Shown: one piece after another, positions 1 through 64,000 of the stretch
Layout of the letters: each line of letters starts with the position of its first letter
How positions within the stretch are numbered: position 1 is the first letter of the stretch
NCBI RefSeq assembly: GCF_026155325.1
Contig: NZ_JAPFPW010000001.1
Location: 62,001-126,000 of the forward strand
Length of the DNA: 64,000 bases
Direction: 5' to 3'
Source: Desulfobotulus pelophilus
Lineage (GTDB): Bacteria; Desulfobacterota; Desulfobacteria; Desulfobacterales; ASO4-4
Notes under the pieces: model-generated
Told to the model about the DNA's origin: nothing
The model's input: the letters and a program-made list of their open reading frames with translations, nothing else
Database searches by the model: none
Translations under genes and position numbers: made by a program

Positions 1-1058
1 TGACGTGCGCTTTCATCCTTTGCGGCAATCATGTTCTTAAGACCTGCGGTCAGAATGGGTGAAAGATTTTTATCCACGGCACGGGCTGCTGCCAGACGAA
101 CCTGTTCTTCAGGATCTTCAAGCCCCGTAGCCAGGCTTATGGCTGCTTTAGCAGCAGGCAGCCGTTCCATGGCTTCGTAGGCAGCAAAGCGCACGTTGGC
201 ATTGTCCGGCTTACGGTAAAGAATTTTCTGAATGGCTGGAATGGCGCTTTTATCACCGATATTACCGAGAACGTTAAGGGTGTGGACCAGGGCATCATCA
301 TCGGTTTCCTTGAGATTCTCCACCACCACGGGTACGGCTTTGGGACCGATGGCAACGAGTTTATCGATGGTCCAGTTGCGAACATCCACATAGTGGGAGT
401 TGAGCAGTGCGGTGAGGCGTTCCAGTGCGGTCTGGTCCTGAATTTCTCCCAGTGCTTCAATGATCAACTGGTCCGTTCGGTTGTTGCCCCGTATGGCTTC
501 GGACAGAAGGTGTATGGCCGTAGGGCCGCCTATCTGAGCCAGTGCAAAAATGGCTTCCTGTTTGAGTTCCTCATCACCGTAGAAAATAAAGTCTGCGATG
601 GCGCGGATGCAGGTTTGAGAGGCCATGAGGCTCAAAGCCTTAATGGTTTCCCTGAGAAAATCCGGGTTTGATTTTTGGGAAAGAAAACCGGATAGCAAGG
701 GAATACTTTCTTTAACCTGCAACTCGCCTGCAATACGAATCAGCGGAAGACGCCTGTCCAGGCTTTCAGCCCGCAGCTCCTGCACCAGCAGATCCTGACA
801 GGCGCAGGATTTGTCGAGCAGAAGGTCGTAAAGACGGTTTTTGACACTTGCATCGTTTATGGGCAGCTCCAGCATATAGCAGAGAACGGGGTGTACCACC
901 CGGTCTTCAGCTTTGCTGATTTCATACAGGGTGCGAATCTGACTTTTTGCTTCAATTCTGGGAAGAAACTGGAGCAGAGCTCTGGCTTTGACCATATCTT
1001 TGCCTGAGATGCAGAACTTCAGCTCATCAATGAACTCAGAAATGCTGATTTTGGTCAT
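1..1058 (-). CDS. HEAT-repeat protein, C-terminus cut by window edge
   Basis: The frame runs open from an ATG at 1058 to the left edge (about 352 residues), preceded by GGAG seven bases upstream. The translation is a chain of about 30-residue amphipathic helix pairs with recurring alpha-helical patterns such as IAGELQVKESIPLL, EALGEIQDQTALERL and VLGNIGDKSAIPAI, typical of HEAT/PBS-lyase-like repeats used as protein-binding scaffolds. It is the last visible gene of the minus-strand che operon, 41 bases after cheR. A role in assembling or regulating the chemotaxis-like signalling complex is inferred only from position. Any C-terminal domain lies outside the window. Confidence 0.8.
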   Translation of the reverse strand, partial: MTKISISEFIDELKFCISGKDMVKARALLQFLPRIEAKSQIRTLYEISKAEDRVVHPVLCYMLELPINDASVKNRLYDLLLDKSCACQDLLVQELRAESLDRRLPLIRIAGELQVKESIPLLSGFLSQKSNPDFLRETIKALSLMASQTCIRAIADFIFYGDEELKQEAIFALAQIGGPTAIHLLSEAIRGNNRTDQLIIEALGEIQDQTALERLTALLNSHYVDVRNWTIDKLVAIGPKAVPVVVENLKETDDDALVHTLNVLGNIGDKSAIPAIQKILYRKPDNANVRFAAYEAMERLPAAKAAISLATGLEDPEEQVRLAAARAVDKNLSPILTAGLKNMIAAKDESAR

Positions 1059-1099
1059 ATTTTATCTCCGGCGGAAGAGGTGAAGGCATTGAAAGGCTG

Positions 1100-1951
1100 C
1101 TATGGCTGTCCTCTGAACTGGTAAAATACGGAGTTCAGGTATTTTTTAGGTTCAAAAAGTGCTGTTTCATTGCTTAGGGATTCTGTGGAACCGATGAGAA
1201 GATAACCATCTGTTTCCAGTACGCCCGCAATTTTCTGGTACAGGAGTTTGCGGTCCTGAGGGCTGAAGTAAATGGCTACATTCCGACAGAAGATAATATC
1301 AAATTTTCCAAATCCGGTAAAAGGTCTCATGAGGTTCATTTTACGAAAGGAGGCCATGGCCCGGATTTCATCTTTGATGCGCCAATGTTCACCGTCCCGG
1401 TTGAAATATTTCTGCAGTCTTTGCGGCGTAAGACCACGGGCTGCTTCGAATTTATTATAGCGACCATAGCTGGCCTGGGCAACGGCAGCATCGGATATAT
1501 CCGTTCCCACAAGGTGGATATCATAATCCTTCAGGTTCAGTCCCAGTTCTTTCAATACCATGGCTATGGAATAGATTTCCTGACCTGTGGAGCTGGCGGC
1601 GCTCCAGACTCGGATCGGAGTTCTGCCTCCGAATTTTTTTCCGGCCCGACTCCGTTTGTCAATGAGGTCCGGAATAATCTTGTGCTGAAGCAGATCAAAG
1701 GGGTGCTTATCCCGGAAAAAATAAGTCTCGTTTGTCGAAATGGCATCGATGACATTTTTTTCAAGGGTTTTTTGAAAATCCCTCTGAATTTTCTGGTAAA
1801 GATCCGTAAAGGTTTTACACCCTTGTTCTTCCAGAAGGGGGTGCAGGCGAGTTTCCACCAGATACTCTTTTCCCGGGGCAAGGGCAATGCCGGATATCTC
1901 GAGGATATATTTTGAAAAGAGGGTAAATTCTTGGGGAGTTATTTTAATCAT
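1100..1951 (-). CDS. cheR: CheR, chemoreceptor glutamate methyltransferase
   Basis: CheR transfers methyl groups from S-adenosylmethionine to glutamates of chemoreceptors during adaptation. The 283-residue product has the helical N-terminal domain (about 1-75), the NETYFFR motif (74-80), an SAM-binding loop SAASSTGQE (117-125; the cysteine common in this loop is serine here), GTDIS (149-153) and CRNVAIYF (222-229). No C-terminal TPR extension is present. It lies 13 bases downstream of cheB, its antagonist, so the two are almost certainly co-transcribed with cheA and cheW. Confidence 0.95.
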   Translation of the reverse strand: MIKITPQEFTLFSKYILEISGIALAPGKEYLVETRLHPLLEEQGCKTFTDLYQKIQRDFQKTLEKNVIDAISTNETYFFRDKHPFDLLQHKIIPDLIDKRSRAGKKFGGRTPIRVWSAASSTGQEIYSIAMVLKELGLNLKDYDIHLVGTDISDAAVAQASYGRYNKFEAARGLTPQRLQKYFNRDGEHWRIKDEIRAMASFRKMNLMRPFTGFGKFDIIFCRNVAIYFSPQDRKLLYQKIAGVLETDGYLLIGSTESLSNETALFEPKKYLNSVFYQFRGQP

Positions 1952-1964
1952 GGGCCACCGGAGT

Positions 1965-3095
1965 TTAAGGGCGAACGGTTTTTAGAATAGCCGAAGCAAT
2001 ATCATTCAGGGGCACCACAATATCCGCTGTTCCGGATTCAATGGGCTCTTTGGGCATGCCGAATACGGTGCAGCTCGCTTCATCCTGGGCGATGATGTGA
2101 GCGCCGGAGTTTTTCATTTCCTTAATGCCTGCTGCACCATCATATCCCATTCCAGTCATGATGACACCCGTTGCCCGCCCAACATAATGGCTGGCCACAG
2201 ACCGGAAAAGGTAGTCTGCCGAAGGACGACAGCTGTTTTCCGGAGGATCATCCGTAATCTTGATCATTCGGTTTTTTCCGTCTCCTGCTGCGACAACCCT
2301 CATCTGTCTGCCGCCAGGTGCTATATAGGCTGTATTGTTCCGCAGGATTTCTCCCTGCTCCGCTTCCTTGACCTCTATGGTGCATTTGGCATTCAGGCTT
2401 TTGGCCAGAGAAGCGGTAAAGACAGGAGGCATATGCTGAACAATAAGAATGGGGACTCCCATATCACCGGGCAGCATGGGCATCATGCGGGCCAGTGCAT
2501 TGGGACCTCCCGTCGAAATACCTATGGCGACAATCTCCGAACGGGATTTGCGCATGGATAGTTTCTGCATCCGCTGGGTAATGTCTGCTGGAGATGGGCT
2601 GCGGGCTGTGACGGATGCGGTCTGTCCTGTGCGCAGGCTGTTTCCCACTGGTGGAGGAGTGACTCCTCGCAGGCGCTGCCGTATATCTTTTCTGCGCTGA
2701 AAAGTCTGGATAATGGGTACCAGAATACTGCGAACGGCTTCCAGATTTTCCGTCATGGTGCCGCTTTGGGGTTTTGGAACAAAATCAAAGGCACCCAGTT
2801 CCAGAGCCCGTATGGTGATATCCCCACCTCGGGTGGTCAGGGTGCTGAGCATGACCACCCCAACATCGGGAGATATACGGTTCAGTTCCTCAAGAACTTC
2901 CAGCCCATTCATTTCAGGCATCTCCACATCCAGGGTAATGAGATCCGGTTTCAGGGATGCAATACGGGAAAGGGCTATTTTTCCATTATTGGCGCTGCCA
3001 ACTACCTGTATGCCGGGTATGGTGGAAAGGATATCGCTGACTATTTTCCGGTATACAATGGTATCATCAACAACGAGAACACGAAGCTGGCTCAC
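1965..3095 (-). CDS. cheB: CheB, receptor methylesterase/deamidase response regulator
   Basis: The 376-residue protein starts with GTG. It has an N-terminal receiver domain (about 1-125, acidic pocket D10/D11, phospho-acceptor D56 in TLDVEMPEMNG), a linker of about 55 residues, and a C-terminal methylesterase domain. The catalytic triad is visible as S194 (GISTGGP), H221 (VQHMPP) and D319 (GMGYDGAAG). CheB removes methyl groups from chemoreceptors when phosphorylated by CheA. It sits between cheW and cheR in the minus-strand operon. All catalytic residues are present, so it should be active. Confidence 0.95.
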   Translation of the reverse strand: MSQLRVLVVDDTIVYRKIVSDILSTIPGIQVVGSANNGKIALSRIASLKPDLITLDVEMPEMNGLEVLEELNRISPDVGVVMLSTLTTRGGDITIRALELGAFDFVPKPQSGTMTENLEAVRSILVPIIQTFQRRKDIRQRLRGVTPPPVGNSLRTGQTASVTARSPSPADITQRMQKLSMRKSRSEIVAIGISTGGPNALARMMPMLPGDMGVPILIVQHMPPVFTASLAKSLNAKCTIEVKEAEQGEILRNNTAYIAPGGRQMRVVAAGDGKNRMIKITDDPPENSCRPSADYLFRSVASHYVGRATGVIMTGMGYDGAAGIKEMKNSGAHIIAQDEASCTVFGMPKEPIESGTADIVVPLNDIASAILKTVRP

Positions 3096-3195
3096 GGATA
3101 ATAATTTCCATTTAGTAAGGTCATGGTAAGGACATCAAGGGCCGGTAACCCGGGAGGTCAGACTGCCAATGGCGGTTGGTCCGGATGGTTTGCTA

Positions 3196-3654
3196 TCAGT
3201 GTTCGTCCAGAACGGCGTTGATATCGAGAAGGCCGATGAGTTTTTTTTCTGTCTTGAACACTCCGTGAAAGAAACGACCCTGTACTCCTCCAATATTGGA
3301 AGGCGGTGGTTCAATGCGGGAAGCTTCCGCCACCAGTACATCACTGATGCTGTCCACAAGGAGGCCGATCTGTTCGTCTTTGAAGTCAACAATGATGGTA
3401 CGGTTGTCTTTGCCAGGCTCAATGGATGAAAGCCCGAGCTTGATGCCAAGGTCAATGATAGTGACAATTCTGCCTCGGAGATTGAGTACGCCCTGAACGT
3501 ATTCGGCAGCCTGGGGTACGGTGGTTACTTCGGTCTGTTTGTTGATTTCCTGGATTCTGAGTATGTCAATACCACAGAGGGCATCTCCGATATAGAAAGT
3601 GGCCAGTTCCAGTATTCCGTTTTCAGAAGTGTTTTTTTCCGCATGTTTTTGCAT
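3196..3654 (-). CDS. cheW: CheW, coupling protein
   Basis: CheW links chemoreceptors to the CheA kinase. The product has 152 residues when started at the ATG at 3654, which has GAGG about nine bases upstream; an in-frame upstream start would add 15 residues without a comparable ribosome site. It is a single CheW domain with the characteristic segment YVQGVLNLRGRIVTIIDLG (residues 52-70) and the IGLLVD segment near residue 100. It lies between cheA and cheB on the same strand. Confidence 0.94.
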   Translation of the reverse strand: MQKHAEKNTSENGILELATFYIGDALCGIDILRIQEINKQTEVTTVPQAAEYVQGVLNLRGRIVTIIDLGIKLGLSSIEPGKDNRTIIVDFKDEQIGLLVDSISDVLVAEASRIEPPPSNIGGVQGRFFHGVFKTEKKLIGLLDINAVLDEH

Positions 3655-3720
3655 AGTTATTTTCCTCACAAGGCACCGGTAGGAAAGCCTCTGGGGCATG
3701 GACCTGCCCCACGGGGCAGG

Positions 3721-6700
3721 TTATACGCTGCTGGCCATGCAGTCCCGTATGGAAATGAGCAGTTTTTCCCGGTCCAGTTTAATCTGATAGTCATCAATGC
3801 CCACAGCCTGCCCCTTTAATATGTCTCCTTCCCCTGCAAGGGAAGTGAGGGCAATGACCGTCAGGTGGGAGAATCGGACATCTCCTTTGATTTTACGGGT
3901 AAGTTCAAAGCCATCCATGTTGGGCATTTCAAGATCTGTGAGGACAAGGGTAACTTCATCCATGTGTTTTTCCAAAAGGTGGAAGGCTTCCACCCCATCT
4001 TCGGCAACAATCACATCATACCCGTCTTCCTTCAGAAAACTTGTAACCTGGTTGCGGAAAAAAGCCGAGTCTTCCGCGAAAAGAATTTTGGAACCTCCCA
4101 GGCTTTTTCCTTCTCCTCCCAGCATAACCGGACTTGCGGAGAGCCCCGTGAACCATTCCGGGTTCAGGGTTTTGACGACTTCAAAAATATCCACCATCAG
4201 GGTGGTTTTCCCGCCAATAATCATGGAGCCCATAATACCCGGTTGTTTCAGTGTGGACGCATCCACGTTGAGGGTGGCTTCCACGGCATCCACAGGTGGG
4301 CTGACCATGAGTCCAATCTCTTTACCCGCAAATCTGAAAACAATCACCTCCACCTGTTCTCTTTCGGGCAGGGGTTGGATATTGGCTACTTCCCCCAGTT
4401 CATGCAGAGGCAGTGAACCTCCCCGGTACTGCACAACCCGTTTCCCCCCAACGTATTCAATGTCGGTGTATTTGATGCGTTCTATGCGCTCCACGAGGTT
4501 CAGAGGGACACCGAACTGTTCTTTTTCTGAATTGCGGAAGAGGAGCAGGGAGGCTTTGTCTTCCTGTCGCTGAGTACTTTCAATGAGTTCTTTTTCCGCG
4601 TGGGCCAGGGTTTTGGATGCCCCGCTGGAAGAAAGAGTGGCCATTTCCGCAAGGGAAGCCACGTCCAGAATCAGGGCAACCCGTCCGTCGCCCATAATGG
4701 TTGCTCCCGCATAGCCTTTGCAGTCTTTCAGATGGCGGCCCAGGGGTTTTACGACAATTTCTTCAGAATCCCGGAGTTGATCCACCACCAGCCCATAACG
4801 GAAGGTTCCTGTGGACACAACGGCTATATTGATGGCGCTGTCTGCTCTGAACCGTCGGTCGGTCTGTTTTCTTGGGGATTTTTCTGTTTTGGAGGATTGC
4901 TTTTCCTGATCAGAATCCAGCTGGGGAGACCGACGGTCGGCGATGTTGACCCGCCGGTCGGGTTTTTCTTCCCCTGTTTCAGGATCAATATAGGTTTTGG
5001 GAAGGCCAAGAACCTCCGAAAGATCCAGAAGGGGAAGCAGTGTGCCACGGAGGCGAACAACGGCCGCTTTGCCTACTTTCTCGATGCGGTCCTTTACCTG
5101 AGCGGCCGGAATACGGAGGAGCTCATTGAGGTTCACCTGAGGAATGGCATAGCGTTCCCTGCCCACGGAAATGATCTGGCTGGGAATAATGGCAAGAGTG
5201 AGCGGAAGTTTGATGCGAATGATGGTGCCGGATCCGACTTTGGAATCAATATCCACAATACCGCCAAGACGGTCCAGATTGGTTTTCACCACGTCCATTC
5301 CCACGCCGCGGCCGGATACATCCGTAACCTGCTGGGCCGTTGAAAATCCGGGGAGAAAAATCAGGTTGATTTTTTCCTTGGCACTCATGGTCTGTACGTC
5401 CTGCTCCGTAATCAGTCCCTTGGAAAGGGCAGAGCGGGAGATGGCTTCAGGATCAAGTCCCTTGCCGTCATCTTCGATTTCAATGTTCACCTGTCCGGCT
5501 TCGTGGAAGGCTTTCAGGCGTATGGTACCGGCTCGGGGTTTGCCGCTTCGCTGGCGTATATCAGACGTTTCGATACCATGGTCCACGGAGTTTCGGACCA
5601 GATGGGTCAGTGGATCATTGATGGCTTCAATGATGGTTTTATCCAGTTCAACCTCTTTTCCTTCGATCTTGAGGTTGATTTCCTTGGCGAGGGATTTGGA
5701 AAGATCCCGTACCACTCTGGTAAATTTATTGAAAACGTTGGCAATGGGCTGCATGCGCGTGCGCATGATTGCTTCCTGAAGTTCGGAGGTGATCATGTCG
5801 ATCCGCTGGCCAGCAGCTTCAATTGCCTGGGAGCTGCTGGTGGAGATGCCCTGCGTGAGCTGGTTACGGCTGAGAACGAGCTCTCCTGCAAGGGTCATCA
5901 GGGTATCCAGCAGATTTACATTGACACGCAGGGACGCCTGAACCTTCTGTTTGTCATTCCGGGTGATATCGAGGCCTTCATCATCTCCGTCATCGGCGGT
6001 TTCCTGAAGTGGCGCAACATTTGGTACTGTCGGAGGGGGAGGTATCGGAGGCGCAGGCCTTGCCGGTGCGGCTGGAGGCATTTCCTTAGTGCTGGTTTCC
6101 TGTTTCCGGGCTGGCGTAGCGGGATGAGCCTCCTGTGCCGGTGGGCTTTTTGAAACGACCTTACTGGGGTGATCCGTAACCGTCAGTCTTTCCTGTGTGG
6201 CTTCAGGGGAAATATGGTGAACATATTCGGGATCCAGATCCACAAGAATGGAGGCCATATCCGGCTCAATGATGGATGCAAAAAGAACGAGGAACGGAAT
6301 TCTGCCGGGCAATTCATCCTCCAGAGTACCGACGGCTTCAAAATTAATTTTTGAGTCCAGTATAATACCGCTGTTCAGGAGAGACGTGATGACATCCAAT
6401 GGAGTTTTGTTTTTTTTCTGGATGTCCTGAAGCATATCAAATTCAAGGAGATAAAGGAATTTTCCGTGTTTGAATGCCTGATCAAGATCGAAGCGGGATG
6501 CTTCGAGCTGTGCGCTTCCCAGAGGATGCTGAATATGGACTTTTTCTCCCACGGTCTTTTTCTCCGCTTCCGGCAGTGAATCCTCCGTAATGGCAACCAG
6601 CGCCTGCAGCAGGGGATCAATATTGACATCATTGCTTGTTTCCACCTCCTGGATGAGCTCGCGGAGACGGTCAAAGGCCTGCAGAAGCACAGAGATGGTT

Positions 6701-6963
6701 TCCGCTGTTGGAACAAGTTCACGGCTGCGGACGAGTCCCAGAATATTTTCCAGGTTATGGGACAGATCTTTAATGGTACCAAGCCCCATAAAACCAGCCC
6801 CTCCTTTAATAGAGTGGGCCGCCCGGAACACGTTATTGACAAGATCCTCATCAATGTCAGCACCCTGAGATTCGATGGACAGCAGATCATTTTCAATGTC
6901 AGAGAGGTGTTCCAGGGACTCTTCAACATACATGCGCAGGGTTTCGTCATCTTCGAAAATCAT
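3721..6963 (-). CDS. cheA: CheA histidine kinase with second CheW domain and C-terminal receiver
   Basis: A 1080-residue hybrid kinase if started at 6963 (GGAGG seven bases upstream); a longer frame begins at 6990. Order of parts: HPt domain with phospho-histidine H50 (AAHSIKGG); a poorly recognised middle region (about 140-260); proline-rich linker (about 273-316); dimerisation helices; ATPase domain with N box near 454-463 (HLVRNSVDHG) and glycine boxes near 497-505 and 551-559; a regulatory CheW-like domain interrupted by a charged insert (about 661-706) with three DRR motifs; a second CheW-like domain (about 802-936); receiver domain with D1010. The fused receiver may act as phosphate sink or output, which is inferred. 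Confidence 0.93.
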   Translation of the reverse strand: MIFEDDETLRMYVEESLEHLSDIENDLLSIESQGADIDEDLVNNVFRAAHSIKGGAGFMGLGTIKDLSHNLENILGLVRSRELVPTAETISVLLQAFDRLRELIQEVETSNDVNIDPLLQALVAITEDSLPEAEKKTVGEKVHIQHPLGSAQLEASRFDLDQAFKHGKFLYLLEFDMLQDIQKKNKTPLDVITSLLNSGIILDSKINFEAVGTLEDELPGRIPFLVLFASIIEPDMASILVDLDPEYVHHISPEATQERLTVTDHPSKVVSKSPPAQEAHPATPARKQETSTKEMPPAAPARPAPPIPPPPTVPNVAPLQETADDGDDEGLDITRNDKQKVQASLRVNVNLLDTLMTLAGELVLSRNQLTQGISTSSSQAIEAAGQRIDMITSELQEAIMRTRMQPIANVFNKFTRVVRDLSKSLAKEINLKIEGKEVELDKTIIEAINDPLTHLVRNSVDHGIETSDIRQRSGKPRAGTIRLKAFHEAGQVNIEIEDDGKGLDPEAISRSALSKGLITEQDVQTMSAKEKINLIFLPGFSTAQQVTDVSGRGVGMDVVKTNLDRLGGIVDIDSKVGSGTIIRIKLPLTLAIIPSQIISVGRERYAIPQVNLNELLRIPAAQVKDRIEKVGKAAVVRLRGTLLPLLDLSEVLGLPKTYIDPETGEEKPDRRVNIADRRSPQLDSDQEKQSSKTEKSPRKQTDRRFRADSAINIAVVSTGTFRYGLVVDQLRDSEEIVVKPLGRHLKDCKGYAGATIMGDGRVALILDVASLAEMATLSSSGASKTLAHAEKELIESTQRQEDKASLLLFRNSEKEQFGVPLNLVERIERIKYTDIEYVGGKRVVQYRGGSLPLHELGEVANIQPLPEREQVEVIVFRFAGKEIGLMVSPPVDAVEATLNVDASTLKQPGIMGSMIIGGKTTLMVDIFEVVKTLNPEWFTGLSASPVMLGGEGKSLGGSKILFAEDSAFFRNQVTSFLKEDGYDVIVAEDGVEAFHLLEKHMDEVTLVLTDLEMPNMDGFELTRKIKGDVRFSHLTVIALTSLAGEGDILKGQAVGIDDYQIKLDREKLLISIRDCMASSV

Positions 6964-6979
6964 GGTGCGCCTCCAGGTG

Positions 6980-7180
6980 TTACGGATCAAGGATTGTATT
7001 CCCCTGCCTGATCATGGAATACGCGGAGCAGGGTGAGGGGTAAGGAGGGGAGTCGGGAGTGTCTGCCGTTGTCACAAGCAGATCTTTTTCCTGAAAGAGG
7101 AGCATTCCGGCTTCCCGTTTTTTAGCCAGAAACTGGCTCAGGCCATTCTGAAGACATAGGGAAACGTCTGTTTTATCCAT
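6980..7180 (-). CDS. Small protein of unknown function between U32 peptidase and cheA
   Basis: I do not recognise this 66-residue product. Its ATG overlaps the end of the upstream peptidase gene by eight bases (ATGGATAA), and its stop lies 16 bases before the cheA ATG, so it fills the gap exactly and looks translationally coupled. The first 40 residues are mixed and soluble-looking; a proline/serine-rich stretch (about 43-55) follows. There is no signal peptide, membrane segment or metal motif. It could be a genuine small operon member or a chance frame in a leader; position favours the former only moderately. Confidence 0.45.
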   Translation of the reverse strand: MDKTDVSLCLQNGLSQFLAKKREAGMLLFQEKDLLVTTADTPDSPPYPSPCSAYSMIRQGNTILDP

Positions 7181-8459
7181 TATAGGGAACTATATCAGTA
7201 AAAAAATGGTTTTGGCAAGGGGGGTGAAGAATTCGTATCAGGCTGAATGGAGGGTGGTTGTTTTTCAGGGTGATCAACAGGCGTTCATTGGGGCGGGCCG
7301 TGTCAACCGGGGAGTCGGAACCGGATGTCGTCATGGCACAAATATGGTCTGTTGCAGGAGGGAGTCCCGGGCGGAGAATTTCAACCGCATCCCCAATGAC
7401 AAAACGGTTCCGACAGATGATTTCATGCTTCCCTTCAAGACCAGGGGTCAGTATGTTGCCGATAAAGAGCGCCTTGGGTCCTTTTCCAGCCGTATTCCAT
7501 GTGTCTGGGGCTGTATCCTTGCTGTTTCCCAGATAAAAACCCGTGCCGTAGCCACGGTGATGAAGGCTGTCCAGTCTTCTGAGCCATTCGGGATCCGTTT
7601 TGTATGTGCTGGGGTTTTTGTAATAAAGATCGATGGCCTCCCTGTAAGCCCCAACCGTAACAGCCAGATAGTGAATGCTTTTCATGCGGCCTTCTATCTT
7701 GACCGATGATACGCCTGCACGGATCAGATCAGGGAGATGGTCGATCATGCACAGATCTTTGGAGTTAAAAACATAGCTGCCTCTGCTGTCTTCATGCACA
7801 GGAAAATAATGTCCCGGTCTCTTGGCTTCAACAACGGCATAACTCCATCGGCACGGGTGGGCGCAAAGACCCCTGTTGCTGTCTCTGTCTGCCATATAGC
7901 TGCTCAGAAGGCACCGGCCGGAGTATGCAATACACATGGCACCGTGGATAAAGCATTCAACTTCAATTGTTTCCTTGCAGAGGGTATGGATTTCAGCAAG
8001 GGAAAGTTCTCGTGCTGCATTGATTCGTGTCACACCATTGTCAGCCCAGAAGCGTACGGCCCCGCTATTGGTGGTGTTCGCCTGCGTGCTGAGGTGCAGC
8101 GGTATGCCAGGGGCGTGTTGTCTGGCAAGGGCAATCACACCAGGATCGCTGACAATCAGGGCATCGGGAGAGCAGGCCGCAAGCTCTTCAAGATAGTGCT
8201 GTAAATCGGCCAGTTCGTGATTTCTTGGGTAGACATTGCAGGCTACATAAACTTTTGCATTGCGCTGGTGGGTATAGGTAATGGCTTTTTGGATGTCAGG
8301 CAGAGAGAAGTTGCCAGAGAAATTTCTAAGGGAGAAGTTTTCTCCTCCCAGATAAACAGCATCGGCTCCGTATTCAATGGCTATTTTGAGTTTTTCCATG
8401 TTGCCGGCTGGTGCCAGCAGTTCCACGGGCTTCGGCAGGGAGATCGGATTGTTTTGCAT
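7173..8459 (-). CDS. U32 family peptidase-like protein (TrhP/RlhA type)
   Basis: The 428-residue product begins with PVELLAPAGN and GADAVYLGG, the hallmark start of U32 proteins. It carries the family signature around E168-S185 (ECFIHGAMCIAYSGRC) plus two more cysteines (C199, C203); the four cysteines C176, C183, C199 and C203 suit an iron-sulfur or metal site. Members such as TrhP and RlhA act in hydroxylation of tRNA or rRNA bases rather than proteolysis. Which of these roles applies cannot be told from the sequence. It is the first gene of the che transcription unit as seen here, though a functional link to chemotaxis is not implied. Confidence 0.88.
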   Translation of the reverse strand: MQNNPISLPKPVELLAPAGNMEKLKIAIEYGADAVYLGGENFSLRNFSGNFSLPDIQKAITYTHQRNAKVYVACNVYPRNHELADLQHYLEELAACSPDALIVSDPGVIALARQHAPGIPLHLSTQANTTNSGAVRFWADNGVTRINAARELSLAEIHTLCKETIEVECFIHGAMCIAYSGRCLLSSYMADRDSNRGLCAHPCRWSYAVVEAKRPGHYFPVHEDSRGSYVFNSKDLCMIDHLPDLIRAGVSSVKIEGRMKSIHYLAVTVGAYREAIDLYYKNPSTYKTDPEWLRRLDSLHHRGYGTGFYLGNSKDTAPDTWNTAGKGPKALFIGNILTPGLEGKHEIICRNRFVIGDAVEILRPGLPPATDHICAMTTSGSDSPVDTARPNERLLITLKNNHPPFSLIRILHPPCQNHFFTDIVPYNG

Positions 8460-8576
8460 AATAGCCCTGAGCTGCTCTGTTGCAGTCTGTTTCTGGATGG
8501 GATGACCGCAGAGGCCCCGGGAAGGACGTGGTAATCCTTGGCTGTCAGGCTGTCTGTAAACGGCGGTACACGAATG

Positions 8577-8651
8577 TGGTGCCCCCGGCAGGAATCGAAC
8601 CTGCGCTCAAGGATTAGGAATCCTATGCTCTATCCACTGAGCTACGGGGGC
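8577..8651 (-). tRNA. tRNA-Arg (anticodon CCU)
   Basis: On the minus strand a full cloverleaf can be drawn. The seven-base acceptor stem GCCCCCG pairs with CGGGGGC, the D arm contains GCTCAGTGGATAGAGC, the anticodon loop reads TTCCTAA (anticodon CCT), and the T arm contains GGTTCGATTCC. The discriminator is A and the 3' CCA is encoded in the DNA (8577-8579). It decodes AGG. Confidence 0.95.
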
Positions 8652-8668
8652 TGACAAACAAAAAAAAT

Positions 8669-8697
8669 CTTATACCGGATTTTTTTTAAGCGCGCAA
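8669..8697 (-). promoter_or_regulatory. Sigma70-type promoter for tRNA-Arg
   Basis: On the minus strand a -35 element TTGCGC (8697-8692) is followed after 17 bases by a -10 element TATAAG (8674-8669). The predicted start near 8662 lies about 11 bases before the mature tRNA 5' end. Spacing and position fit a dedicated tRNA promoter. Confidence 0.55.
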
Positions 8698-8730
8698 GAA
8701 AAATGCCTGTCTGTGCGTTTGCCCTGTAAG

Positions 8731-8769
8731 CTTTTCCGGAAGGGCGTACAGAACCGTCTTCCGGAAAAG
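8731..8769. repeat. Perfect 12-bp inverted repeat after the lytic transglycosylase gene
   Basis: CTTTTCCGGAAG at 8731-8742 is mirrored exactly by CTTCCGGAAAAG at 8758-8769 around a 15-base loop. It begins seven bases after the mltD-type stop codon, where a terminator is expected. Neither side has a clean run of T, so it may be an RNA 3'-end stabiliser, an imperfect terminator or a protein site. Confidence 0.6.
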
Positions 8770-8775
8770 GAGAGA

Positions 8776-10557
8776 TTATTCGATGAAGAGTTGTTGGCCG
8801 GGATAGATGGTGCTCTGGCGGCTCAGGTTGTTGATCTGCAGAAGCCGTTGCAGGGGCATGTTGTGTTTCAGGGCAATGGTGAAGGGTGTGTCGCCTGCCT
8901 GGACGCGGTATGCCTGTCTTTGGGTATCAAGGTTCTTTACCTGTTGTGCACCGCCTGGGATGCGTAGTCTCTGGCCTATCTGCAGCCTTGTGTGGGGAAG
9001 CTGGTTGGCTGCAATAATGTTCTGTGTGGATATGTTGAATCTTCTCGAGATGTCCCAGAGGGTATCTCCCTTCTGCACCGTATAGGAAAGGGTCTGGCGT
9101 TCCTGGGCGGAAGACGGGGCTATGTTTCTACCGGGTGAAGCGGCAACGGTCTGTGAAGAAGAACCGGAAGGAATTTTTATGACCTGGCCGGCCCGGATCA
9201 GGTTGGCTCTCTGGATGCCGTTCTCTGTCATGAGCTGGCGAACGGACACTTTATAACGTGCAGCAATGGTTGACAGGGCCTCGCCCGGCTTGACCCTGTG
9301 GTGGAGATAGGCTCTTTGTGGTGGTGTGGCTTCCTCAATGGATTCAATGGAAGCCAGAAAGCGGTCCGTGTATCCTTGGGGTATCTTGAGTGTATAGGTC
9401 TCATTGGGCAGGAGATCATAGCGGAGTTCAGGGTTGAGTTCTTTGAGATCTTTCAAGGCTATGCCAGTGACAGATGCGATGGATTGCAGGGTAACCTGCC
9501 GTTCCACAGACACATTTTCATAGGCAGGTGGGGCGTCCAGCTGGTTGGGGTCAAAACCGTACTTTTCCATATTCTGCAGGATGTGAATGGTTGCCAGAAA
9601 TCGGGGTACGTACTGTGCGGTTTCTCTGGGGAGCTTGGTGTAAAGATCCCAGAAATTGTCGAGGTAATTAACATTCTGACTGCGTATGGTCCGGAGCACC
9701 CGGCCTTCGCCACAATTGTAGGCCGCCAGTACCGTTGGCCAGTCACCGAAAAGTCTGTGTAGCTCGGTGAGATAGGCAACGGCTGCATCGGTTGCTTTTT
9801 CTGGGTCCATGCGCTCATCAATCAGAAGATCCCGTTTCAGGCCGAAACGGACACCCGTGGATGGAATGAACTGCCATAGTCCAAGGGCACGTGCACTGGA
9901 CAGGGCTTTGACCTGGAACCCGGACTCGATCAGGGGGAGCCAGGCAAGTTCTTCGGGAAGGCCAGCCTCATTGAGTTTTTCAAGAATCATATCCATATAA
10001 ATGCCTGATCTCCGATAGGCTCTTTCAAAGAAAAGGCGTTCCTGGCCGGTAAAGCGGTCAATTTCCCGCTGCACATATACGTTGTCCGGGATTTGAATGG
10101 CGCTCTGTTTTCCCTCCACACCAATGGTTCTGGATGAGTACACTTCTAGAATACGACGAGCTATGGTCAGTCGAATATCATCTCTTTGCTGAAGATCCGT
10201 TGGTGTAAGGGTTTCTGCCCGCATAATGAGGTCGTAGGCCTGGTCCAGTGACTCCAGAGCCGAGTCGTATTCTCCCGCCATCCAGAATTCATTGGCGGTG
10301 TCGTAAAAATCCAGTGCCTGGTCAAAGGGGCTGGTTATGGTTTTTTCTGCGATTACTACAGGTGTTTTTCTGCGGGATGCGGGAGTAGCTGCAGGTGTGC
10401 TTTGCGCTTTGCCGGGGCTGCTGATTTTATCTTCATCGGCCAGTGCTGATTCCGGTGGTGTGGTTTTGGAGTTGCTGGCTGTGGGATTTTGCAGGGAAGC
10501 GCAGCCGGAATAGAAAAGAAGGCTGGAGCAAAAAAAACAAAGAAATAAACGCTTCAT
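8776..10557 (-). CDS. MltD-type membrane-bound lytic transglycosylase with three LysM domains
   Basis: This 593-residue envelope enzyme cleaves peptidoglycan glycan strands. It starts with a lipoprotein-type signal (hydrophobic segment 4-17, cysteine C19 after YSG; the residue three before the cysteine is an unusual tyrosine). A low-complexity linker and a helical region follow. The SLT domain begins near 200, with likely catalytic E211 in LIESGF and the GLWQF and AAYNCGEG motifs. Three LysM glycan-binding domains lie at about 420-466, 490-534 and 549-593. Domain order matches MltD. It is a single gene divergent from the tRNA-tuf operon. Confidence 0.9.
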   Translation of the reverse strand: MKRLFLCFFCSSLLFYSGCASLQNPTASNSKTTPPESALADEDKISSPGKAQSTPAATPASRRKTPVVIAEKTITSPFDQALDFYDTANEFWMAGEYDSALESLDQAYDLIMRAETLTPTDLQQRDDIRLTIARRILEVYSSRTIGVEGKQSAIQIPDNVYVQREIDRFTGQERLFFERAYRRSGIYMDMILEKLNEAGLPEELAWLPLIESGFQVKALSSARALGLWQFIPSTGVRFGLKRDLLIDERMDPEKATDAAVAYLTELHRLFGDWPTVLAAYNCGEGRVLRTIRSQNVNYLDNFWDLYTKLPRETAQYVPRFLATIHILQNMEKYGFDPNQLDAPPAYENVSVERQVTLQSIASVTGIALKDLKELNPELRYDLLPNETYTLKIPQGYTDRFLASIESIEEATPPQRAYLHHRVKPGEALSTIAARYKVSVRQLMTENGIQRANLIRAGQVIKIPSGSSSQTVAASPGRNIAPSSAQERQTLSYTVQKGDTLWDISRRFNISTQNIIAANQLPHTRLQIGQRLRIPGGAQQVKNLDTQRQAYRVQAGDTPFTIALKHNMPLQRLLQINNLSRQSTIYPGQQLFIE

Positions 10558-11026
10558 GCCGGATTAACCTCTATGGTGGGTTTCAGAGTCTGAAGCCTGG
10601 GCCTCGGTGTGGCAGCAAAGGGCCTGTGATGGTTTCGATTGCCTTGTTCATAAAAAGTGAGGCAGTCTGGTTTTCCCTGCAGCGCATGTTTGTGGTAAGC
10701 CCTGATGCAGGGGAAAGCAGTCGGTAGTTTTCAGAGAATTGATTCTGTTTTTTTCAAAAACATAAAAAAAGTAGCGTAAGGTGATTGGCTGTGTCAATGG
10801 AGAATTGGTTGGTGGACCACAGGCGGGCAAAAAATCGGTCTGGTGTTGTCATGGCTTTTGGGATGCGAAGCCGCCGGAATAATTTGGAACGTGTTTTCAT
10901 AAAATAATTGTCAGAATGTTTATATTAAGGTAAAACCAAAAATTGGTGCCATTTTTTTCAGGTTTTTAAAAAAAAAGCTTGTCAAAAGCCGGTTGGATCG
11001 TTTACAAGGAGGCGTTGTCTTTTTAG
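10558..11026. other. Divergent intergenic region, AT-rich towards the right
   Basis: These 469 bases separate the minus-strand lytic transglycosylase gene from the plus-strand tRNA operon. Short frames occur on both strands but have no ribosome site, coding character or recognisable product. The right half contains several A and T tracts, as expected for upstream promoter sequence. Apart from the candidate tRNA promoter near the right end I see no defined element. Confidence 0.6.
10979..11007 (+). promoter_or_regulatory. Candidate promoter of the tRNA-tuf operon
   Basis: A good -35 hexamer TTGTCA (10979-10984) lies directly after an A-rich tract, as in UP elements. After 17 bases comes TTACAA (11002-11007), a poor -10 match. 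The position, about 20 bases before the first tRNA, is right for a stable-RNA promoter, but the weak -10 makes this tentative. Confidence 0.35.
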
Positions 11027-11103
11027 GCCAACGTAGCTCAGCTGGCCAGAGCGGCTGACTTGTAATCAGCGGGTCGGGGGTTCGAATCCCTTCGTTGGCT
11101 CCA
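11027..11103 (+). tRNA. tRNA-Thr (anticodon UGU)
   Basis: Acceptor stem GCCAACG pairs with CGTTGGC, and the anticodon loop CTTGTAA gives anticodon TGT for ACA codons. The T arm contains GGTTCGAATCC, the discriminator is T, and CCA is encoded. It is first in a Thr-Tyr-Gly-Thr cluster upstream of tuf, the same order as the E. coli thrU-tyrU-glyT-thrT-tufB operon. Confidence 0.96.
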
Positions 11104-11111
11104 TAAAAGAC

Positions 11112-11196
11112 GGTGGGGTTCCCGAGCGGTCAAAGGGAGCAGACTGTAAATCTGCCGGCCAAGCCTTCGGAGGTTCAAATCCTCCCCCCACCACCA
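11112..11196 (+). tRNA. tRNA-Tyr (anticodon GUA)
   Basis: A class II tRNA with a long variable arm (about 11150-11170). Acceptor stem GGTGGGG pairs with CCCCACC, anticodon loop CTGTAAA gives GTA, the discriminator is A and CCA is encoded. It lies eight bases after tRNA-Thr(UGU). Confidence 0.96.
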
Positions 11197-11306
11197 CAAC
11201 GGTCCTGTAGAAGGTTTGTTTGCAAAAACTGCTTGCATTCAAGCCGCAATTGTACTACATGGCTGCCTGCAAAACGAAAGAAAGGTTCTCAAAAGGAATC
11301 TTTTGG

Positions 11307-11382
11307 GCGGGAGTAGCTCAGTTGGTAGAGCGTCAGCCTTCCAAGCTGAATGTCGCGAGTTCGAACCTCGTCTCCCGCTCCA
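11307..11382 (+). tRNA. tRNA-Gly (anticodon UCC)
   Basis: Acceptor stem GCGGGAG pairs with CTCCCGC, the anticodon loop is CTTCCAA (anticodon TCC, for GGA/GGG), discriminator T and encoded CCA. About 110 bases of spacer without other features separate it from tRNA-Tyr. Confidence 0.96.
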
Positions 11383-11434
11383 GTTAAATCTATCAGGTGT
11401 CTTTGGCCTGATGTTTTGAAGGCAATAAGCGTGT

Positions 11435-11511
<77 letters not shown>

Positions 11512-11622
11512 TTTGTTGCTTATTTTTTATTTGAGGTTTTCGAGTGGGTCCGACGTCGTGTGTAGAGGCGGACGCAATCCTTCGGAGAAAACGATCAAGC
11601 AGGTTTTTTTAGGAGGCGAATA

Positions 11623-12816
11623 ATGGCTAAGGCAAAATTTGAGCGCACGAAGCCGCATGTGAACGTCGGGACCATTGGGCATATCGACCACGGTAAGACT
11701 ACCCTGACGGCAGCGATCACCAAAACCTGTTCCATGAAAGGTCTTGGTCAGAAAGTTGACTATGATAATATCGACAAAGCTCCCGAGGAGCGTGAGCGCG
11801 GTATTACCATCTCTACTTCCCATGTGGAGTATGAGTCTGTTTCCCGTCACTACGCCCACGTGGACTGCCCGGGGCATGCGGACTACATCAAAAACATGAT
11901 CACGGGTGCCGCGCAGATGGATGGTGCGATTCTTGTGGTTTCTGCCAGCGATGGTCCCATGCCGCAGACCCGGGAGCATATTCTTCTTGCCCGGCAGGTT
12001 GGTGTACCCCGTATCGTAGTGTTTCTGAACAAGTGTGATATGGTGGACGATGAGGAGCTTATCGAGCTTGTTGAGATGGAGCTTCAGGAGCTGCTGGACA
12101 AGTACGACTTTCCGGGAAGTGACACCCCCATCATCCGGGGTTCTGCTTTGAAAGCTCTTGAGTCTGATGATCCAGACTCAGAAGACTGCAAGTGCATCTG
12201 GAACCTTCTCGATTCCGTTGACAGTTATATTCCGGAGCCGGAGCGTGATGTTGATAAAACCTTCCTTATGCCTGTGGAAGACGTGTTTTCAATTTCAGGT
12301 CGCGGGACCGTTGTCACTGGTCGTATAGAGCGTGGTATTGTCAAGCCGGGCGACAACGTAGAGATCGTCGGACTTCGTGACACCATTAAAACAGTGTGTA
12401 CCGGTGTCGAGATGTTCCGAAAGCTTCTGGACGAAGGTCGTGCAGGTGACAACGTTGGCCTTCTTCTTCGCGGTACCAAGCGTGATGAGGTTGAGCGTGG
12501 TCAGGTAGTTGCCAAGCCCGGCAGTATTACCCCGCATACGAAGTTTAAGGCGGAAGTATATATCCTTTCCAAGGAAGAGGGTGGACGTCATACTCCATTC
12601 TTTAGCGGATATCGTCCCCAGTTCTTCTTCCGAACGACAGACGTTACCGGTATTATGAATTTGCCGGAAGGCGTTGAGATGATTATGCCTGGTGATAACG
12701 TTACCATTACGGCTGAGCTGATAGCTCCCATTGCTATGGAAAAAGAGCTGAGATTCGCCATTCGTGAAGGTGGCCGTACTGTAGGTGCGGGCGTTGTTTC
12801 CGAAATTATTGCCTAA
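11623..12816 (+). CDS. tuf: Elongation factor Tu
   Basis: The 397-residue GTPase delivers aminoacyl-tRNA to the ribosome. GTP-binding motifs are GHIDHGKT (G1, near residue 18), DCPGHADYI (G3, switch 2) and NKCD (G4), with GSALKA (G5). Switch 1 is represented by ERERGITIS. The C-terminal barrel domains end in VVSEIIA. AGGAGG lies about eight bases before the ATG. It follows the four tRNA genes and precedes rpmG, and is the only tuf in this window; the second copy often found next to fusA is absent. Confidence 0.98.
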
Positions 12817-12831
12817 TCCAAGGAGAGTCCG

Positions 12832-12981
12832 GTGAGAGTCATTGTAACGCTGAACTGCACAGAGTGTAAGCAGCGCAACTATACTACGACCAAGAATAAG
12901 CGGACCACTCCGGACAAACTGGAGTTCAGCAAATATTGCAGATTTTGCAAGCATCACACCAAGCACAGAGAAACTAAGTAG
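12832..12981 (+). CDS. rpmG: Ribosomal protein bL33, zinc-ribbon form
   Basis: A 49-residue large-subunit protein read from a GTG at 12832 with AGGAG about six bases upstream. It shows the pattern VTLNCTEC ... YCRFCKHHT ... HRETK. The two CxxC pairs mark the zinc-binding (C+) form. It lies 15 bases after tuf and just before a terminator-like hairpin, the usual tuf-rpmG-secE-nusG arrangement. Confidence 0.96.
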
Positions 12982-13006
12982 GTTCTTTTTTTTGATGGAT
13001 ATGAAA

Positions 13007-13045
13007 AGTCTGTCGACAGTGTTTGTGTCGTCGGCAGACTTTTTT
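13007..13045 (+). terminator. Terminator-like hairpin between rpmG and tRNA-Trp
   Basis: The arms 13007-13017 (AGTCTGTCGAC) and 13030-13040 (GTCGGCAGACT) form an 11-bp stem with one G-U pair, followed by TTTTT. It would end or attenuate transcripts from tuf-rpmG before tRNA-Trp and secE. Confidence 0.7.
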
Positions 13046-13047
13046 GC

Positions 13048-13124
13048 AGGCCAGTAGCTCGAATTGGTAGAGCGGCGGACTCCAAATCCGTAGGCTGGGG
13101 GTTCGAGTCCCTCCTGGCCTGCCA
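13048..13124 (+). tRNA. tRNA-Trp (anticodon CCA)
   Basis: Acceptor stem AGGCCAG pairs with CTGGCCT, the D arm is GCTC...GAGC, the anticodon loop CTCCAAA gives CCA, and the T arm contains GGTTCGAGTCC. The discriminator is G and CCA is encoded (13122-13124). It is placed between rpmG and secE, as in many bacteria. Confidence 0.96.
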
Positions 13125-13175
13125 CCTTCAAAAGTGCAAATTGGTGTTTATGGCTGAAAAACGGGGCAAGGTGCT

Positions 13176-13562
13176 ATGGGACGCTTACTGAAAAAAAAGA
13201 CGGATAAGCAGCTTCAGAAGACGAGGTTGAAGGCGAAAGCCAGCCAGGAAGAAAATGCTGAGTCCCCCGCTGGAGATATACTCGCCCGTAAATCGGGTGA
13301 GGTCAGCACCCAGGCAGAGAAAGCACCCAAAATCCCTTCCGGAAGCCGCTCGGTTGCCAAGCCTGATAAGAAGACGGCTGTAGCCAGGTGGCTTGAATTT
13401 TTTCAGGAGGCTCGAGCAGAGCTCGGCAAGGTGGTGTGGCCGTCAAGAAAGCAAGCGATGGCGTCCACAGGGGTTGTGATTGTTTTGGTGATTATATTAT
13501 CCTTTTTTCTCGGGATTGCCGATGCTGTCCTCACCAGGCTGGTCCAGCTGGCATTAAATTGA
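13176..13562 (+). CDS. secE: SecE, preprotein translocase subunit
   Basis: The 128-residue product has a long charged N-terminal part (about 1-70, rich in K, E and S), then the conserved cytoplasmic amphipathic segment EARAELGKVVWPSRKQA, and a single C-terminal membrane helix (about 101-122). SecE stabilises SecY in the protein-export channel. The lone membrane helix is the common minimal form, unlike the three-helix enterobacterial one; the extra charged N-terminus is poorly conserved sequence. AAGG precedes the ATG. Confidence 0.92.
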   Translation: MGRLLKKKTDKQLQKTRLKAKASQEENAESPAGDILARKSGEVSTQAEKAPKIPSGSRSVAKPDKKTAVARWLEFFQEARAELGKVVWPSRKQAMASTGVVIVLVIILSFFLGIADAVLTRLVQLALN

Positions 13563-13578
13563 ATTTATGGGGGGGCAT

Positions 13579-14109
13579 ATGGTTAAGAGATGGTATGTTG
13601 TGCATGTCTATTCGGGCTTTGAGGGTAAGGTAAAGCACTCTCTGGAAGAACGGATTGCAAGTTCCCCCCTGAAAGAGTATTTTGGCGAGATTATAGTTCC
13701 TACGGAAACTGTGGTGGAGTTGGTAAAGGGGGAGCGAAAAGAATCTTCCCGCAAGTTTTACCCCGGTTATATTTTGGTTCAGATGGCCTTGACGGATCTG
13801 ACCTGGCATTTGGTGAAGGATACCGGAAAAGTTACTGGTTTTCTTGGTGGGCGGGATAAGCCATCACCTATTACCGATGCAGAAGTTGAGCAGATCCTCC
13901 GGCGGATGGAAGCGGGAAAACAGAAGCCGCAGCCAAAATATCATTTTGAACCCGGCGATGAAATTCGGGTGATTGACGGACCCTTCACGAACTTTAATGG
14001 TACAGTTGAAGAGGTCAACCCGGAAAAAGGGAAGATCAAGGTCTTTGTAAGTATTTTCGGCCGATCCACTCCCGTTGAGCTGGAGTTCGTACAGGTTACC
14101 AAGCTTTAA
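13579..14109 (+). CDS. nusG: Transcription termination/antitermination factor NusG
   Basis: NusG binds RNA polymerase and couples it to Rho or the ribosome. The product has 176 residues from the ATG at 13579, which follows a G-rich run; an upstream ATG at 13567 would add four residues but lacks a ribosome site. The NGN domain is visible as [12 protein letters not shown] and [10 protein letters not shown], and the C-terminal KOW domain as [16 protein letters not shown]. It sits between secE and rplK. Confidence 0.96.
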
Positions 14110-14131
14110 GGGTTAAGGAGTACAGAGCAAG

Positions 14132-14557
14132 ATGGCAAAAAAAGTGATGGCGCAAATCAAGCTCCAGGTCTCTGCGGGGAAAGCGAACCCCTCTCCCCCC
14201 ATCGGTCCGGCTCTGGGGCAGCATGGCGTTAATATAATGGACTTTTGCAAGGCCTTTAATGCACGGACACAAAATGATGTGGGAATGATTATCCCCGTCG
14301 TGATTACAGTCTACCAGGATCGTACGTTTACCTTTATCACCAAGACGCCACCAGCGTCCGTACTCCTGAAAAAGGCCGCGAAAATAAATTCGGGTTCCAG
14401 CAATCCGAAGCTGAACAAGGTGGCTAAGATCAGCCGGAATGAGGTTGAGGAAATCGCCAAGCTCAAGATGCCGGATCTGAATGCTTATGACCTGGATACT
14501 GCCGTGAGGATTGTTGCCGGCACTGCCAGAAGTATGGGCATCGAGATCGTTCAGTAA
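14132..14557 (+). CDS. rplK: Ribosomal protein uL11
   Basis: The 141-residue protein of the GTPase-associated centre carries the glycine/proline-rich N-terminal motif ([16 protein letters not shown]) that touches translation factors and thiopeptides. The C-terminal rRNA-binding domain ends in [11 protein letters not shown]. Length and sequence are standard. It is the first gene of the L11-L1 pair, 22 bases after nusG. Confidence 0.97.
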
Positions 14558-14575
14558 AATAAGGAGTCGTCAAAG

Positions 14576-15268
14576 ATGCCGAAGCGCGGTAAAAAATATC
14601 TAGAGACCGGTAAAGGTCGTGATTTCACAGAACGATTTGCCTTAAGGGAAGGTATAGAGCTTGCCCTTGATGCTACCTACGTGAAATTTGATGAAAGCGT
14701 TGATGTGGCTGTTCGTCTTGGGGTCGATCCAAGGCATGCAGATCAGATGGTCCGAGGGACATGCATTTTGCCCAACGGGCTTGGTAAAGAAGTACGTGTG
14801 CTGGTTTTTGCCAAAGGCGAAAAAGCTAAAGAGGCTGAGGAAGCCGGTGCAGACTATGTAGGCCTTGAAGATCTTGTTGAAAAAATTCAGGGCGGCTGGT
14901 TTGATTTTGACAAAGCCGTTGCCACTCCGGATACCATGGGTTTTGTTGGGCGTATTGGTAAGCTTCTCGGTCCTCGCGGATTGATGCCGAATGCCAAAAC
15001 AGGTACCGTTACCTTTGATGTCTCCCGCGCAGTCAATGAGCTGAAAGCAGGTAAGATAGACTTCAGGGTAGAAAAAGCAGGTATCGTCCATGCTCCGATG
15101 GGAAAAAAATCTTTTGGTCCTGAAAAGCTGGAAGAAAATATTCGGGCTTTCCTTGATAGTATCGAGAAGCTGAAGCCTTCTGCTGCCAAGGGTGCCTATA
15201 TTCGTGGGATGGCTATCTCCACAACCATGGGCCGGGGTGTACGAGTTGATACCCTTGCTCTTAAGTAA
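14576..15268 (+). CDS. rplA: Ribosomal protein uL1
   Basis: The 230-residue protein forms the mobile L1 stalk and is a translational autoregulator of its operon in other bacteria. Conserved segments include [17 protein letters not shown]-like text (here [14 protein letters not shown]) and the C-terminal [12 protein letters not shown]. It lies 18 bases after rplK. Confidence 0.97.
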
Positions 15269-15295
15269 AAACTGTCTGTATTCAGGTGAAATGAC

Positions 15296-15324
15296 GGGAG
15301 GATGTAAATTCCTCCCTGCTTTTT
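15296..15324 (+). terminator. Attenuator-like hairpin after rplA
   Basis: GGGAGGA (15296-15302) pairs with TCCTCCC (15310-15316) around a seven-base loop, followed by TGC and five T. It lies in the rplA-rplJ spacer, where partial termination would set L1 against L10/L12 output. The short stem suggests incomplete termination. Confidence 0.55.
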
Positions 15325-15341
15325 CATAGCCGGAAATTTCG

Positions 15342-15405
15342 GTTACTGTCCAAGACAGTAGGTACACATGGAGTGTGTAAACGGCGTTGCCGACCTACCG
15401 AGACA
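15342..15405 (+). promoter_or_regulatory. Ribosomal protein L10 leader RNA
   Basis: The rplA-rplJ spacer contains AGACAGTAGGT, then GTAAACGG and GACCTACCGAG, with GTAGGT (15358-15363) pairing to ACCTAC (15393-15398). This arrangement resembles the L10(L12)4-binding leader of rplJL, through which the complex represses its own translation. The following 60 bases lead to the rplJ ribosome site. Identification is by pattern only. Confidence 0.65.
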
Positions 15406-15466
15406 GATCATGTTTTGGGTTTGGCCGGCACCTCCATGAAATTTAAAAGAAAGGGGGTGTTAGGAA

Positions 15467-15988
15467 ATGAAGTTATCCGAAAAAGAAGCGATTGTGCAGA
15501 AACTGCAGGAAGGTCTCGCCAGCGCACAGATTACTATCATTACGGATTATGAAGGTCTCAATGTTGAGAAGCTTTCCAGTCTCAGGCGTGAACTGCGCGA
15601 AGCTGGTGCAGAAATCCATGTAGTGAAAAATACACTGCTGAGACGTGCTTCCGAAGGAACAAGTGCAGATCTTCTACGAGAACACTTTACGGGACCCAGT
15701 GCAATCTGCTATAGCTCAACAGATCCTGTCCTGCCTGCAAAGGTTCTTACAAAATTCGCAGAAGCTAATGAAAAGCTGGAAATCCGGGCGGCTGTTCTGG
15801 AAGGAAAGCCTTTGACTGTTGCTGACTTGAAAGCATTGTCAGAGTTGCCCAGCAGGGAAGAGCTCCTTGCTCAGGTTCTGTCTGCCATGATTGCTGTTCC
15901 TACAGGTTTTGTGCGAGTTATCAATGCAGTTCCCAGTGGTCTGGTGAATGTCCTGACGGCCATCAAGGACCAGAAGGAAGCCGCCTGA
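15467..15988 (+). CDS. rplJ: Ribosomal protein uL10
   Basis: The 173-residue stalk base protein anchors L7/L12 dimers to 23S rRNA. The N-terminal RNA-binding part (VQKLQEGLASAQITIITDYEGL ... VVKNTLLRRA, split here) is clear, and the C-terminal helix that binds L12 follows SREELLAQVL. It is preceded by AAGGGGG and by an L10-type leader, consistent with autogenous control. Confidence 0.96.
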   Translation: MKLSEKEAIVQKLQEGLASAQITIITDYEGLNVEKLSSLRRELREAGAEIHVVKNTLLRRASEGTSADLLREHFTGPSAICYSSTDPVLPAKVLTKFAEANEKLEIRAAVLEGKPLTVADLKALSELPSREELLAQVLSAMIAVPTGFVRVINAVPSGLVNVLTAIKDQKEAA

Positions 15989-16072
15989 TTTACGCTTGGT
16001 TGATAGAGACAAACTCTTATTTCTTATTATATGAATTTATACAAAAACGCTTGTTTTTTGGAGGCTTGATCC

Positions 16073-16453
16073 ATGGCTGAAATTACCAAACAGGATGTAA
16101 TCGATTTTATTGCTAACATGACCGTTCTTGAGCTTTCTGAGCTTGTGAAAGAACTGGAAGAAAAATTTGGTGTGTCTGCAGCCGCTCCCGTTGCCATGGC
16201 AGCCATGCCTGCAGGTGCAGCAGCTGCTCCTGTTGAAGAGAAAACAGAGTTTGACGTTATACTTGTGGCCGCTGGTGACAAAAAAATTAACGTTATTAAG
16301 GAAGTCCGTGCCATTACAGGCCTTGGCCTCAAAGAAGCCAAAGACCTTGTGGAAGGTACTCCTGCTCCAGTCAAAGAAGGCATTGCCAAAGAAGAAGCTG
16401 AAAAGTTCAAAGCCCAGCTTGAAGAAGCCGGTGCAAAGGTCGAGCTCAAGTAG
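16073..16453 (+). CDS. rplL: Ribosomal protein bL12 (L7/L12)
   Basis: The 126-residue acidic protein has the N-terminal dimerisation helix, an alanine-rich hinge (about residues 36-55), and the C-terminal domain with [20 protein letters not shown] (20 residues), which recruits GTPase factors. GGAGG precedes the ATG. It is the last gene before the structured spacer leading to rpoB. Confidence 0.97.
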
Positions 16454-16515
16454 CCGACTCCTGTCTTGTCCTGTCGTTTTCACCATCCGTTCACATAAAC
16501 GCTTTTGCGGAACGC

Positions 16516-16541
16516 AGTCCGTGGGCTCTTGCTCGCGGACT
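16516..16541 (+). promoter_or_regulatory. Strong hairpin in the rplL-rpoB spacer
   Basis: Bases 16516-16526 (AGTCCGTGGGC) pair completely with 16531-16541 (GCTCGCGGACT), including two G-U pairs, around a TCTT loop. No U-run follows, so a full terminator is unlikely. E. coli has an attenuator and an RNase III site in the same spacer; a processing or attenuation role here is inferred by analogy. Confidence 0.6.
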
Positions 16542-16576
16542 TGTTTCGCTGTTGCGTAAGCAATCGGGGAGAAGCC

Positions 16577-19500
16577 ATGTCCGGAAGCCCTCTGGCAAAC
16601 AAGCGTGTGAGAAAGCGTTTCGGCGGAAAACACACCATCATTGATATCCCGGATTTAATAGGGATGCAGCGCGAATCTTATGAAAGATTTCTGCAGATGG
16701 ATGTGTCGCCGGACCAACGTCGGGACATAGGTCTGCAGGCGGTTTTTAAATCAGTCTTTCCAATCAAGGATTTCACGGGAACCGCTTCCCTTGAATTTGT
16801 TTCCTATGATTTTGGTGAGGTGAAACATTCCGTCAGCGAATGTATACACCGTGGAATGACCTATGAAATATCCGTGCGTATTCGGGTGCGTCTTGTGGTG
16901 TATGACGCTGATAAAGATGCAGGTACCACTACCATAAGGGATATCAAGGAGCAGGAAATTTATTTCGGTACGGTTCCGCTGATGACCCCACGGGGCACCT
17001 TTATTATCAACGGTACTGAAAGGGTCGTTGTCAGCCAGCTGCACCGGTCCAGCGGTGTTTTCTTTGACCATGACAAAGGAAAGACCCATTCAAGCGGAAA
17101 AATTATTTATACGGCGAGGGTTATTCCTGTCCGCGGTTCCTGGATTGATATGGAGATTGATCCTAAGGACATTGTCTATATCCGCATTGACCGACGCCGC
17201 AAGTTTCCCGTTACCATTTTGTTCAAGGCCTTTGGGTATACTAACGAAGACCTTTTATCTTATTTTTATTTAAAAGAACGCATAGAGGTTCGGGGCTCAG
17301 AGTATTTTAAGGCTTTTAATGAACAGAGCCTTAAGGGTCAGAGGGCCAGTGAAGATGTTTTGGATCCTGATACTGGAGAAGTGATTGTCCGCAAAGGCCG
17401 CTTCTTTACGAAAAGGGCCATCCGTCAATTGCGCACGCTGGGTGTAACAGAACTTAAGGTGAACCCGGAAGAGCTCCTTGACCGCGGTGTTGCAGCAGAT
17501 ATTCTGGATCCTGAAACCGCTGAAATTATAGTAAAAGCCGGCGATATGCTGGAAGAAGAAATTCTGGAACGTATGCTGGAAAGCGGTGTTGCCGAGTTTG
17601 AGCTGCTCTTCGTGGACGCCAACTACAGTGCGGATTGTATACGCAAAACCCTTGTTGCAGATAAAACAGTATCCCGGGAGGAAGCTCTCGTTGAAATTTA
17701 CCGGAGACTACGGCCGGGGAACCCGGCAACTCCAGAGGTGGCGTTGGAGTTTATTGACCACCTTTTCTTCAAGGCTGCCTACTATGATTTTTCGGGTGTG
17801 GGTCGTTTAAAGATGAATCATCGGCTTGGAATTAACACCCATATTGATGTACGCACCCTGCGTAAAGAAGATATTCTGCTTACGGCGAAAACACTGGTGG
17901 AGCTCCGTGATACCCAAGGGCTTGTGGATGATATTGATCATCTGGGGAACCGCCGGGTGAGGGCCGTCGGGGAGCTGCTCGAAAACCAGTACCGGATCGG
18001 CCTTGTGCGCATGGAAAGGGCTATCAAAGAGCGGATGAGCATGCAGGAAGTAGATACTCTCATGCCCCACGATTTGGTAAACCCCAAGCCTGTATCGGCC
18101 GTAGTGAAAGAATTTTTTGGAACCAGTCAGCTTTCACAGTTTATGGATCAGACTAACCCTTTGTCTGAAACCACCCACAAACGGAGATTGTCTGCTCTGG
18201 GACCGGGTGGACTTACACGCGAACGTGCCGGTTTTGAGGTGCGTGACGTGCATCCATCGCATTACGGTCGTATTTGTCCCATTGAAACTCCTGAAGGACC
18301 GAACATTGGTCTGATTGTTTCTTTGTGCACCTATGCCCGGGTAAATGATTTCGGTTTTATAGAAACACCTTATCGCATGGTGCGCGAGGGGCAGGTCTCC
18401 AAGGATGTTCGTATGCTGTCGGCTTTTGAAGAAAAAGAGCATCCCATTGCCCAGGCAAATGCTGTGGTGGGCGAGGATGGAAGGTATGTTGAAACCCAGG
18501 TTACGGCAAGAATAGCCGGAGAGTTTCAGATGGTTCCGGCGGGGGATGTGGAGATGATGGATATTTCTCCCAACCAGCTTGTGAGCGTTTCGGCCTCTCT
18601 AATCCCTTTTCTGGAAAATGACGATGCCAACCGTGCCCTTATGGGATCCAACATGCAGCGTCAGGCCGTACCACTGACCCGTAGTGAAGCTCCCCTTGTG
18701 GGAACGGGTATAGAAGGTGTTGTTGCCCGCGATTCTGGTGTTGCCATTGTGTGTGGTCGTGATGGAGTGGTGGTGGATGTGGATGCTTCCAGAATTGTCA
18801 TTAAACATGAGCTGGAGGAGCATGAGTCACTGGATAAACAGGTGACTATCTTTAACCTTTCCAAATTTACCCGTTCCAATCAGAATACCTGCTTTAATCA
18901 CAGGCCGATTGTCCAGCTGGGACAGTCCGTTGTGAAAGGTGAGGTGTTGGCGGATGGTCCCTCAACCGAGCAGGGTGAACTGGCTCTTGGTAAAAACCTC
19001 ACGGTAGCTTTCATGCCATGGGGAGGGTACAACTTTGAAGATTCGATTCTTCTCAGCGAGCGCCTGGTGCAGAATGGCGTTTTCACCTCCATTCATATTG
19101 AGGAGTTCGAGGTGGTTGCCCGGGATACCAAGCTGGGTAAGGAAGAGATAACCCGGGATATTCCGAATGTGGGTGAAGAGGCTCTTAAGGATCTTGATGA
19201 TTCCGGGATTATCCGCCTGGGAGCAGAAGTTGTCCCCGGGGATATCCTTGTGGGTAAAATTACGCCTAAGGGTGAAACTCAGCTTTCCCCTGAAGAAAAA
19301 TTACTGCGGGCCATTTTCGGTGAAAAGGCCGGAGATGTCAAAGATACCTCACTGCGTGTACCGCCCGGAGTTGAGGGCGTAGTCATTGATGCAAAAGTAT
19401 TCTCCCGTCGAGGCGTGGATAAGGATGAGCGAACACGAAGCATCGAGGATGCAGAAATACGTCAGTATGAAAAAGACCGGGATGACCGGATTGCTATTAT

Positions 19501-20677
19501 TGAAGATGCTGCCCTTGAAAGAATCCGTGTTCTCCTGACTGGTCAGATTGTTCAAAGTGATCTGCGTAAGGCCAAAAAAGTTTTGCTGGCTGCAGGAACA
19601 CAGCTTGACCAGGCTGCCATGGAAGGCCTTTCCGTTGTACAGCTTGAGGGCCTTGTGGTGGAAGATGCGGCTGTTACGGAACGGGTTCATGCCGTAATTG
19701 ACCGGTGGAGAAGCGAGATAGATAATTCACGTCAGGTTTTTGAGGAGCAGGTCAGTCGATACGAGAAGGGGGATGATCTCCCTCCGGGCGTGATCAAGAT
19801 GATCAAGATTTATGTCGCTATGAAGCGTATTCTTTCCGTCGGAGACAAAATGGCCGGACGCCATGGAAACAAGGGTGTTGTTTCCCGTATCCTGCCTGTG
19901 GAAGATTTGCCCTACTTTGAAGATGGAACGCCGGTTGACATGGTTCTTAACCCTCTTGGGGTACCATCGCGTATGAACGTTGGGCAGATACTTGAAATTC
20001 ATCTTGGCCGCGCTGCACGTTGCTTGGGTAATCAGGTGGAAGAGATGCTCGGAAAGAAAGATACGGCAGCTCTTCGGGAAAAAATGGGGTGCATATTCAG
20101 GGGGCAGGAAGAAGTGGAAACGCGTCTTGCTGAACTGGATAATGAAGGGGTGCTGAATTTGGCAGCCCGTTACAGGCGGGGTGTTCATATGGCCACTCCT
20201 GTTTTTGACGGCGCACAGGAAGCGGAGATCAAGGGACTTCTTTCCGAGGCTGGTGTCAGCACCTCGGGTCAGGCTACGCTTTATGACGGCCGGACAGGAG
20301 AAGCTTTTGACGGGCCCATTACCGTGGGAACAATGTATATGTTGAAACTGCACCATCTGGTTGACGATAAACTGCATGCCCGTTCCATTGGCCCTTACTC
20401 TCTGGTGACCCAGCAGCCGCTTGGGGGTAAAGCCCAGTTCGGTGGTCAGCGTCTCGGAGAAATGGAAGTCTGGGCCATGGAAGCTTATGGTGCTGCCCAT
20501 GCACTTCAGGAGTTTATCACGGTAAAATCCGATGACATGGCGGGCAGGACACGCATGTATGAGAAAATAGTCAAGGGACAGAACGTGCTGGAGCCCGGGC
20601 TGCCGGAATCGTTCCGGGTGCTCACGAAAGAGCTTCAGGCACTGGGCCTTGATGTCAACCTGATCGAAGGCGCATAA
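16577..20677 (+). CDS. rpoB: RNA polymerase beta subunit
   Basis: The 1366-residue catalytic subunit starts at the ATG at 16577 (GGGGAG nearby). In-frame codons back to 16505 lack RpoB-like sequence. Conserved regions include the N-terminal [17 protein letters not shown], the rifampicin-pocket segment [21 protein letters not shown] (split at Q/N) with aspartate, histidine and serine as in sensitive enzymes, GYNFEDSIL, and [15 protein letters not shown]. The C-terminus keeps [18 protein letters not shown]. It forms an operon with rpoC. Confidence 0.98.
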
Positions 20678-20690
20678 GGAGGAGGGACCC

Positions 20691-23600
20691 TTGGAAACTC
20701 TGTACGATTTTTTTGCCAAGCCGACGGACCCGAGGAAATATTCGGGTGTTCAGATTTCCCTCGCTTCTCCCCAGACGATAAGGGACTGGTCCTTTGGTGA
20801 GATTACCAAGCCTGAAACCATCAATTACCGCACCTTCAAGCCGGAGCGGGATGGCCTCTTCTGTGCTAAAATATTTGGTCCTACAAAAGACTATGAGTGT
20901 AACTGCGGCAAATACAAACGTATGAAACACCGGGGTGTTGTTTGTGAAAAATGCGGTGTTGAAGTCATTCAGTCCAAGGTACGCAGGGATCGCATGGCTC
21001 ATATTGAACTGGCCTGTCCTGTGGCGCATATCTGGTTTCTGAAGAGTCTTCCCAGCAAGATAGGGAATCTTCTGGACATTACGTTGAAAAGTCTTGAGAA
21101 AGTACTGTATTTCGATTCCTATGTAGTGATTGATCCCAAAGAGACCGGCCTGGCGCGGCTTCAGATGCTTTCGGATGAGAAATATTACGAAGCTCAGGAT
21201 CTTTATGGTGCCAGTGCCTTTGAAGCTGGAATCGGTGCGGAAGCCATTCAACGCCTTTTGGAAACCCTGGATCTGGAAACGGTATTTCATCAGCTGCGTG
21301 AAGATATTGCGGCAACTGCTTCTGTAGCCAAACGTCAGAAATTATCGAAGCGGCTGCGCATTGTGGATGCCTTCCGTAATTCCGGAGTGAACCCCGTATG
21401 GATGATTATGGAGGCAATTCCCGTGCTGCCTCCGGATCTGCGGCCTCTGGTTCCGCTCGAAGGCGGACGGTTTGCTACTTCCGACCTGAATGATCTGTAT
21501 CGCAGGGTGATTAACAGGAACAACCGCCTGAAACGTTTGATGGATCTTAAGGCTCCTGATATTATTGTTCGGAACGAGAAGCGAATGCTGCAGGAAGCCG
21601 TGGATGTTCTGTTTGATAACGGACGGCATGGTCGTGTGGTTACGGGTACCAACAAGCGCCCTCTGAAATCACTTTCCGATACCCTTAAAGGCAAGCAGGG
21701 TCGTTTCCGGCAGAACCTTCTCGGCAAACGTGTGGATTATTCAGGTCGATCCGTAATTGTTGTTGGGCCGAATCTTCGGCTTCACCAGTGTGGTCTTCCC
21801 AAAAAGATGGCTCTGGAGCTGTTTAAGCCTTTTATCTATCATCATCTTGAGCAGAAGGGCCTGGTCTCTACGGTCAAGAGTGCTAAAAAGATGGTGGAAA
21901 GAGAGACGCCGGAGGTGTGGGATACCCTTGATGAAGTGGTCAAGGAATATCCAGTGATGCTCAACCGTGCTCCAACCCTTCACCGTCTGGGGCTTCAGGC
22001 CTTTGAGCCTGTCCTGATTGAAGGGAAAGCCATACGCTTGCATCCCCTGGTCTGTACGGCATTTAACGCAGATTTTGACGGGGACCAGATGGCCGTCCAC
22101 CTGCCTCTTTCCGTAGAAGCCCATATTGAAGCCCGCGTACTGATGCTGGCGAGCAATAACATCTTAAGCCCTGCCAATGGGGAGCCCATAATTATACCGA
22201 CTCAGGACATTGTTCTGGGGCTGTATTACCTGACCCAGAAAATAGCGGGTGTTAGGGGCGAAGGTGCCTGTTTTGCTAACGTGACGGAGGTACGACAGGC
22301 CTTTGATGCCGGTGAAGTGGATATGCATGCAGCCGTCACGGTACGCCTGAAAGATGGTTCGCGTGTTGAAACCACAACCGGGCGCGTTCTTCTCTGGGAG
22401 CTGATACCTGATGGTATGGTGTCGAGTTTTAACCACATCATGGTTACTACACCGGAAGACCGTGATAGGGTGGCTAAAGCCCTGGAGGGCGGAGCCCGGT
22501 TTACGGAGATCGCTCAACAGTATTCCAAGAGTGCGGATGTCTATCATAATGCCTATATCGGATTCCTTGACCCTAAAGAATTTACGCGTATTTTTGCCCT
22601 GAAAGGTGAGGCCGTGCAGAAACTCTTCGCCATGGAACCTGGGTTTTTGAGCGGGGCCATGGAAGAAGGCGGAAGATTCCACTTCTTTGAAGTGCTTGAA
22701 CGGCAGATGGAGATCCCCTTTTCCGTAGTGAACAAAGTCATGGATAAGAGTACGATCCGTAAACTAGTGGATTACGCCTACAGAAACCTTGGTCCCAAGG
22801 GTACGGTTATTCTTGCCGATCGGCTTAAGGATCTGGGTTACGGGATTTCCACCCAGGGCGGCCTTTCCGTTGGCATTGATGACATGATCATTCCGGAAGA
22901 TAAGTGGGATATTCTCAAAAAGGCTGAGGAAAAAGTGACGGAAATTAATCGTCAGTATACCGAAGGCCTGATTACCCAGGGTGAGAAATATAATAAGATA
23001 GTCGATATCTGGGCCAAAGGAACGGATGATATAGCCAACTCCATGATGGAGGGAATGAAAAAGACCAAACGGCACGAGCATGCTGAGGAAGGCGCTGTCG
23101 AGCGCATGAATGCCATCTTCATGATGGCGGACTCCGGCGCCCGAGGTTCTAAGGACCAGATGCGTCAGCTGGCTGGTATGCGTGGTCTTATGGCCAAACC
23201 CTCCGGCGAAATCATCGAAACTCCCATCACTGCCAACTTCCGGGAAGGACTGACGGTTCTTCAGTACTTCATCTCCACCCATGGTGCCCGTAAAGGTCTT
23301 GCGGACACGGCTCTGAAGACGGCCAACTCCGGCTATCTTACCCGTCGTTTGGCCGATGTTGCGCAGGACTGTGCCGTTACGGAGACGGACTGTGGATCCG
23401 TACATGGTATTGAGGTCCAGGCTCTCACCGAAGGCGGAGAAGTTATCCAGCGTCTCGGGGAGAGGGTGCTTGGCCGTGTTACCCTTGAAGATGTCCTCGA
23501 TCCTTTTACGGATGATGCCATTGTTCCCGCTAACGTTGAAATAGATGAAAAGGTTCTTGAAACAATTGAAAATGCAGGGATTAACAGTATAAAAATACGG

Positions 23601-25094
23601 TCTGTACTTACCTGTCGTGCCGACAGGGGTGTCTGTGCCCGTTGCTATGGCCGGGATCTTGCCTACGGGCTGCCTGTAGAAGTTGGGCAGGCGGTGGGTA
23701 TAATTGCCGCACAGAGTATCGGAGAACCAGGCACTCAGCTGACCATGCGTACCTTTCATATCGGTGGAACGGCTTCCCGTCGGGTGGAGCAGGCCGACCT
23801 GAAAGCCCGCATGGAGGGTGTTGTCCGCTTTGACGGCATTCAGGTGGTGGCCAATGCAGAAGGGAATCGCGTGGTCATGAATCGCCGTGGTGGTGAGTTT
23901 GCCATCGTGGGTGACACGGGGCGAGAGCTGGAGCGTCATCGGGTTATTTATGGTGCTACCGTCAAGGTTGAGGATGGGCAGAGGGTAAAGCCCGGAGATC
24001 TGCTGGCTGCCTGGGATCCTTTTACAACGCCCATTATTACGGAAGTACCCGGTGTTGTAAAATATGCGGATATTTATTCCGGAAAGACCATGCAGGAGCA
24101 GGTGGACCCCGTAACTGGCAAGGCCAGCCGAACAATCATCGAATCCAAACTGGCGGATATTCGCCCCCGTATTTCCATCCGTGATGAAAGTGGTAAAACG
24201 GCTGTGCTGCCGACGGGCTCCGGTATGGCCCGCTACTTTCTCCCCATCGGGGCCGTTATGATGGTCGAGGAAGGCGATGAGGTTCGTGCTGGAGATATTC
24301 TCGCCAAACTTCCTCGTGCCACCACTAAAACCAAGGATATTACAGGTGGTCTTCCCAGGGTAGCGGAGTTGTTCGAAGTCAGAAAGCCTAAAGAAACAGC
24401 CGTTCTGAGTGAAATTGATGGTTACGTGACCATATCCAAGGGGACCAAGGGTAAGCAGAAGGTCACCATCAAGCCGGTGGATGTGGGAGAAAAATGTGAG
24501 TATCTGATTCCACGAGGTAAGCATATCAATGTGTATGATGGTGACTATGTACGAGCAGGAGAGCAGCTTTGCGGTGGTTCTGTGAATCCTCAGGACATTC
24601 TGAACATTAAGGGTGAAATTGCGCTTGCTGCATACCTTGTGGACGAAGTGCAGGAAGTTTATCGTCTGCAAGGCGTGCGTATCCATGACAAGCACATTGA
24701 AGTGATTGTCCGGCAGATGATGCGCATGGTTAAAATTGTAGATGTGGGTGATACGGACTTTATTCTTGAAGAGCAGATTGACCGTCAGGTGTTTGAAAAT
24801 GTGAACCGGGATGTGGTGGCAAAAGGTGGAATGCCTGCGCAGGGGGAGCCTCTGATTCTTGGTATCACGAAGGCTTCTCTGTCGACGGAAAGTTTTATTT
24901 CAGCTGCATCCTTCCAGGAAACCACCAAAGTTCTGACTGAAGCAGCGATAAGGGCAAAAACAGATGCCCTGCGTGGGCTTAAGGAGAACGTAATTATGGG
25001 TCGCCTGATTCCAGCAGGGACAGGGGTTGACGAGTACCGTAATCTGGAAATCCGGGTCCTGGAAGATATTGTTGCTATGGCAGAAGAAGAATAG
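20691..25094 (+). CDS. rpoC: RNA polymerase beta' subunit
   Basis: The 1467-residue subunit starts with TTG at 20691, eight bases after GGAGGAGG; no ATG fits the conserved N-terminus [13 protein letters not shown]. It holds the N-terminal zinc ribbon (CNCGKYKR...CEKCG), the catalytic loop NADFDGDQM with its three magnesium-binding aspartates, the bridge-helix region, and the second zinc site ([13 protein letters not shown]). It is 13 bases downstream of rpoB. Length is typical of proteobacteria. Confidence 0.98.
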
Positions 25095-25098
25095 GTTA

Positions 25099-25125
25099 TT
25101 GACAAGTTTAATATGTATGTATAAA
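25099..25125 (+). promoter_or_regulatory. Candidate promoter of the rpsL operon
   Basis: A perfect -35 TTGACA (25099-25104) and a near-perfect -10 TATAAA (25120-25125) lie in the AT-rich rpoC-rpsL spacer. The 15-base spacer is short. The site lies about 57 bases before the rpsL ATG and could give the str/S10 genes their own start. Confidence 0.45.
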
Positions 25126-25181
25126 AATAAACATTTTGTCGTAATGGTGTTTGGGTCCATTGGAAAGGAGAGTATAAAAAA

Positions 25182-25553
25182 ATGCCAACCATTAACCAGC
25201 TCGTTCGCAAGGGGCGGAAGCGTATGATCAGCAAGATCAGTACGCCAGCACTGAAGGGCGGGCCGCAGAAGCGGGGGGTCTGTACCCGTGTCTATACCAC
25301 AACACCGAAGAAGCCGAACTCAGCCCTTCGGAAAGTGGCAAGGGTCCGGTTGACCACCGGAGTTGAGGTGACAGCCTACATTCCCGGTATTGGTCATAAC
25401 CTTCAGGAGCACTCTGTTGTGCTTGTTGCAGGCGGCCGTGTAAAAGACCTTCCAGGTGTGCGCTATTCCATCGTTCGTGGGGCACTGGACACCCTGGGTG
25501 TTGCGGACCGGAAGAAGAGCCGGTCTCTGTACGGTGCTAAAAAACCCAAGTGA
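25182..25553 (+). CDS. rpsL: Ribosomal protein uS12
   Basis: The 123-residue decoding-centre protein contains [18 protein letters not shown] and [19 protein letters not shown]. Both lysines known to change in streptomycin-resistant mutants of other species are in their usual state. GGAGAG precedes the ATG. It is followed 23 bases later by rpsG. Confidence 0.97.
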
Positions 25554-25576
25554 CGAGAAAAGAGAGAGTATAGGGA

Positions 25577-26047
25577 ATGCCCAGAAGAAGAGAAGTTCCG
25601 GAGAGGAAAGTTATTCCGGACGCAAAGTATGGCAGCGTCCTCATGAGTCAGTTCATTAATAAGCTGATGCGGGATGGAAAAAAAAGTACAGCAGAAGCCA
25701 TCCTCTATGATGCCTTTGATATTCTGGCTGAAAAAAGCGGCGAGCTTCCGCTGGAAACCTTTGAAAAAGCGTTGGAAAATGTAAAGCCGATGCTGGAAGT
25801 AAAATCCCGCAGGGTAGGGGGGGCTTCCTATCAGGTGCCGACGGATGTTCGTCCTAAGCGTCGTACGGCTCTTGCCATTCGGTGGTTGATCACCTACTCC
25901 CGCGCGCGGAGTGAAAAAACCATGGCCAGCCGTCTGGCGGCCGAGTTCCTGGATGCGGCCAACAAGCGTGGTGCTTCTGTAAAGAAGCGTGAAGACACCC
26001 ACCGTATGGCTGAAGCGAACAAGGCCTTTGCCCATTACCGCTGGTAG
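25577..26047 (+). CDS. rpsG: Ribosomal protein uS7
   Basis: The 156-residue primary 16S rRNA-binding protein opens with [19 protein letters not shown] and keeps [17 protein letters not shown] and [20 protein letters not shown]. Downstream, where fusA normally lies, there are only 192 non-coding bases before rpsJ. Confidence 0.97.
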
Positions 26048-26239
26048 TCGGCAGCTGTAAGCGGAATAGCCGGGATTCTTGAAAGAATAACGATATGACA
26101 GACCGGCGCGAAGAGTAAGAGTTCGATCCGCGGGCAATGGTTGGGTACACTCCGCATGAAATGAAGAAAAGACAGGCTGGAGTTGCCGTAGCGTTGCCAA
26201 TGGCAGGCTAACAGAGAAACCAATGGAAAATTTGATACT

Positions 26240-26548
26240 ATGATGAACGCGAAAATCAGAATCAGGCTGCGGGCCTACGATCACAAGTTGCTGGATCAGT
26301 CTGCGCTGGATATCGTGGATACCGCTAAGAAGACCGGTGCCAAGATAGTCGGCCCGATTCCGCTTCCGACGAGCATAAACAAGTTTTGTGTTCTTCGGTC
26401 TCCCCATGTCAACAAGAAGTCCCGGGAGCAGTTTGAGGTCCGGACTCACAAGCGCATGCTTGACATTCTGGAGCCGACCCAGCAGACGGTCGATGCTTTG
26501 ATGAAGTTGGATCTGTCTCCCGGCGTAGACGTGGAGATCAAACTGTAA
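26240..26548 (+). CDS. rpsJ: Ribosomal protein uS10
   Basis: The 102-residue small-subunit protein, also the NusB partner (NusE) in antitermination, has [17 protein letters not shown] and [25 protein letters not shown]-like text. Two ATG codons are adjacent (26240, 26243), so the start may be three bases later. No strong ribosome site is visible. It opens the S10 operon. Confidence 0.96.
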
Positions 26549-26563
26549 GAGGAAGCTTGGATC

Positions 26564-27196
26564 ATGTGCAAAGGACTGATCGCAAAAAAGCTGGGGATGA
26601 CCAGGATTTTTAACCAGGATGGGAACAGCATTCCCGTTACCGTCGTCCAGGCCGGTCCCTGTGTTGTTACCCAGATTAAAACTGTTGAAACCGATGGGTA
26701 CAATGCGCTGCAAGTAGCCTATGGCCCTAAAAAAGAGCAGCGTGTGAACAAGCCCATGAAAGGGCATTTTGCCAAAGCAGGAGAGCATTGCTTTTCTGTG
26801 GTGAAAGAGTTTGCAGTGGAAGATCCTACTCAGTTCACGCTGGGCCAGGAGGTCACGGTAGACCTCTTCAAGGTTGGGGATCTTGTGGATGTGGTTGGGA
26901 CCACTCAGGGTAAGGGGTTTGCTGGTACCGTAAAGCGCCACGGTTTTCATCGTGGACCGGTAACCCATGGTTCCCATAATGTTCGTGAACCCGGTTCTGT
27001 AGGATGTTCGGCATGGCCCTCCCGTATTGTGAAAGGCAAGAAAATGCCCGGTCACATGGGAGTAGAGCGTAAAACGGCCAGAAACCTTCAGATAGTAGAT
27101 ATCCGCCCCGAGGATAATCTCCTCCTGATCAAGGGCGCAGTCCCCGGTCATAAAACCGGAATCCTCGAGATCAAGAAGCGGAAATACCAGAAATAG
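26564..27196 (+). CDS. rplC: Ribosomal protein uL3
   Basis: The 210-residue protein starts [16 protein letters not shown]. The central extension reaching the peptidyl-transferase centre is recognisable as [20 protein letters not shown]. The later segment [16 protein letters not shown] is also conserved. It is the second gene of the S10 operon. Confidence 0.97.
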
Positions 27197-27248
27197 CTTC
27201 CGTCCGGTGCGTCGGGACTGCGGCGTTTGGATATGATGAGGAAACACC

Positions 27249-27872
27249 ATGGCTGTCGTTGATGTTTGGAATCAAAAAGGCGAGAAAGTTTCCGAATTGG
27301 AACTTTCGGATAGCGTCTTTAATGTGGAAGTGAAGCCTGCTGTGCTGCATGAGGTTGTGAAAATGCAGCTGGCAACAAGGCGGGCAGGGACTGCGTGTGT
27401 AAAAAACCGGTCCGATATCAAGGGTTCTACCCGGAAGCTGTTTCGTCAGAAGGGAACCGGTCGTGCGCGTCGGGGAGATATCAAGTCACCCCTGCTGAGA
27501 GGAGGCGGAGTGGTCTTTGGCCCGCACCCCAGGTCCTATGCGTACAGCCTGCCCAAGAAGATCAGGCAGCTGGCTCTGAAGATGGCGCTTAGCAGCAAGC
27601 TGAAGAATGACAATGTTAAGGTGCTGGATGACCTTTCACTGGACGGAATCAAAACTAAAAATTTCGTTTCGGTAATGGAAGCCTTGAAAACCCGAAAAAC
27701 TCTCATCGTTATCAGTGAGGAAAATCGGAATCTGGAATTGTCCGCACGGAACATCCCGGGTGTGAAGGTTCTGAAGTCAGAGGGGCTTAATGTCTATGAT
27801 ATTCTTCGCTATGATGACCTCCTGTTAGTGCCGTCATCGGTTCAGAGTATCGAAGGGAGGTTCGCATTATGA
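27249..27872 (+). CDS. rplD: Ribosomal protein uL4
   Basis: The 207-residue protein lines the exit tunnel. Its tunnel loop is visible in KLFRQKGTGRARRGDIKSP and GGGVVFGPHPRSY. In E. coli L4 also represses the S10 operon; whether this holds here is unknown. Its stop overlaps the rplW ATG by four bases (ATGA). Confidence 0.97.
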   Translation: MAVVDVWNQKGEKVSELELSDSVFNVEVKPAVLHEVVKMQLATRRAGTACVKNRSDIKGSTRKLFRQKGTGRARRGDIKSPLLRGGGVVFGPHPRSYAYSLPKKIRQLALKMALSSKLKNDNVKVLDDLSLDGIKTKNFVSVMEALKTRKTLIVISEENRNLELSARNIPGVKVLKSEGLNVYDILRYDDLLLVPSSVQSIEGRFAL

Positions 27873-28156
27873 ATACCCATGACATTCTCATTCGTCCCCT
27901 GAACACGGAAAAAACCAACATCCTTCTCGAAGAAGGCAACAAGGTTACCTTCGAGGTGGCTCCTGAGGCAAATCGTATCGAAGTGAAGAAAGCTATCGAG
28001 ACGGTTTTTAACGTTAAAATTCTGTCCGTTCACATCCTGAATATTAAAGGCAAAGTGAAGCAGCGTGGCAGAATTGTAGGCAAGCGGAAAGATTGGAAAA
28101 AAGCGATTGCCACGTTAATGCCTGGGGAGAAAATCGAATTTTTTGACGGCGTATAA
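27869..28156 (+). CDS. rplW: Ribosomal protein uL23
   Basis: The 95-residue exit-port protein, docking site for trigger factor and SRP, shows [20 protein letters not shown] and the conserved VNVKI-like core (here [17 protein letters not shown]). It is translationally coupled to rplD through an ATGA overlap. Confidence 0.96.
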
Positions 28157-28170
28157 GCAGAGGGCATCCA

Positions 28171-28995
28171 ATGGCAATTAAGAAAGTAAAGCCTACATCG
28201 GCGGGTCGCAGAAGTCAGGAGTATTCTGCGTTTGACGAGATTACCAAAACCACGCCTGAAAAAAGTCTGCTGCGTACCCTCAAGAAGAGCGGTGGCCGGA
28301 ACGTCAATGGACGTATAACCTGTCGGCACCGGGGTGGCGGACACAGACGGCATTATCGTATTGTAGATTTCAAAAGGGACAAGGAAAATATTCCGGCTAA
28401 AGTTGCGGCCATTGAATACGATCCCAACAGATCGGCGCGCATTGCTCTTCTTCACTATGCAGACGGTGAGAAGCGTTATATACTTGCCCCGTTCAATCTT
28501 AAGGTGGGAGACACGGTTCAGGCTGGTGAAGCAGCGGATATCCGCCCTGGCAACACGCTTCCACTAGCCAATATTCCCTTGGGTACCCATATCCATAATA
28601 TTGAGCTAAAAATGGGCAAAGGCGGTCAGATTGTCCGGGCAGCCGGTGCCTCCGCTCAGCTTATGGCAAAAGAAGACGGCTACGCCCTTGTGAAGCTTCC
28701 TTCAGGAGAGGTCCGTATGGTCCTTCTGCGTTGCAAAGCCACCATCGGTGAGCTTGGCAATAAAGAACACGCCAACCTTTCTCTGGGAAAAGCCGGGCGA
28801 AAACGCTGGATGGGTGTTCGGCCCAGCGTGCGTGGTGTGGCCATGAACCCCGTGGATCATCCCATGGGTGGTGGTGAAGGCCGTTCTTCCGGTGGGCGTC
28901 ATCCCTGTACTCCCTGGGGCAAACCCACAAAGGGCTACAGAACCCGTAAGAACAAGGCCACCGACAAGTACATTGTACGACGGCGTTCCAAATAA
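28171..28995 (+). CDS. rplB: Ribosomal protein uL2
   Basis: The 274-residue protein, essential for subunit joining and the peptidyl-transferase centre, has [20 protein letters not shown] near the N-terminus. The C-terminal part has [20 protein letters not shown] (20 residues), including the conserved histidine. Length is standard. It lies 14 bases after rplW. Confidence 0.98.
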
Positions 28996-29038
28996 CCGTC
29001 TAACACCGGTGTGATGCCGGTGCACAGGGAGATTTTTC

Positions 29039-29320
29039 ATGCCTCGGTCGCTGAAAAAAGGTCCGTTTGTGGATCAGAGTCTTTTTAGAAAAGTAGTTAC
29101 GGCGCAGGAAGCCAGAAGTAACAAGGTTATTAAAACCTGGTCCCGGCGCTCAACCATTCTTCCCGAAATGGTCGGCCTTACGCTGGCTGTTCATAACGGC
29201 AAGAAGTTTATTCCGGTTTTTATCTCGGAGAACATGGTGGGGCACAAGCTTGGTGAGTTTTCACCTACGCGGACTTACTATGGTCATGCTGCGGATAAAA
29301 AATCCAAAATGAGGAAGTAA
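29039..29320 (+). CDS. rpsS: Ribosomal protein uS19
   Basis: The 93-residue head protein begins [14 protein letters not shown] and has [21 protein letters not shown] and [16 protein letters not shown], all diagnostic. It is followed three bases later by rplV. Confidence 0.97.
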
Positions 29321-29323
29321 AGG

Positions 29324-29668
29324 ATGGCGGAGATGGAGGTTAAAGCAGTTACCCGATATGCACGCATCTCTCCCCAGAAAGTACGCATGATCATCGATGC
29401 TGTTAAAGGGAAGCCGGTGGATGCGGGGATTAATGTGTTGCATTTTATGCCGCAGAAAGCTGCCGGGATTCTGGGAAAAACGCTCAAGTCTGCTGTGGCC
29501 AATGCGGATCAGCAGGAAATCGACGTCGACTCCCTTTATGTGAAAAATGTATTTGTAGACCAGGGACCATCCCTCAAAAGATTCCGCCCCCGTGCTCGCG
29601 GAAGGGGTTCCCGGATTCTGAAACGGACCAGCCATATCACGGTCATCGTTGCCGAGAAGACGGCCTAG
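29324..29668 (+). CDS. rplV: Ribosomal protein uL22
   Basis: The 114-residue protein has [21 protein letters not shown] and the tunnel-hairpin region [20 protein letters not shown], followed by the typical C-terminal strand [10 protein letters not shown]. Its stop lies 13 bases before the rpsC start. Confidence 0.96.
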
Positions 29669-29681
29669 GAAGGAGGAGAGG

Positions 29682-30338
29682 TTGGGTCAGAAAGTTAATC
29701 CGACTGGACTGAGATTGGGAGTCATTAGAACCTGGGATTCCCGCTGGTATGCTAAGAAGAATTATGCGGACTTTATTTATGAAGATTTTAAAATCCGTAC
29801 TTTTCTGAAAAAGCGTCTGGGACATGCCGGCGTATCAAAAATTGAAATTGAACGTTCCAACAAACGCGTACGCCTGCGAATTTTTACGGCACGCCCCGGA
29901 ATTGTGATCGGGAAAAAGGGAGCGGAAATCGCTCAGCTGAAAAAAGATCTGGGCAAGGTGATTTCACAGGAAGTCCTGATTGATATTCAGGAAGTACGTA
30001 AGCCTGAGTTGGATGCACAGCTGGTGGCAGAAAGTGTTGCCCAGCAGCTGGAGAGGCGTGTGGCCTTCCGTCGTGCAATGAAAAGAGGCGTTTCTTCCGC
30101 CATGCGTTTTGGCGCGGAGGGTGTGAAGATTATTTGTGCAGGCCGCCTTGGGGGCGCAGAAATGGCCCGGACGGAGTGGTATAAAGAGGGACGTATTCCC
30201 CTGCATACACTGCGGGCGGATATTGATTACGGTTTCGCCGAAGCCAAGACAACATACGGACAGATTGGTGTGAAGGTATTTATCTTCAAAGGCGAAGTAC
30301 TGAGCAAGGACAAAGTTCAGGCGGCTGCCGCTCGGTAG
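29682..30338 (+). CDS. rpsC: Ribosomal protein uS3
   Basis: The 218-residue protein starts with TTG at 29682, six bases after GGAGGAG, giving the canonical N-terminus [14 protein letters not shown]. The upstream in-frame codons overlap rplV and are not S3-like. It contains the KH domain ([11 protein letters not shown]) and the C-terminal S3 domain ([21 protein letters not shown]-type sequence). It lines the mRNA entry site. Confidence 0.97.
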
Positions 30339-30361
30339 GTCGCTTCAGGAGTTTATGAGAC

Positions 30362-30778
30362 ATGCTGAGTCCCAAGAGATTTAAGTTCCGGAAACAGCAG
30401 CGTGGCAGAATGAAGGGCGCAGCTCAGCGCGGAGCAACTTTGAGTTTCGGAGAGTTCGGCCTGCAGGCCCTTGAGTGTGGCTATATCAACTCCCGTCAGA
30501 TTGAATCCGCACGTATCGCCATGACCCGCCATGTCCGGCGTGGCGGGAAGATGTGGATTCGGATTTTTCCGGACAAGCCCATCACAAAGAAGCCTGCTGA
30601 AGTTCGTATGGGTAAAGGGAAAGGCCCCCATGATAGCTGGGTGGCTGTAGTCAAGCCCGGACGTATTCTTTATGAAATGGAAGGAGTGCCCCGGGAGAAA
30701 GCCATGGAGGCCTTACGTCTGGCGTCCTACAAACTTCCGGTTAAAACCCGGTTCGTAGAAAGAGGCGATTGGCAATGA
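30362..30778 (+). CDS. rplP: Ribosomal protein uL16
   Basis: The 138-residue protein near the A-site tRNA begins [19 protein letters not shown] and has [20 protein letters not shown] and [19 protein letters not shown]-type motifs. Its stop TGA overlaps the rpmC ATG (ATGA). Confidence 0.97.
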
Positions 30779-30978
30779 AAGTAAGTGAATTGAGATCGCT
30801 TGGCGTGAAAGAGCTTGAGGCAAAACTGAAAGATTTCAGGCAGGAACACATGAACCTGCGCTTCCGTCATGCGACGGCACAGCTCGATAATACGGCATCC
30901 CTCAGGCTGATAAAAAGAGGGATTGCTCGCGCCATGACGGTGATCCAGGAACGGAAATCCAAAGGGCAGGATGCGTAA
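30775..30978 (+). CDS. rpmC: Ribosomal protein uL29
   Basis: The 67-residue exit-port protein [18 protein letters not shown] starts at the ATG at 30775 that overlaps the rplP stop; a TTG two codons earlier is possible but unlikely. The two-helix hairpin with [16 protein letters not shown] is typical. Its TAA stop overlaps the next ATG by one base. Confidence 0.95.
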
Positions 30979-31235
30979 TGAATGAGCGTGGAATGAAACG
31001 ACAGCAGCTTGGTGTCGTTGTCTCGGACAAAATGGATAAGACCGTAGTTGTCCGGGTTGAGCGGGTAATCAAGCACAAACTGTATAAAAAGTATGTGAAA
31101 TCGCATAAAAAGTATGCGGCCCATGACGAGGAAAACGCCTGCAAGACAGGGGACCGTGTAGTAATCACGGAAAGCCGCCCCATGAGCAAGAGCAAACATT
31201 GGCGTGTCAGTAAAATTGTCGATAAAACGGCTTGA
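30978..31235 (+). CDS. rpsQ: Ribosomal protein uS17
   Basis: The 85-residue OB-fold protein carries [18 protein letters not shown] and [20 protein letters not shown], the S17 signature. It starts at the ATG fused to the rpmC stop (TAATG), so translation is coupled. Confidence 0.96.
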
Positions 31236-31252
31236 TATAAGGAAAGATCGCC

Positions 31253-31621
31253 ATGATTCAGGCTGAAAGCAGACTTACGGTGGCAGACAATTCCGGAGCC
31301 AAGGAAGTATACTGTATTAAGGTTCTCGGAGGATCTAAGCGGCGCTATGCCGGCATCGGTGATGTTATTGTGGTATCTGTCAAAGAAGCAATCCCCAATT
31401 CAAAAGTAAAAAAGGGGGATGTGCAGAAGGCAGTGATCGTAAGGACATCCAAGGAGATATCCCGACCGGACGGATCAAAAATCCGCTTTGATGATAATTC
31501 CGCTGTCTTGATTAACAACAACAGAGAACCCATCGGCACCCGTATCTTCGGACCTGTAGCGCGTGAGCTGCGCGCAAAGCGTTTTATGAAGATTGTCTCC
31601 CTGGCGCCCGAGGTCCTCTAA
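31253..31621 (+). CDS. rplN: Ribosomal protein uL14
   Basis: The 122-residue protein starts [22 protein letters not shown] and ends with [24 protein letters not shown]-type sequence, both highly conserved. It forms part of the intersubunit bridge and the RsfS docking site. It lies 17 bases after rpsQ. Confidence 0.97.
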
Positions 31622-31652
31622 CCGGCTGGCCGTAAGGAGAATCGAGTCCAAA

Positions 31653-31979
31653 ATGATGGTAAAAACGCATATAAAAAAAGAAGATAAAGTCAAGATCGTT
31701 GCCGGTAAAGATGAAGGTAAGATCGGCAAGGTCCTCAAGGTGATCCGTAAGGATAACCGGGTGATCGTAGAGAACATCAATAAGGTGAAACGCCACGTTA
31801 AGCCGGATATGAAAAACCGGCAGGGCGGGATCATCGAACAGGAGGCTCCGATTCATCTGTCCAATGTTATGCTGATGTGCAATCACTGCATGAAGTCTTC
31901 CCGCATTAGCATTCAGATGCTGGAAAACGGCAAAAAAGTGCGCGTATGCAAAAAATGCAATGAAAACATCGATGCGTAA
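31653..31979 (+). CDS. rplX: Ribosomal protein uL24, with C-terminal CxxC pairs
   Basis: The 108-residue assembly initiator has the KOW motif KIVAGKDEGKIGKVLKV. A C-terminal part holds two CxxC pairs (MCNHC and VCKKC), as in zinc-ribbon L24 of many non-enteric bacteria. Two ATG codons are adjacent (31653, 31656); the frame open further upstream overlaps rplN and is not L24-like. GGAG lies about 13 bases upstream. Confidence 0.95.
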   Translation: MMVKTHIKKEDKVKIVAGKDEGKIGKVLKVIRKDNRVIVENINKVKRHVKPDMKNRQGGIIEQEAPIHLSNVMLMCNHCMKSSRISIQMLENGKKVRVCKKCNENIDA

Positions 31980-32015
31980 CCGGGCGGATGACTCAGGATC
32001 GTGCCGGAGGTTTGA

Positions 32016-32555
32016 ATGTCGTATTTGAAGAAGAAGTACCAAGAGGAGATTGCTCCTCAGCTGATGGAGGCTTTTCAGTACAAGAATCCCATGCAGGTTC
32101 CCCGTATTGAAAAAGTGGTTCTGAATATGGGACTGGGTGAAGCCATCCATAATAGTAAAATTCTGGATTCCGCTGCTGAAGAGCTGGCACGGATTTCCGG
32201 CCAGAAACCTGTTATTACAAGAGCTAAAAAATCCATTGCCGCCTTTAAGCTCCGAGAAGGAATGCCCATCGGCTGCACTGTGACGCTCCGTCAGGGGCGG
32301 ATGTATGATTTTCTGGCTCGTCTGCTGAATGCGGCTCTGCCCCGAGTGAGGGATTTTAAGGGGGTTTCCGGTAAGGCTTTTGACGGTAATGGCAACTATA
32401 CGCTCGGTATTCGGGAACAGATCATTTTTCCGGAAATTGACTATGATAAGATTGATAAAGTCAAGGGGCTGAACGTGTGTATCGTGACGTCCGCCAAAAC
32501 CAATGGGGAAGCCAAGGAGCTGCTCCGGCTCATGGGGATGCCCTTCCGGAACTGA
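32016..32555 (+). CDS. rplE: Ribosomal protein uL5
   Basis: The 179-residue 5S rRNA-binding protein has the N-terminal [15 protein letters not shown], the [21 protein letters not shown]-type central motif and the C-terminal GMPFRN. GGAGG lies eight bases before the ATG. It is followed by rpsN after 35 bases. Confidence 0.97.
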
Positions 32556-32590
32556 TGCCACGTTCCCGTGGGTAATTTAGGAGGAAAAAA

Positions 32591-32776
32591 GTGGCCAAGA
32601 AATCTTTGATCGCAAAAGCAAATCGTAAGCCCAAATTTCAGGTCCGCGCGTATAACCGCTGCCCTGTTTGTGGTCGCCCCAGAGCCTTTCTTCGCAAATT
32701 TGGTCTGTGCCGTATCTGTTTTCGGAAGATGGCATCTGAAGGCTTATTGCCCGGTGTGACCAAATCCAGCTGGTAG
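32591..32776 (+). CDS. rpsN: Ribosomal protein uS14, zinc-binding short form
   Basis: A 61-residue type Z S14 read from a GTG at 32591 with AGGAGG upstream. The zinc site is CPVC ... CRIC, followed by [18 protein letters not shown]. The short zinc form contrasts with the long zinc-free form of enterobacteria. Confidence 0.96.
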
Positions 32777-32824
32777 AAGGTGGCTCATGGAGCGGAATCA
32801 AGGGACGAAAACGGAGATAAATAA

Positions 32825-33226
32825 ATGGCAGCAATCATAGATCCCATCGCGGATATGCTGACCCGCATAAGAAATGGCGGAAAAGCAAAGTTCGCCAGTG
32901 TGGACATGCCCAGCTCTTCAATTAAGCTGGAGCTCGCAAGGGTTCTTAAAGAGCAGGGGTATATCAGGAATTTTAAGAAAGTTGATGATGGCAAACAGGG
33001 CATACTTCGGGTTTATCTGAAATACACTGATAGCCAGAAGCATGTGATTTATGGCATTGACCGCGTGAGCAAGCCCAGTTGTCGGACCTATGCAAAGGCT
33101 GGTGAGATTAAGCCCGTTCTCAACGGACTTGGCATATCAATTCTTTCCACCTCTAGGGGAATTCTCACCGACAAGCAGGCCAGAACCGAGAATGTGGGCG
33201 GCGAAGTGCTCTGCAACGTCTGGTAG
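32825..33226 (+). CDS. rpsH: Ribosomal protein uS8
   Basis: The 133-residue protein has DPIADMLTRIRNGGKAKF and the C-terminal STSRGILTDKQARTENVGGE, close to the family consensus. In E. coli S8 represses the spc operon through a site near rplE; no such site was identified here. It is 16 bases upstream of rplF. Confidence 0.97.
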   Translation: MAAIIDPIADMLTRIRNGGKAKFASVDMPSSSIKLELARVLKEQGYIRNFKKVDDGKQGILRVYLKYTDSQKHVIYGIDRVSKPSCRTYAKAGEIKPVLNGLGISILSTSRGILTDKQARTENVGGEVLCNVW

Positions 33227-33242
33227 GAGTCGAGGAGAGATC

Positions 33243-33779
33243 ATGTCAAGAATTGGGAAAAAACCGATCCAGGTTCCATCCAAGGTCACCGTCAACTACA
33301 CCAACCGAACCGTAGGTATCGAAGGTCCGCTTGGAAAGCTTGCCCGGGAAATTCATCCTTCAGTGGATCTGGAAATTCAGGATGGGGTCATCAATGTGGT
33401 TCCCCTTTCCGATGACCGTCAGTCCGTTGCGTTTCAGGGAATGACCCGTGCACTGGTTGCCAATATGGTTACGGGTGTAAGCGATGGCTTTAAGAAGGTC
33501 CTTCAGATTAACGGTATTGGCTACAGAGCCGAACTGAAAAGCGATGTTTTGACTTTGTTTGTGGGCTATTCCAATCCAGTGGGCTATCCAGTCCCGAATG
33601 GAATCAGTCTTTCTGTTGAGAAAAATAACGACATTACGGTTTCCGGTATTGATAAGCAGCAGGTTGGCCAGGTTGCAGCGGAAATTCGGGCCGTTCGCCC
33701 CCCTGAGCCTTACAAAGGCAAGGGAATCAAGTATGCGGATGAACATATTATTCGTAAGGCTGGTAAATCCGCCAAGTAA
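33243..33779 (+). CDS. rplF: Ribosomal protein uL6
   Basis: The 178-residue protein starts at the ATG at 33243 (MSRIGKKPIQVPSKV) after GGAG; the frame upstream overlaps rpsH and is not L6. The C-terminal domain shows KQQVGQVAAEIRAVRPPEPY and GKGIKYADE, the most conserved part of L6. A 67-base spacer precedes rplR. Confidence 0.97.
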   Translation: MSRIGKKPIQVPSKVTVNYTNRTVGIEGPLGKLAREIHPSVDLEIQDGVINVVPLSDDRQSVAFQGMTRALVANMVTGVSDGFKKVLQINGIGYRAELKSDVLTLFVGYSNPVGYPVPNGISLSVEKNNDITVSGIDKQQVGQVAAEIRAVRPPEPYKGKGIKYADEHIIRKAGKSAK

Positions 33780-33846
33780 AGACGGATCGAGCCCAGGCCC
33801 AAAGGGGCCGTAGTGGGACGTTTCGAAACCAAAGAGGATTGAGGGA

Positions 33847-34215
33847 ATGAGCAGCAATTCCAAAAAAGCGACGCGGCTGAAAAGAAAAATCCGTATTCGT
33901 AAGAAAGTCCGGGGAAGCACAGCGCGTCCGAGATTATGCGTTTTCAGAAGTGCCCGGCATATATACGCACAGATCATAGATGATATTGAGGGGCGCACAC
34001 TGTTTTCCGCATCCAGTGCAGAAAAAGATATCCTGAGTTCTGAAGAGAGCGCAGGGGTCAAGCTGGAGCAGGCCAAAGCTATCGGCAAAAAAGTAGCAGA
34101 GCGAGCAGTGGCCGGTGGGGTGAGCCAGGTGGTCTTTGACCGGAATGGTTTTATTTATCATGGCCGGGTGAAAGCGGTGGCCGATGGTGCCAGAGAAGCG
34201 GGTCTGGAATTTTAA
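33847..34215 (+). CDS. rplR: Ribosomal protein uL18
   Basis: The 122-residue 5S rRNA-binding protein has a basic N-terminus, [20 protein letters not shown], and the C-terminal [20 protein letters not shown]-type motif ending in [13 protein letters not shown] precedes the ATG. Confidence 0.97.
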
Positions 34216-34232
34216 GGTAAGGAGGCTGTGCC

Positions 34233-34730
34233 TTGTTTAAAAAAGACACGGGTGAAAAACAGTATATCGACAAGGTTGTGTATATCAACCGCGTTGCCAA
34301 GGTAGTCAAGGGCGGCCGTCGGTTCAGTTTTAGCGCCATTGTTGTTGTCGGAGATGGTGAAGGCAAAGTGGGATGGGGTCTTGGCAAAGCAGGGGAAGTC
34401 CCCGAAGCCATCCGCAAGGGTGTTGAGCAGGCCAAGAAAAATATGGTGAAAATTCCTTTGACTGCAGAAGGTTCCGTTCCCTTTGAAGTGGTTGGCAAAT
34501 TCGGGGCAGGTCGTGTGTTGCTCAAGCCGGCCTCAGAAGGTACCGGCCTTATAGCCGGCGGACCCGTTCGTGCCGTACTTGAGGCTGTCGGCGTTAAGGA
34601 TATTTTGACCAAATGCCTTGGGTCCAACAATCCTCACAATATGGTAAAAGCAACCATTGAGGGACTAAGCAGACTGGAAAGCCCGGCCCAGATCGCCAGA
34701 AGGCGGGGGCTGCGGATTGAAGATCTGTAA
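34233..34730 (+). CDS. rpsE: Ribosomal protein uS5
   Basis: The 165-residue protein starts with TTG at 34233, seven bases after GGAGG. It has the N-terminal RNA-binding domain ([20 protein letters not shown], 20 residues), then [20 protein letters not shown] and the C-terminal [17 protein letters not shown]5 is a fidelity protein at the mRNA entry site. Confidence 0.97.
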
Positions 34731-34744
34731 GGGGGAATATCGTA

Positions 34745-34927
34745 ATGGGAACCAAGCTTAATATTCAGTTAGTGCGGAGTCTGGTAGGTAAGCCGGAAAA
34801 ACAGCGTAAAGTGCTGCGGGCAATGGGGCTGACAAAAATGAACAGTACAGTCATCCTTGATGCCAATCCTGCTATACAGGGTATGATTACCAAAATTGCC
34901 CATATGGTGAAAGTGGAGGAGGTGTAA
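34745..34927 (+). CDS. rpmD: Ribosomal protein uL30
   Basis: The 60-residue protein has NIQLVRSLVGKPEKQRKVLRA-type text and ends NPAIQGMITKIAHMVKVEEV, a standard short bacterial L30. It lies one base before the rplO ATG, so translation is probably coupled. Confidence 0.95.
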   Translation: MGTKLNIQLVRSLVGKPEKQRKVLRAMGLTKMNSTVILDANPAIQGMITKIAHMVKVEEV

Positions 34928-34928
34928 G

Positions 34929-35369
34929 ATGGTAAAACTCTATGAACTTTCTCCGGCAGAAGGCTCGACCCGTAAGCGTAAGCGTAAGGGCCGCGGTGTG
35001 GCTTCCGGCAATGGCACAACGGCTGGGCGAGGTTACAATGGTCAGAATTCAAGGTCCGGTGGTAAGGTACGTGCGGGCTTTGAAGGTGGGCAGATGCCTT
35101 TGCATCGTCGTCTTCCCAAACGCGGTTTTACAAGCATTTTTAAAACCCAGTTTGCTGTTGTCAATCTTTCGGATCTGTCAAAATTTGAAGCGGGCTCTCT
35201 TGTGGACGAAGCGACACTTCTTCAGGCAGGCGTGGTTAAGCAGGTGTATGACGGGGTAAAACTTCTTGCAAAAGGAGACATCTCTGTCCCTCTGACCATA
35301 CAGGTGTCCCGGATCAGCCAGGCTGCCAAGGCAAAAGTCGTGGCGGCGGGTGGCAAAGTTGAAGGGTAA
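34929..35369 (+). CDS. rplO: Ribosomal protein uL15
   Basis: The 146-residue protein has the glycine/arginine-rich N-terminal half (RKRKRKGRGVASGNGTTAGR, then GGQMPLHRRLPKRGF) and the folded C-terminal half ending in KAKVVAAGGKVEG. It lies immediately upstream of secY. Confidence 0.97.
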   Translation: MVKLYELSPAEGSTRKRKRKGRGVASGNGTTAGRGYNGQNSRSGGKVRAGFEGGQMPLHRRLPKRGFTSIFKTQFAVVNLSDLSKFEAGSLVDEATLLQAGVVKQVYDGVKLLAKGDISVPLTIQVSRISQAAKAKVVAAGGKVEG

Positions 35370-35376
35370 ATGACTT

Positions 35377-36696
35377 ATGATGGGTAGTGGCTTTCAGAAT
35401 ATTTTCAGGGTTCCTGAATTAAAACGACGGGTACTGTTTGCTCTGATGATGCTGGTTGTGTATCGCATCGGCGTGCATGTACCCACGCCTGGCATAGACA
35501 GGGAAGCTCTGGCTGCGCTTTTTGCTCGCACAGAGGGTACCCTTTTTGCCATGTTTGACATGTTTTCCGGCGGGGCCTTGGAACAACTGTCGGTCTTTGC
35601 CCTCGGAATCATGCCCTATATCAGCGCTTCAATTATCCTGCAGCTGCTTACTGTGGCAGTTCCCCACCTTGAGCGATTGAAAAAAGAGGGAGAACAGGGC
35701 CGCCGTAAAATAACCCAGTACACACGATACGGAACAATCGTTCTGAGTGTTATTCAGGGCCTTGGTATCAGTATCGGTCTTGAAAGTATGACAGCGCCCG
35801 GCGGTGGTGCTGTTGTGCTGGATCCTGGCTGGGGTTTTCGTTTAATGACGGTTATTACCCTGACTTCCGGCACGGCTTTTATTATGTGGCTGGGTGAGCA
35901 GATAACGGAAAAAGGTATTGGTAACGGTATCTCTCTGGTAATTTTTGCTGGTATTGTAGCCGGCTTACCCTCTGCCATGGGAAATACCTTCCGACTGATG
36001 AAAACCGGAGAGATGAGTGTCTTTCTGGTTGTATTTCTGATCGTTATGATGGTAGCTGTTGTGGGCTTCATTATTTTTGTGGAGCAGGGACAGCGGCGGA
36101 TACCCGTGCATTATGCAAAAAGAGTTGTCGGTAACAAAATGTATGGTGGTCAGACTTCTCATCTGCCACTCAAGGTGAATACGGCTGGTGTCATTCCGCC
36201 TATTTTTGCCTCTTCCATCATTATGTTTCCGGCTACAATAGCCACGTTTATTGATATGCCGGCGATGCGGGGGGTCATGGATTCTCTTCATCCCGGAGGA
36301 TTTTTGTACGAGATAGTTTTTGTAGCCTTTATTTTTTTCTTTTGTTTCTTTTACACAGCTATTGTATTTAACCCCGTGGATGTGGCAGAAAACATGAGAA
36401 AAAATGGGGGCTACATACCGGGAATCCGCCCGGGAAAAAGGACCTCGGATTTTATAGACAGGGTGCTGACTCGTCTGACGCTCAGTGGAGCGGCTTATGT
36501 GTCTGCGGTATGTGTTCTTCCTTCCATACTCATTACCCAGTTTAATGTGCCTTTCTATTTTGGCGGTACAGCCCTGCTGATTGTTGTGGCGGTTTCTCTG
36601 GATACGGTTTCCCAGATGGAATCCCATATGATCACCAGGAACTACGAAGGTTTTTTGAACAAGAAGACAGGCAAAATCCGGGGGCGGCGCGGATAA
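35377..36696 (+). CDS. secY: SecY, preprotein translocase channel
   Basis: The 439-residue inner-membrane protein has about ten membrane helices. Diagnostic motifs include [26 protein letters not shown] (split), [18 protein letters not shown], and [16 protein letters not shown], plus the cytoplasmic loop [12 protein letters not shown]. With SecE it forms the protein-export channel. Unlike many bacteria, no adk or map follows; infA comes next after 124 bases. Confidence 0.97.
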
Positions 36697-36820
36697 CAGG
36701 TTTTCCCTGCTGCCCCGAAAAGGCAGCAGGGAAATAAGTATAGACTCGGACACCGTGCGGTGCTATATTTTCGGGTCTTTGCATGACACGGGTATTCCAT
36801 CCGAATACCCAGGAGGTTCA

Positions 36821-37039
36821 ATGGCCAAGGAAGATGCAATCAAGGTGCAGGGCGAAGTAGTTGAAACCTTGCCTAATGCGATGTTTCGCGTGCGCCTCGA
36901 AAACGGACATGAGATTTTAGCACACATCTCCGGGAAGATGCGTATGCATTTTATTAAGATTCTGCCTGGTGATAAGGTGACGGTTGAGTTGTCTCCATAT
37001 GATTTGACTCGGGGGCGGATCACCTACCGATCCAAATAG
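36821..37039 (+). CDS. infA: Translation initiation factor IF-1
   Basis: The 72-residue OB-fold protein starts at the ATG at 36821 after [26 protein letters not shown] and [20 protein letters not shown]. An upstream in-frame ATG would add 22 unrelated residues. Length is exactly the family norm. rpmJ follows. Confidence 0.97.
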
Positions 37040-37068
37040 GATTTGGTTTAAGAAATGAGGAGCTAGCC

Positions 37069-37182
37069 ATGAAAGTCAGGGCTTCAGTTAAAAAGATTTG
37101 CACTAAATGCAAAGTCGTGAAGCGCAAGGGCGTGGTACGTGTTATTTGTGAAAACAAGCGGCATAAACAGCGGCAGGGGTAA
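37069..37182 (+). CDS. rpmJ: Ribosomal protein bL36, zinc form
   Basis: A 37-residue protein, [20 protein letters not shown] followed by [17 protein letters not shown]. It has the C-C-C-H zinc ligands of the C+ form. GAGGAG lies about seven bases before the ATG at 37069. Too short for standard ORF cut-offs, but unmistakable; it sits between infA and rpsM. Confidence 0.97.
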
Positions 37183-37193
37183 AGGGGGATACT

Positions 37194-37562
37194 TTGGCTC
37201 GAATTGCAGGTGTGGATCTTCCCAGAAAGAAGCGTGTTGATATCGCTTTGACCTATATTTATGGTATCGGCAGAACCAGTGCATCTAGAATAGTCGGTAG
37301 CTTGGGACTTGATGGTTCCACTAAGGTCGATGCCTTGACGGATGACGAAATAAACGGCATCCGCAAAGCGATTGACGGGGAGTTTAAGGTGGAAGGGGAG
37401 CTTCGGTCTGAAGTTTCCATGAACATCAAGAGACTCATGGATCTTGGTTGCTACAGGGGCCTGCGTCACCGCAGGGGACTGCCTGTGCACGGACAGCGTA
37501 CCCGGACAAATGCCCGGACGCGTAAAGGCCCGAGAAGAGCCGCCATCAAGAAGAAAAAGTAA
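37194..37562 (+). CDS. rpsM: Ribosomal protein uS13
   Basis: The 122-residue protein starts with TTG at 37194 (ribosome site GGGGG). It has [31 protein letters not shown], and the C-terminal [20 protein letters not shown]. It contacts the P-site tRNA and the large subunit. It is the first gene of the alpha operon. Confidence 0.97.
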
Positions 37563-37582
37563 GCAGGAGACAGGATTAGATT

Positions 37583-37975
37583 ATGGCTAAAGCACGTTCT
37601 GCTAAAAAGACAAAAAAAGTTAAAAAGAATATTTCGACGGGTGTTGTGCATATACAGTCTACATTTAACAACACCATTGTAACGATTTCCGATACGGCGG
37701 GCGGGGTAGTTTCCTGGTCTTCCTCTGGAGCCATGGGGTTTAAGGGGTCTCGTAAGAGCACGCCCTTTGCTGCCCAGATGGCTGCTGAAGATGCGGCAAA
37801 AAAAGCCCAGGAGCACGGTATGCGGAATGTGGAGATTTACGTGAAGGGGCCAGGTTCAGGCCGTGAATCCGCTTTGCGCGCCATTCAAGGAACAGGCTTT
37901 ACCGTGACCATGATAAAAGATGTCACTCCGGTTCCCCATAACGGCTGCCGTCCGCCCAAACGTCGTCGGGTATAG
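37583..37975 (+). CDS. rpsK: Ribosomal protein uS11
   Basis: The 130-residue platform protein shows [36 protein letters not shown] and the C-terminal [15 protein letters not shown], all diagnostic. An 81-base spacer leads to rpsD. Confidence 0.97.
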
Positions 37976-38056
37976 TTTTGTTAACATACCGCAACGCCAC
38001 AGGCGGGTATCGGTAATCCATAGTAGCGTAGTGTTGAGTGTCTGAAGGAGGATACC

Positions 38057-38683
38057 TTGTCCAGATATCGCGGTTCCGTCTGCCGTATGTGCAGGCGTGA
38101 AAACATGAAATTATTTCTTAAGGGTGATCGCTGCTTTTCGGACAAATGCAGCTTTGACCGCAGACCTTATGCGCCGGGTCAGCATGGCCAGCGTCGAGGT
38201 AAAGTTTCCGACTATGGTATACAGCTTCGTGAAAAGCAGAAGGTTAAACGTCTGTATGGCCTTTCTGAGAAGCAGTTCCGCCTGACATTTGGTAAAGCGG
38301 AGCAGAAAAAGGGAATTACAGGTACCAACCTTCTGGTGCATCTGGAATCCAGACTGGATAATGTTGTTTATCGCATGGGTTTTGTCAATTCCCGTATCCA
38401 GGGTCGTCATTTTGTCCGGCACAATCATTTTATGGTAAATGGTATTCGCGTGAATATTCCCTCCTATGTTGTGAAAGCAGGGGATGTGATTGAAGTCCGC
38501 GAAAAAAGCCGTAAGGTTCAGGCTGTCAATGAAGCCATGGATGCCGTAGTGCGCCGTGGAATTCCCCAGTGGCTGGAGTTGGATAAAGACGGGCACAAAG
38601 GGACTGTGAAATCTTTGCCTGTTCGTGAAGATCTCACCCTGCCAATTCAGGAGCAGCTCATTGTTGAATTGTACTCCAAGTAG
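38057..38683 (+). CDS. rpsD: Ribosomal protein uS4, zinc-binding form
   Basis: The 208-residue assembly initiator starts with TTG at 38057 after GGAGGA. The N-terminal part has four cysteines (CRMC at 9-12, then CFSDKC at about 26-31), marking the zinc form absent from E. coli. The S4 RNA-binding domain ([16 protein letters not shown]-like RQ replaced by [12 protein letters not shown]) follows. In E. coli S4 represses the alpha operon. Confidence 0.97.
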
Positions 38684-38779
38684 GCTCCGTGAACACCGGC
38701 CATATGGCCGGAGGGCTGCGGCTGTTGCTTCCCGAACCACAGATCGGGCATCCTCTGAACCGATTGGAGATAAGGCCAT

Positions 38780-39805
38780 ATGTCATTGAACGAACCTATT
38801 TATGTTAACTGGACGGACATGATCAGGCCCGATAAGATCCAGGTGGAGACAACAGAAGAATACGGTAAATTTGTATTCGAACCCCTGGAGCGTGGTTTCG
38901 GGACTACCATTGGCAACGCACTGCGGAGGACAATTCTTTCTTCTCTGCATGGTGCTGCTATTGTTTCCGTTAAGTTCGAAGATGTAATGCACGAGTTCAC
39001 GACTATTCCCCATGTCTTGGAAGATGTCAGTGAAATTATTTTTAACCTCAAGGAAGTTCGTCTGAAAACGGAAGATCTTGAGCCTCAGACTATCCGAATT
39101 GATGTGGCTGAAGGAAGGGCCATCACTGCTGCAGATATTGTGTCTGATAACGGCAGGGTTTGCGTTCTGAATCCTGAGCAGTACATTGCTACACTCAATC
39201 CTGGTGGTCGGCTGCAAATTGAAATGACCGTAAAAAGCGGCAAGGGATATGCACTGGCTGTATCCAATAAAGATCCGGAAGCATCCGTGGGAACACTTGC
39301 CATAGATTCGGTCTTTTCACCCATTCAGCGGGTTCTTTATACCGTTGGCAATGCACGTGTGGGCCAGAAGACAGACTATGACAAGTTGACACTGGAAGTC
39401 TGGACAGATGGTAGTGTAGCTCCTGAAGACGCCGTTGCTTACGCAGCAAAAATTCTCAAAGAGCAGTTGTCTGTATTTATTAATTTTGATGAAGAGGTTG
39501 TGCCGGAAGCTTCTGTTGAGGAAGAAGAAAGTACCAGCCGTGAATTTAACGAGCACTTGTACCGGAATGTGGATGAGCTTGAACTTTCTGTCCGGAGTGC
39601 CAACTGCCTGAAAAATGCTAAAATCTTAAAAATTTGGCAGCTGGTCCAAAAAAGTGAAAATGAGATGCTCAAGACCAAGAATTTCGGCCGCAAATCTTTG
39701 AATGAGATCAAGGAAGTCCTGTCGGACATGGGACTGTCCCTCGGTATGAAACTTGAGGGGTTTGTGCCCTTGGAAGATGAAGCGGCTGAGGAAGACGACG
39801 AGTAG
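38780..39805 (+). CDS. rpoA: RNA polymerase alpha subunit
   Basis: The 341-residue subunit has the dimerising N-terminal domain ([20 protein letters not shown], 20 residues) and the C-terminal DNA-binding domain with [13 protein letters not shown] and [13 protein letters not shown], which contacts UP elements and activators. An acidic tail [10 protein letters not shown] ends it. It lies between rpsD and rplQ, as in most bacteria. Confidence 0.98.
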
Positions 39806-39816
39806 GAGAGCGGAGC

Positions 39817-40203
39817 ATGCGACACAGAAAAGCAGGCGTAAAACTCAATCGTACATCCAGCCATCGGGATGCCATGTTCCGTAACATGGTAACGTCCATG
39901 ATCAAACACGGCCGTATTCGTACAACGGATGTGAAGGCCAAGGAATTGCGCCGCTGGGTTGACAAGATGGTAACCCTCGCTAAACGTGGAGACCTGCACG
40001 CAAGACGTCAGGCACTTTCCGTTATCAGGGAAAAAAATGTTGTCCATCAGCTTTTTGCTGAAGCGCAGGATCGTTTCGGTCACCGGCCTGGTGGCTACAC
40101 CCGTATCATTAAGCTGGGAAACCGGGCTGGTGATGCGGCACCCATGGCTTTGATTGAATTTGTTGATCCGGCACCTGTTGCAACGGGTGTGGCTGAAGCC
40201 TGA
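39817..40203 (+). CDS. rplQ: Ribosomal protein bL17
   Basis: The 128-residue protein has [20 protein letters not shown] and [19 protein letters not shown]. It closes the long ribosomal superlocus and is followed within 10 bases by a strong terminator. Confidence 0.97.
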
Positions 40204-40212
40204 TGCTGGTTG

Positions 40213-40242
40213 AAAAAAGGCCGGTTTTTCCGGCCTTTTTTT
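40213..40242 (+). terminator. Intrinsic terminator after rplQ
   Basis: Six A and GGCCGG (40219-40224) pair with CCGGCC (40230-40235) and the following seven T around a five-base T loop. This is a textbook Rho-independent terminator closing the alpha operon. Confidence 0.9.
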
Positions 40243-40313
40243 ATTGTCTGATGATATCCCTCAGTATTGATGACTGACAGGATGTTTTGTTTGTGTTTGG
40301 ATGATTATACAGT

Positions 40314-40352
40314 AAAGGTGCCTTTTCCCCGGTGGAAAAGAGCACCTTTTTT
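40314..40352 (+). terminator. Second strong terminator upstream of pstS
   Basis: AAAGGTGC plus CTTTTCC (40314-40328) pair with GGAAAAG, one bulged A, and GCACCTTT (40334-40349) around a five-base loop, and six T continue to 40352. No gene lies between it and the rplQ terminator 70 bases earlier. It may back up that terminator, end a short unseen transcript, or act as an attenuator in a pstS leader. Confidence 0.75.
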
Positions 40353-40480
40353 GTTCAGGCTGACAGAAATCGCATTTTCCCCTAATCTTTTCTGAACAAA
40401 TTTCTTTTATCCTGCCTCAAGTGATGCGCTGACACCCCTTCGGTGTTCCGGTTACACAATACGATTAAGGAGAAGAAAAG

Positions 40481-41296
40481 ATGCTCAGAAAAACCGGTCT
40501 GTTGTTTATTGCCCTTGCTTTCCTTTGCATGGGAAGCGGAGCAGCCTCTGCCGAAAGACTTTCCATCAACGGTTCCACAACCGTACTCCCAGCAGCTCAG
40601 AAGCTTGCGGAAGCTTTCATGAAGGTTCGTCCTGACGTAACAGTTTCTGTTGCGGGCGGAGGTTCAGGTAATGGTATCAAAGCCATTATTGACGGAACTA
40701 CCCACGTAGGCAACTCCTCGCGCTTTATCAGAAACAGTGAAGTCAGAATGGCCGTTGAAAAGGATACCTATCCGGTTCCTTTCCGCATTGCCCTTGATTG
40801 TATCGTGCCCGTTGTTCATCCTGGTAATCCCGTTAACGATCTTACTATCGACCAGCTGAGGGATATGTACACAGGCAAGATCCGGAACTGGAAAGAGGTG
40901 GGGGGCAGGGATATGCGCGTAGTGGTCATCTCCAGAGATTCTTCATCAGGGACCTTTGAATCATGGGGGGATCTTGTGATGAATAAAGAGCGTGTGGTGC
41001 CCAGTGCCCTGACAGTTCCTTCCAATGGTGGTCTGGTTCAGGCAATCTCAACGACTCCCGGTGCCATCGGTTATATTGCTCTGGGTTATGTGAATAAAGA
41101 TGTGAAGATTGTTTCCGTGGATGGCGTGATGGGCAGTGAGGAGAATACTATCAGTGGACGCTATCCCATTTCGAGGCCTCTTTTCATGTTCACCAGAGGC
41201 TGGCCTGAAGGCGTGACATTAGATTTCATCAATTTTGTATTTTCTAAAAAAGGGCAGGAAGAAGTTAAGGCCGCTGGAAGCATATCTGTTTACTGA
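40481..41296 (+). CDS. pstS: PstS, periplasmic phosphate-binding protein
   Basis: The 271-residue product has a clear Sec signal peptide (hydrophobic 6-20, cleavage predicted after ASA at residue 24). The binding protein follows: LSINGSTTVLPAAQKLAEAF, SVAGGGSGNGIKAII, then SRDSSSGTFESW, segments that hold phosphate in PstS. AAGGAG precedes the ATG. It captures phosphate for the PstCAB transporter. A hairpin after the gene probably keeps PstS in excess over the membrane parts. Confidence 0.94.
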   Translation: MLRKTGLLFIALAFLCMGSGAASAERLSINGSTTVLPAAQKLAEAFMKVRPDVTVSVAGGGSGNGIKAIIDGTTHVGNSSRFIRNSEVRMAVEKDTYPVPFRIALDCIVPVVHPGNPVNDLTIDQLRDMYTGKIRNWKEVGGRDMRVVVISRDSSSGTFESWGDLVMNKERVVPSALTVPSNGGLVQAISTTPGAIGYIALGYVNKDVKIVSVDGVMGSEENTISGRYPISRPLFMFTRGWPEGVTLDFINFVFSKKGQEEVKAAGSISVY

Positions 41297-41322
41297 TTGT
41301 CATAATACAAAACATAAAAGAT

Positions 41323-41364
41323 GCGGTGTGTGGATGATTCGACAAAGCACACACCGCTTTTTTT
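41323..41364 (+). terminator. Terminator-like hairpin between pstS and pstC
   Basis: GCGGTGTGTG (41323-41332) pairs perfectly with CACACACCGC (41348-41357) around a 15-base loop, followed by seven T. Such hairpins after binding-protein genes usually give partial read-through, so PstS is made in excess of PstCAB. Confidence 0.85.
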
Positions 41365-41387
41365 ACATTTATCATAAGGAAATTAAC

Positions 41388-42281
41388 ATGGCGGTTTTAC
41401 GCAATAGGACGGAAAAAGCGATTCATTGGCTTTTTTTGAGTATTGCCATGGTTTCCATCGGTATTCTGGTCCTGATCATGTTCTTTCTGTTTAACGAGGG
41501 GTTGCCAATTTTTAAGACCGTCACGGTGCAGGAGTTTGTTCTGGGTCATTACTGGTACCCTACGGATGATCCTGCGGATTACGGCATTTTTCCCCTTATT
41601 GTCGCCTCTCTCTTCGTTACCCTGCTTTCGGCTGTTATTTCTATTCCCCTTGGGGTCATGACGGCGGTCTATCTTTCAGAAATTGCATCGAGAAGGGTGG
41701 CAGAACTGGTGAAGCCTGTTGTGGAACTGCTGGCTGCCCTTCCCAGTGTGGTTATCGGATTTTTTGGTATGGTGCTGGTGGGACCTTTTCTTCAGAAAGC
41801 ATTTGGTATCCCCATCGGCTTGAATCTTTTCAATGCATCTCTGATGCTGGCGTTCATGTCTATTCCCACCATCTGTTCCATTGCGGAAGATGCCTTGTAT
41901 TCTGTGCCGAATTCCCTGAGGGAAGCTTCTCTTGCTCTAGGAGCAACGGAGTTGGAGACCATCGTCAAGGTAATTGTCCCGGCAGGACTTTCCGGTATAA
42001 GTACGGCTATTATTTTGGGTATGAGCCGGGCCATCGGTGAAACCATGGTGGTTCTCATGGTGGCAGGTGGGGCAGCCATGCTGCCGGGTTCCATTTTTGA
42101 TCCCGTGCGGCCCATGCCTGCCAGCATTGCGTCAGAAATGGCTGAGGCTCCCTTCAGGGGTGAACACTACCATGCGCTTTTTGCCATTGGTATCGTGCTT
42201 TTTCTGTTCACTATGGCTTTTAATCTGGTGGCGGACCAGATTGCACAGCGTTATAAGCAAAGCGGGGAGGCGTCATTATGA
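41388..42281 (+). CDS. pstC: PstC, phosphate ABC transporter permease
   Basis: The 297-residue permease starts at the ATG at 41388 (AAGGA upstream); a longer in-frame opening runs back through the terminator hairpin into pstS and is not plausible. It has about six membrane helices and the EAA loop LREASLALGATELETIVKVIVPA-type sequence that contacts PstB. Its stop overlaps the pstA ATG by four bases. Confidence 0.94.
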   Translation: MAVLRNRTEKAIHWLFLSIAMVSIGILVLIMFFLFNEGLPIFKTVTVQEFVLGHYWYPTDDPADYGIFPLIVASLFVTLLSAVISIPLGVMTAVYLSEIASRRVAELVKPVVELLAALPSVVIGFFGMVLVGPFLQKAFGIPIGLNLFNASLMLAFMSIPTICSIAEDALYSVPNSLREASLALGATELETIVKVIVPAGLSGISTAIILGMSRAIGETMVVLMVAGGAAMLPGSIFDPVRPMPASIASEMAEAPFRGEHYHALFAIGIVLFLFTMAFNLVADQIAQRYKQSGEASL

Positions 42282-43204
42282 GAGATCAGTCCCAAGGGGC
42301 TCTTATGGATGAACAAGTTGGATTTGTAAGTATTTTTGAAAAGGGAGGTGGCCTGGGAGGGCGGCGCAGGGTACAGGCGCTGTGGTTTGCTTTCTTCAGA
42401 GGGGCAGCTCTTATCAACGGATTTGCCCTTGGTCTCATACTTTTCTTCATGTTTTCCAGGGGCTGGCAGGCCATTTCATGGGAGTTTCTCACCCAGCCGC
42501 CCAGAGATTCCATGACAGCTGGTGGTATTTTTCCCTGCATTATAGGTACGCTCGGTCTGGCTCTGGGAGCCATTGCCGTGGCCCTGCCCATCGGTGTCGC
42601 CTCAGCCATCTACCTGAACGAATATGCCAGTTCGGGAAAAATTATGCGGATTATCCGTCTGGGCATCAGTAACCTTGCAGGTGTTCCTTCTGTGGTTTTC
42701 GGACTTTTTGGTCTGGCATTTTTTTGTATCATGCTGGGTATGGGGGTGAGTCTTGCAGCAGGGGCGCTTACTCTTGGTGCCATGACACTGCCAGTGATCA
42801 TCGGTGCCACGGAAGAAGCCCTGAAATCAGTTCCCGACACGTACAGGGAAGCTTCTCTGGGGCTGGGAGCTACCCGGTGGCAGACCATATGGCGGGTGGT
42901 ACTGCCTTCAGCTCTCCCCGGAATTCTAACAGGGGCAATTCTCGGTGTCAGTCGGGCTGCTGGAGAGACAGCTCCTGTTATGTTCACGGCGGCTGTATTT
43001 TTTACTCCGAAGATTCCTTCTTCAATTATGGATGAGGTGATGGCTCTGCCCTATCATATTTACGTTCTGGCAACGGCGGGAACCAATATTGAGCAGACCA
43101 GACCCCTGCAGTACGGAACGGCTCTGGTGCTGATAGCCCTTGTATTGGGCATGAATTTTGTGGCTATTGTTTACCGTTCGAAGCTGCGTAAAAAAATGCG
43201 TTGA
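42278..43204 (+). CDS. pstA: PstA, phosphate ABC transporter permease
   Basis: The 308-residue partner of PstC has six predicted membrane helices and the EAA motif YREASLGLGATRWQTIWRVV (20 residues). The segment SRAAGETAPVMFTAA is typical of PstA. The N-terminal 30 residues are charged and cytoplasmic. It is coupled to pstC through ATGA. Confidence 0.94.
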   Translation: MRDQSQGALMDEQVGFVSIFEKGGGLGGRRRVQALWFAFFRGAALINGFALGLILFFMFSRGWQAISWEFLTQPPRDSMTAGGIFPCIIGTLGLALGAIAVALPIGVASAIYLNEYASSGKIMRIIRLGISNLAGVPSVVFGLFGLAFFCIMLGMGVSLAAGALTLGAMTLPVIIGATEEALKSVPDTYREASLGLGATRWQTIWRVVLPSALPGILTGAILGVSRAAGETAPVMFTAAVFFTPKIPSSIMDEVMALPYHIYVLATAGTNIEQTRPLQYGTALVLIALVLGMNFVAIVYRSKLRKKMR

Positions 43205-43253
43205 GAATGAGGGAACAGGTTGGTTACCGGTATGGTGAGATAAAGGGTGAGCC

Positions 43254-44015
43254 ATGGAAAAGAAATGGAAAATGCAGGCCAGAGGACTGAGTTTTTATTA
43301 CGGTAATTTTCAGGCACTGTACGATATTGAGCTGGGTTTTCGGGAGAGGGATGTAACGGCACTGATTGGTCCTTCGGGGTGTGGTAAAAGTACTTTTCTG
43401 CGCTGTCTGAACCGGATGAATGATTTGATTCCCATCAGTCGGGTTAAGGGAGAAGTGCTGCTGGGTGATGAGAATATTTATGCTCCTTCCGTGGATGTGG
43501 TCCGTCTTCGGAGAAGAATCGGTATGGTTTTTCAGAAACCGAACCCTTTCCCCAAGAGTATTTTTGAGAATGTGGCCTACGGGCTACGGGTAAACGGGGT
43601 CAGGGACAAAAATATGATTGCAGGGCAAGTGGAAAAAAGTCTGCGGCAGGCAGCTCTCTGGGAGGAAGTGAAGGACAGGCTGCAGGAGTCAGCCCTTGGG
43701 ATGAGCGGCGGACAGCAGCAGCGCTTGTGTATTGCCAGGGCCCTTGCCGTTGAGCCGGAGGTTCTGCTCATGGATGAGCCAGCTTCTGCGCTGGATCCTC
43801 TGGCAACCCAGAAGATTGAGGAGCTGATACATGAACTGAAAAAGGTCTATTCGATTATTATTGTCACTCATAATATGCAGCAGGCAGCCAGGGTTTCTGA
43901 TGTCACAGCATTTTTTTACATGGGGCATATTATTGAAACAGGTGATACGGACACCATTTTTACCAATCCTAAGAACAAACAAACGGAAGAATACATCACC
44001 GGCCGTTTTGGTTGA
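43254..44015 (+). CDS. pstB: PstB, phosphate ABC transporter ATPase
   Basis: The 253-residue ATPase has Walker [11 protein letters not shown] loop [11 protein letters not shown], signature [16 protein letters not shown], Walker [14 protein letters not shown] and the switch histidine in IVTHNMQQA. The CLNRMNDL segment after Walker A and QKPNPFP are hallmarks of PstB. It lies between pstA and phoU. Confidence 0.97.
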
Positions 44016-44033
44016 TGGGAAAAGGAATAACCA

Positions 44034-44696
44034 ATGAGTTTATTTCTGCATAATGAGCTGGAAAGTCTCAAAAAAAATCTTCTTTCTTTGGGGACTATGG
44101 TGGAAGACCGTGTGCACAGAGTCAGTACTTCTATTGTATCCATGGATCATGAAGTGGCCAGACAGGTAGTATCCACTGACCATGAAATTGATGAACGGGA
44201 GGTGGAAATTGAAGAGGAATGTTTAAAGATTATAGCCTTGTATCAGCCTGTTGCCGTGGATTTGCGCTTTTTAGTATGTGTGATTAAAATCAATAATGAT
44301 CTTGAGCGCATTGCTGATCTGGCTGTGAACATTGGCCGTAGGGTCATGACCATGGCATCGGCAACCCGGCATGTGCCATTTTATGATTATACGGCTATGG
44401 CTGCGAAGGTTGGCAGCATGCTGCAGAAAAGCCTGGATGCCTTCGTTACTATGGATGCGGGGCTGGCCAATGCGGTTCGGGCTATGGATGATGAAGTGGA
44501 TGTCATGAATAAAGATGTGTACGACAGGGTGAAAAAACGTATGGGGGGGGATCCTGAGAATGTTGGATATCTCATTAATATGTTCCTTATTTCACGACAC
44601 CTGGAGCGGATAGCCGATCATGCTACCAACATAGCCGAAGAAGTGATTTATGTAATTGAAGGGCAGATAGTCCGTCATAGTCAGGCCCGGGTATAA
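44034..44696 (+). CDS. phoU: PhoU, phosphate-signalling regulator
   Basis: The 220-residue all-helical protein contains two PhoU repeats, each with the metal-binding type motif: NNDLERIADLAVNIGRR in the first and SRHLERIADHATNIAEE in the second. PhoU links PstSCAB activity to the PhoR kinase and keeps the regulon off when phosphate is plentiful. It is followed 10 bases later by phoB. Confidence 0.95.
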   Translation: MSLFLHNELESLKKNLLSLGTMVEDRVHRVSTSIVSMDHEVARQVVSTDHEIDEREVEIEEECLKIIALYQPVAVDLRFLVCVIKINNDLERIADLAVNIGRRVMTMASATRHVPFYDYTAMAAKVGSMLQKSLDAFVTMDAGLANAVRAMDDEVDVMNKDVYDRVKKRMGGDPENVGYLINMFLISRHLERIADHATNIAEEVIYVIEGQIVRHSQARV

Positions 44697-44706
44697 GGGG
44701 AGTTAT

Positions 44707-45405
44707 ATGGCCAGGGAAACGATCCTCGTTGTGGATGATGAAGAAGATATTGTGGAGTTGATCCGTTACCATCTCAGCCGGGAAGGATATCAAGTTCAGA
44801 TGGCCAGAAGCGGTGAAGACGCCTTACGTCTCATCCAAAATCAGCCTCCTGACCTGGTTGTGCTGGATTTGATGCTGCCTGGTCTGGACGGGCTGGAAGT
44901 AACACGCCGTGTCCGCAGACAGGCCCGGGGAGGGAGTCTTCCCATTGTCATGCTCACGGCAAAGGGAGAAGAGGCCGACGTAGTAACCGGTCTTGAGCTC
45001 GGAGCCGATGACTATGTTGCCAAGCCTTTCAGCCCGCGCATTCTTCTGGCCCGTATCCGTTCCGTACTCCGGAGGCAGCAGGTTCCTTGGGTTGATCAGC
45101 AGGGGGAGGCGGAGCCTCCGCTGGAAATGGGAGGGCTTGTCATTCATCCGGGACGTCATGAGGTTCTTGCGGATGGAGAAGCTCTGGTTCTCACATGGTC
45201 GGAATTTCAGATCCTTTATTTTCTGGCCCGCCGCCCGGGGTGGGTGTTCACCCGTACTCAGATTGTGGATGCCATCCATGGGGATGATTATCCGGTAACG
45301 GATCGGAGCGTGGACGTCCAGATTGTGGGTCTGCGGAAAAAGCTCCGCTCATATGGAAAACGAATCGAAACGGTACGCGGGGTTGGGTACCGTTTCAAGG
45401 AGTAA
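44707..45405 (+). CDS. phoB: PhoB-type response regulator
   Basis: The 232-residue regulator has a receiver domain (VVDDEEDIVELI; phospho-acceptor in VVLDLMLPGLDGLEV; conserved lysine in DYVAKPF). An OmpR-type winged helix follows (about 130-230; TRTQIVDAIHGDDYPVTDRSVDV). It activates phosphate-starvation genes through Pho boxes. It directly precedes its probable kinase phoR. I could not find a convincing Pho box upstream of pstS by eye. Confidence 0.92.
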   Translation: MARETILVVDDEEDIVELIRYHLSREGYQVQMARSGEDALRLIQNQPPDLVVLDLMLPGLDGLEVTRRVRRQARGGSLPIVMLTAKGEEADVVTGLELGADDYVAKPFSPRILLARIRSVLRRQQVPWVDQQGEAEPPLEMGGLVIHPGRHEVLADGEALVLTWSEFQILYFLARRPGWVFTRTQIVDAIHGDDYPVTDRSVDVQIVGLRKKLRSYGKRIETVRGVGYRFKE

Positions 45406-45414
45406 AAAGAGTAT

Positions 45415-47187
45415 ATGGTGAGGAAACGAACTCTTTTGTGGCAGCTCTACCCTTCCTATTTTCTGGTAATTTTCATTGGTCTGGTTGCGGTGAGTCTATA
45501 TGCAGCGGGAACCATGAAAACTTTTTTTCTGGATAATACGGAAAAAGAGTTGATGGCCAAGGCCTTTATTTTAAAGCCAAAGATGATCTCACTCCTGTCA
45601 GAGAGAAAGTATGATGAGCTGAATCGCATCTGCCGGGAAACAGGGCTTGTTTCTGAGACCCGATTTACCGTTGTTCTGGCTTCGGGCCTTGTTGTGGGTG
45701 ACAGTCTTGAAATACCGTCAGACATGGAGAATCATAAAGACAGAATAGAAATTGCGAAAGCGGCATCCGGAGGGATAGGAGTGGTTTCCCGATATTCGGA
45801 AACCGTGAATCATGCCATGATGTACGTGGCCATACCCCTTGAGAACAGGGGAGAGCTGGCAGGCGTGCTGAGGGCAGCGGTACCCATTACGGCGATCGAC
45901 AGTCTGATGAATGCTTTTCGTATGCGGATTTTTCTCTGCGGAGCTCTGGTTCTTGTTTTTGCAGCAGGACTTTCCTTGCTGATTTCCCGTAAACTGACAC
46001 AGCCGCTTCTGCTTCTGAAGGATGGTGCTAACCGTTTTGCAGGGGGCGACTTTTCCCACAGGCTGTTTGTTCCCGCCATAGAAGAAATGGGTGCGCTTGC
46101 TGAGGCTATGAACCGTATGGCTTCCGATCTGGATGGGCGGATCCGTCTTGTGGTCAGACAGAAGAATGAGCTGGAGGCTGTGCTGTCCAGTATGCAGGAG
46201 GGGGTGATAGCTTTGGATGCAGAAGGGCGAATACTGCGGCTTAATCAGGCTGCTGCCTCAATGTTTAGCGTGGCTCCCATGGCTTATGAAGGAAAGAATG
46301 TGTACGAGGTTGTGAGAAATCTGGAGGTCTTACGCTTTGTAGACAGGGCTTTTGCTGCCGACTGCGGAGTTGAGGCGGATATGGATCTTTATCAGTATGG
46401 TAAAAAGAAGGTGCATGCCCACAGTTCTCCACTCCTGGATGGGTATAACCGCCGTATGGGAACCCTTTTTGTACTTCAGGATGTAACCCAGTTGCGCAGA
46501 CTGGAACATATGCGTAGAGATTTTGTGGCCAATGTTTCCCATGAGATCAAAACGCCGCTTACAGCTATCAAGGGTTTTGTGGAAACCATCCGGGAAGCCG
46601 GTGGTGTGGAGCCCGAAGAGGTGCAGCGGTTTATGGCAATTATTGACAGGAATGTCAACCGCCTGATTTTCCTTGTGGATGACCTGTTAAAGCTATCCAG
46701 TATTGAGCAGGAAGGAGATTCCGGAGATCTGCTTCTGGAAGAAAAATCTGTTAAAGACTGTCTTAGTGCTGCGATTCAGATCTGTTCGGCTAAGGCAGAG
46801 GAAAAGAATATTGAAATCTTGATGGAATGCCCGGATGACTGTGTGGTTCCCATGGACAGTCATCTGATGGAACATGCGGCCGTAAACCTTTTGGATAATG
46901 CCCTGAAGTATTCACCGGACCATAGCAGAATTCATATCCGTGTCTTTCAAGAGGATAATGGGATTACAATTACCTTCACGGACAGCGGTATGGGCATTGC
47001 CGAAGAACATCTGGGGCGGCTTTTTGAACGTTTTTACCGTGTGGACAAGGCAAGGAGCCGTAAGCTGGGAGGTACGGGACTGGGGCTTGCCATCGTCAAG
47101 CATATCATGAATGCCCATGGAGGGAGGGTTGCGGTCCATAGCCGCCTTGGTGAAGGAAGTGTGTTTTCCCTTTTTTTGCCCCTATAA
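45415..47187 (+). CDS. phoR: PhoR-type sensor histidine kinase
   Basis: The 590-residue kinase has two membrane helices (about 12-33 and 168-190) flanking a periplasmic domain of about 130 residues. A HAMP domain, a PAS domain (AVLSSMQEGVIALDAEGRIL, 20 residues) and the dimerisation helix with phospho-histidine in FVANVSHEIKTPLTAIKGF follow. The ATPase domain has boxes NLLDNALKYSP, DSGMGI and GGTGLGLAIVK. The sizeable periplasmic domain differs from E. coli PhoR and suggests an extra signal input. Confidence 0.92.
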   Translation: MVRKRTLLWQLYPSYFLVIFIGLVAVSLYAAGTMKTFFLDNTEKELMAKAFILKPKMISLLSERKYDELNRICRETGLVSETRFTVVLASGLVVGDSLEIPSDMENHKDRIEIAKAASGGIGVVSRYSETVNHAMMYVAIPLENRGELAGVLRAAVPITAIDSLMNAFRMRIFLCGALVLVFAAGLSLLISRKLTQPLLLLKDGANRFAGGDFSHRLFVPAIEEMGALAEAMNRMASDLDGRIRLVVRQKNELEAVLSSMQEGVIALDAEGRILRLNQAAASMFSVAPMAYEGKNVYEVVRNLEVLRFVDRAFAADCGVEADMDLYQYGKKKVHAHSSPLLDGYNRRMGTLFVLQDVTQLRRLEHMRRDFVANVSHEIKTPLTAIKGFVETIREAGGVEPEEVQRFMAIIDRNVNRLIFLVDDLLKLSSIEQEGDSGDLLLEEKSVKDCLSAAIQICSAKAEEKNIEILMECPDDCVVPMDSHLMEHAAVNLLDNALKYSPDHSRIHIRVFQEDNGITITFTDSGMGIAEEHLGRLFERFYRVDKARSRKLGGTGLGLAIVKHIMNAHGGRVAVHSRLGEGSVFSLFLPL

Positions 47188-47289
47188 GTTTGTATTCTAT
47201 GAAAATTGGGATATGATAAAGCATAGGTCAGTGGCTGCTGGTACGGGCCGATGAAAGGACTTCTCAGATGAAGAGGCGGGTCGGATCCC

Positions 47290-47898
47290 ATGGATCTTGG
47301 AGAGCTCAAAGAAAAATTCCAAAGCAAGGCGGTTGCCGATCTTAAGGATATCAACCTTGTTTTGAAGGCCACTCCCTTTCTTGTGCGGGAGGTTATCCGA
47401 CTGGAGGAAGCACTGGTCGAGTCGGAGAAGCGCATTGAGCGCCTGGCAGGTATGTTAAGGCGAACCCCCCCTACTTTCCGTTCCGGTAAAAAAGATCAGG
47501 CAGCCTGGAAAATATGGATGGATGAAAGGAAAAACCGCCTTTACATTCAAATTTTCGGGAAAGTGGAAAGGCGATCCGGAAAAATGATTTCCAATGCCAT
47601 TCTGGCTGTTATGGAAAATCTTCACCATGGGTTTATGGTAGTGGTAGACCTTCGAAAAATGACAGCAGATGTGGATTCCAGAACCCGATTTTATTTTCGT
47701 AAAACAGCCTATGCCTTTGGGCTGATGCAGGCAGAACCCGTTATACGCGTGATTGATGAAGGCCAGCCCCTGGATTTTCTTTTTGATAATGAGGAAAACT
47801 GTCCTTCTCTTCAGGGCTCGGGTGATGTGAATCGGGTTCGGACCATGGAAGAAGCGGATCGTCTTCTGGACAATATCGGACGACATTTGCGATCCTGA
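47290..47898 (+). CDS. Conserved-looking protein of unknown function after phoR
   Basis: I cannot name this 202-residue protein. The N-terminal 65 residues form a charged helix, possibly a coiled coil (EVIRLEEALVESEKRIERLA, 20 residues). The rest alternates strands and helices: RLYIQIFGKVERRSG, then GFMVVVDLRKMTADVDSRT and a later ARPVIRVID-like strand (EPVIRVIDEG). This order resembles STAS/SpoIIAA-type folds, which is only a guess. No signal peptide or membrane segment is seen. It lies 102 bases after phoR and may be co-transcribed. A longer antisense frame here lacks coding character. Confidence 0.7.
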   Translation: MDLGELKEKFQSKAVADLKDINLVLKATPFLVREVIRLEEALVESEKRIERLAGMLRRTPPTFRSGKKDQAAWKIWMDERKNRLYIQIFGKVERRSGKMISNAILAVMENLHHGFMVVVDLRKMTADVDSRTRFYFRKTAYAFGLMQAEPVIRVIDEGQPLDFLFDNEENCPSLQGSGDVNRVRTMEEADRLLDNIGRHLRS

Positions 47899-48266
47899 AA
47901 GCATCCTTTCCTTGCCCCGGGGCCATAGGAAGAAAGATATTTCGGGATACGGTTCTTTTGTTGATTCGGAGTCAGGGGAGTATTCCGGCTCTGAGGGTTT
48001 GTGCAAAATGTTTGCTCCGGCCTGATGCGGACTTAATGTAGGATCTGCTTTTTTCAGGGAGCAGCCCATCGTGGGGGCATTGTCATCCGGTTTTGCAGGA
48101 TGGTATGGTTGCTGTGCAGCGATGACCATGTATTCATGCCCCGGCCTCTGCCGCATGCAGACTTGTCGCGAGGTGGGTACTGACCGGGTGCTGTATAAAA
48201 CGGTCTTTCCATATGGATAATCACAGAGAATAAGGTTGCAGGGCTGTCTGGAGAGTACTCAAAGAG
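47899..48266. other. Intergenic region upstream of bioB homologue
   Basis: These 368 bases hold no convincing gene on either strand. A TATAAA at 48194-48199 could be a -10 element for the biotin synthase gene, but no good -35 lies at the right distance. I found no BirA-type operator or riboswitch by eye. Confidence 0.5.
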
Positions 48267-49334
48267 ATGCCGTGCGGATGGATTCCATGGGTGATGAATG
48301 AGGACGAGGTCAGGAGGTTGTTGTTGAATCCCTGGAAGGAAGCTGAAAAGGTAGTAGCTGGCCAAAAAGTGGAGGATTCTTTTTTTCTGGCCATTCTTAA
48401 AGCAGAAGCGGCGGATATGGCTGCGATTTTGGCGGGTGCCGATCGGATTCGAAGAACCTTTTTTCGGGATGATGTCCGTCTTTGTGCCATTTGCAACGGC
48501 AAATCCGGAAGATGCTCAGAAGATTGCAGTTTCTGCTCCCAGTCCGTTCATGCCAGCTGTGATATTGATGTCTATCCCCTTATGTCACAGATGGAGTTGG
48601 TTCGAAGTGCCCGGGATGCGTCAGCATGGCCCCTGGACCGGTACAGTATTGTCACCAGTGGAAGGGGAATGGAGGAGGATGAGCTCCGTTTGCTGCTGGA
48701 TGCGTTACGGGAGTTTCCTCAGACGGGAATGGCCTATTGCGCTTCCTTGGGCATTCTCTCCGAAAGATCTTTGAAATGTCTGAAGGCTGCTGGTATCAGC
48801 CGCTATCATCATAACCTTGAAACAGCGGCTTCACTCTTCCCTTCGGTATGCAGTACGCATTCCTATGAAGAGCGTTTGCAGACTGTGAAGGCTGCCAAAA
48901 GAGCCGGGCTTGAAATCTGTTGTGGTGGAATTTTCGGGCTGGGTGAGAGCGATGAGCAGATTCTTGAGTTCGCCAGAACCCTTGAAGGTCTGAACGTGGA
49001 TGCTGTACCCATGAATTTTCTGGTTCCCATTGCGGGAACAGCCACAGGGCATTATGAAGGCTTATCCCCCTTACGTTGTCTGAAAATTCTGGCGGCTTTT
49101 CGTTTTAAATTGCCCAGAACCCCTCTCATTGTCTGTGGTGGGAGGCAACAGAATTTTGCCAGTCTGGAATCCTTTATTTTTACCGCTGGTGCTACGGGCT
49201 TGATGACAGGAGATTTTCTTACCACACCCGGCAAGGCTGTGGAAAGGGATCTTGCCATGCTTGCTGATGGGGGATGGCGGGTGGTAAGGGCAGACTTCAA
49301 TGGAATAAAGAAAATCTATAGTGGTGACAGATAG
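48267..49334 (+). CDS. bioB: Biotin synthase (radical SAM)
   Basis: The enzyme inserts sulfur into dethiobiotin. The product has 355 residues, or 346 from the ATG at 48294; neither start has a decisive ribosome site, and the residues before 48294 do not look conserved. The radical SAM cluster site is in NGKSGRCSEDCSFCSQS (CxxxCxxC). Further BioB-like residues are the cysteine in MAYCASLG, EICCGGIFGLGE, and the arginine in CGGRQQNF; the end GATGLMTGDFLTTPG also fits. No other bio genes lie nearby. A different radical SAM role of the BioB-like class is less likely. Confidence 0.82.
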   Translation: MPCGWIPWVMNEDEVRRLLLNPWKEAEKVVAGQKVEDSFFLAILKAEAADMAAILAGADRIRRTFFRDDVRLCAICNGKSGRCSEDCSFCSQSVHASCDIDVYPLMSQMELVRSARDASAWPLDRYSIVTSGRGMEEDELRLLLDALREFPQTGMAYCASLGILSERSLKCLKAAGISRYHHNLETAASLFPSVCSTHSYEERLQTVKAAKRAGLEICCGGIFGLGESDEQILEFARTLEGLNVDAVPMNFLVPIAGTATGHYEGLSPLRCLKILAAFRFKLPRTPLIVCGGRQQNFASLESFIFTAGATGLMTGDFLTTPGKAVERDLAMLADGGWRVVRADFNGIKKIYSGDR

Positions 49335-49351
49335 TACAGAGGAGGCATTCA

Positions 49352-49564
49352 ATGAATATTGAACGAGTGGTAATGGCTTTTGCCGGTGGTATGATTCTTC
49401 TGAGTTTGTTACTTTATCTGGTACATAGTCCTTACTGGCTGCTACTGACGGCTTTTGTGGGGGGCAACCTCCTGCAGGCTGTTTTTACGGGATTTTGTCC
49501 CTTGGCCATTGTGCTGGGGTTTTTCGGAATGAAGACCGGTATGGTTTTTGACAGGAAAAAATGA
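49352..49564 (+). CDS. Small DUF2892-type inner-membrane protein
   Basis: A 70-residue protein with two membrane helices (about 7-24 and 28-60, the second interrupted). It has the pattern NIERVVMAFAGG ... FTGFCPLAIVLGFFGMK typical of DUF2892 proteins, which occur alone or attached to rhodanese domains. Function is unknown. GGAGG lies eight bases before the ATG. It follows the bioB homologue by 17 bases and ends before a bidirectional terminator. Confidence 0.82.
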   Translation: MNIERVVMAFAGGMILLSLLLYLVHSPYWLLLTAFVGGNLLQAVFTGFCPLAIVLGFFGMKTGMVFDRKK

Positions 49565-49594
49565 ACCGGGGGTAGCTTTCCGGAGATTTTGAAG

Positions 49595-49644
49595 AAAAAA
49601 AGCAGGCCTGCTATCATATTCATGACCGCAGGCCTGCTTTTTTT
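49595..49644. terminator. Bidirectional terminator between the membrane protein and cobA-hemD
   Basis: Seven A and GCAGGCCTGC (49602-49611) pair with GCAGGCCTGC (49628-49637) followed by seven T. Because both arms carry A/T runs, it can terminate the plus-strand unit and the converging minus-strand cobA-hemD unit. Confidence 0.9.
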
Positions 49645-49676
49645 ATGGAAATGGTAATGCTGTTCCGATCTGAATT

Positions 49677-51203
49677 TTACGTATGGCTGAATTCACCGCA
49701 AAGGGCGCCTACCAGGCCGGGAATGGTAAATTCCTTTGCTTCAATATCCACCGTAAAACCAAGTTTTATAGCCGTATCAGAGGTGATGGGTCCAATGGAA
49801 GCTACCTTGAGATGGCGGGTAAGTTCTTCAAATCGGTTGGCAGGAATAAGACTTGTAAAGTTTTTGACGGTGGAAGAGCTGGTGAATGTGACGAAATCCG
49901 CATCCCCTTTTTCCAGTATGGATGTGAGGGCATCGGCCTGGTCTGTGACGGGAAGGGTCACATAAGCTGTAACTTCATCTACGTTTGCACCCATTTCCCT
50001 CAGGGCATCAGGCAGCACACTTCTGGCTTCTTCTGCTCTGGGCAGGAGTACATTTTGACCTTTCATGGGAACCCCCATGAAAGCATCCGCCACAGATTCC
50101 GCACGGTAGCTTTGGGGCAGGATATCACAGCGGATACCGAAGTCCAGCAATCTTTCTGCCGTTACGGGCCCGATGCAGGCGGTTTTTACCCGGTGCAGGG
50201 CTCGTACGTCCAAGCCCTTTTCAAACAGTCTGTGGAAGAAATGCCTGACTCCGTTGACGCTGGTAAAAATCAGCCAGTCATAGTGGTCAAGGGTATCAAT
50301 GGCCGCATCCATAGCGCTGAGATCCTTGGGCTTTTCAACACGTATGGTTGGTATTTCAATGCAGCAGGCTCCCAGCTGTGTAAGCTGATGAACAAGATCG
50401 CTGGCCTGCTCCCGGGCACGGGTAACAAGAATACGTTTACCCAGAAGGGGGCGTTCTTTTTCAAACCAGGCAAGATTGTTGCGCAGCTGCACCACGTCAC
50501 CGACCACAATGATGGCGGGGGCTTTTAAGCCTGCCATGCGGACCTTTTCTTCAATGTCTGTAAGGTTTCCGGTAAGCGTTTGCTGCCGTGTCGTGCTGCC
50601 CCAGCGGATGAGAGCCACCGGGGTCATGGGATCCCTGCCGTGTTGAAGGAGCCTGGCTGTGATAAGGGGCAGATTTTTAACGCCCATATAAAATACGATA
50701 GTTCCGATGCCGCGACTCAGGGCTTCCCAGTTGATGTTGGAGTCTTCCTTGGCAGGATCTTCATGGCCTGTGACAAAGGCAAGAGTAGCCGTCATTTTCC
50801 GGTGCGTAAGGGGGATGCCGGCATAGGCTGAAGCGGCGATGCCAGCGGTGACACCGGGAACCACTTCAAAGGGAATGCCGTTTTCCTTCAGTACTTCAGC
50901 CTCTTCTCCACCGCGACCGAAAATAAAGGGATCGCCTCCTTTTAGGCGGACAACGGTTCGGCCTGTTCTTGCCTTGTCCACAATGAGCTGGTTAATGGCA
51001 TCCTGTGAGAGGGTGTGGTCTCCTCCTTTTTTACCCACGTAAATACATTCTGCTTCCGGAGATGCCAACGCAAGAAGTGGGGGGGCAGCAAGGTAATCAT
51101 AGATAATCACTCCTGCCTGAGCCATGCATTCCTTACCTTTCAGGGTAAAGAGACCGGGATCTCCGGGGCCGGCACCAACGAGAAAAACTTTTCCGGGTTT
51201 CAT
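49677..51203 (-). CDS. Fused uroporphyrinogen-III methyltransferase / uroporphyrinogen-III synthase
   Basis: A 508-residue fusion starting at the ATG at 51203 (AAGGA upstream); the longer open frame before it is not conserved-looking. Residues about 1-245 are the SAM methyltransferase (KVFLVGAGPGDPGLFTLKG, VRLKGGDPFIFGRGGEE, VVPGVTAGIAASAYAGIPLTHR-type motif), making precorrin-2. Residues about 255-508 are HemD (KRILVTRAREQASDL, DWLIFTSVNGVRHFF, FTSSSTVKNF). CobA-HemD fusions occur in anaerobes including sulfate reducers and serve siroheme and cobalamin synthesis. Confidence 0.93.
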   Translation of the reverse strand: MKPGKVFLVGAGPGDPGLFTLKGKECMAQAGVIIYDYLAAPPLLALASPEAECIYVGKKGGDHTLSQDAINQLIVDKARTGRTVVRLKGGDPFIFGRGGEEAEVLKENGIPFEVVPGVTAGIAASAYAGIPLTHRKMTATLAFVTGHEDPAKEDSNINWEALSRGIGTIVFYMGVKNLPLITARLLQHGRDPMTPVALIRWGSTTRQQTLTGNLTDIEEKVRMAGLKAPAIIVVGDVVQLRNNLAWFEKERPLLGKRILVTRAREQASDLVHQLTQLGACCIEIPTIRVEKPKDLSAMDAAIDTLDHYDWLIFTSVNGVRHFFHRLFEKGLDVRALHRVKTACIGPVTAERLLDFGIRCDILPQSYRAESVADAFMGVPMKGQNVLLPRAEEARSVLPDALREMGANVDEVTAYVTLPVTDQADALTSILEKGDADFVTFTSSSTVKNFTSLIPANRFEELTRHLKVASIGPITSDTAIKLGFTVDIEAKEFTIPGLVGALCGEFSHT

Positions 51204-51303
51204 GATCAATCCTTGTTCTACCCTGGTGCTGGAAGGCTTCAGGGCCAGAGTGTCTGTCTTGGCAGACGTTGCCGATGTGGTTGATGTCCATGGGTACGGT
51301 TGA

Positions 51304-51546
51304 CTACACGCCACATCCCGCGCAGCTGGAAGCAGAACATCCGGAACATCCGGATGTGGCCGCACTCCTTGTTACGGTAGGTTCTCCTCCGGTACCTGTA
51401 CCTTTGCTGACAAAACCACAGGCAGACATCAGACGCTGGGCATTTTCGCTGTTGCAATAGGGACAGCCGGGAGTTTCATCCCGTTTCATTACCAGAGATT
51501 CAAACTTTCTGGAGCAGGACTGACAATGGTATTCATAGATGGGCAT
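51304..51546 (-). CDS. FmdB/CxxC zinc-ribbon regulatory-like protein
   Basis: An 80-residue protein beginning MPIYEYHCQSCSRKFE with a second pair CPYC, the zinc ribbon of the FmdB family. The tail is unusually rich in cysteine, glycine and serine (SGCSGCSASSCAGCGV), which suggests extra metal binding or flexibility. GGGAGG precedes the ATG. It lies 100 bases upstream of cobA-hemD on the same strand and may share its transcript. The biochemical role of the family is unclear. Confidence 0.85.
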   Translation of the reverse strand: MPIYEYHCQSCSRKFESLVMKRDETPGCPYCNSENAQRLMSACGFVSKGTGTGGEPTVTRSAATSGCSGCSASSCAGCGV

Positions 51547-51675
51547 GGTATCCTCCCTTTTGTAAGTAGTTGAAAAATATAAAAAATCATTTTTTACAGG
51601 GTTGGCTGGTTGCGTGCTTGCCCTGATCCGGGTACCTGTATAAACCTTACTACAATAAGCACTCTGCTTCCGGAG

Positions 51676-52968
51676 TCAAAGAAGCTTATGGCTGTCTGAA
51701 GAGGAAGATTCTTCGGTATTATTTTCAAGCAGAGTTTCTTCACTCTCCGTCAGCACCATTCCTTTTTTCTGCGCCAGACGAAAGAGCGGTTGTGCCATTT
51801 CTATCTGTTTCTGACGGAAGCGGATCCGTGCCAGGCGGAGGGCAAATAAGCCATTGTCAGGTTCTTCCTTCAAGGCTTCTTCGCAGAAAGTAGCTGCTAT
51901 ATCCGGATTTTCTCCCTTCAGATCGAAGCATGCCCCCAGACCGGACAGTACACCAGGGTCCCTTGGCATGCGGCGCAGGGCCTGCCTGTACAGGGCAAAA
52001 GCGCGGGTAAGGTCATTGTGTTGAAAGCAGGCTTCCGCCAGATTTTTGAGAACGGGCCCGTTTTCTGGCTTTAGAGAATGGGCCTTTTCCAGGCAGGGAA
52101 GGGCTTCGGCAGTTTTGCCTTGCATCATAAGATTTTTCCCAAGGTGGAAGGCGCTTTCAAAGCTATCCGGATGAAGATGGAGAGCTTTTACAAAGCATTG
52201 TCTTGCTTTTTCTGTCTCTCCCTGCATCTCGTGAATCAATCCCTCATTGTACACGGGCATGGCCTCTGTGGGCTCTGCAGCATGGCTTCTGGCAAAGGCA
52301 TCCAGTGCTTTGGGAAGATTCTGCAGCACACCAAAACAGACGCCAAGGCTGTTAAGAACATTGGCATTGTCAGGGTCCAGGGTCAGAGCGGCTTCATATT
52401 CGGCAATGGCGTCCTTGATATGGCCTTTCTGGTATGCCTCATCTCCGGAGATGTTGAGGCTCACGGCATCAAATTCTGCAACGGAGCCAGGGCCGAGAAG
52501 AAGACTGTGGGCCAGAGCTTTGCGACCATAGCCGATAGCCATGGAAGAAGAAAAGTTGGCCAGCGGATGGGAGTATATGCCTGCCGAAAGTAGGCCGTGC
52601 TGATGCTGTTTCAGTCTGTGAAAAATACACTTTGCCTCGGCAGATCCCTTCTGGTGCAAAAAAATAAAAAAGACATCCTGCTCCTGGGCAACGAGGATTT
52701 TTTTCTCCGGTGTGTCAGCAAGACCGGCAAGTTCCCTTTCCAGCTCAGGGCAGGGGCTCTCCGTTCGGAGGAGCATGATAGAAAAAGGAAGGCAGGACTC
52801 CTGCCCGATAACGGACAGGAGAGCTTTTGGATCCGGAAACCGTGCAGGTTCTTCCTTGATCGGCTGTGTGGCTGCCTGAGAAGGTGAGGGGGCTGCAGAA
52901 GGATCGGGATTCCCGTTGCTGCGGAGAAAAGGATCCGGGGATTCCTGTAGCAGGGCACTGGCCTTCAT
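51676..52968 (-). CDS. TPR protein coupled to selA
   Basis: A 430-residue protein. The first 60 residues are low-complexity. Residues about 60-185 form an alpha/beta region with an IGYGRKALAHSLLLGPGSVAEF segment (here only noted for its resemblance to the end of degenerate GGDEF domains). From about 190 on come at least six TPR units, for example AIAEYEAALTLDPDNANVLN and ARQCFVKALHLHPDSFES. The ATG overlaps the selA stop by four bases. A scaffold role is likely; a link to selenium metabolism is not shown. selB would be more usual here. Confidence 0.82.
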   Translation of the reverse strand: MKASALLQESPDPFLRSNGNPDPSAAPSPSQAATQPIKEEPARFPDPKALLSVIGQESCLPFSIMLLRTESPCPELERELAGLADTPEKKILVAQEQDVFFIFLHQKGSAEAKCIFHRLKQHQHGLLSAGIYSHPLANFSSSMAIGYGRKALAHSLLLGPGSVAEFDAVSLNISGDEAYQKGHIKDAIAEYEAALTLDPDNANVLNSLGVCFGVLQNLPKALDAFARSHAAEPTEAMPVYNEGLIHEMQGETEKARQCFVKALHLHPDSFESAFHLGKNLMMQGKTAEALPCLEKAHSLKPENGPVLKNLAEACFQHNDLTRAFALYRQALRRMPRDPGVLSGLGACFDLKGENPDIAATFCEEALKEEPDNGLFALRLARIRFRQKQIEMAQPLFRLAQKKGMVLTESEETLLENNTEESSSSDSHKLL

Positions 52969-54404
52969 GGAGTCTCCTTTTGGGGGCGCTCATGGATGGA
53001 TAGGGTTGAAAAAAGGGTGGCAAAGGCCTGAACAATGATAGCCGTTTCTTCTTCCTGCAGGGTGCGGACATCCATAAGAAAGGAATCTTCCTCCACCCGG
53101 CCCATGATGGGCGGTGTGTGACTGCGCAGTTGCCGTTCAAGGGCTGCGGCGGAAAGGTGAGAACACCGGATGACTACACAGCGGCTGGGAAGATCCTGAG
53201 TGGGCAGCGAGCCCCCGCCAGCTCTGGCTGTGCTTGGCTGGATACGGATATCCATTGCCGGAAGAGAAAGGGATCGAAGCTGGTCCTGAAGTTCTTGCGC
53301 TTTGCGGATGCAGGCGTTTTCTGAAAGGGTCAGCATTCGCAGGGTCGGGATAGTTGTGAGGGCTTTGGCTGGATCCCGGTACAGTCGTAAAGTTCCTTCC
53401 AGTGCGGCAAGGATCAGTTTGTCGATACGGAGGGCACGGGTCAGAGGATTGCTGCGAATGGTTTCGATCCAGGATTTTTTCCCCACAATTATACCGGCCT
53501 GAGGTCCGCCAAGGAGTTTGTCTCCGCTGAAAGTGACAATATCCGCGCCTGCTTCAAGGGATTCCTGTACGGTAGGCTCTTTGGTAAGGCCATAGGGAGA
53601 AAAATCAATGAAAGAACCGGAGCCGAGATCATCCATTACAGGGATTCCATGTTTGCGGCCCAGAGCGGCAAGGTCTTTCATGGAAACGGAAGCGGTAAAT
53701 CCCATAATCTGAAAATTGCTGGTATGAACTTTGAGAAGAAGGCCTGTTTTTTCGCTGATGGCTGTTTCATAATCCTGAAGATGGGTCCGGTTGGTGGTAC
53801 CCACCTCCTTCAGAATGGCTCCGCTTTTGGTCATGACGTCCGGGATGCGGAAGGAGCCTCCTATTTCCACTAATTCGCCCCGGGAGACGATGGCTTCTTT
53901 GTTTCGGGTAAGGGTGTCCAGACATAAAAGAACGGCTGCCGCATTGTTGTTGACAACCATGGCAGCCTCGGCTCCGGTGATCTCTGTGAGAAGGGAGGAA
54001 ACGGCTGTGTAGCGCAGTCCCCGTTTCCCGGTGTCGAGATTGAGTTCGAGGTTGCTGTAGTGGTTCGCAACGGAGAGAATGTGCTGGAGGGCTTCTTCCG
54101 CAAGAAGGGATCGGCCCATATTGGTGTGAACGACAACACCGGTGGCATTGATGACTCTCCTTAGATTGGGCTGTATGGCTGCGGAGAACAGCGGATGGAT
54201 TTCTGCGATGAGCCGGGGAATCTCGAGAGTGCTTATGTCCTGCAGCCTGCCTTCAAGGATAGCCCTACGCTTTGCCTCCAGAACCTGTCGGATAATGCGG
54301 GTTCTGAGGTTTTTGGGCAGATCCTCCCCGCAGCGGATATGGTCCGTTTCCAGAAGAAGGGTGTCTACTCCGGGAAGATGCCGCAAAAGTTGCTGGGTGC
54401 TCAT
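52965..54404 (-). CDS. selA: SelA, L-seryl-tRNA(Sec) selenium transferase
   Basis: The 479-residue PLP enzyme converts seryl-tRNA(Sec) to selenocysteyl-tRNA using selenophosphate. It has the N-terminal domain, RRVINATGVVVHTNMGRSLL, VNNNAAAVLL, and the PLP lysine K296 in FSGDKLLGGPQAG. Its presence implies that the organism makes selenoproteins. selB, selC and selD are not in this window, and I saw no selenoprotein gene with an in-frame TGA here. It overlaps the TPR gene by four bases. Confidence 0.95.
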   Translation of the reverse strand: MSTQQLLRHLPGVDTLLLETDHIRCGEDLPKNLRTRIIRQVLEAKRRAILEGRLQDISTLEIPRLIAEIHPLFSAAIQPNLRRVINATGVVVHTNMGRSLLAEEALQHILSVANHYSNLELNLDTGKRGLRYTAVSSLLTEITGAEAAMVVNNNAAAVLLCLDTLTRNKEAIVSRGELVEIGGSFRIPDVMTKSGAILKEVGTTNRTHLQDYETAISEKTGLLLKVHTSNFQIMGFTASVSMKDLAALGRKHGIPVMDDLGSGSFIDFSPYGLTKEPTVQESLEAGADIVTFSGDKLLGGPQAGIIVGKKSWIETIRSNPLTRALRIDKLILAALEGTLRLYRDPAKALTTIPTLRMLTLSENACIRKAQELQDQLRSLSLPAMDIRIQPSTARAGGGSLPTQDLPSRCVVIRCSHLSAAALERQLRSHTPPIMGRVEEDSFLMDVRTLQEEETAIIVQAFATLFSTLSIHERPQKETP

Positions 54405-54434
54405 GGGTTTTCTGTCAACTTTCTGCTGCCAGCC

Positions 54435-55808
54435 CTATCGGGAGGGCCCGGATTTCAGGTAAAGGACATTTTCCGGTTGCATACCAAAAACATCCATGGG
54501 CAGGGTGTCAATGAATTTTTCAAAGTCCGCAGGTGTCATGCCGATGACGGCCAGACGTTCTGTGATGCTCCCCTTGCTGGATTCCGGAAAAACACCGGAC
54601 TGGAAGCGGGCCATGATGAGATCCGCAGCATGAACAATATAGGCAAGCCGACTGACCCCATGACCCTCTTCGGGTTTATGATGATGGCGGATGGCATGGA
54701 TCAGACTTTCCGGAAAGGCCCATTTCAGTCCCAGCTTGGCACCCACTTCACAGTGATCCACTCCGAGGATGCGCCGCTCTACTTCAAGGATACGGTGTTT
54801 TTCATTCTTCATACCCCTGTAGAAAAGCGGACAGGCGGATGTGATATGCTGATCCAGCACAACCATGCCGATGTCATGCAGAAGTCCGGCCGTATAGGCC
54901 GTAGCCGGATGAACAATGCCCGTGGCAACGGCAAGGTGTTCCGCCACAACGGCAGTACCCATGGCATGGTGAAAGAGGCCGCCTTTGCAGAGCGAATATA
55001 CGGAGTCGCTTTGCTTGTAAAAGGTTTTAAGTGCAGCTGAAATAATTGATTTAACGAGCGTTTGCTGGCCAAGCAGGACAAGTGCATCGTCAATGGACGC
55101 AACCTGATTCCGGCCCGCATAAAGGGCTGCATTGCACATACGCAGTGTTTGGGCCGTTATGACCTGATCTTTACGGACTTCCTTTGCAATATCCCTGAAA
55201 TCAGCATCCTCGTAGGTGATCATCCGAAGAATTTTGAGGGCCACCTGAGGAATGGGTTTGAGGGCGGTGACACTGGCGGCAATGGCATCAGCGGAAGGAG
55301 GTTCGTAATGAAAGGCTTCCTCCGGATCCCGAAGAAGGCCGGAGGGATGGATGCGGGTTTTGCCACTGGTAAGGTTCAGTTCCAGTGTACAGGTGAAAAA
55401 ACCGCCGGTTTCCGATGCAACAACAGGAACCTGGTACCGCTTCAACAGTTCATGGACCATTTCCGTTGTGCGGCCGCCTATGTCTAGGGCCATATCCTGT
55501 TCGCTCACTGGTCCCACCAGCGCACCTCCTGCTACGGTGGCCCGCATGTTATCGGGATGTGAACCTTTTTCAATGAGAGCTTTCAGGAAAGCGGGGACAC
55601 CGGTGCTGGCATATTTACCCGGATGGGTGCCGGAAGATCCGGAGACAGGCTCGGGAAGCAGCATATGCAGAAGTCCTCCCACCCCTGCCACTGTGTCATA
55701 AATTGATACGCCCACACAGGTTCCCAGAAGGGCTTTGAGGATCAGTGGCTGGTTACCGGAAGCAACGAGAAATTGTCCCGAAGCAACGTAGTGGATGCTG
55801 GATTCCAT
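54435..55808 (-). CDS. CheD-HDOD fusion protein
   Basis: A 457-residue fusion read from the ATG at 55808 (GGGAG upstream; another ATG at 55820 adds four residues). Residues about 1-160 are a CheD receptor deamidase domain with catalytic C31 (LLGTCVGVSIYD) and H48 (GGLLHMLLP), 17 residues apart as in T. maritima CheD. Residues about 175-380 are an HDOD domain (KPIPQVALKILRM ... DDALVLLGQQTLVKSII) that keeps an HD pair at H311-D312. It may join chemoreceptor adaptation to another signalling output. It lies about 50 kb from the che operon in this window. Confidence 0.88.
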   Translation of the reverse strand: MESSIHYVASGQFLVASGNQPLILKALLGTCVGVSIYDTVAGVGGLLHMLLPEPVSGSSGTHPGKYASTGVPAFLKALIEKGSHPDNMRATVAGGALVGPVSEQDMALDIGGRTTEMVHELLKRYQVPVVASETGGFFTCTLELNLTSGKTRIHPSGLLRDPEEAFHYEPPSADAIAASVTALKPIPQVALKILRMITYEDADFRDIAKEVRKDQVITAQTLRMCNAALYAGRNQVASIDDALVLLGQQTLVKSIISAALKTFYKQSDSVYSLCKGGLFHHAMGTAVVAEHLAVATGIVHPATAYTAGLLHDIGMVVLDQHITSACPLFYRGMKNEKHRILEVERRILGVDHCEVGAKLGLKWAFPESLIHAIRHHHKPEEGHGVSRLAYIVHAADLIMARFQSGVFPESSKGSITERLAVIGMTPADFEKFIDTLPMDVFGMQPENVLYLKSGPSR

Positions 55809-56129
55809 AAATACTCCCATTGTTTACCGGCTTTTGCCGGAATATTGCAAAACGTTCCTACATACCATTTCAGAGGCGTTGGATTCAAGCCCGATTCCTG
55901 TACCCGGAAAAAAGACCTTGCCCTGTAAAATGTTCTCTGCAAATCTCTTCCGTTGGATACGGCAGGCAATGCCTTGCCGTTCTCTTCTGTATCGTGGTGA
56001 AGAATCACAGGTTTTTTTAAGAAAGGGTGTTGTGGCAGGCCGTTGATCTCTGTGAGCCCGTTTGTTGACGGGTTGGAGGGCGCCCAAGCCTGGTATGATT
56101 AACTCAATGTATACTATTTTGGAGGCTTT
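55809..56129. other. Divergent intergenic region between cheD-HDOD and pyrF
   Basis: About 320 bases with no supported gene. TATGAT at 56094-56099 may be a -10 element for pyrF, but a properly spaced -35 is not evident. GGAGG directly precedes the pyrF ATG. Short frames on both strands lack coding character. Confidence 0.5.
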
Positions 56130-56849
56130 ATGCATACGGCTGTTTCGTCCCGTCTTATTTTTGCCCTGGACTTTCCAGATTTTTTGTCCGCAGCTCCCGT
56201 ACTTTCCATGCTTGCTGGGAAGGTGGGAGTGGTGAAAATCGGTCTGGAGCTTTTTTTAGGAGAAGGGCCTTCGATTGTAGAAAAAGTTCGGGAAAAAAGT
56301 GATGCCCTTGTTTTTCTGGACTTAAAACTCCATGATATTCCGGCTACCGTGGAAAGAAGTGTCCGGAATCTGAAAAGGCTGGGGGTAGATTATCTGACCC
56401 TGCATACGGCAGGGGGCAGGGAAATGCTGTCCAGAGCTGCGGATGCTGCCGGTGCGGAAATGAAATTACTGGGGGTAACGGTTCTTACCAGCAGCGGACC
56501 GGAGACACTGGAGCAGACGGGACTTATGCTGTCAGGATGCGGGGGTATGGAAAACCTTGTTCTGATAAGGGCCCTGCTTGCAAAAGAATGCGGTCTTGCC
56601 GGTGTGATATGCTCCGCCCATGAGGCCAGGGAGGTGAAAAGGGTGGGAGGGAACGTCTTTCTTGCCGTGACACCGGGAATCCGGCCTCTCTGGAGTCTGG
56701 GGCAAGGGGATGACCAGCGACGGGTAATGTCGCCGGGAACAGCCCTTAAGGCAGGGGCCGATATGCTGGTTGTGGGGCGTCCCATCCGGGATGCGGCGGA
56801 TCCCGGATGGGCAGCAGACCAGATTCTTACGGAGATGGCAGCCGGATAA
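56130..56849 (+). CDS. pyrF: Orotidine 5'-phosphate decarboxylase
   Basis: The 239-residue enzyme makes UMP from OMP, the last step of pyrimidine synthesis. Conserved parts are FALDFPD at the N-terminus and the catalytic D-K-x-x-D motif in VFLDLKLHDIPATV. The phosphate-binding region VTPGIRPLW and the C-terminal VVGRPIRDAADP complete it. GGAGG precedes the ATG. It is an isolated plus-strand gene between minus-strand units. Confidence 0.96.
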   Translation: MHTAVSSRLIFALDFPDFLSAAPVLSMLAGKVGVVKIGLELFLGEGPSIVEKVREKSDALVFLDLKLHDIPATVERSVRNLKRLGVDYLTLHTAGGREMLSRAADAAGAEMKLLGVTVLTSSGPETLEQTGLMLSGCGGMENLVLIRALLAKECGLAGVICSAHEAREVKRVGGNVFLAVTPGIRPLWSLGQGDDQRRVMSPGTALKAGADMLVVGRPIRDAADPGWAADQILTEMAAG

Positions 56850-56880
56850 GGGCCAGGACAAAGAGCAGGACCGCCAGTAT

Positions 56881-56902
56881 CAGTGCAAAACAGCACTGTT
56901 TT
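56881..56902 (+). terminator. Weak terminator after pyrF
   Basis: CAGTGC (56881-56886) pairs with GCACTG (56893-56898) around a six-base loop, followed by TTTT. The short stem makes it modest, but its place between convergent pyrF and lysC fits. Confidence 0.45.
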
Positions 56903-56923
56903 CTCGTAAACAATATCATGGTG

Positions 56924-58159
56924 TCAGCTTAATATGTTTTCTTCGGGCTTATCAAGACCGAAGCAGGTATGAAGAGCGCGGACGGCCAGTTCCGTATACT
57001 TTTCTTCGATGATGCAGGATATGCGGATTTCCGAAGTACTGATCATGAGCATGTTGATATTTTCCTCGCACATGACCGCAAACATTCTGGATGCCACACC
57101 GGAATGATTTTTCATCCCTACACCGATAACCGAAACCTTGGCAATATTGGGATCTGCCACCACTTCTTCCGCTCCGATTTCTTCGGCTACTTTTTTACTG
57201 ATATCCAGTGCTTCCCGTATGTCGGTTTTGGGAACGGTAAAGGTGAAGTCCGTAATGTTGCCGGAACGGGTATTCTGGATGATCATATCCACAAGGATGC
57301 CGGCTTCGGCAATGGGGTTGAGAATTCTGAAGGCAATACCCGGACGGTCCGGAACTCCCTTAAGGGTAATTCTGGCTTCATTCTTATTGTAGGTAACGCC
57401 GGAAACCACCAGGCGTTCCATATCCGCATCTTCCTGCATTACCATGGTCCCTTCCTCCTCTTTGAAGGATGATCTGACGTGTACGGGCACGTTGTATTTT
57501 TTGGCAAACTCCACAGAGCGGATTTGCAGCACTTTGGCCCCCAGGCTGGCCATTTCCAGCATTTCATCGTAACTGACTCTGGAAAGCTTGCGGGCTTTTT
57601 TGCATATATTGGGATCCGTTGTGTATACTCCATCAACATCGGTATAAATTTCACAGGTTTCTGCTTTGAGGGCTGCGGCTATGGCCACGGCCGATGTGTC
57701 GGAACCACCACGACCCAGTGTGGTGATATTGCCATGGATATCCGCTCCCTGAAAGCCAGCCACAATAACAATCTGGCCGTCTTCCAACAGGGTCCGGATG
57801 CGGGATGCACCGATATTGAGAATACGGGCAGCCCCGCAGGAACAGTCTGTAATGACTTCCGCCTGAAATCCCAGAAGGGATGTGGCCCTGTATCCCATGG
57901 ATGTAAGAATCATGGCCAGCAGAGCCACGGTGGTTTGTTCTCCCGTTGCCAGAAGAACATCCAACTCTCTTTTATCGGGTCGGTCACAGGCTTCCTGGGC
58001 CATGGCGATGAGTCTGTCTGTGGTTCCGGACATGGCGGAAAGAACGACCACCACGTTGTTACCGGCTTCATAGGTTTTGGCAACCCTGCGGGCAACATTC
58101 CGGAGCCGGTCTATGCTACCCACCGAGGTCCCCCCGTACTTCTGTACGATCAGTCCCAT
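56924..58159 (-). CDS. lysC: Aspartate kinase with C-terminal ACT domains
   Basis: The 411-residue enzyme phosphorylates aspartate at the entry to lysine, threonine and methionine synthesis. The kinase domain starts IVQKYGGTSVGSIDRL and has GRGGSDTSAVAIAAAL and the substrate segment TDVDGVYTTDP. Two ACT domains (about 265-411) give feedback control, and the length matches the lysine/threonine-sensitive monofunctional class. An ATG within the coding region could make the separate ACT-only subunit known in other bacteria, which is not testable here. Confidence 0.95.
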   Translation of the reverse strand: MGLIVQKYGGTSVGSIDRLRNVARRVAKTYEAGNNVVVVLSAMSGTTDRLIAMAQEACDRPDKRELDVLLATGEQTTVALLAMILTSMGYRATSLLGFQAEVITDCSCGAARILNIGASRIRTLLEDGQIVIVAGFQGADIHGNITTLGRGGSDTSAVAIAAALKAETCEIYTDVDGVYTTDPNICKKARKLSRVSYDEMLEMASLGAKVLQIRSVEFAKKYNVPVHVRSSFKEEEGTMVMQEDADMERLVVSGVTYNKNEARITLKGVPDRPGIAFRILNPIAEAGILVDMIIQNTRSGNITDFTFTVPKTDIREALDISKKVAEEIGAEEVVADPNIAKVSVIGVGMKNHSGVASRMFAVMCEENINMLMISTSEIRISCIIEEKYTELAVRALHTCFGLDKPEENILS

Positions 58160-58248
58160 GACTGCGTTCCTCCTTCGAGGCTTGAAAAATATCGTTGTAG
58201 ATGGATGCGCCGGGCTGAGGTCCGCTGCCGGTGCTTTTGTCCGAACCT

Positions 58249-58289
58249 AAAAAAAGCCTTTTCCTTCGGTTGCGTCAGGAGAGGCTTTT
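58249..58289 (-). terminator. Terminator after tsaE
   Basis: On the minus strand AAAAGCCT (58289-58282) pairs with AGGCTTTT, which runs on into further T (to 58249). It follows the tsaE stop by about 24 bases and closes the phoH-to-tsaE operon before lysC. The loop is long, with partial extra pairing. Confidence 0.6.
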
Positions 58290-58312
58290 CTGAACGTATC
58301 TTTACATCGGTT

Positions 58313-58792
58313 TCAGGCCGGACGGCTGACTTGTTGCCAGCTCCTTACCAGATCCTGAAAATGAAGTCCAGAGGCCTGTGCGTGGATCTGTCTCTGGTTT
58401 TCTCCCTGGATGGCAATGTGGATCCGTATGTCAAAGATTTCCGTACTGTCCATGCGTTCTGCCCATTCCACAACGGTGACGGCCGGGGAAGCCATGAGTT
58501 CGGCAAGGCCGATGTCAAAAATTTCATCCGGGTGGGAGAGCCGGTAGAGATCGGCATGGTGAAGGGGCAGGCGGGCCTCATAGGAATGAATAAGGGCATA
58601 GGAGGGGCTGGTGACATAGATATGATCCGGAACACCGAGCCCCCTGGCCAGTCCCTGAACAAAATGGGTTTTTCCTGCGCCGAGATTTCCCGAGAGGGCA
58701 ATGCGGCAGGGGCGCTGAATGAGACTTCCCAGCCTGCAGGCCATGCAAAGGCTTTCTTCTGGGGAGTTGCTGATGAGGGTGAGATTATTCAT
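58313..58792 (-). CDS. tsaE: TsaE, tRNA threonylcarbamoyladenosine biosynthesis ATPase
   Basis: The 159-residue P-loop ATPase works with TsaB and TsaD to make t6A in tRNAs. The P-loop GNLGAGKT is at 35-42, followed by TSPSYALIHSYE, HADLYRL and VVEWAERM, all TsaE-like. The start at 58792 overlaps the nnrD end by eight bases (coupled), as in many genomes with nnrD-tsaE. The longer open frame upstream overlaps nnrD deeply and is rejected. Confidence 0.94.
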   Translation of the reverse strand: MNNLTLISNSPEESLCMACRLGSLIQRPCRIALSGNLGAGKTHFVQGLARGLGVPDHIYVTSPSYALIHSYEARLPLHHADLYRLSHPDEIFDIGLAELMASPAVTVVEWAERMDSTEIFDIRIHIAIQGENQRQIHAQASGLHFQDLVRSWQQVSRPA

Positions 58793-60368
58793 GGCCTGGG
58801 TTTTCCCGGTTGGGTGGTATACAGGTTGTCTGGATGATACGGGGTATGGTGTGGGCCACTTCCGATGGAAGATAGCCAATGGGTCCCTTGTTTTTTGCCA
58901 GGTGATCGCCAGCCAGACCATGGACATAGGCCGCCAGAGGAACCGCCTCGTCTGCAGGCAGGCCCTGAGCCATTAAACCTGCAAGAATACCGCAGAGAAC
59001 ATCTCCGGACCCACCTGTGGCCATGCCGGGATTGCCGCTGGTCACAATGCGGCAGAATCCTTCGGGTGTGGCTGCCACTGTGGATGCTCCCTTGAGAAGG
59101 ATGTGGCAGCCGCTGTCTGTGGCAAGGCAGACGGCGGCTGCAATACGGTCCTGCTGAATGGCTGTTGAAGATGTTTGGCAAAGGCGGGCCATTTCTCCGG
59201 GATGGGGCGTGAGCACGGTGGTATGGGGCCGACGGCAGCATTTTTCCATCAGTTCAGGGTGGAGGGCAAGGAGATTCAGTGCATCGGCATCCAGCACAAG
59301 GGGCAGCGGGCAGTCCAGAAGCCTTTGCAGGATACGGGCAGCCGAGCTGCTGGTTCCCATGCCGGGACCTGCAGCGACCAGAGTCTTTCCTTCAAGAAGA
59401 TCGGCAACACTCTGTAGGGCTGTGTCATCAAATCCTGTCCTGTTGTTACCCCCAACGGTATGGAGCATGACTTCCGGAGGGATGCCGGGCAGAGGAAGGG
59501 ATGCTTCCGGTACCATAAGGCTAAGAAGGCCTGCTCCGGACCGTAAAGCTCCTGTTGCGGCGAGAACGGCAGCACCCCTTGTGTCCGGAGCTCCGGCCAC
59601 CAGAAGAATATGGCCGAAGTTGCCTTTGTGGCTTTCCGGAGAGCGCATCGTAAGGATTTCTTTGGCCCATTCAGGATCGGTGCAGGCAAGATCGGACGGA
59701 ATTTTCCCGTAGATGACCTCCGGAATACCGATATCCACCGTGTGCAGAATACCCCTGTGGCTCCGGCCGGGTTCCAGAAAATGACCGGGTTTGGCAAAGC
59801 CGAATGTGATGGTATGGTCTGACCGGAAGGCTGTTCCCAGCACATGACCCGTGTCCGCATGAATTCCCGATGGGATATCCAGGCTGATCAGGGATTTGCC
59901 GCTCTCCCGGACCGTATCTGTCAGGGTGGCAAAGTGTCCTTTGACATCACGGTCAAGGCCGATACCGAAAAGGGCATCCACAAAAAGGGCTGCCCGTTGG
60001 AGTGCGCCCCTGTGGCCTGCGAGGCGGCTGTCATTGTCAGCCGTGAGAACACAGCCCCCGGCTTTTTCGTAGAGACTGCGGTTGATGAGGCTGTTCTGGG
60101 TGAGTTTTTCCGGAGATCCTGCCAGCAGAACCGAAACCTGTGCTCCCCAGCCGAGAAGATAACGGGCGGTCACCCAGCCATCACCGCCGTTATTGCCGTT
60201 CCCGCAGAGGATGAGGATGGGGGTATCCCGCAAAGGATAGTGCTGCCGGATAATCCGGGCTGCTTCCCGGCCAGCCGTTTCCATGAGTATGCGGCCCGGA
60301 AGCCCGAATTCATCCATGGTGGCCCGGTCCATGGCTGCCATGGTGGAAGCTGTAACAATGCGGGCCAT
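58785..60368 (-). CDS. nnrD: Bifunctional NAD(P)H-hydrate epimerase/dehydratase
   Basis: The 527-residue repair enzyme restores damaged NAD(P)H hydrates. Residues about 1-215 are the YjeF N-terminal epimerase (DRATMDEFGLPGRILMETAG (20 residues), LCGNGNNGGDGWVTARYL). Residues about 230-515 are the ADP-dependent dehydratase (ILLVAGAPDTRGAAVLAATG, TVLTPHPGEMARL, GNPGMATGGSGDVLCGI). It starts two bases after the pdxJ stop and overlaps tsaE. Fusion of both halves is the common bacterial form. Confidence 0.95.
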   Translation of the reverse strand: MARIVTASTMAAMDRATMDEFGLPGRILMETAGREAARIIRQHYPLRDTPILILCGNGNNGGDGWVTARYLLGWGAQVSVLLAGSPEKLTQNSLINRSLYEKAGGCVLTADNDSRLAGHRGALQRAALFVDALFGIGLDRDVKGHFATLTDTVRESGKSLISLDIPSGIHADTGHVLGTAFRSDHTITFGFAKPGHFLEPGRSHRGILHTVDIGIPEVIYGKIPSDLACTDPEWAKEILTMRSPESHKGNFGHILLVAGAPDTRGAAVLAATGALRSGAGLLSLMVPEASLPLPGIPPEVMLHTVGGNNRTGFDDTALQSVADLLEGKTLVAAGPGMGTSSSAARILQRLLDCPLPLVLDADALNLLALHPELMEKCCRRPHTTVLTPHPGEMARLCQTSSTAIQQDRIAAAVCLATDSGCHILLKGASTVAATPEGFCRIVTSGNPGMATGGSGDVLCGILAGLMAQGLPADEAVPLAAYVHGLAGDHLAKNKGPIGYLPSEVAHTIPRIIQTTCIPPNRENPGHE

Positions 60369-60370
60369 GC

Positions 60371-61090
60371 TCAGAGGTTCCTTATCAGCTCAGCCATGCG
60401 GCGCACGGCGTTTTCCATGCCCACAAGGGCTGCATGGGAAACAATGCTGTGACCGATACTGAATTCATCAATATCCTTAACACCTTTAAATGACTGAATG
60501 GTGCGGTAGCAGATTCCGTGACCTGCGTTAACGCCAAGGCCTATTTCTTTTCCCCTGCGGGCCGATCGGAGGATGGCGGTGAAGGCTTCTTCTTTTTCCA
60601 GAGAGTCGGTGGCGTCACAGAAGGTCCCTGTATGCAGTTCTACGGAGTCGGCACCGGCTGCATGGGCTGCCTCAATCTGGGAGATGGACGGGTCCACAAA
60701 AAGGCAGGCTGGGATCCCGGCACTTCGCAGGGTTTCAATGGCGTTGGTGACAGCTGCCTGCTGGCCGAGAACATCGAGACCGCCTTCCGTTGTCACCTCC
60801 TGTCTGCGCTCGGGGACGAAAGTTACCAGATCGGGGAGCACTTCCAGGGCAAACTCCAGCATCTCCGAGGTGGCAGCCATTTCCAGAATCAGGCGGGTCT
60901 GTACCGTATCTCTGAGGATGCGCACATCCCTTTCCTTGATATGGCGCCGATCTTCCCGCAGATGCACCACAATGGCATCGGCGCCGGCCAGTTCGGCAAT
61001 GACAGCAGCGGCAACGGGGTCGGGATAATTGGTTTTTCGTGCTTCCCTGATGGTTGCAATGTGGTCCACGTTCACGGCAAGTTTGGGCAT
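60371..61090 (-). CDS. pdxJ: Pyridoxine 5'-phosphate synthase
   Basis: The 239-residue TIM-barrel enzyme closes the pyridoxine ring from 3-amino-acetone phosphate and deoxyxylulose 5-phosphate. It starts at the ATG at 61090 (GGAGG upstream): MPKLAVNVDHIATIREARKT. The open frame before it lacks conserved sequence. The motifs VHLREDRRHIKERDVR, then GADSVELHTG and VNAGHGICY are diagnostic. It sits between ybeY and nnrD. Confidence 0.96.
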   Translation of the reverse strand: MPKLAVNVDHIATIREARKTNYPDPVAAAVIAELAGADAIVVHLREDRRHIKERDVRILRDTVQTRLILEMAATSEMLEFALEVLPDLVTFVPERRQEVTTEGGLDVLGQQAAVTNAIETLRSAGIPACLFVDPSISQIEAAHAAGADSVELHTGTFCDATDSLEKEEAFTAILRSARRGKEIGLGVNAGHGICYRTIQSFKGVKDIDEFSIGHSIVSHAALVGMENAVRRMAELIRNL

Positions 61091-61109
61091 GAAAACCTCC
61101 TTCTCAGGC

Positions 61110-61577
61110 TCAGGGAGCAAGCCAGCCTGCAAGATCGTTGTTGTTTTCAAGCATACGGACAAGTTCCGTGCTTTTGGATTCCATGGCTGCTTCTGATTCG
61201 GGGCCTTGTTCGTGGTCATAGCCCATGAGGTGGAGAATGCCATGTACAAGAAGTTGGGTAAGGCGGATCATGGGGTCCATTTCCCATTCAAGGGCTTCCC
61301 TCATGGCTGTCTCCGTTGAAATGACCACGTCTCCCAGCAGATCGGGATTGATATGGCTGAAATCTCCGTCATGCATGGCAAAGGACAGCACATTGGTGGG
61401 TTTGTCCTGGTGACGGTATTCCATGTTGATTTCCCGCATGGCGGCATCGTCCACAAAAAGGAGTGATAGCTCGGCATCAGGACATCCCAAGGCGTTTAAG
61501 ATGCGCGTCGCTTTTTGGATCACTTCCTTTTCCTTGAGGGGCATCAGATTCTGGGAGTTGTCGATCTGTATGGACAT
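61110..61577 (-). CDS. ybeY: YbeY endoribonuclease
   Basis: The 155-residue metal-dependent RNase acts in 16S rRNA 3' maturation and ribosome quality control. The zinc motif HGILHLMGYDH is near residue 115, preceded by EYRHQDKPTNVLSFA and LLGDVVIS. The start at 61577 follows GGAGG by about 13 bases; in-frame starts at 61616 (ATG) and 61622 (TTG) would lengthen it by 13-15 residues. From 61577 the gene overlaps the end of the HD-protein gene by 101 bases in another frame. Confidence 0.94.
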   Translation of the reverse strand: MSIQIDNSQNLMPLKEKEVIQKATRILNALGCPDAELSLLFVDDAAMREINMEYRHQDKPTNVLSFAMHDGDFSHINPDLLGDVVISTETAMREALEWEMDPMIRLTQLLVHGILHLMGYDHEQGPESEAAMESKSTELVRMLENNNDLAGWLAP

Positions 61578-63867
61578 TTTTTTTCTTTGTTCCTCCGGGA
61601 GCAGCGCTTTCCGCATATTCAATGCGATGGTGGTAGATTCCTGTGAGAATTTTATTGAAACTGCGGGCTATTCTGTGAAGGTCTTTCAGTGTGATATCGC
61701 ATTCATCCAGCTGGGAGTCGGAAAAGATGCTGTTAATCATTTTTTGTACCAGTCCCTGAATCCTTGCTGATGTGGGGTTTTCCAGAGTGCGGGAGGCTGC
61801 TTCCACAACATCAGCCATCATGACAATGGCGGCTTCCCGCGTCTGGGGTCTTGGACCAGGGTACCGGTAATCGTCGGCATTGACAGGATCTGCTTCTCCC
61901 TTGAGCATATTTGCCTTTTCATAGAAGAAACGGATAAGGCTGCGGCCATGGTGCTGGGCAATGATATCGGTAATGGCTTCTCCCAGTTTATGTTGTCTGG
62001 CCATACTGACCCCATCCCGTACATGGGTGATAAGGATAAGAGCCGACATGGAAGGAGCCAGTTTGTCATGACTGTTTTTACCGCCACCTTGATTTTCTAT
62101 AAAGTAGAGAGGTTTGGATAGCTTGCCGATGTCATGGTAATAGCCGCCCACACGGGCCAGGAGCGAGTGAGCACCAATTTCAGATGCGGCTGCTTCTGCC
62201 AGCGTGCCTACAATCATGGCGTGGTTATAGGTCCCGGGAGCCTCCAGCATGAGACGCCGGAGCAGGGGTTGTTCGGGATTGGCCAGCTCCAGCAGTTTAA
62301 TGTCTGTTGTGTAATCAAAGATAATTTCAAGAAGCGGGACGAGTCCAGCTGTAAGAATACCCGAGAGCATGCCACCCGTAAAGGCCAGGATAAGCATCCA
62401 GAAGAAGAGGGACAAGGAAATATTTTCCATCTGCAGCAAAAGGGCAAGGGCGAGAAAGATATGGAAAAGCCCCAGTTTCCATCCTGCCTTCACAAAAACT
62501 TTCCGTTCCTTGCAGTCCTGCATCCAGTATGCGCCCATGGCCCCGCTCAGGATAAAGAAAAGAGCCAGCGCAAGGTCCGCTTTCAGCACAATGGCTGTCA
62601 GGCTGCCCATGACCAGTGCAAAGGGCAGTGCCTGGGTCATGGTAAAAAAGAGACAGATAAGCATGGCGGCTCCGGCTACAGGCAGAACGATGAGCAGGGG
62701 CGTGGGAGAAGTAAAGCTGGCTGCTTCGCTGACCATGGGCAGGGTGAGAACCTGAAAGCCCTTAGCCATGGCAAGTACAGAAAGGAGCACTGTGGTTAGC
62801 AGAAACATGTTTTTGTTAGGATTGCGGCTCTGGGATAGGGGACGACGGAAGCATAGGCAGTAAGCCGTAAGAAGAATGAGGAGTGAAAGAAATACGTTTC
62901 CTGCATTGCTTCGGAAGATGTCCTGAGTGCGGATCTGAGAGGCTAGTGCGTCAAGTTTTATTTTGTGCACTGGCGTTACTCGTTCACCTTCCCGGAGAAG
63001 CATTTCTCCAGCCTTAATCTGGTACAGAACCGGTTTTACCGTGCTGGTAGCCTCTCTGGTTCTTTTCTGGGTCTCACTGCGGTTAAGGGTGATATTGGGC
63101 CGTATGAGACGTTGGCTGAGATCCACAATGAGATTGATCTGGTTGTAATGCATGCCCCGCAGCAGGGGTTCTCCCACAATGCGCACCATGGTTCGGGCCT
63201 GATCCGGTCCATAAAAGCGGCGGAGATTGGTTTCGGTGGTTTCTTTATCGCTTTCAAGGGTACGAAGGGTGACCCCTCTGTCCTGTTCATCCAGAAGAAC
63301 GGTTTTGTTGGCTACCACACCGTTTTCATAAATTGCCCGCAGGATTTCCGTTATTTTGTCTTCGATGTTTTGAGAAAAGGCTTCTCTTTCCAAAAGCCGA
63401 AAAGCGCCTTCGCTGACGGGGATTCCGAGGAGATTTTCGAAGCGTGGTTTGGCTGTCCATACCTTTTGGGAACGCAGAGCATCCATGGAAAGAGGTGCGG
63501 TTTCTCCGGAGGGCAGGGGGACGGGTTCTTCCAGAAGCTGGCGCATTTCATGGAACCCTGCTTGAACATTGGCAATGACCTTGGGTCCCAGGCCTTCATC
63601 CAGATCATAGACTACGCGTACAGAGGCAGCGGCAAGCTGTCGGCTGGTTTCCGTGGCCTCACTGTTTTCAATGATAAAATTCCTGGGAGCCTTGATATTA
63701 CGGGGAGCCACATCACCAACGTCCAGGTGGTACTGGAGGGATGGCATATCGGGGACCATGAAAAGGGAAAGGGATACAAGTATGATGCAAAGCAGGCCCA
63801 GTCGGATACCCGTGTGGGTGACGAGGAAACGGGTTATGGCTTTTTTCTGATGGGAGAAGTTTCTCAT
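61477..63867 (-). CDS. PgpH-type 7TM-HD phosphohydrolase
   Basis: The 796-residue membrane protein has one N-terminal helix (about 21-38), a large extracytoplasmic domain (about 45-315), about seven membrane helices (320-520) and a cytoplasmic HD domain ([29 protein letters not shown]). In Gram-positive bacteria this family (PgpH/YqfF) degrades cyclic di-AMP; the substrate in Desulfobacterota is not established. The last 34 residues, lysine/proline-rich, are encoded over the ybeY start. Its ATG overlaps the phoH stop. Confidence 0.92.
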
Positions 63868-64000
63868 GATTGTTCCGGAGGGAGAGTCTCCGTACCGGTC
63901 TCCTTTGCCTGAAGTTTTTCATAGGCATCGATGATGCGCCGGACAATATGATGACGAACCACATCTTTTTGATGGAAAAAGGTAAAGGCTATGCCTTCCG
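63864..64000 (-). CDS. PhoH/YbeZ-family ATPase, C-terminal end only
   Basis: The last 44 codons of a gene entering from the right edge read [20 protein letters not shown] and then IIDAYEKLQ before a short tail. This matches the conserved C-terminus of PhoH-like ATPases, and phoH-pgpH-ybeY is a common order. Its TGA overlaps the next ATG (ATGA), so the two genes are coupled. The ATPase motifs are outside the window. Confidence 0.82.

Follow-up and report, generated by a model that had tools for sequence, protein, structure and literature searches.

CheD-HDOD fusion proteins in Desulfobotulus pelophilus and other Desulfobacterota: a two-domain family with a possible role outside the chemoreceptor array

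CheD is described as a deamidase of chemoreceptors (MCPs). The catalytic triad of the T. maritima enzyme consists of Cys27, His44 and Thr21, and the third active-site residue is variable in the wider CheD-like fold family, as stated in the accessible part of PMC7022378. For the family member NTAN1, the same part of that source reports that replacement of the third residue by alanine costs about 5-fold and that Cys and His are essential. In B. subtilis, the variant CheD-F102E deamidates, but it binds CheC and receptors poorly and gives a null-like chemotaxis phenotype (PMC3513319, accessible part).

The HDOD domain is known from proteins with motility phenotypes such as SadB, GsmR, PSPTO_4229 and Cj0248. 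SadB, a c-di-GMP-binding protein, consists of two domains, of which HDOD is the C-terminal one (PMC6543031, PMC11813219 and PMC11004494, as far as their text was available). The mechanism of the HDOD domain is given as not established in the available text of PMC6543031, and che clusters of Geobacter contain HD-domain genes according to the accessible part of PMC2577667. Our literature search returned no paper with both CheD and HDOD; domain-architecture databases may list the combination.

Here, we describe a gene from Desulfobotulus pelophilus in which the two domains are joined in one reading frame, together with its relatives in the order Desulfobacterales and the phylum Desulfobacterota. 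The fusion gives HDOD a fused partner of known chemistry. In addition, a CheD lineage with an intact active site in genomes without detectable MCPs would mean a second class of substrates, or a non-enzymatic role, for a protein that is described as a chemoreceptor deamidase.

The fusion gene and its surroundings

The gene lies in a stretch of 64,000 nucleotides from contig NZ_JAPFPW010000001.1 which was analysed as a whole and is called the window (Table 1). From its first ATG, the reading frame extends over positions 54435-55820 of the minus strand and encodes 461 amino acids; residue numbers of the fusion protein follow this 461-aa form. The ATG at 55808 is the likelier start, since the motif GGGAG is found just 5′ of it on the coding strand and the gene of Desulfobotulus alkaliphilus has a Met at the matching place. 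The product of the latter gene is 85% identical and was the sole relative in a scan of named genomes.

Table 1. Features of the window around the fusion gene, and a che cluster
Feature	Position	Strand	Remarks
CheD-HDOD fusion gene	54435..55808	-	457 aa from ATG 55808; 461 aa from ATG 55820
CheD domain	55341..55808	-	approx. residues 5-160; catalytic pair Cys35/His52 by alignment to T. maritima CheD
HDOD domain with HD superfamily match	54600..55283	-	approx. residues 180-407
HDOD ligand-type residues			H285, H315, D316, H356, H380, H381, D400
selA	52965..54404	-	30 bp downstream of the fusion; neighbour, possibly co-transcribed
TPR-repeat protein gene	51676..52968	-	after selA; neighbour
pyrF	56130..56849	+	divergent neighbour upstream of the fusion
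che cluster cheR, cheB, cheW, cheA	1100-6990		CheA with several CheW stretches and receiver

The first-pass annotation had read the product as CheD followed by HDOD in one protein, and Pfam bears this out with both matches above their cut-offs: CheD (PF03975) at residues 54-157 (E 8e-22; 77.9 bits, cut-off 25) and HDOD (PF08668) at residues 188-383 (E 1.6e-48; 165.3 bits, cut-off 22.9), the latter being full-length (profile positions 2-196 of 196). Within the fusion, HD (PF01966) matches residues 283-401 with 42.8 bits (cut-off 22), and the HDIG model TIGR00277 is also above its cut-off. A CheD match at the equivalog level of NCBIfam was not reached, nine models scoring 26-95 bits against cut-offs of 223-369. 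By sequence, the best relatives in the PDB are HDOD proteins and T. maritima CheD (2f9z). In the alignment to 2f9z, Cys27 and His44 correspond to Cys35 and His52, so the catalytic pair is indeed intact as had been claimed, and the GG and PGKYA motifs of CheD are found in the window protein. Metal sites of the HD superfamily follow the pattern H...HD...H...HH...D. This ligand pattern is present in the sequence of the HDOD half, and the HD residues said to be kept are all in place (Table 1). HD-GYP phosphodiesterases of c-di-GMP carry a GYP motif after the HH pair; it is absent from the window protein, where the stretch at H380-H381 reads HHHKPEEGHG, and Pfam gives it no match to HD_5 (PF13487).

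Between congeners, purifying selection acts on both domains. Against two congeners, dN/dS was 0.04 for CheD and 0.05-0.07 for HDOD, values that are approximate because dS exceeds 1 and synonymous sites are near saturation. An AlphaFold model from two sequences was uninformative (pLDDT 30). A fusion created by sequencing or assembly error, which the first-pass annotation had named as a possible refutation, was rejected: the window's genome and two congeners all have the joined frame open, and 84 of the order's 242 genomes contain homologues.

As had been noted, the gene stands apart from the che genes, with a che cluster about 47 kb away, and adjoins selA and pyrF. The 57 loci with long flanks were compared with gene families defined as BLAST clusters: selA stands at position +1 in 30 of them, the TPR gene at +2 in 19, and pyrF on the opposite strand at -1 or -2 in 23. 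This neighbourhood is best read as old inherited synteny. As 232 of the 242 genomes of the order carry selA anyway, synteny suffices to explain its adjacency, and selA or pyrF is a weak candidate for a functional partner. A gene with a GGDEF representative precedes the fusion in eight loci, and one with a REC-HD representative faces it in eight. By eye, the N-terminal 160 residues of the window's TPR protein resemble a worn GGDEF domain; its Pfam matches are mainly of TPR type and include no GGDEF. Outside the second type of fusion described below, a cheR was found in the locus for 3 of 145 fusion rows, a set that includes duplicates, third-type fusions and many loci with short flanks. These three are the window with its distant cheR, one locus that also has a che-type pair, and one of the third type. 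No convincing terminator or fold was detected between the fusion and selA (z -0.24), promoter-like and terminator-like counts in a scan of 51300-56200 were near those of shuffled sequence, and RNA families at gathering scores in the window were tRNAs only.

Distribution and relatives of the fusion

The order of the two domains proved to be widespread. In tblastn searches with the whole protein, 84 of the order's 242 genomes gave a fusion of the window's kind (main type), with 39-51% identity outside the genus, and 30 of 378 phylum genomes outside the order did so with 37-45% identity. The phylum sample held 395 genomes, 378 of them outside the order; there, the type was told by identity, and 25 of the 30 were fetched as loci. 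Among the 84, one fusion is cut by a contig end (G140) and one is shortened at the C-terminus to 377 aa (G191). Left out of the 84 were G092 (fusion in two frames), G097 (four stops) and G158 (contig-end cut). The G092 fusion (L138:5266-6834) is spread over two frames of 97 and 338 aa and represents a pseudogene or a sequencing error. Two main-type genes in tandem were observed in G049 (L127:260-3010), and in G613 (L189:67-2817) a main-type fusion adjoins a cheD-HDOD pair with Gly in place of the CheD Cys. A plasmid collection contained no fusion; among its 21 records with a match, cheD-HDOD pairs were present in two Leptospira records only.

In a CheD tree of 134 rows, 65 main fusions fall into one clade of 67 rows with an SH-aLRT of 100 and a long stem. 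The other two rows of this clade are a CheD without HDOD (G067) and the CheD of G158. In an HDOD tree of 59 rows, 16 representative main fusions form one clade, again with an SH-aLRT of 100; both trees were quick searches. The fusion protein is old and widespread in its phylum.

Residues were counted over 111 distinct main-type rows from 25 genomes outside the order and 84 within it, two of which contribute two copies each. Duplicate loci of one gene were dropped beforehand, the third-type loci L071 and L072 are outside the 111, and CheD segments shorter than 110 residues, including L157 (G124) and L176 (G191, Ser for Cys), are outside the residue counts. Cys35 is kept in 111 of 111 rows and His52 in 110. 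On the HDOD side, H285 and H315 are present in all 111 rows, D316, H356 and H380 in 110 each, and H381 in 108, while the D400 position holds Asp in 87, Asn in 18 and Glu in six. The surroundings of the catalytic pair differ from those of other CheDs. At the position of T. maritima Thr21, the main type has Glu (43), Gln (41), Lys (10) or other residues, with Lys in the window protein; all 17 second-type rows have Glu or Gln there, and Thr is found in 29 of the 37 CheDs from gene pairs and in 9 of the 22 solo forms. The Met-Phe that docks CheC and receptors is not kept, being Val-Gly in the window protein; 94 of the 111 rows have Gly where B. subtilis CheD has Phe102, and 35 of 37 paired CheDs have Leu or Met there. 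A conserved CheD Arg, retained in 17/17 second-type, 37/37 paired and 22/22 solo CheDs, is Cys in 81 main-type rows, Tyr in 11 and Arg in two. With Cys and His kept and the Thr, Phe and Arg positions replaced, the alignments indicate that the main type has retained the catalytic pair while its docking and substrate surroundings have changed. Loss of the Thr was rejected as proof of a dead enzyme, since the position varies among relatives and the corresponding change in NTAN1 costs about 5-fold in the account cited above.

A second type of fusion, with both catalytic residues in 17 of 17 rows (loci L217-L229, L073, L074, L077 and L139), was detected in three genomes of the order (G025, G042, G086; a fourth, G233, is partial) and in 13 of the 378 phylum genomes outside it, at 30-34% identity. 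Its HDODs group together in a single clade (support 90), whereas its CheDs are dispersed over the CheD tree with weak support. In 16 of its 17 loci cheR is the next ORF downstream, and in L077, which has a partial gene, it is the third. The operon comprises a REC-HTH regulator (near, often just upstream), CheD-HDOD, CheR, a hybrid sensor kinase and a second kinase, as assigned by similarity to the genes of L220 and L228, the kinases being seen where the contig goes on. The hybrid kinases carry invariant Gln/Glu heptads before HisKA in 11 of 11 cases, and the classical MCP methylation consensus, in the form applied here, was found in none of the 11. Gln/Glu heptads before HisKA are common in hybrid kinases. 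On one hypothesis for this operon, CheR and CheD would edit the hybrid kinase. All 13 second-type genomes outside the order have MCPs, and their CheR and CheD could serve these instead. A third type (L071 and L072, in G115 and G117) consists of very divergent CheD fusions whose HDOD-like half is weak; L072 falls outside the fusion clade.

CheD and HDOD are also encoded by adjoining genes. The window's genome has three CheDs. One of them belongs to an operon on contig 34 (L079) with the order cheR-cheA-cheD-HDOD-cheY-cheX-cheB, whose cheD shares 4 bases with the HDOD gene; a GGDEF gene stands in front of this operon. Another CheD (L080:6238-6750) is a divergent 170-aa form that groups with solo CheDs. 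In at least 37 of the 62 rows of non-fused CheD, the next gene downstream encodes an HDOD protein; as search rank decided which rows were taken, this share is not a frequency for the order. Of 37 HDODs from such pairs, 22 retain H315 and 15 have lost it. Among the best seven HDOD-only matches to the fusion, at least six adjoin a CheD (the seventh is in G237), which suggests that the fusion probably derived from two such neighbouring genes. In the CheD tree, the sampled CheDs of gene pairs sit in another part than the fusion clade, so that descent from the present pair type specifically is no more than suggested. Pairs were observed in further settings as well: in family f28 behind flgI, flgJ-like and flgN genes; in L154 and L168 (G187 and G029, without MCP and CheW) in a flagellar cluster with flgI and/or a rod-binding flgJ-like gene and flgN; and, in another phylum, in Leptospira interrogans (L216), where cheD and the HDOD gene are neighbours with no other che gene annotated nearby.

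Fusion genes in genomes without detectable chemoreceptors

MCPsignal was detected in 185 of the 242 genomes of the order. A CheD was present in 20 of the 57 genomes without it, including 14 with the main fusion that span six families. A repeated MCP search in which all candidates were scored gave no match in 16 genomes, namely these 14 together with G067 and G171. CheW was absent from 15 of the 16, with all six control genomes positive; the single CheW match, in G173, lies in a CheA-like frame at a contig end, and 13 of the 14 fusion genomes are without CheW. The absence of MCPs comes mostly from drafts: the 14 genomes are 78-97% complete, seven of them at 78-87%, and G029, G088 and G191 reach 97%. 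FliM, counted over 20 genomes, was found in 15 of the 16 and in all 14 with the fusion (G004, G029, G076, G088, G116, G124, G140, G150, G166, G173, G182, G187, G189 and G191; the fifteenth is G171). These 15 genomes, 14 of them without CheW, apparently have flagella without chemotaxis. In G067, a single case without MCP, CheW and FliM, a CheD of the fusion clade adjoins selA and lacks HDOD.

The fused CheD keeps both Cys and His in all 14 MCP-free genomes (14 rows). The unfused che-type CheDs of MCP-free genomes (12 rows) have Cys in five, Gly in six and a gap in one, and both Cys and His in three. Such losses are expected if receptor deamidation is no longer selected. The six Gly-for-Cys rows (L153, L155, L159, L160, L161 and L167; families f8 and f28) form one clade, probably represent one event, and most still adjoin an HDOD gene. 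This loss is not confined to MCP-free genomes, as the paired CheD of L189 (G613) belongs to a genome with MCPs.

In most genomes, fusion and MCPs occur together: 70 of the 84 fusion genomes in the order have MCPs, as do 43 of 43 outside it (13 of these with the second type), and the window's own genome has at least 14 MCP matches. Independence from MCPs is therefore seen within the order only, all fusion genomes outside it having MCPs. At least seven of the 14 MCP-free genomes have selA immediately behind the fusion; in G140, selA is on another contig. Within the order, chemoreceptors appear not to be required for keeping the fusion.

Proposed role and comparison with known systems

The first-pass annotation had proposed that the fusion ties receptor modification to a second pathway. 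In outline this stands, as CheD chemistry is joined to another signalling domain. Receptors as the target fit poorly with the intact Cys-His pair in the 14 MCP-free genomes, 13 of them without CheW, and with the Gly at the docking-Phe position in most of the family. Surface behaviour or nucleotide signalling, which it had offered as the second pathway, is possible. We propose an old two-domain signalling protein of the cytoplasm which works outside the chemoreceptor array as an HDOD-gated Cys-His amidase, a reading that we hold to be about evenly balanced between right and wrong. The CheD half would most likely still be a Cys-His glutamine amidase of CNF1/YfiH-like fold, and the changes of the third active-site residue, the docking residue and the conserved Arg suggest that partner and substrate are probably not MCPs. 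The HDOD half would most likely bind or hydrolyse a small ligand, perhaps a nucleotide, with metal binding predicted from its residues, and its ligand state may gate the amidase. Our best guess for the target is a coiled-coil protein linked to the flagellum or to a sensor kinase. By analogy, a nucleotide-sensing, flagellum-linked role is plausible, because HDOD proteins regulate motility elsewhere and SadB binds c-di-GMP in the published accounts accessible to us; the FliM in all 14 MCP-free fusion genomes would fit such a role.

The amidase reading has its caveats. The retained Cys and His could serve binding or be too recent to have decayed, and with the Thr replaced the enzyme could be weak or dead. 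A chemoreceptor deamidase of the ordinary kind that carries a regulatory tail, and whose copies in MCP-free genomes are relics or recent arrivals, would account for the intact Cys and His, for the MCPs of all fusion genomes outside the order and of five-sixths of those within it, and for the many MCPs of the window's genome. Retention of both residues in every MCP-free copy across six families and loss of the docking Phe and the conserved Arg across most of the family speak against it, and selA directly behind the fusion in half or more of the MCP-free genomes speaks against recent arrival; we consider it rather unlikely as a general explanation, while a receptor role in the MCP-bearing fusion genomes, which are the majority, is possible. 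The accessible part of PMC3513319 also gives weight to a purely binding function, since for chemotaxis of B. subtilis the binding by CheD outweighs its deamidation. CheD would then be a binding module and HDOD the output, a partner being sequestered according to the HDOD ligand, much like CheC and receptors by CheD in B. subtilis, with catalysis irrelevant. The Thr position changed in the fusions and the paired CheDs that lack Cys and still adjoin HDOD agree with this; near-invariance of Cys35 and His52 at about 37-51% identity outside the genus is hard to explain without catalysis, and makes it unlikely.

The amidase reading can be extended to a receptor-editing module freed from chemotaxis, an HDOD-gated amidase acting on coiled-coil Gln residues of non-MCP proteins, with the second type editing a kinase and the main type a flagellum- or surface-linked target. 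We put this forward tentatively, as a possibility with the chances against it. If true, the second-type operon would give a histidine kinase a chemotaxis-like adaptation through deamidation and methylation of the Gln/Glu heptads preceding its HisKA domain, and the main type would do likewise for its own target. Alternatively, the HDOD half may be an active metal phosphohydrolase acting on a nucleotide that CheD only regulates, as the complete set of HD ligands in almost every main fusion and the HD and HDIG matches above cut-offs would allow. The missing GYP motif, with HKPEEGHG after H380-H381 instead, the Asn or Glu at D400 in 24 of 111 rows, and the description of HDOD as lacking phosphodiesterase activity in the available text of PMC6543031 make this very improbable.

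Compared with the known CheD deamidases (PF03975; T. maritima 2f9z; B. subtilis), the fusion is alike in family, Cys-His pair, and GG and PGKYA motifs. It differs by the attached HDOD, by a third triad residue that is mostly Glu or Gln, by mostly Gly for the docking Phe and mostly Cys or Tyr for the conserved Arg, and by its occurrence in MCP-free genomes. The cheD-HDOD gene pairs of che and flagellar operons of the phylum and of Leptospira bring together the same two families in the same order, but as two genes that overlap or lie a few bases apart; the paired CheD mostly keeps the Thr and always the Arg, whereas the paired HDOD often loses H315. In SadB a YbaK-like domain takes the place of CheD, and the accessible parts of the sources on the motility-related HDOD proteins mention no amidase domain among them. 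NTAN1 shares the CheD-like fold, the Cys-His pair and the variable third residue with the fusion; as described in the accessible part of PMC7022378, its appended C-terminal region aids specificity for N-terminal Asn, whereas the fusion appends an HDOD domain.
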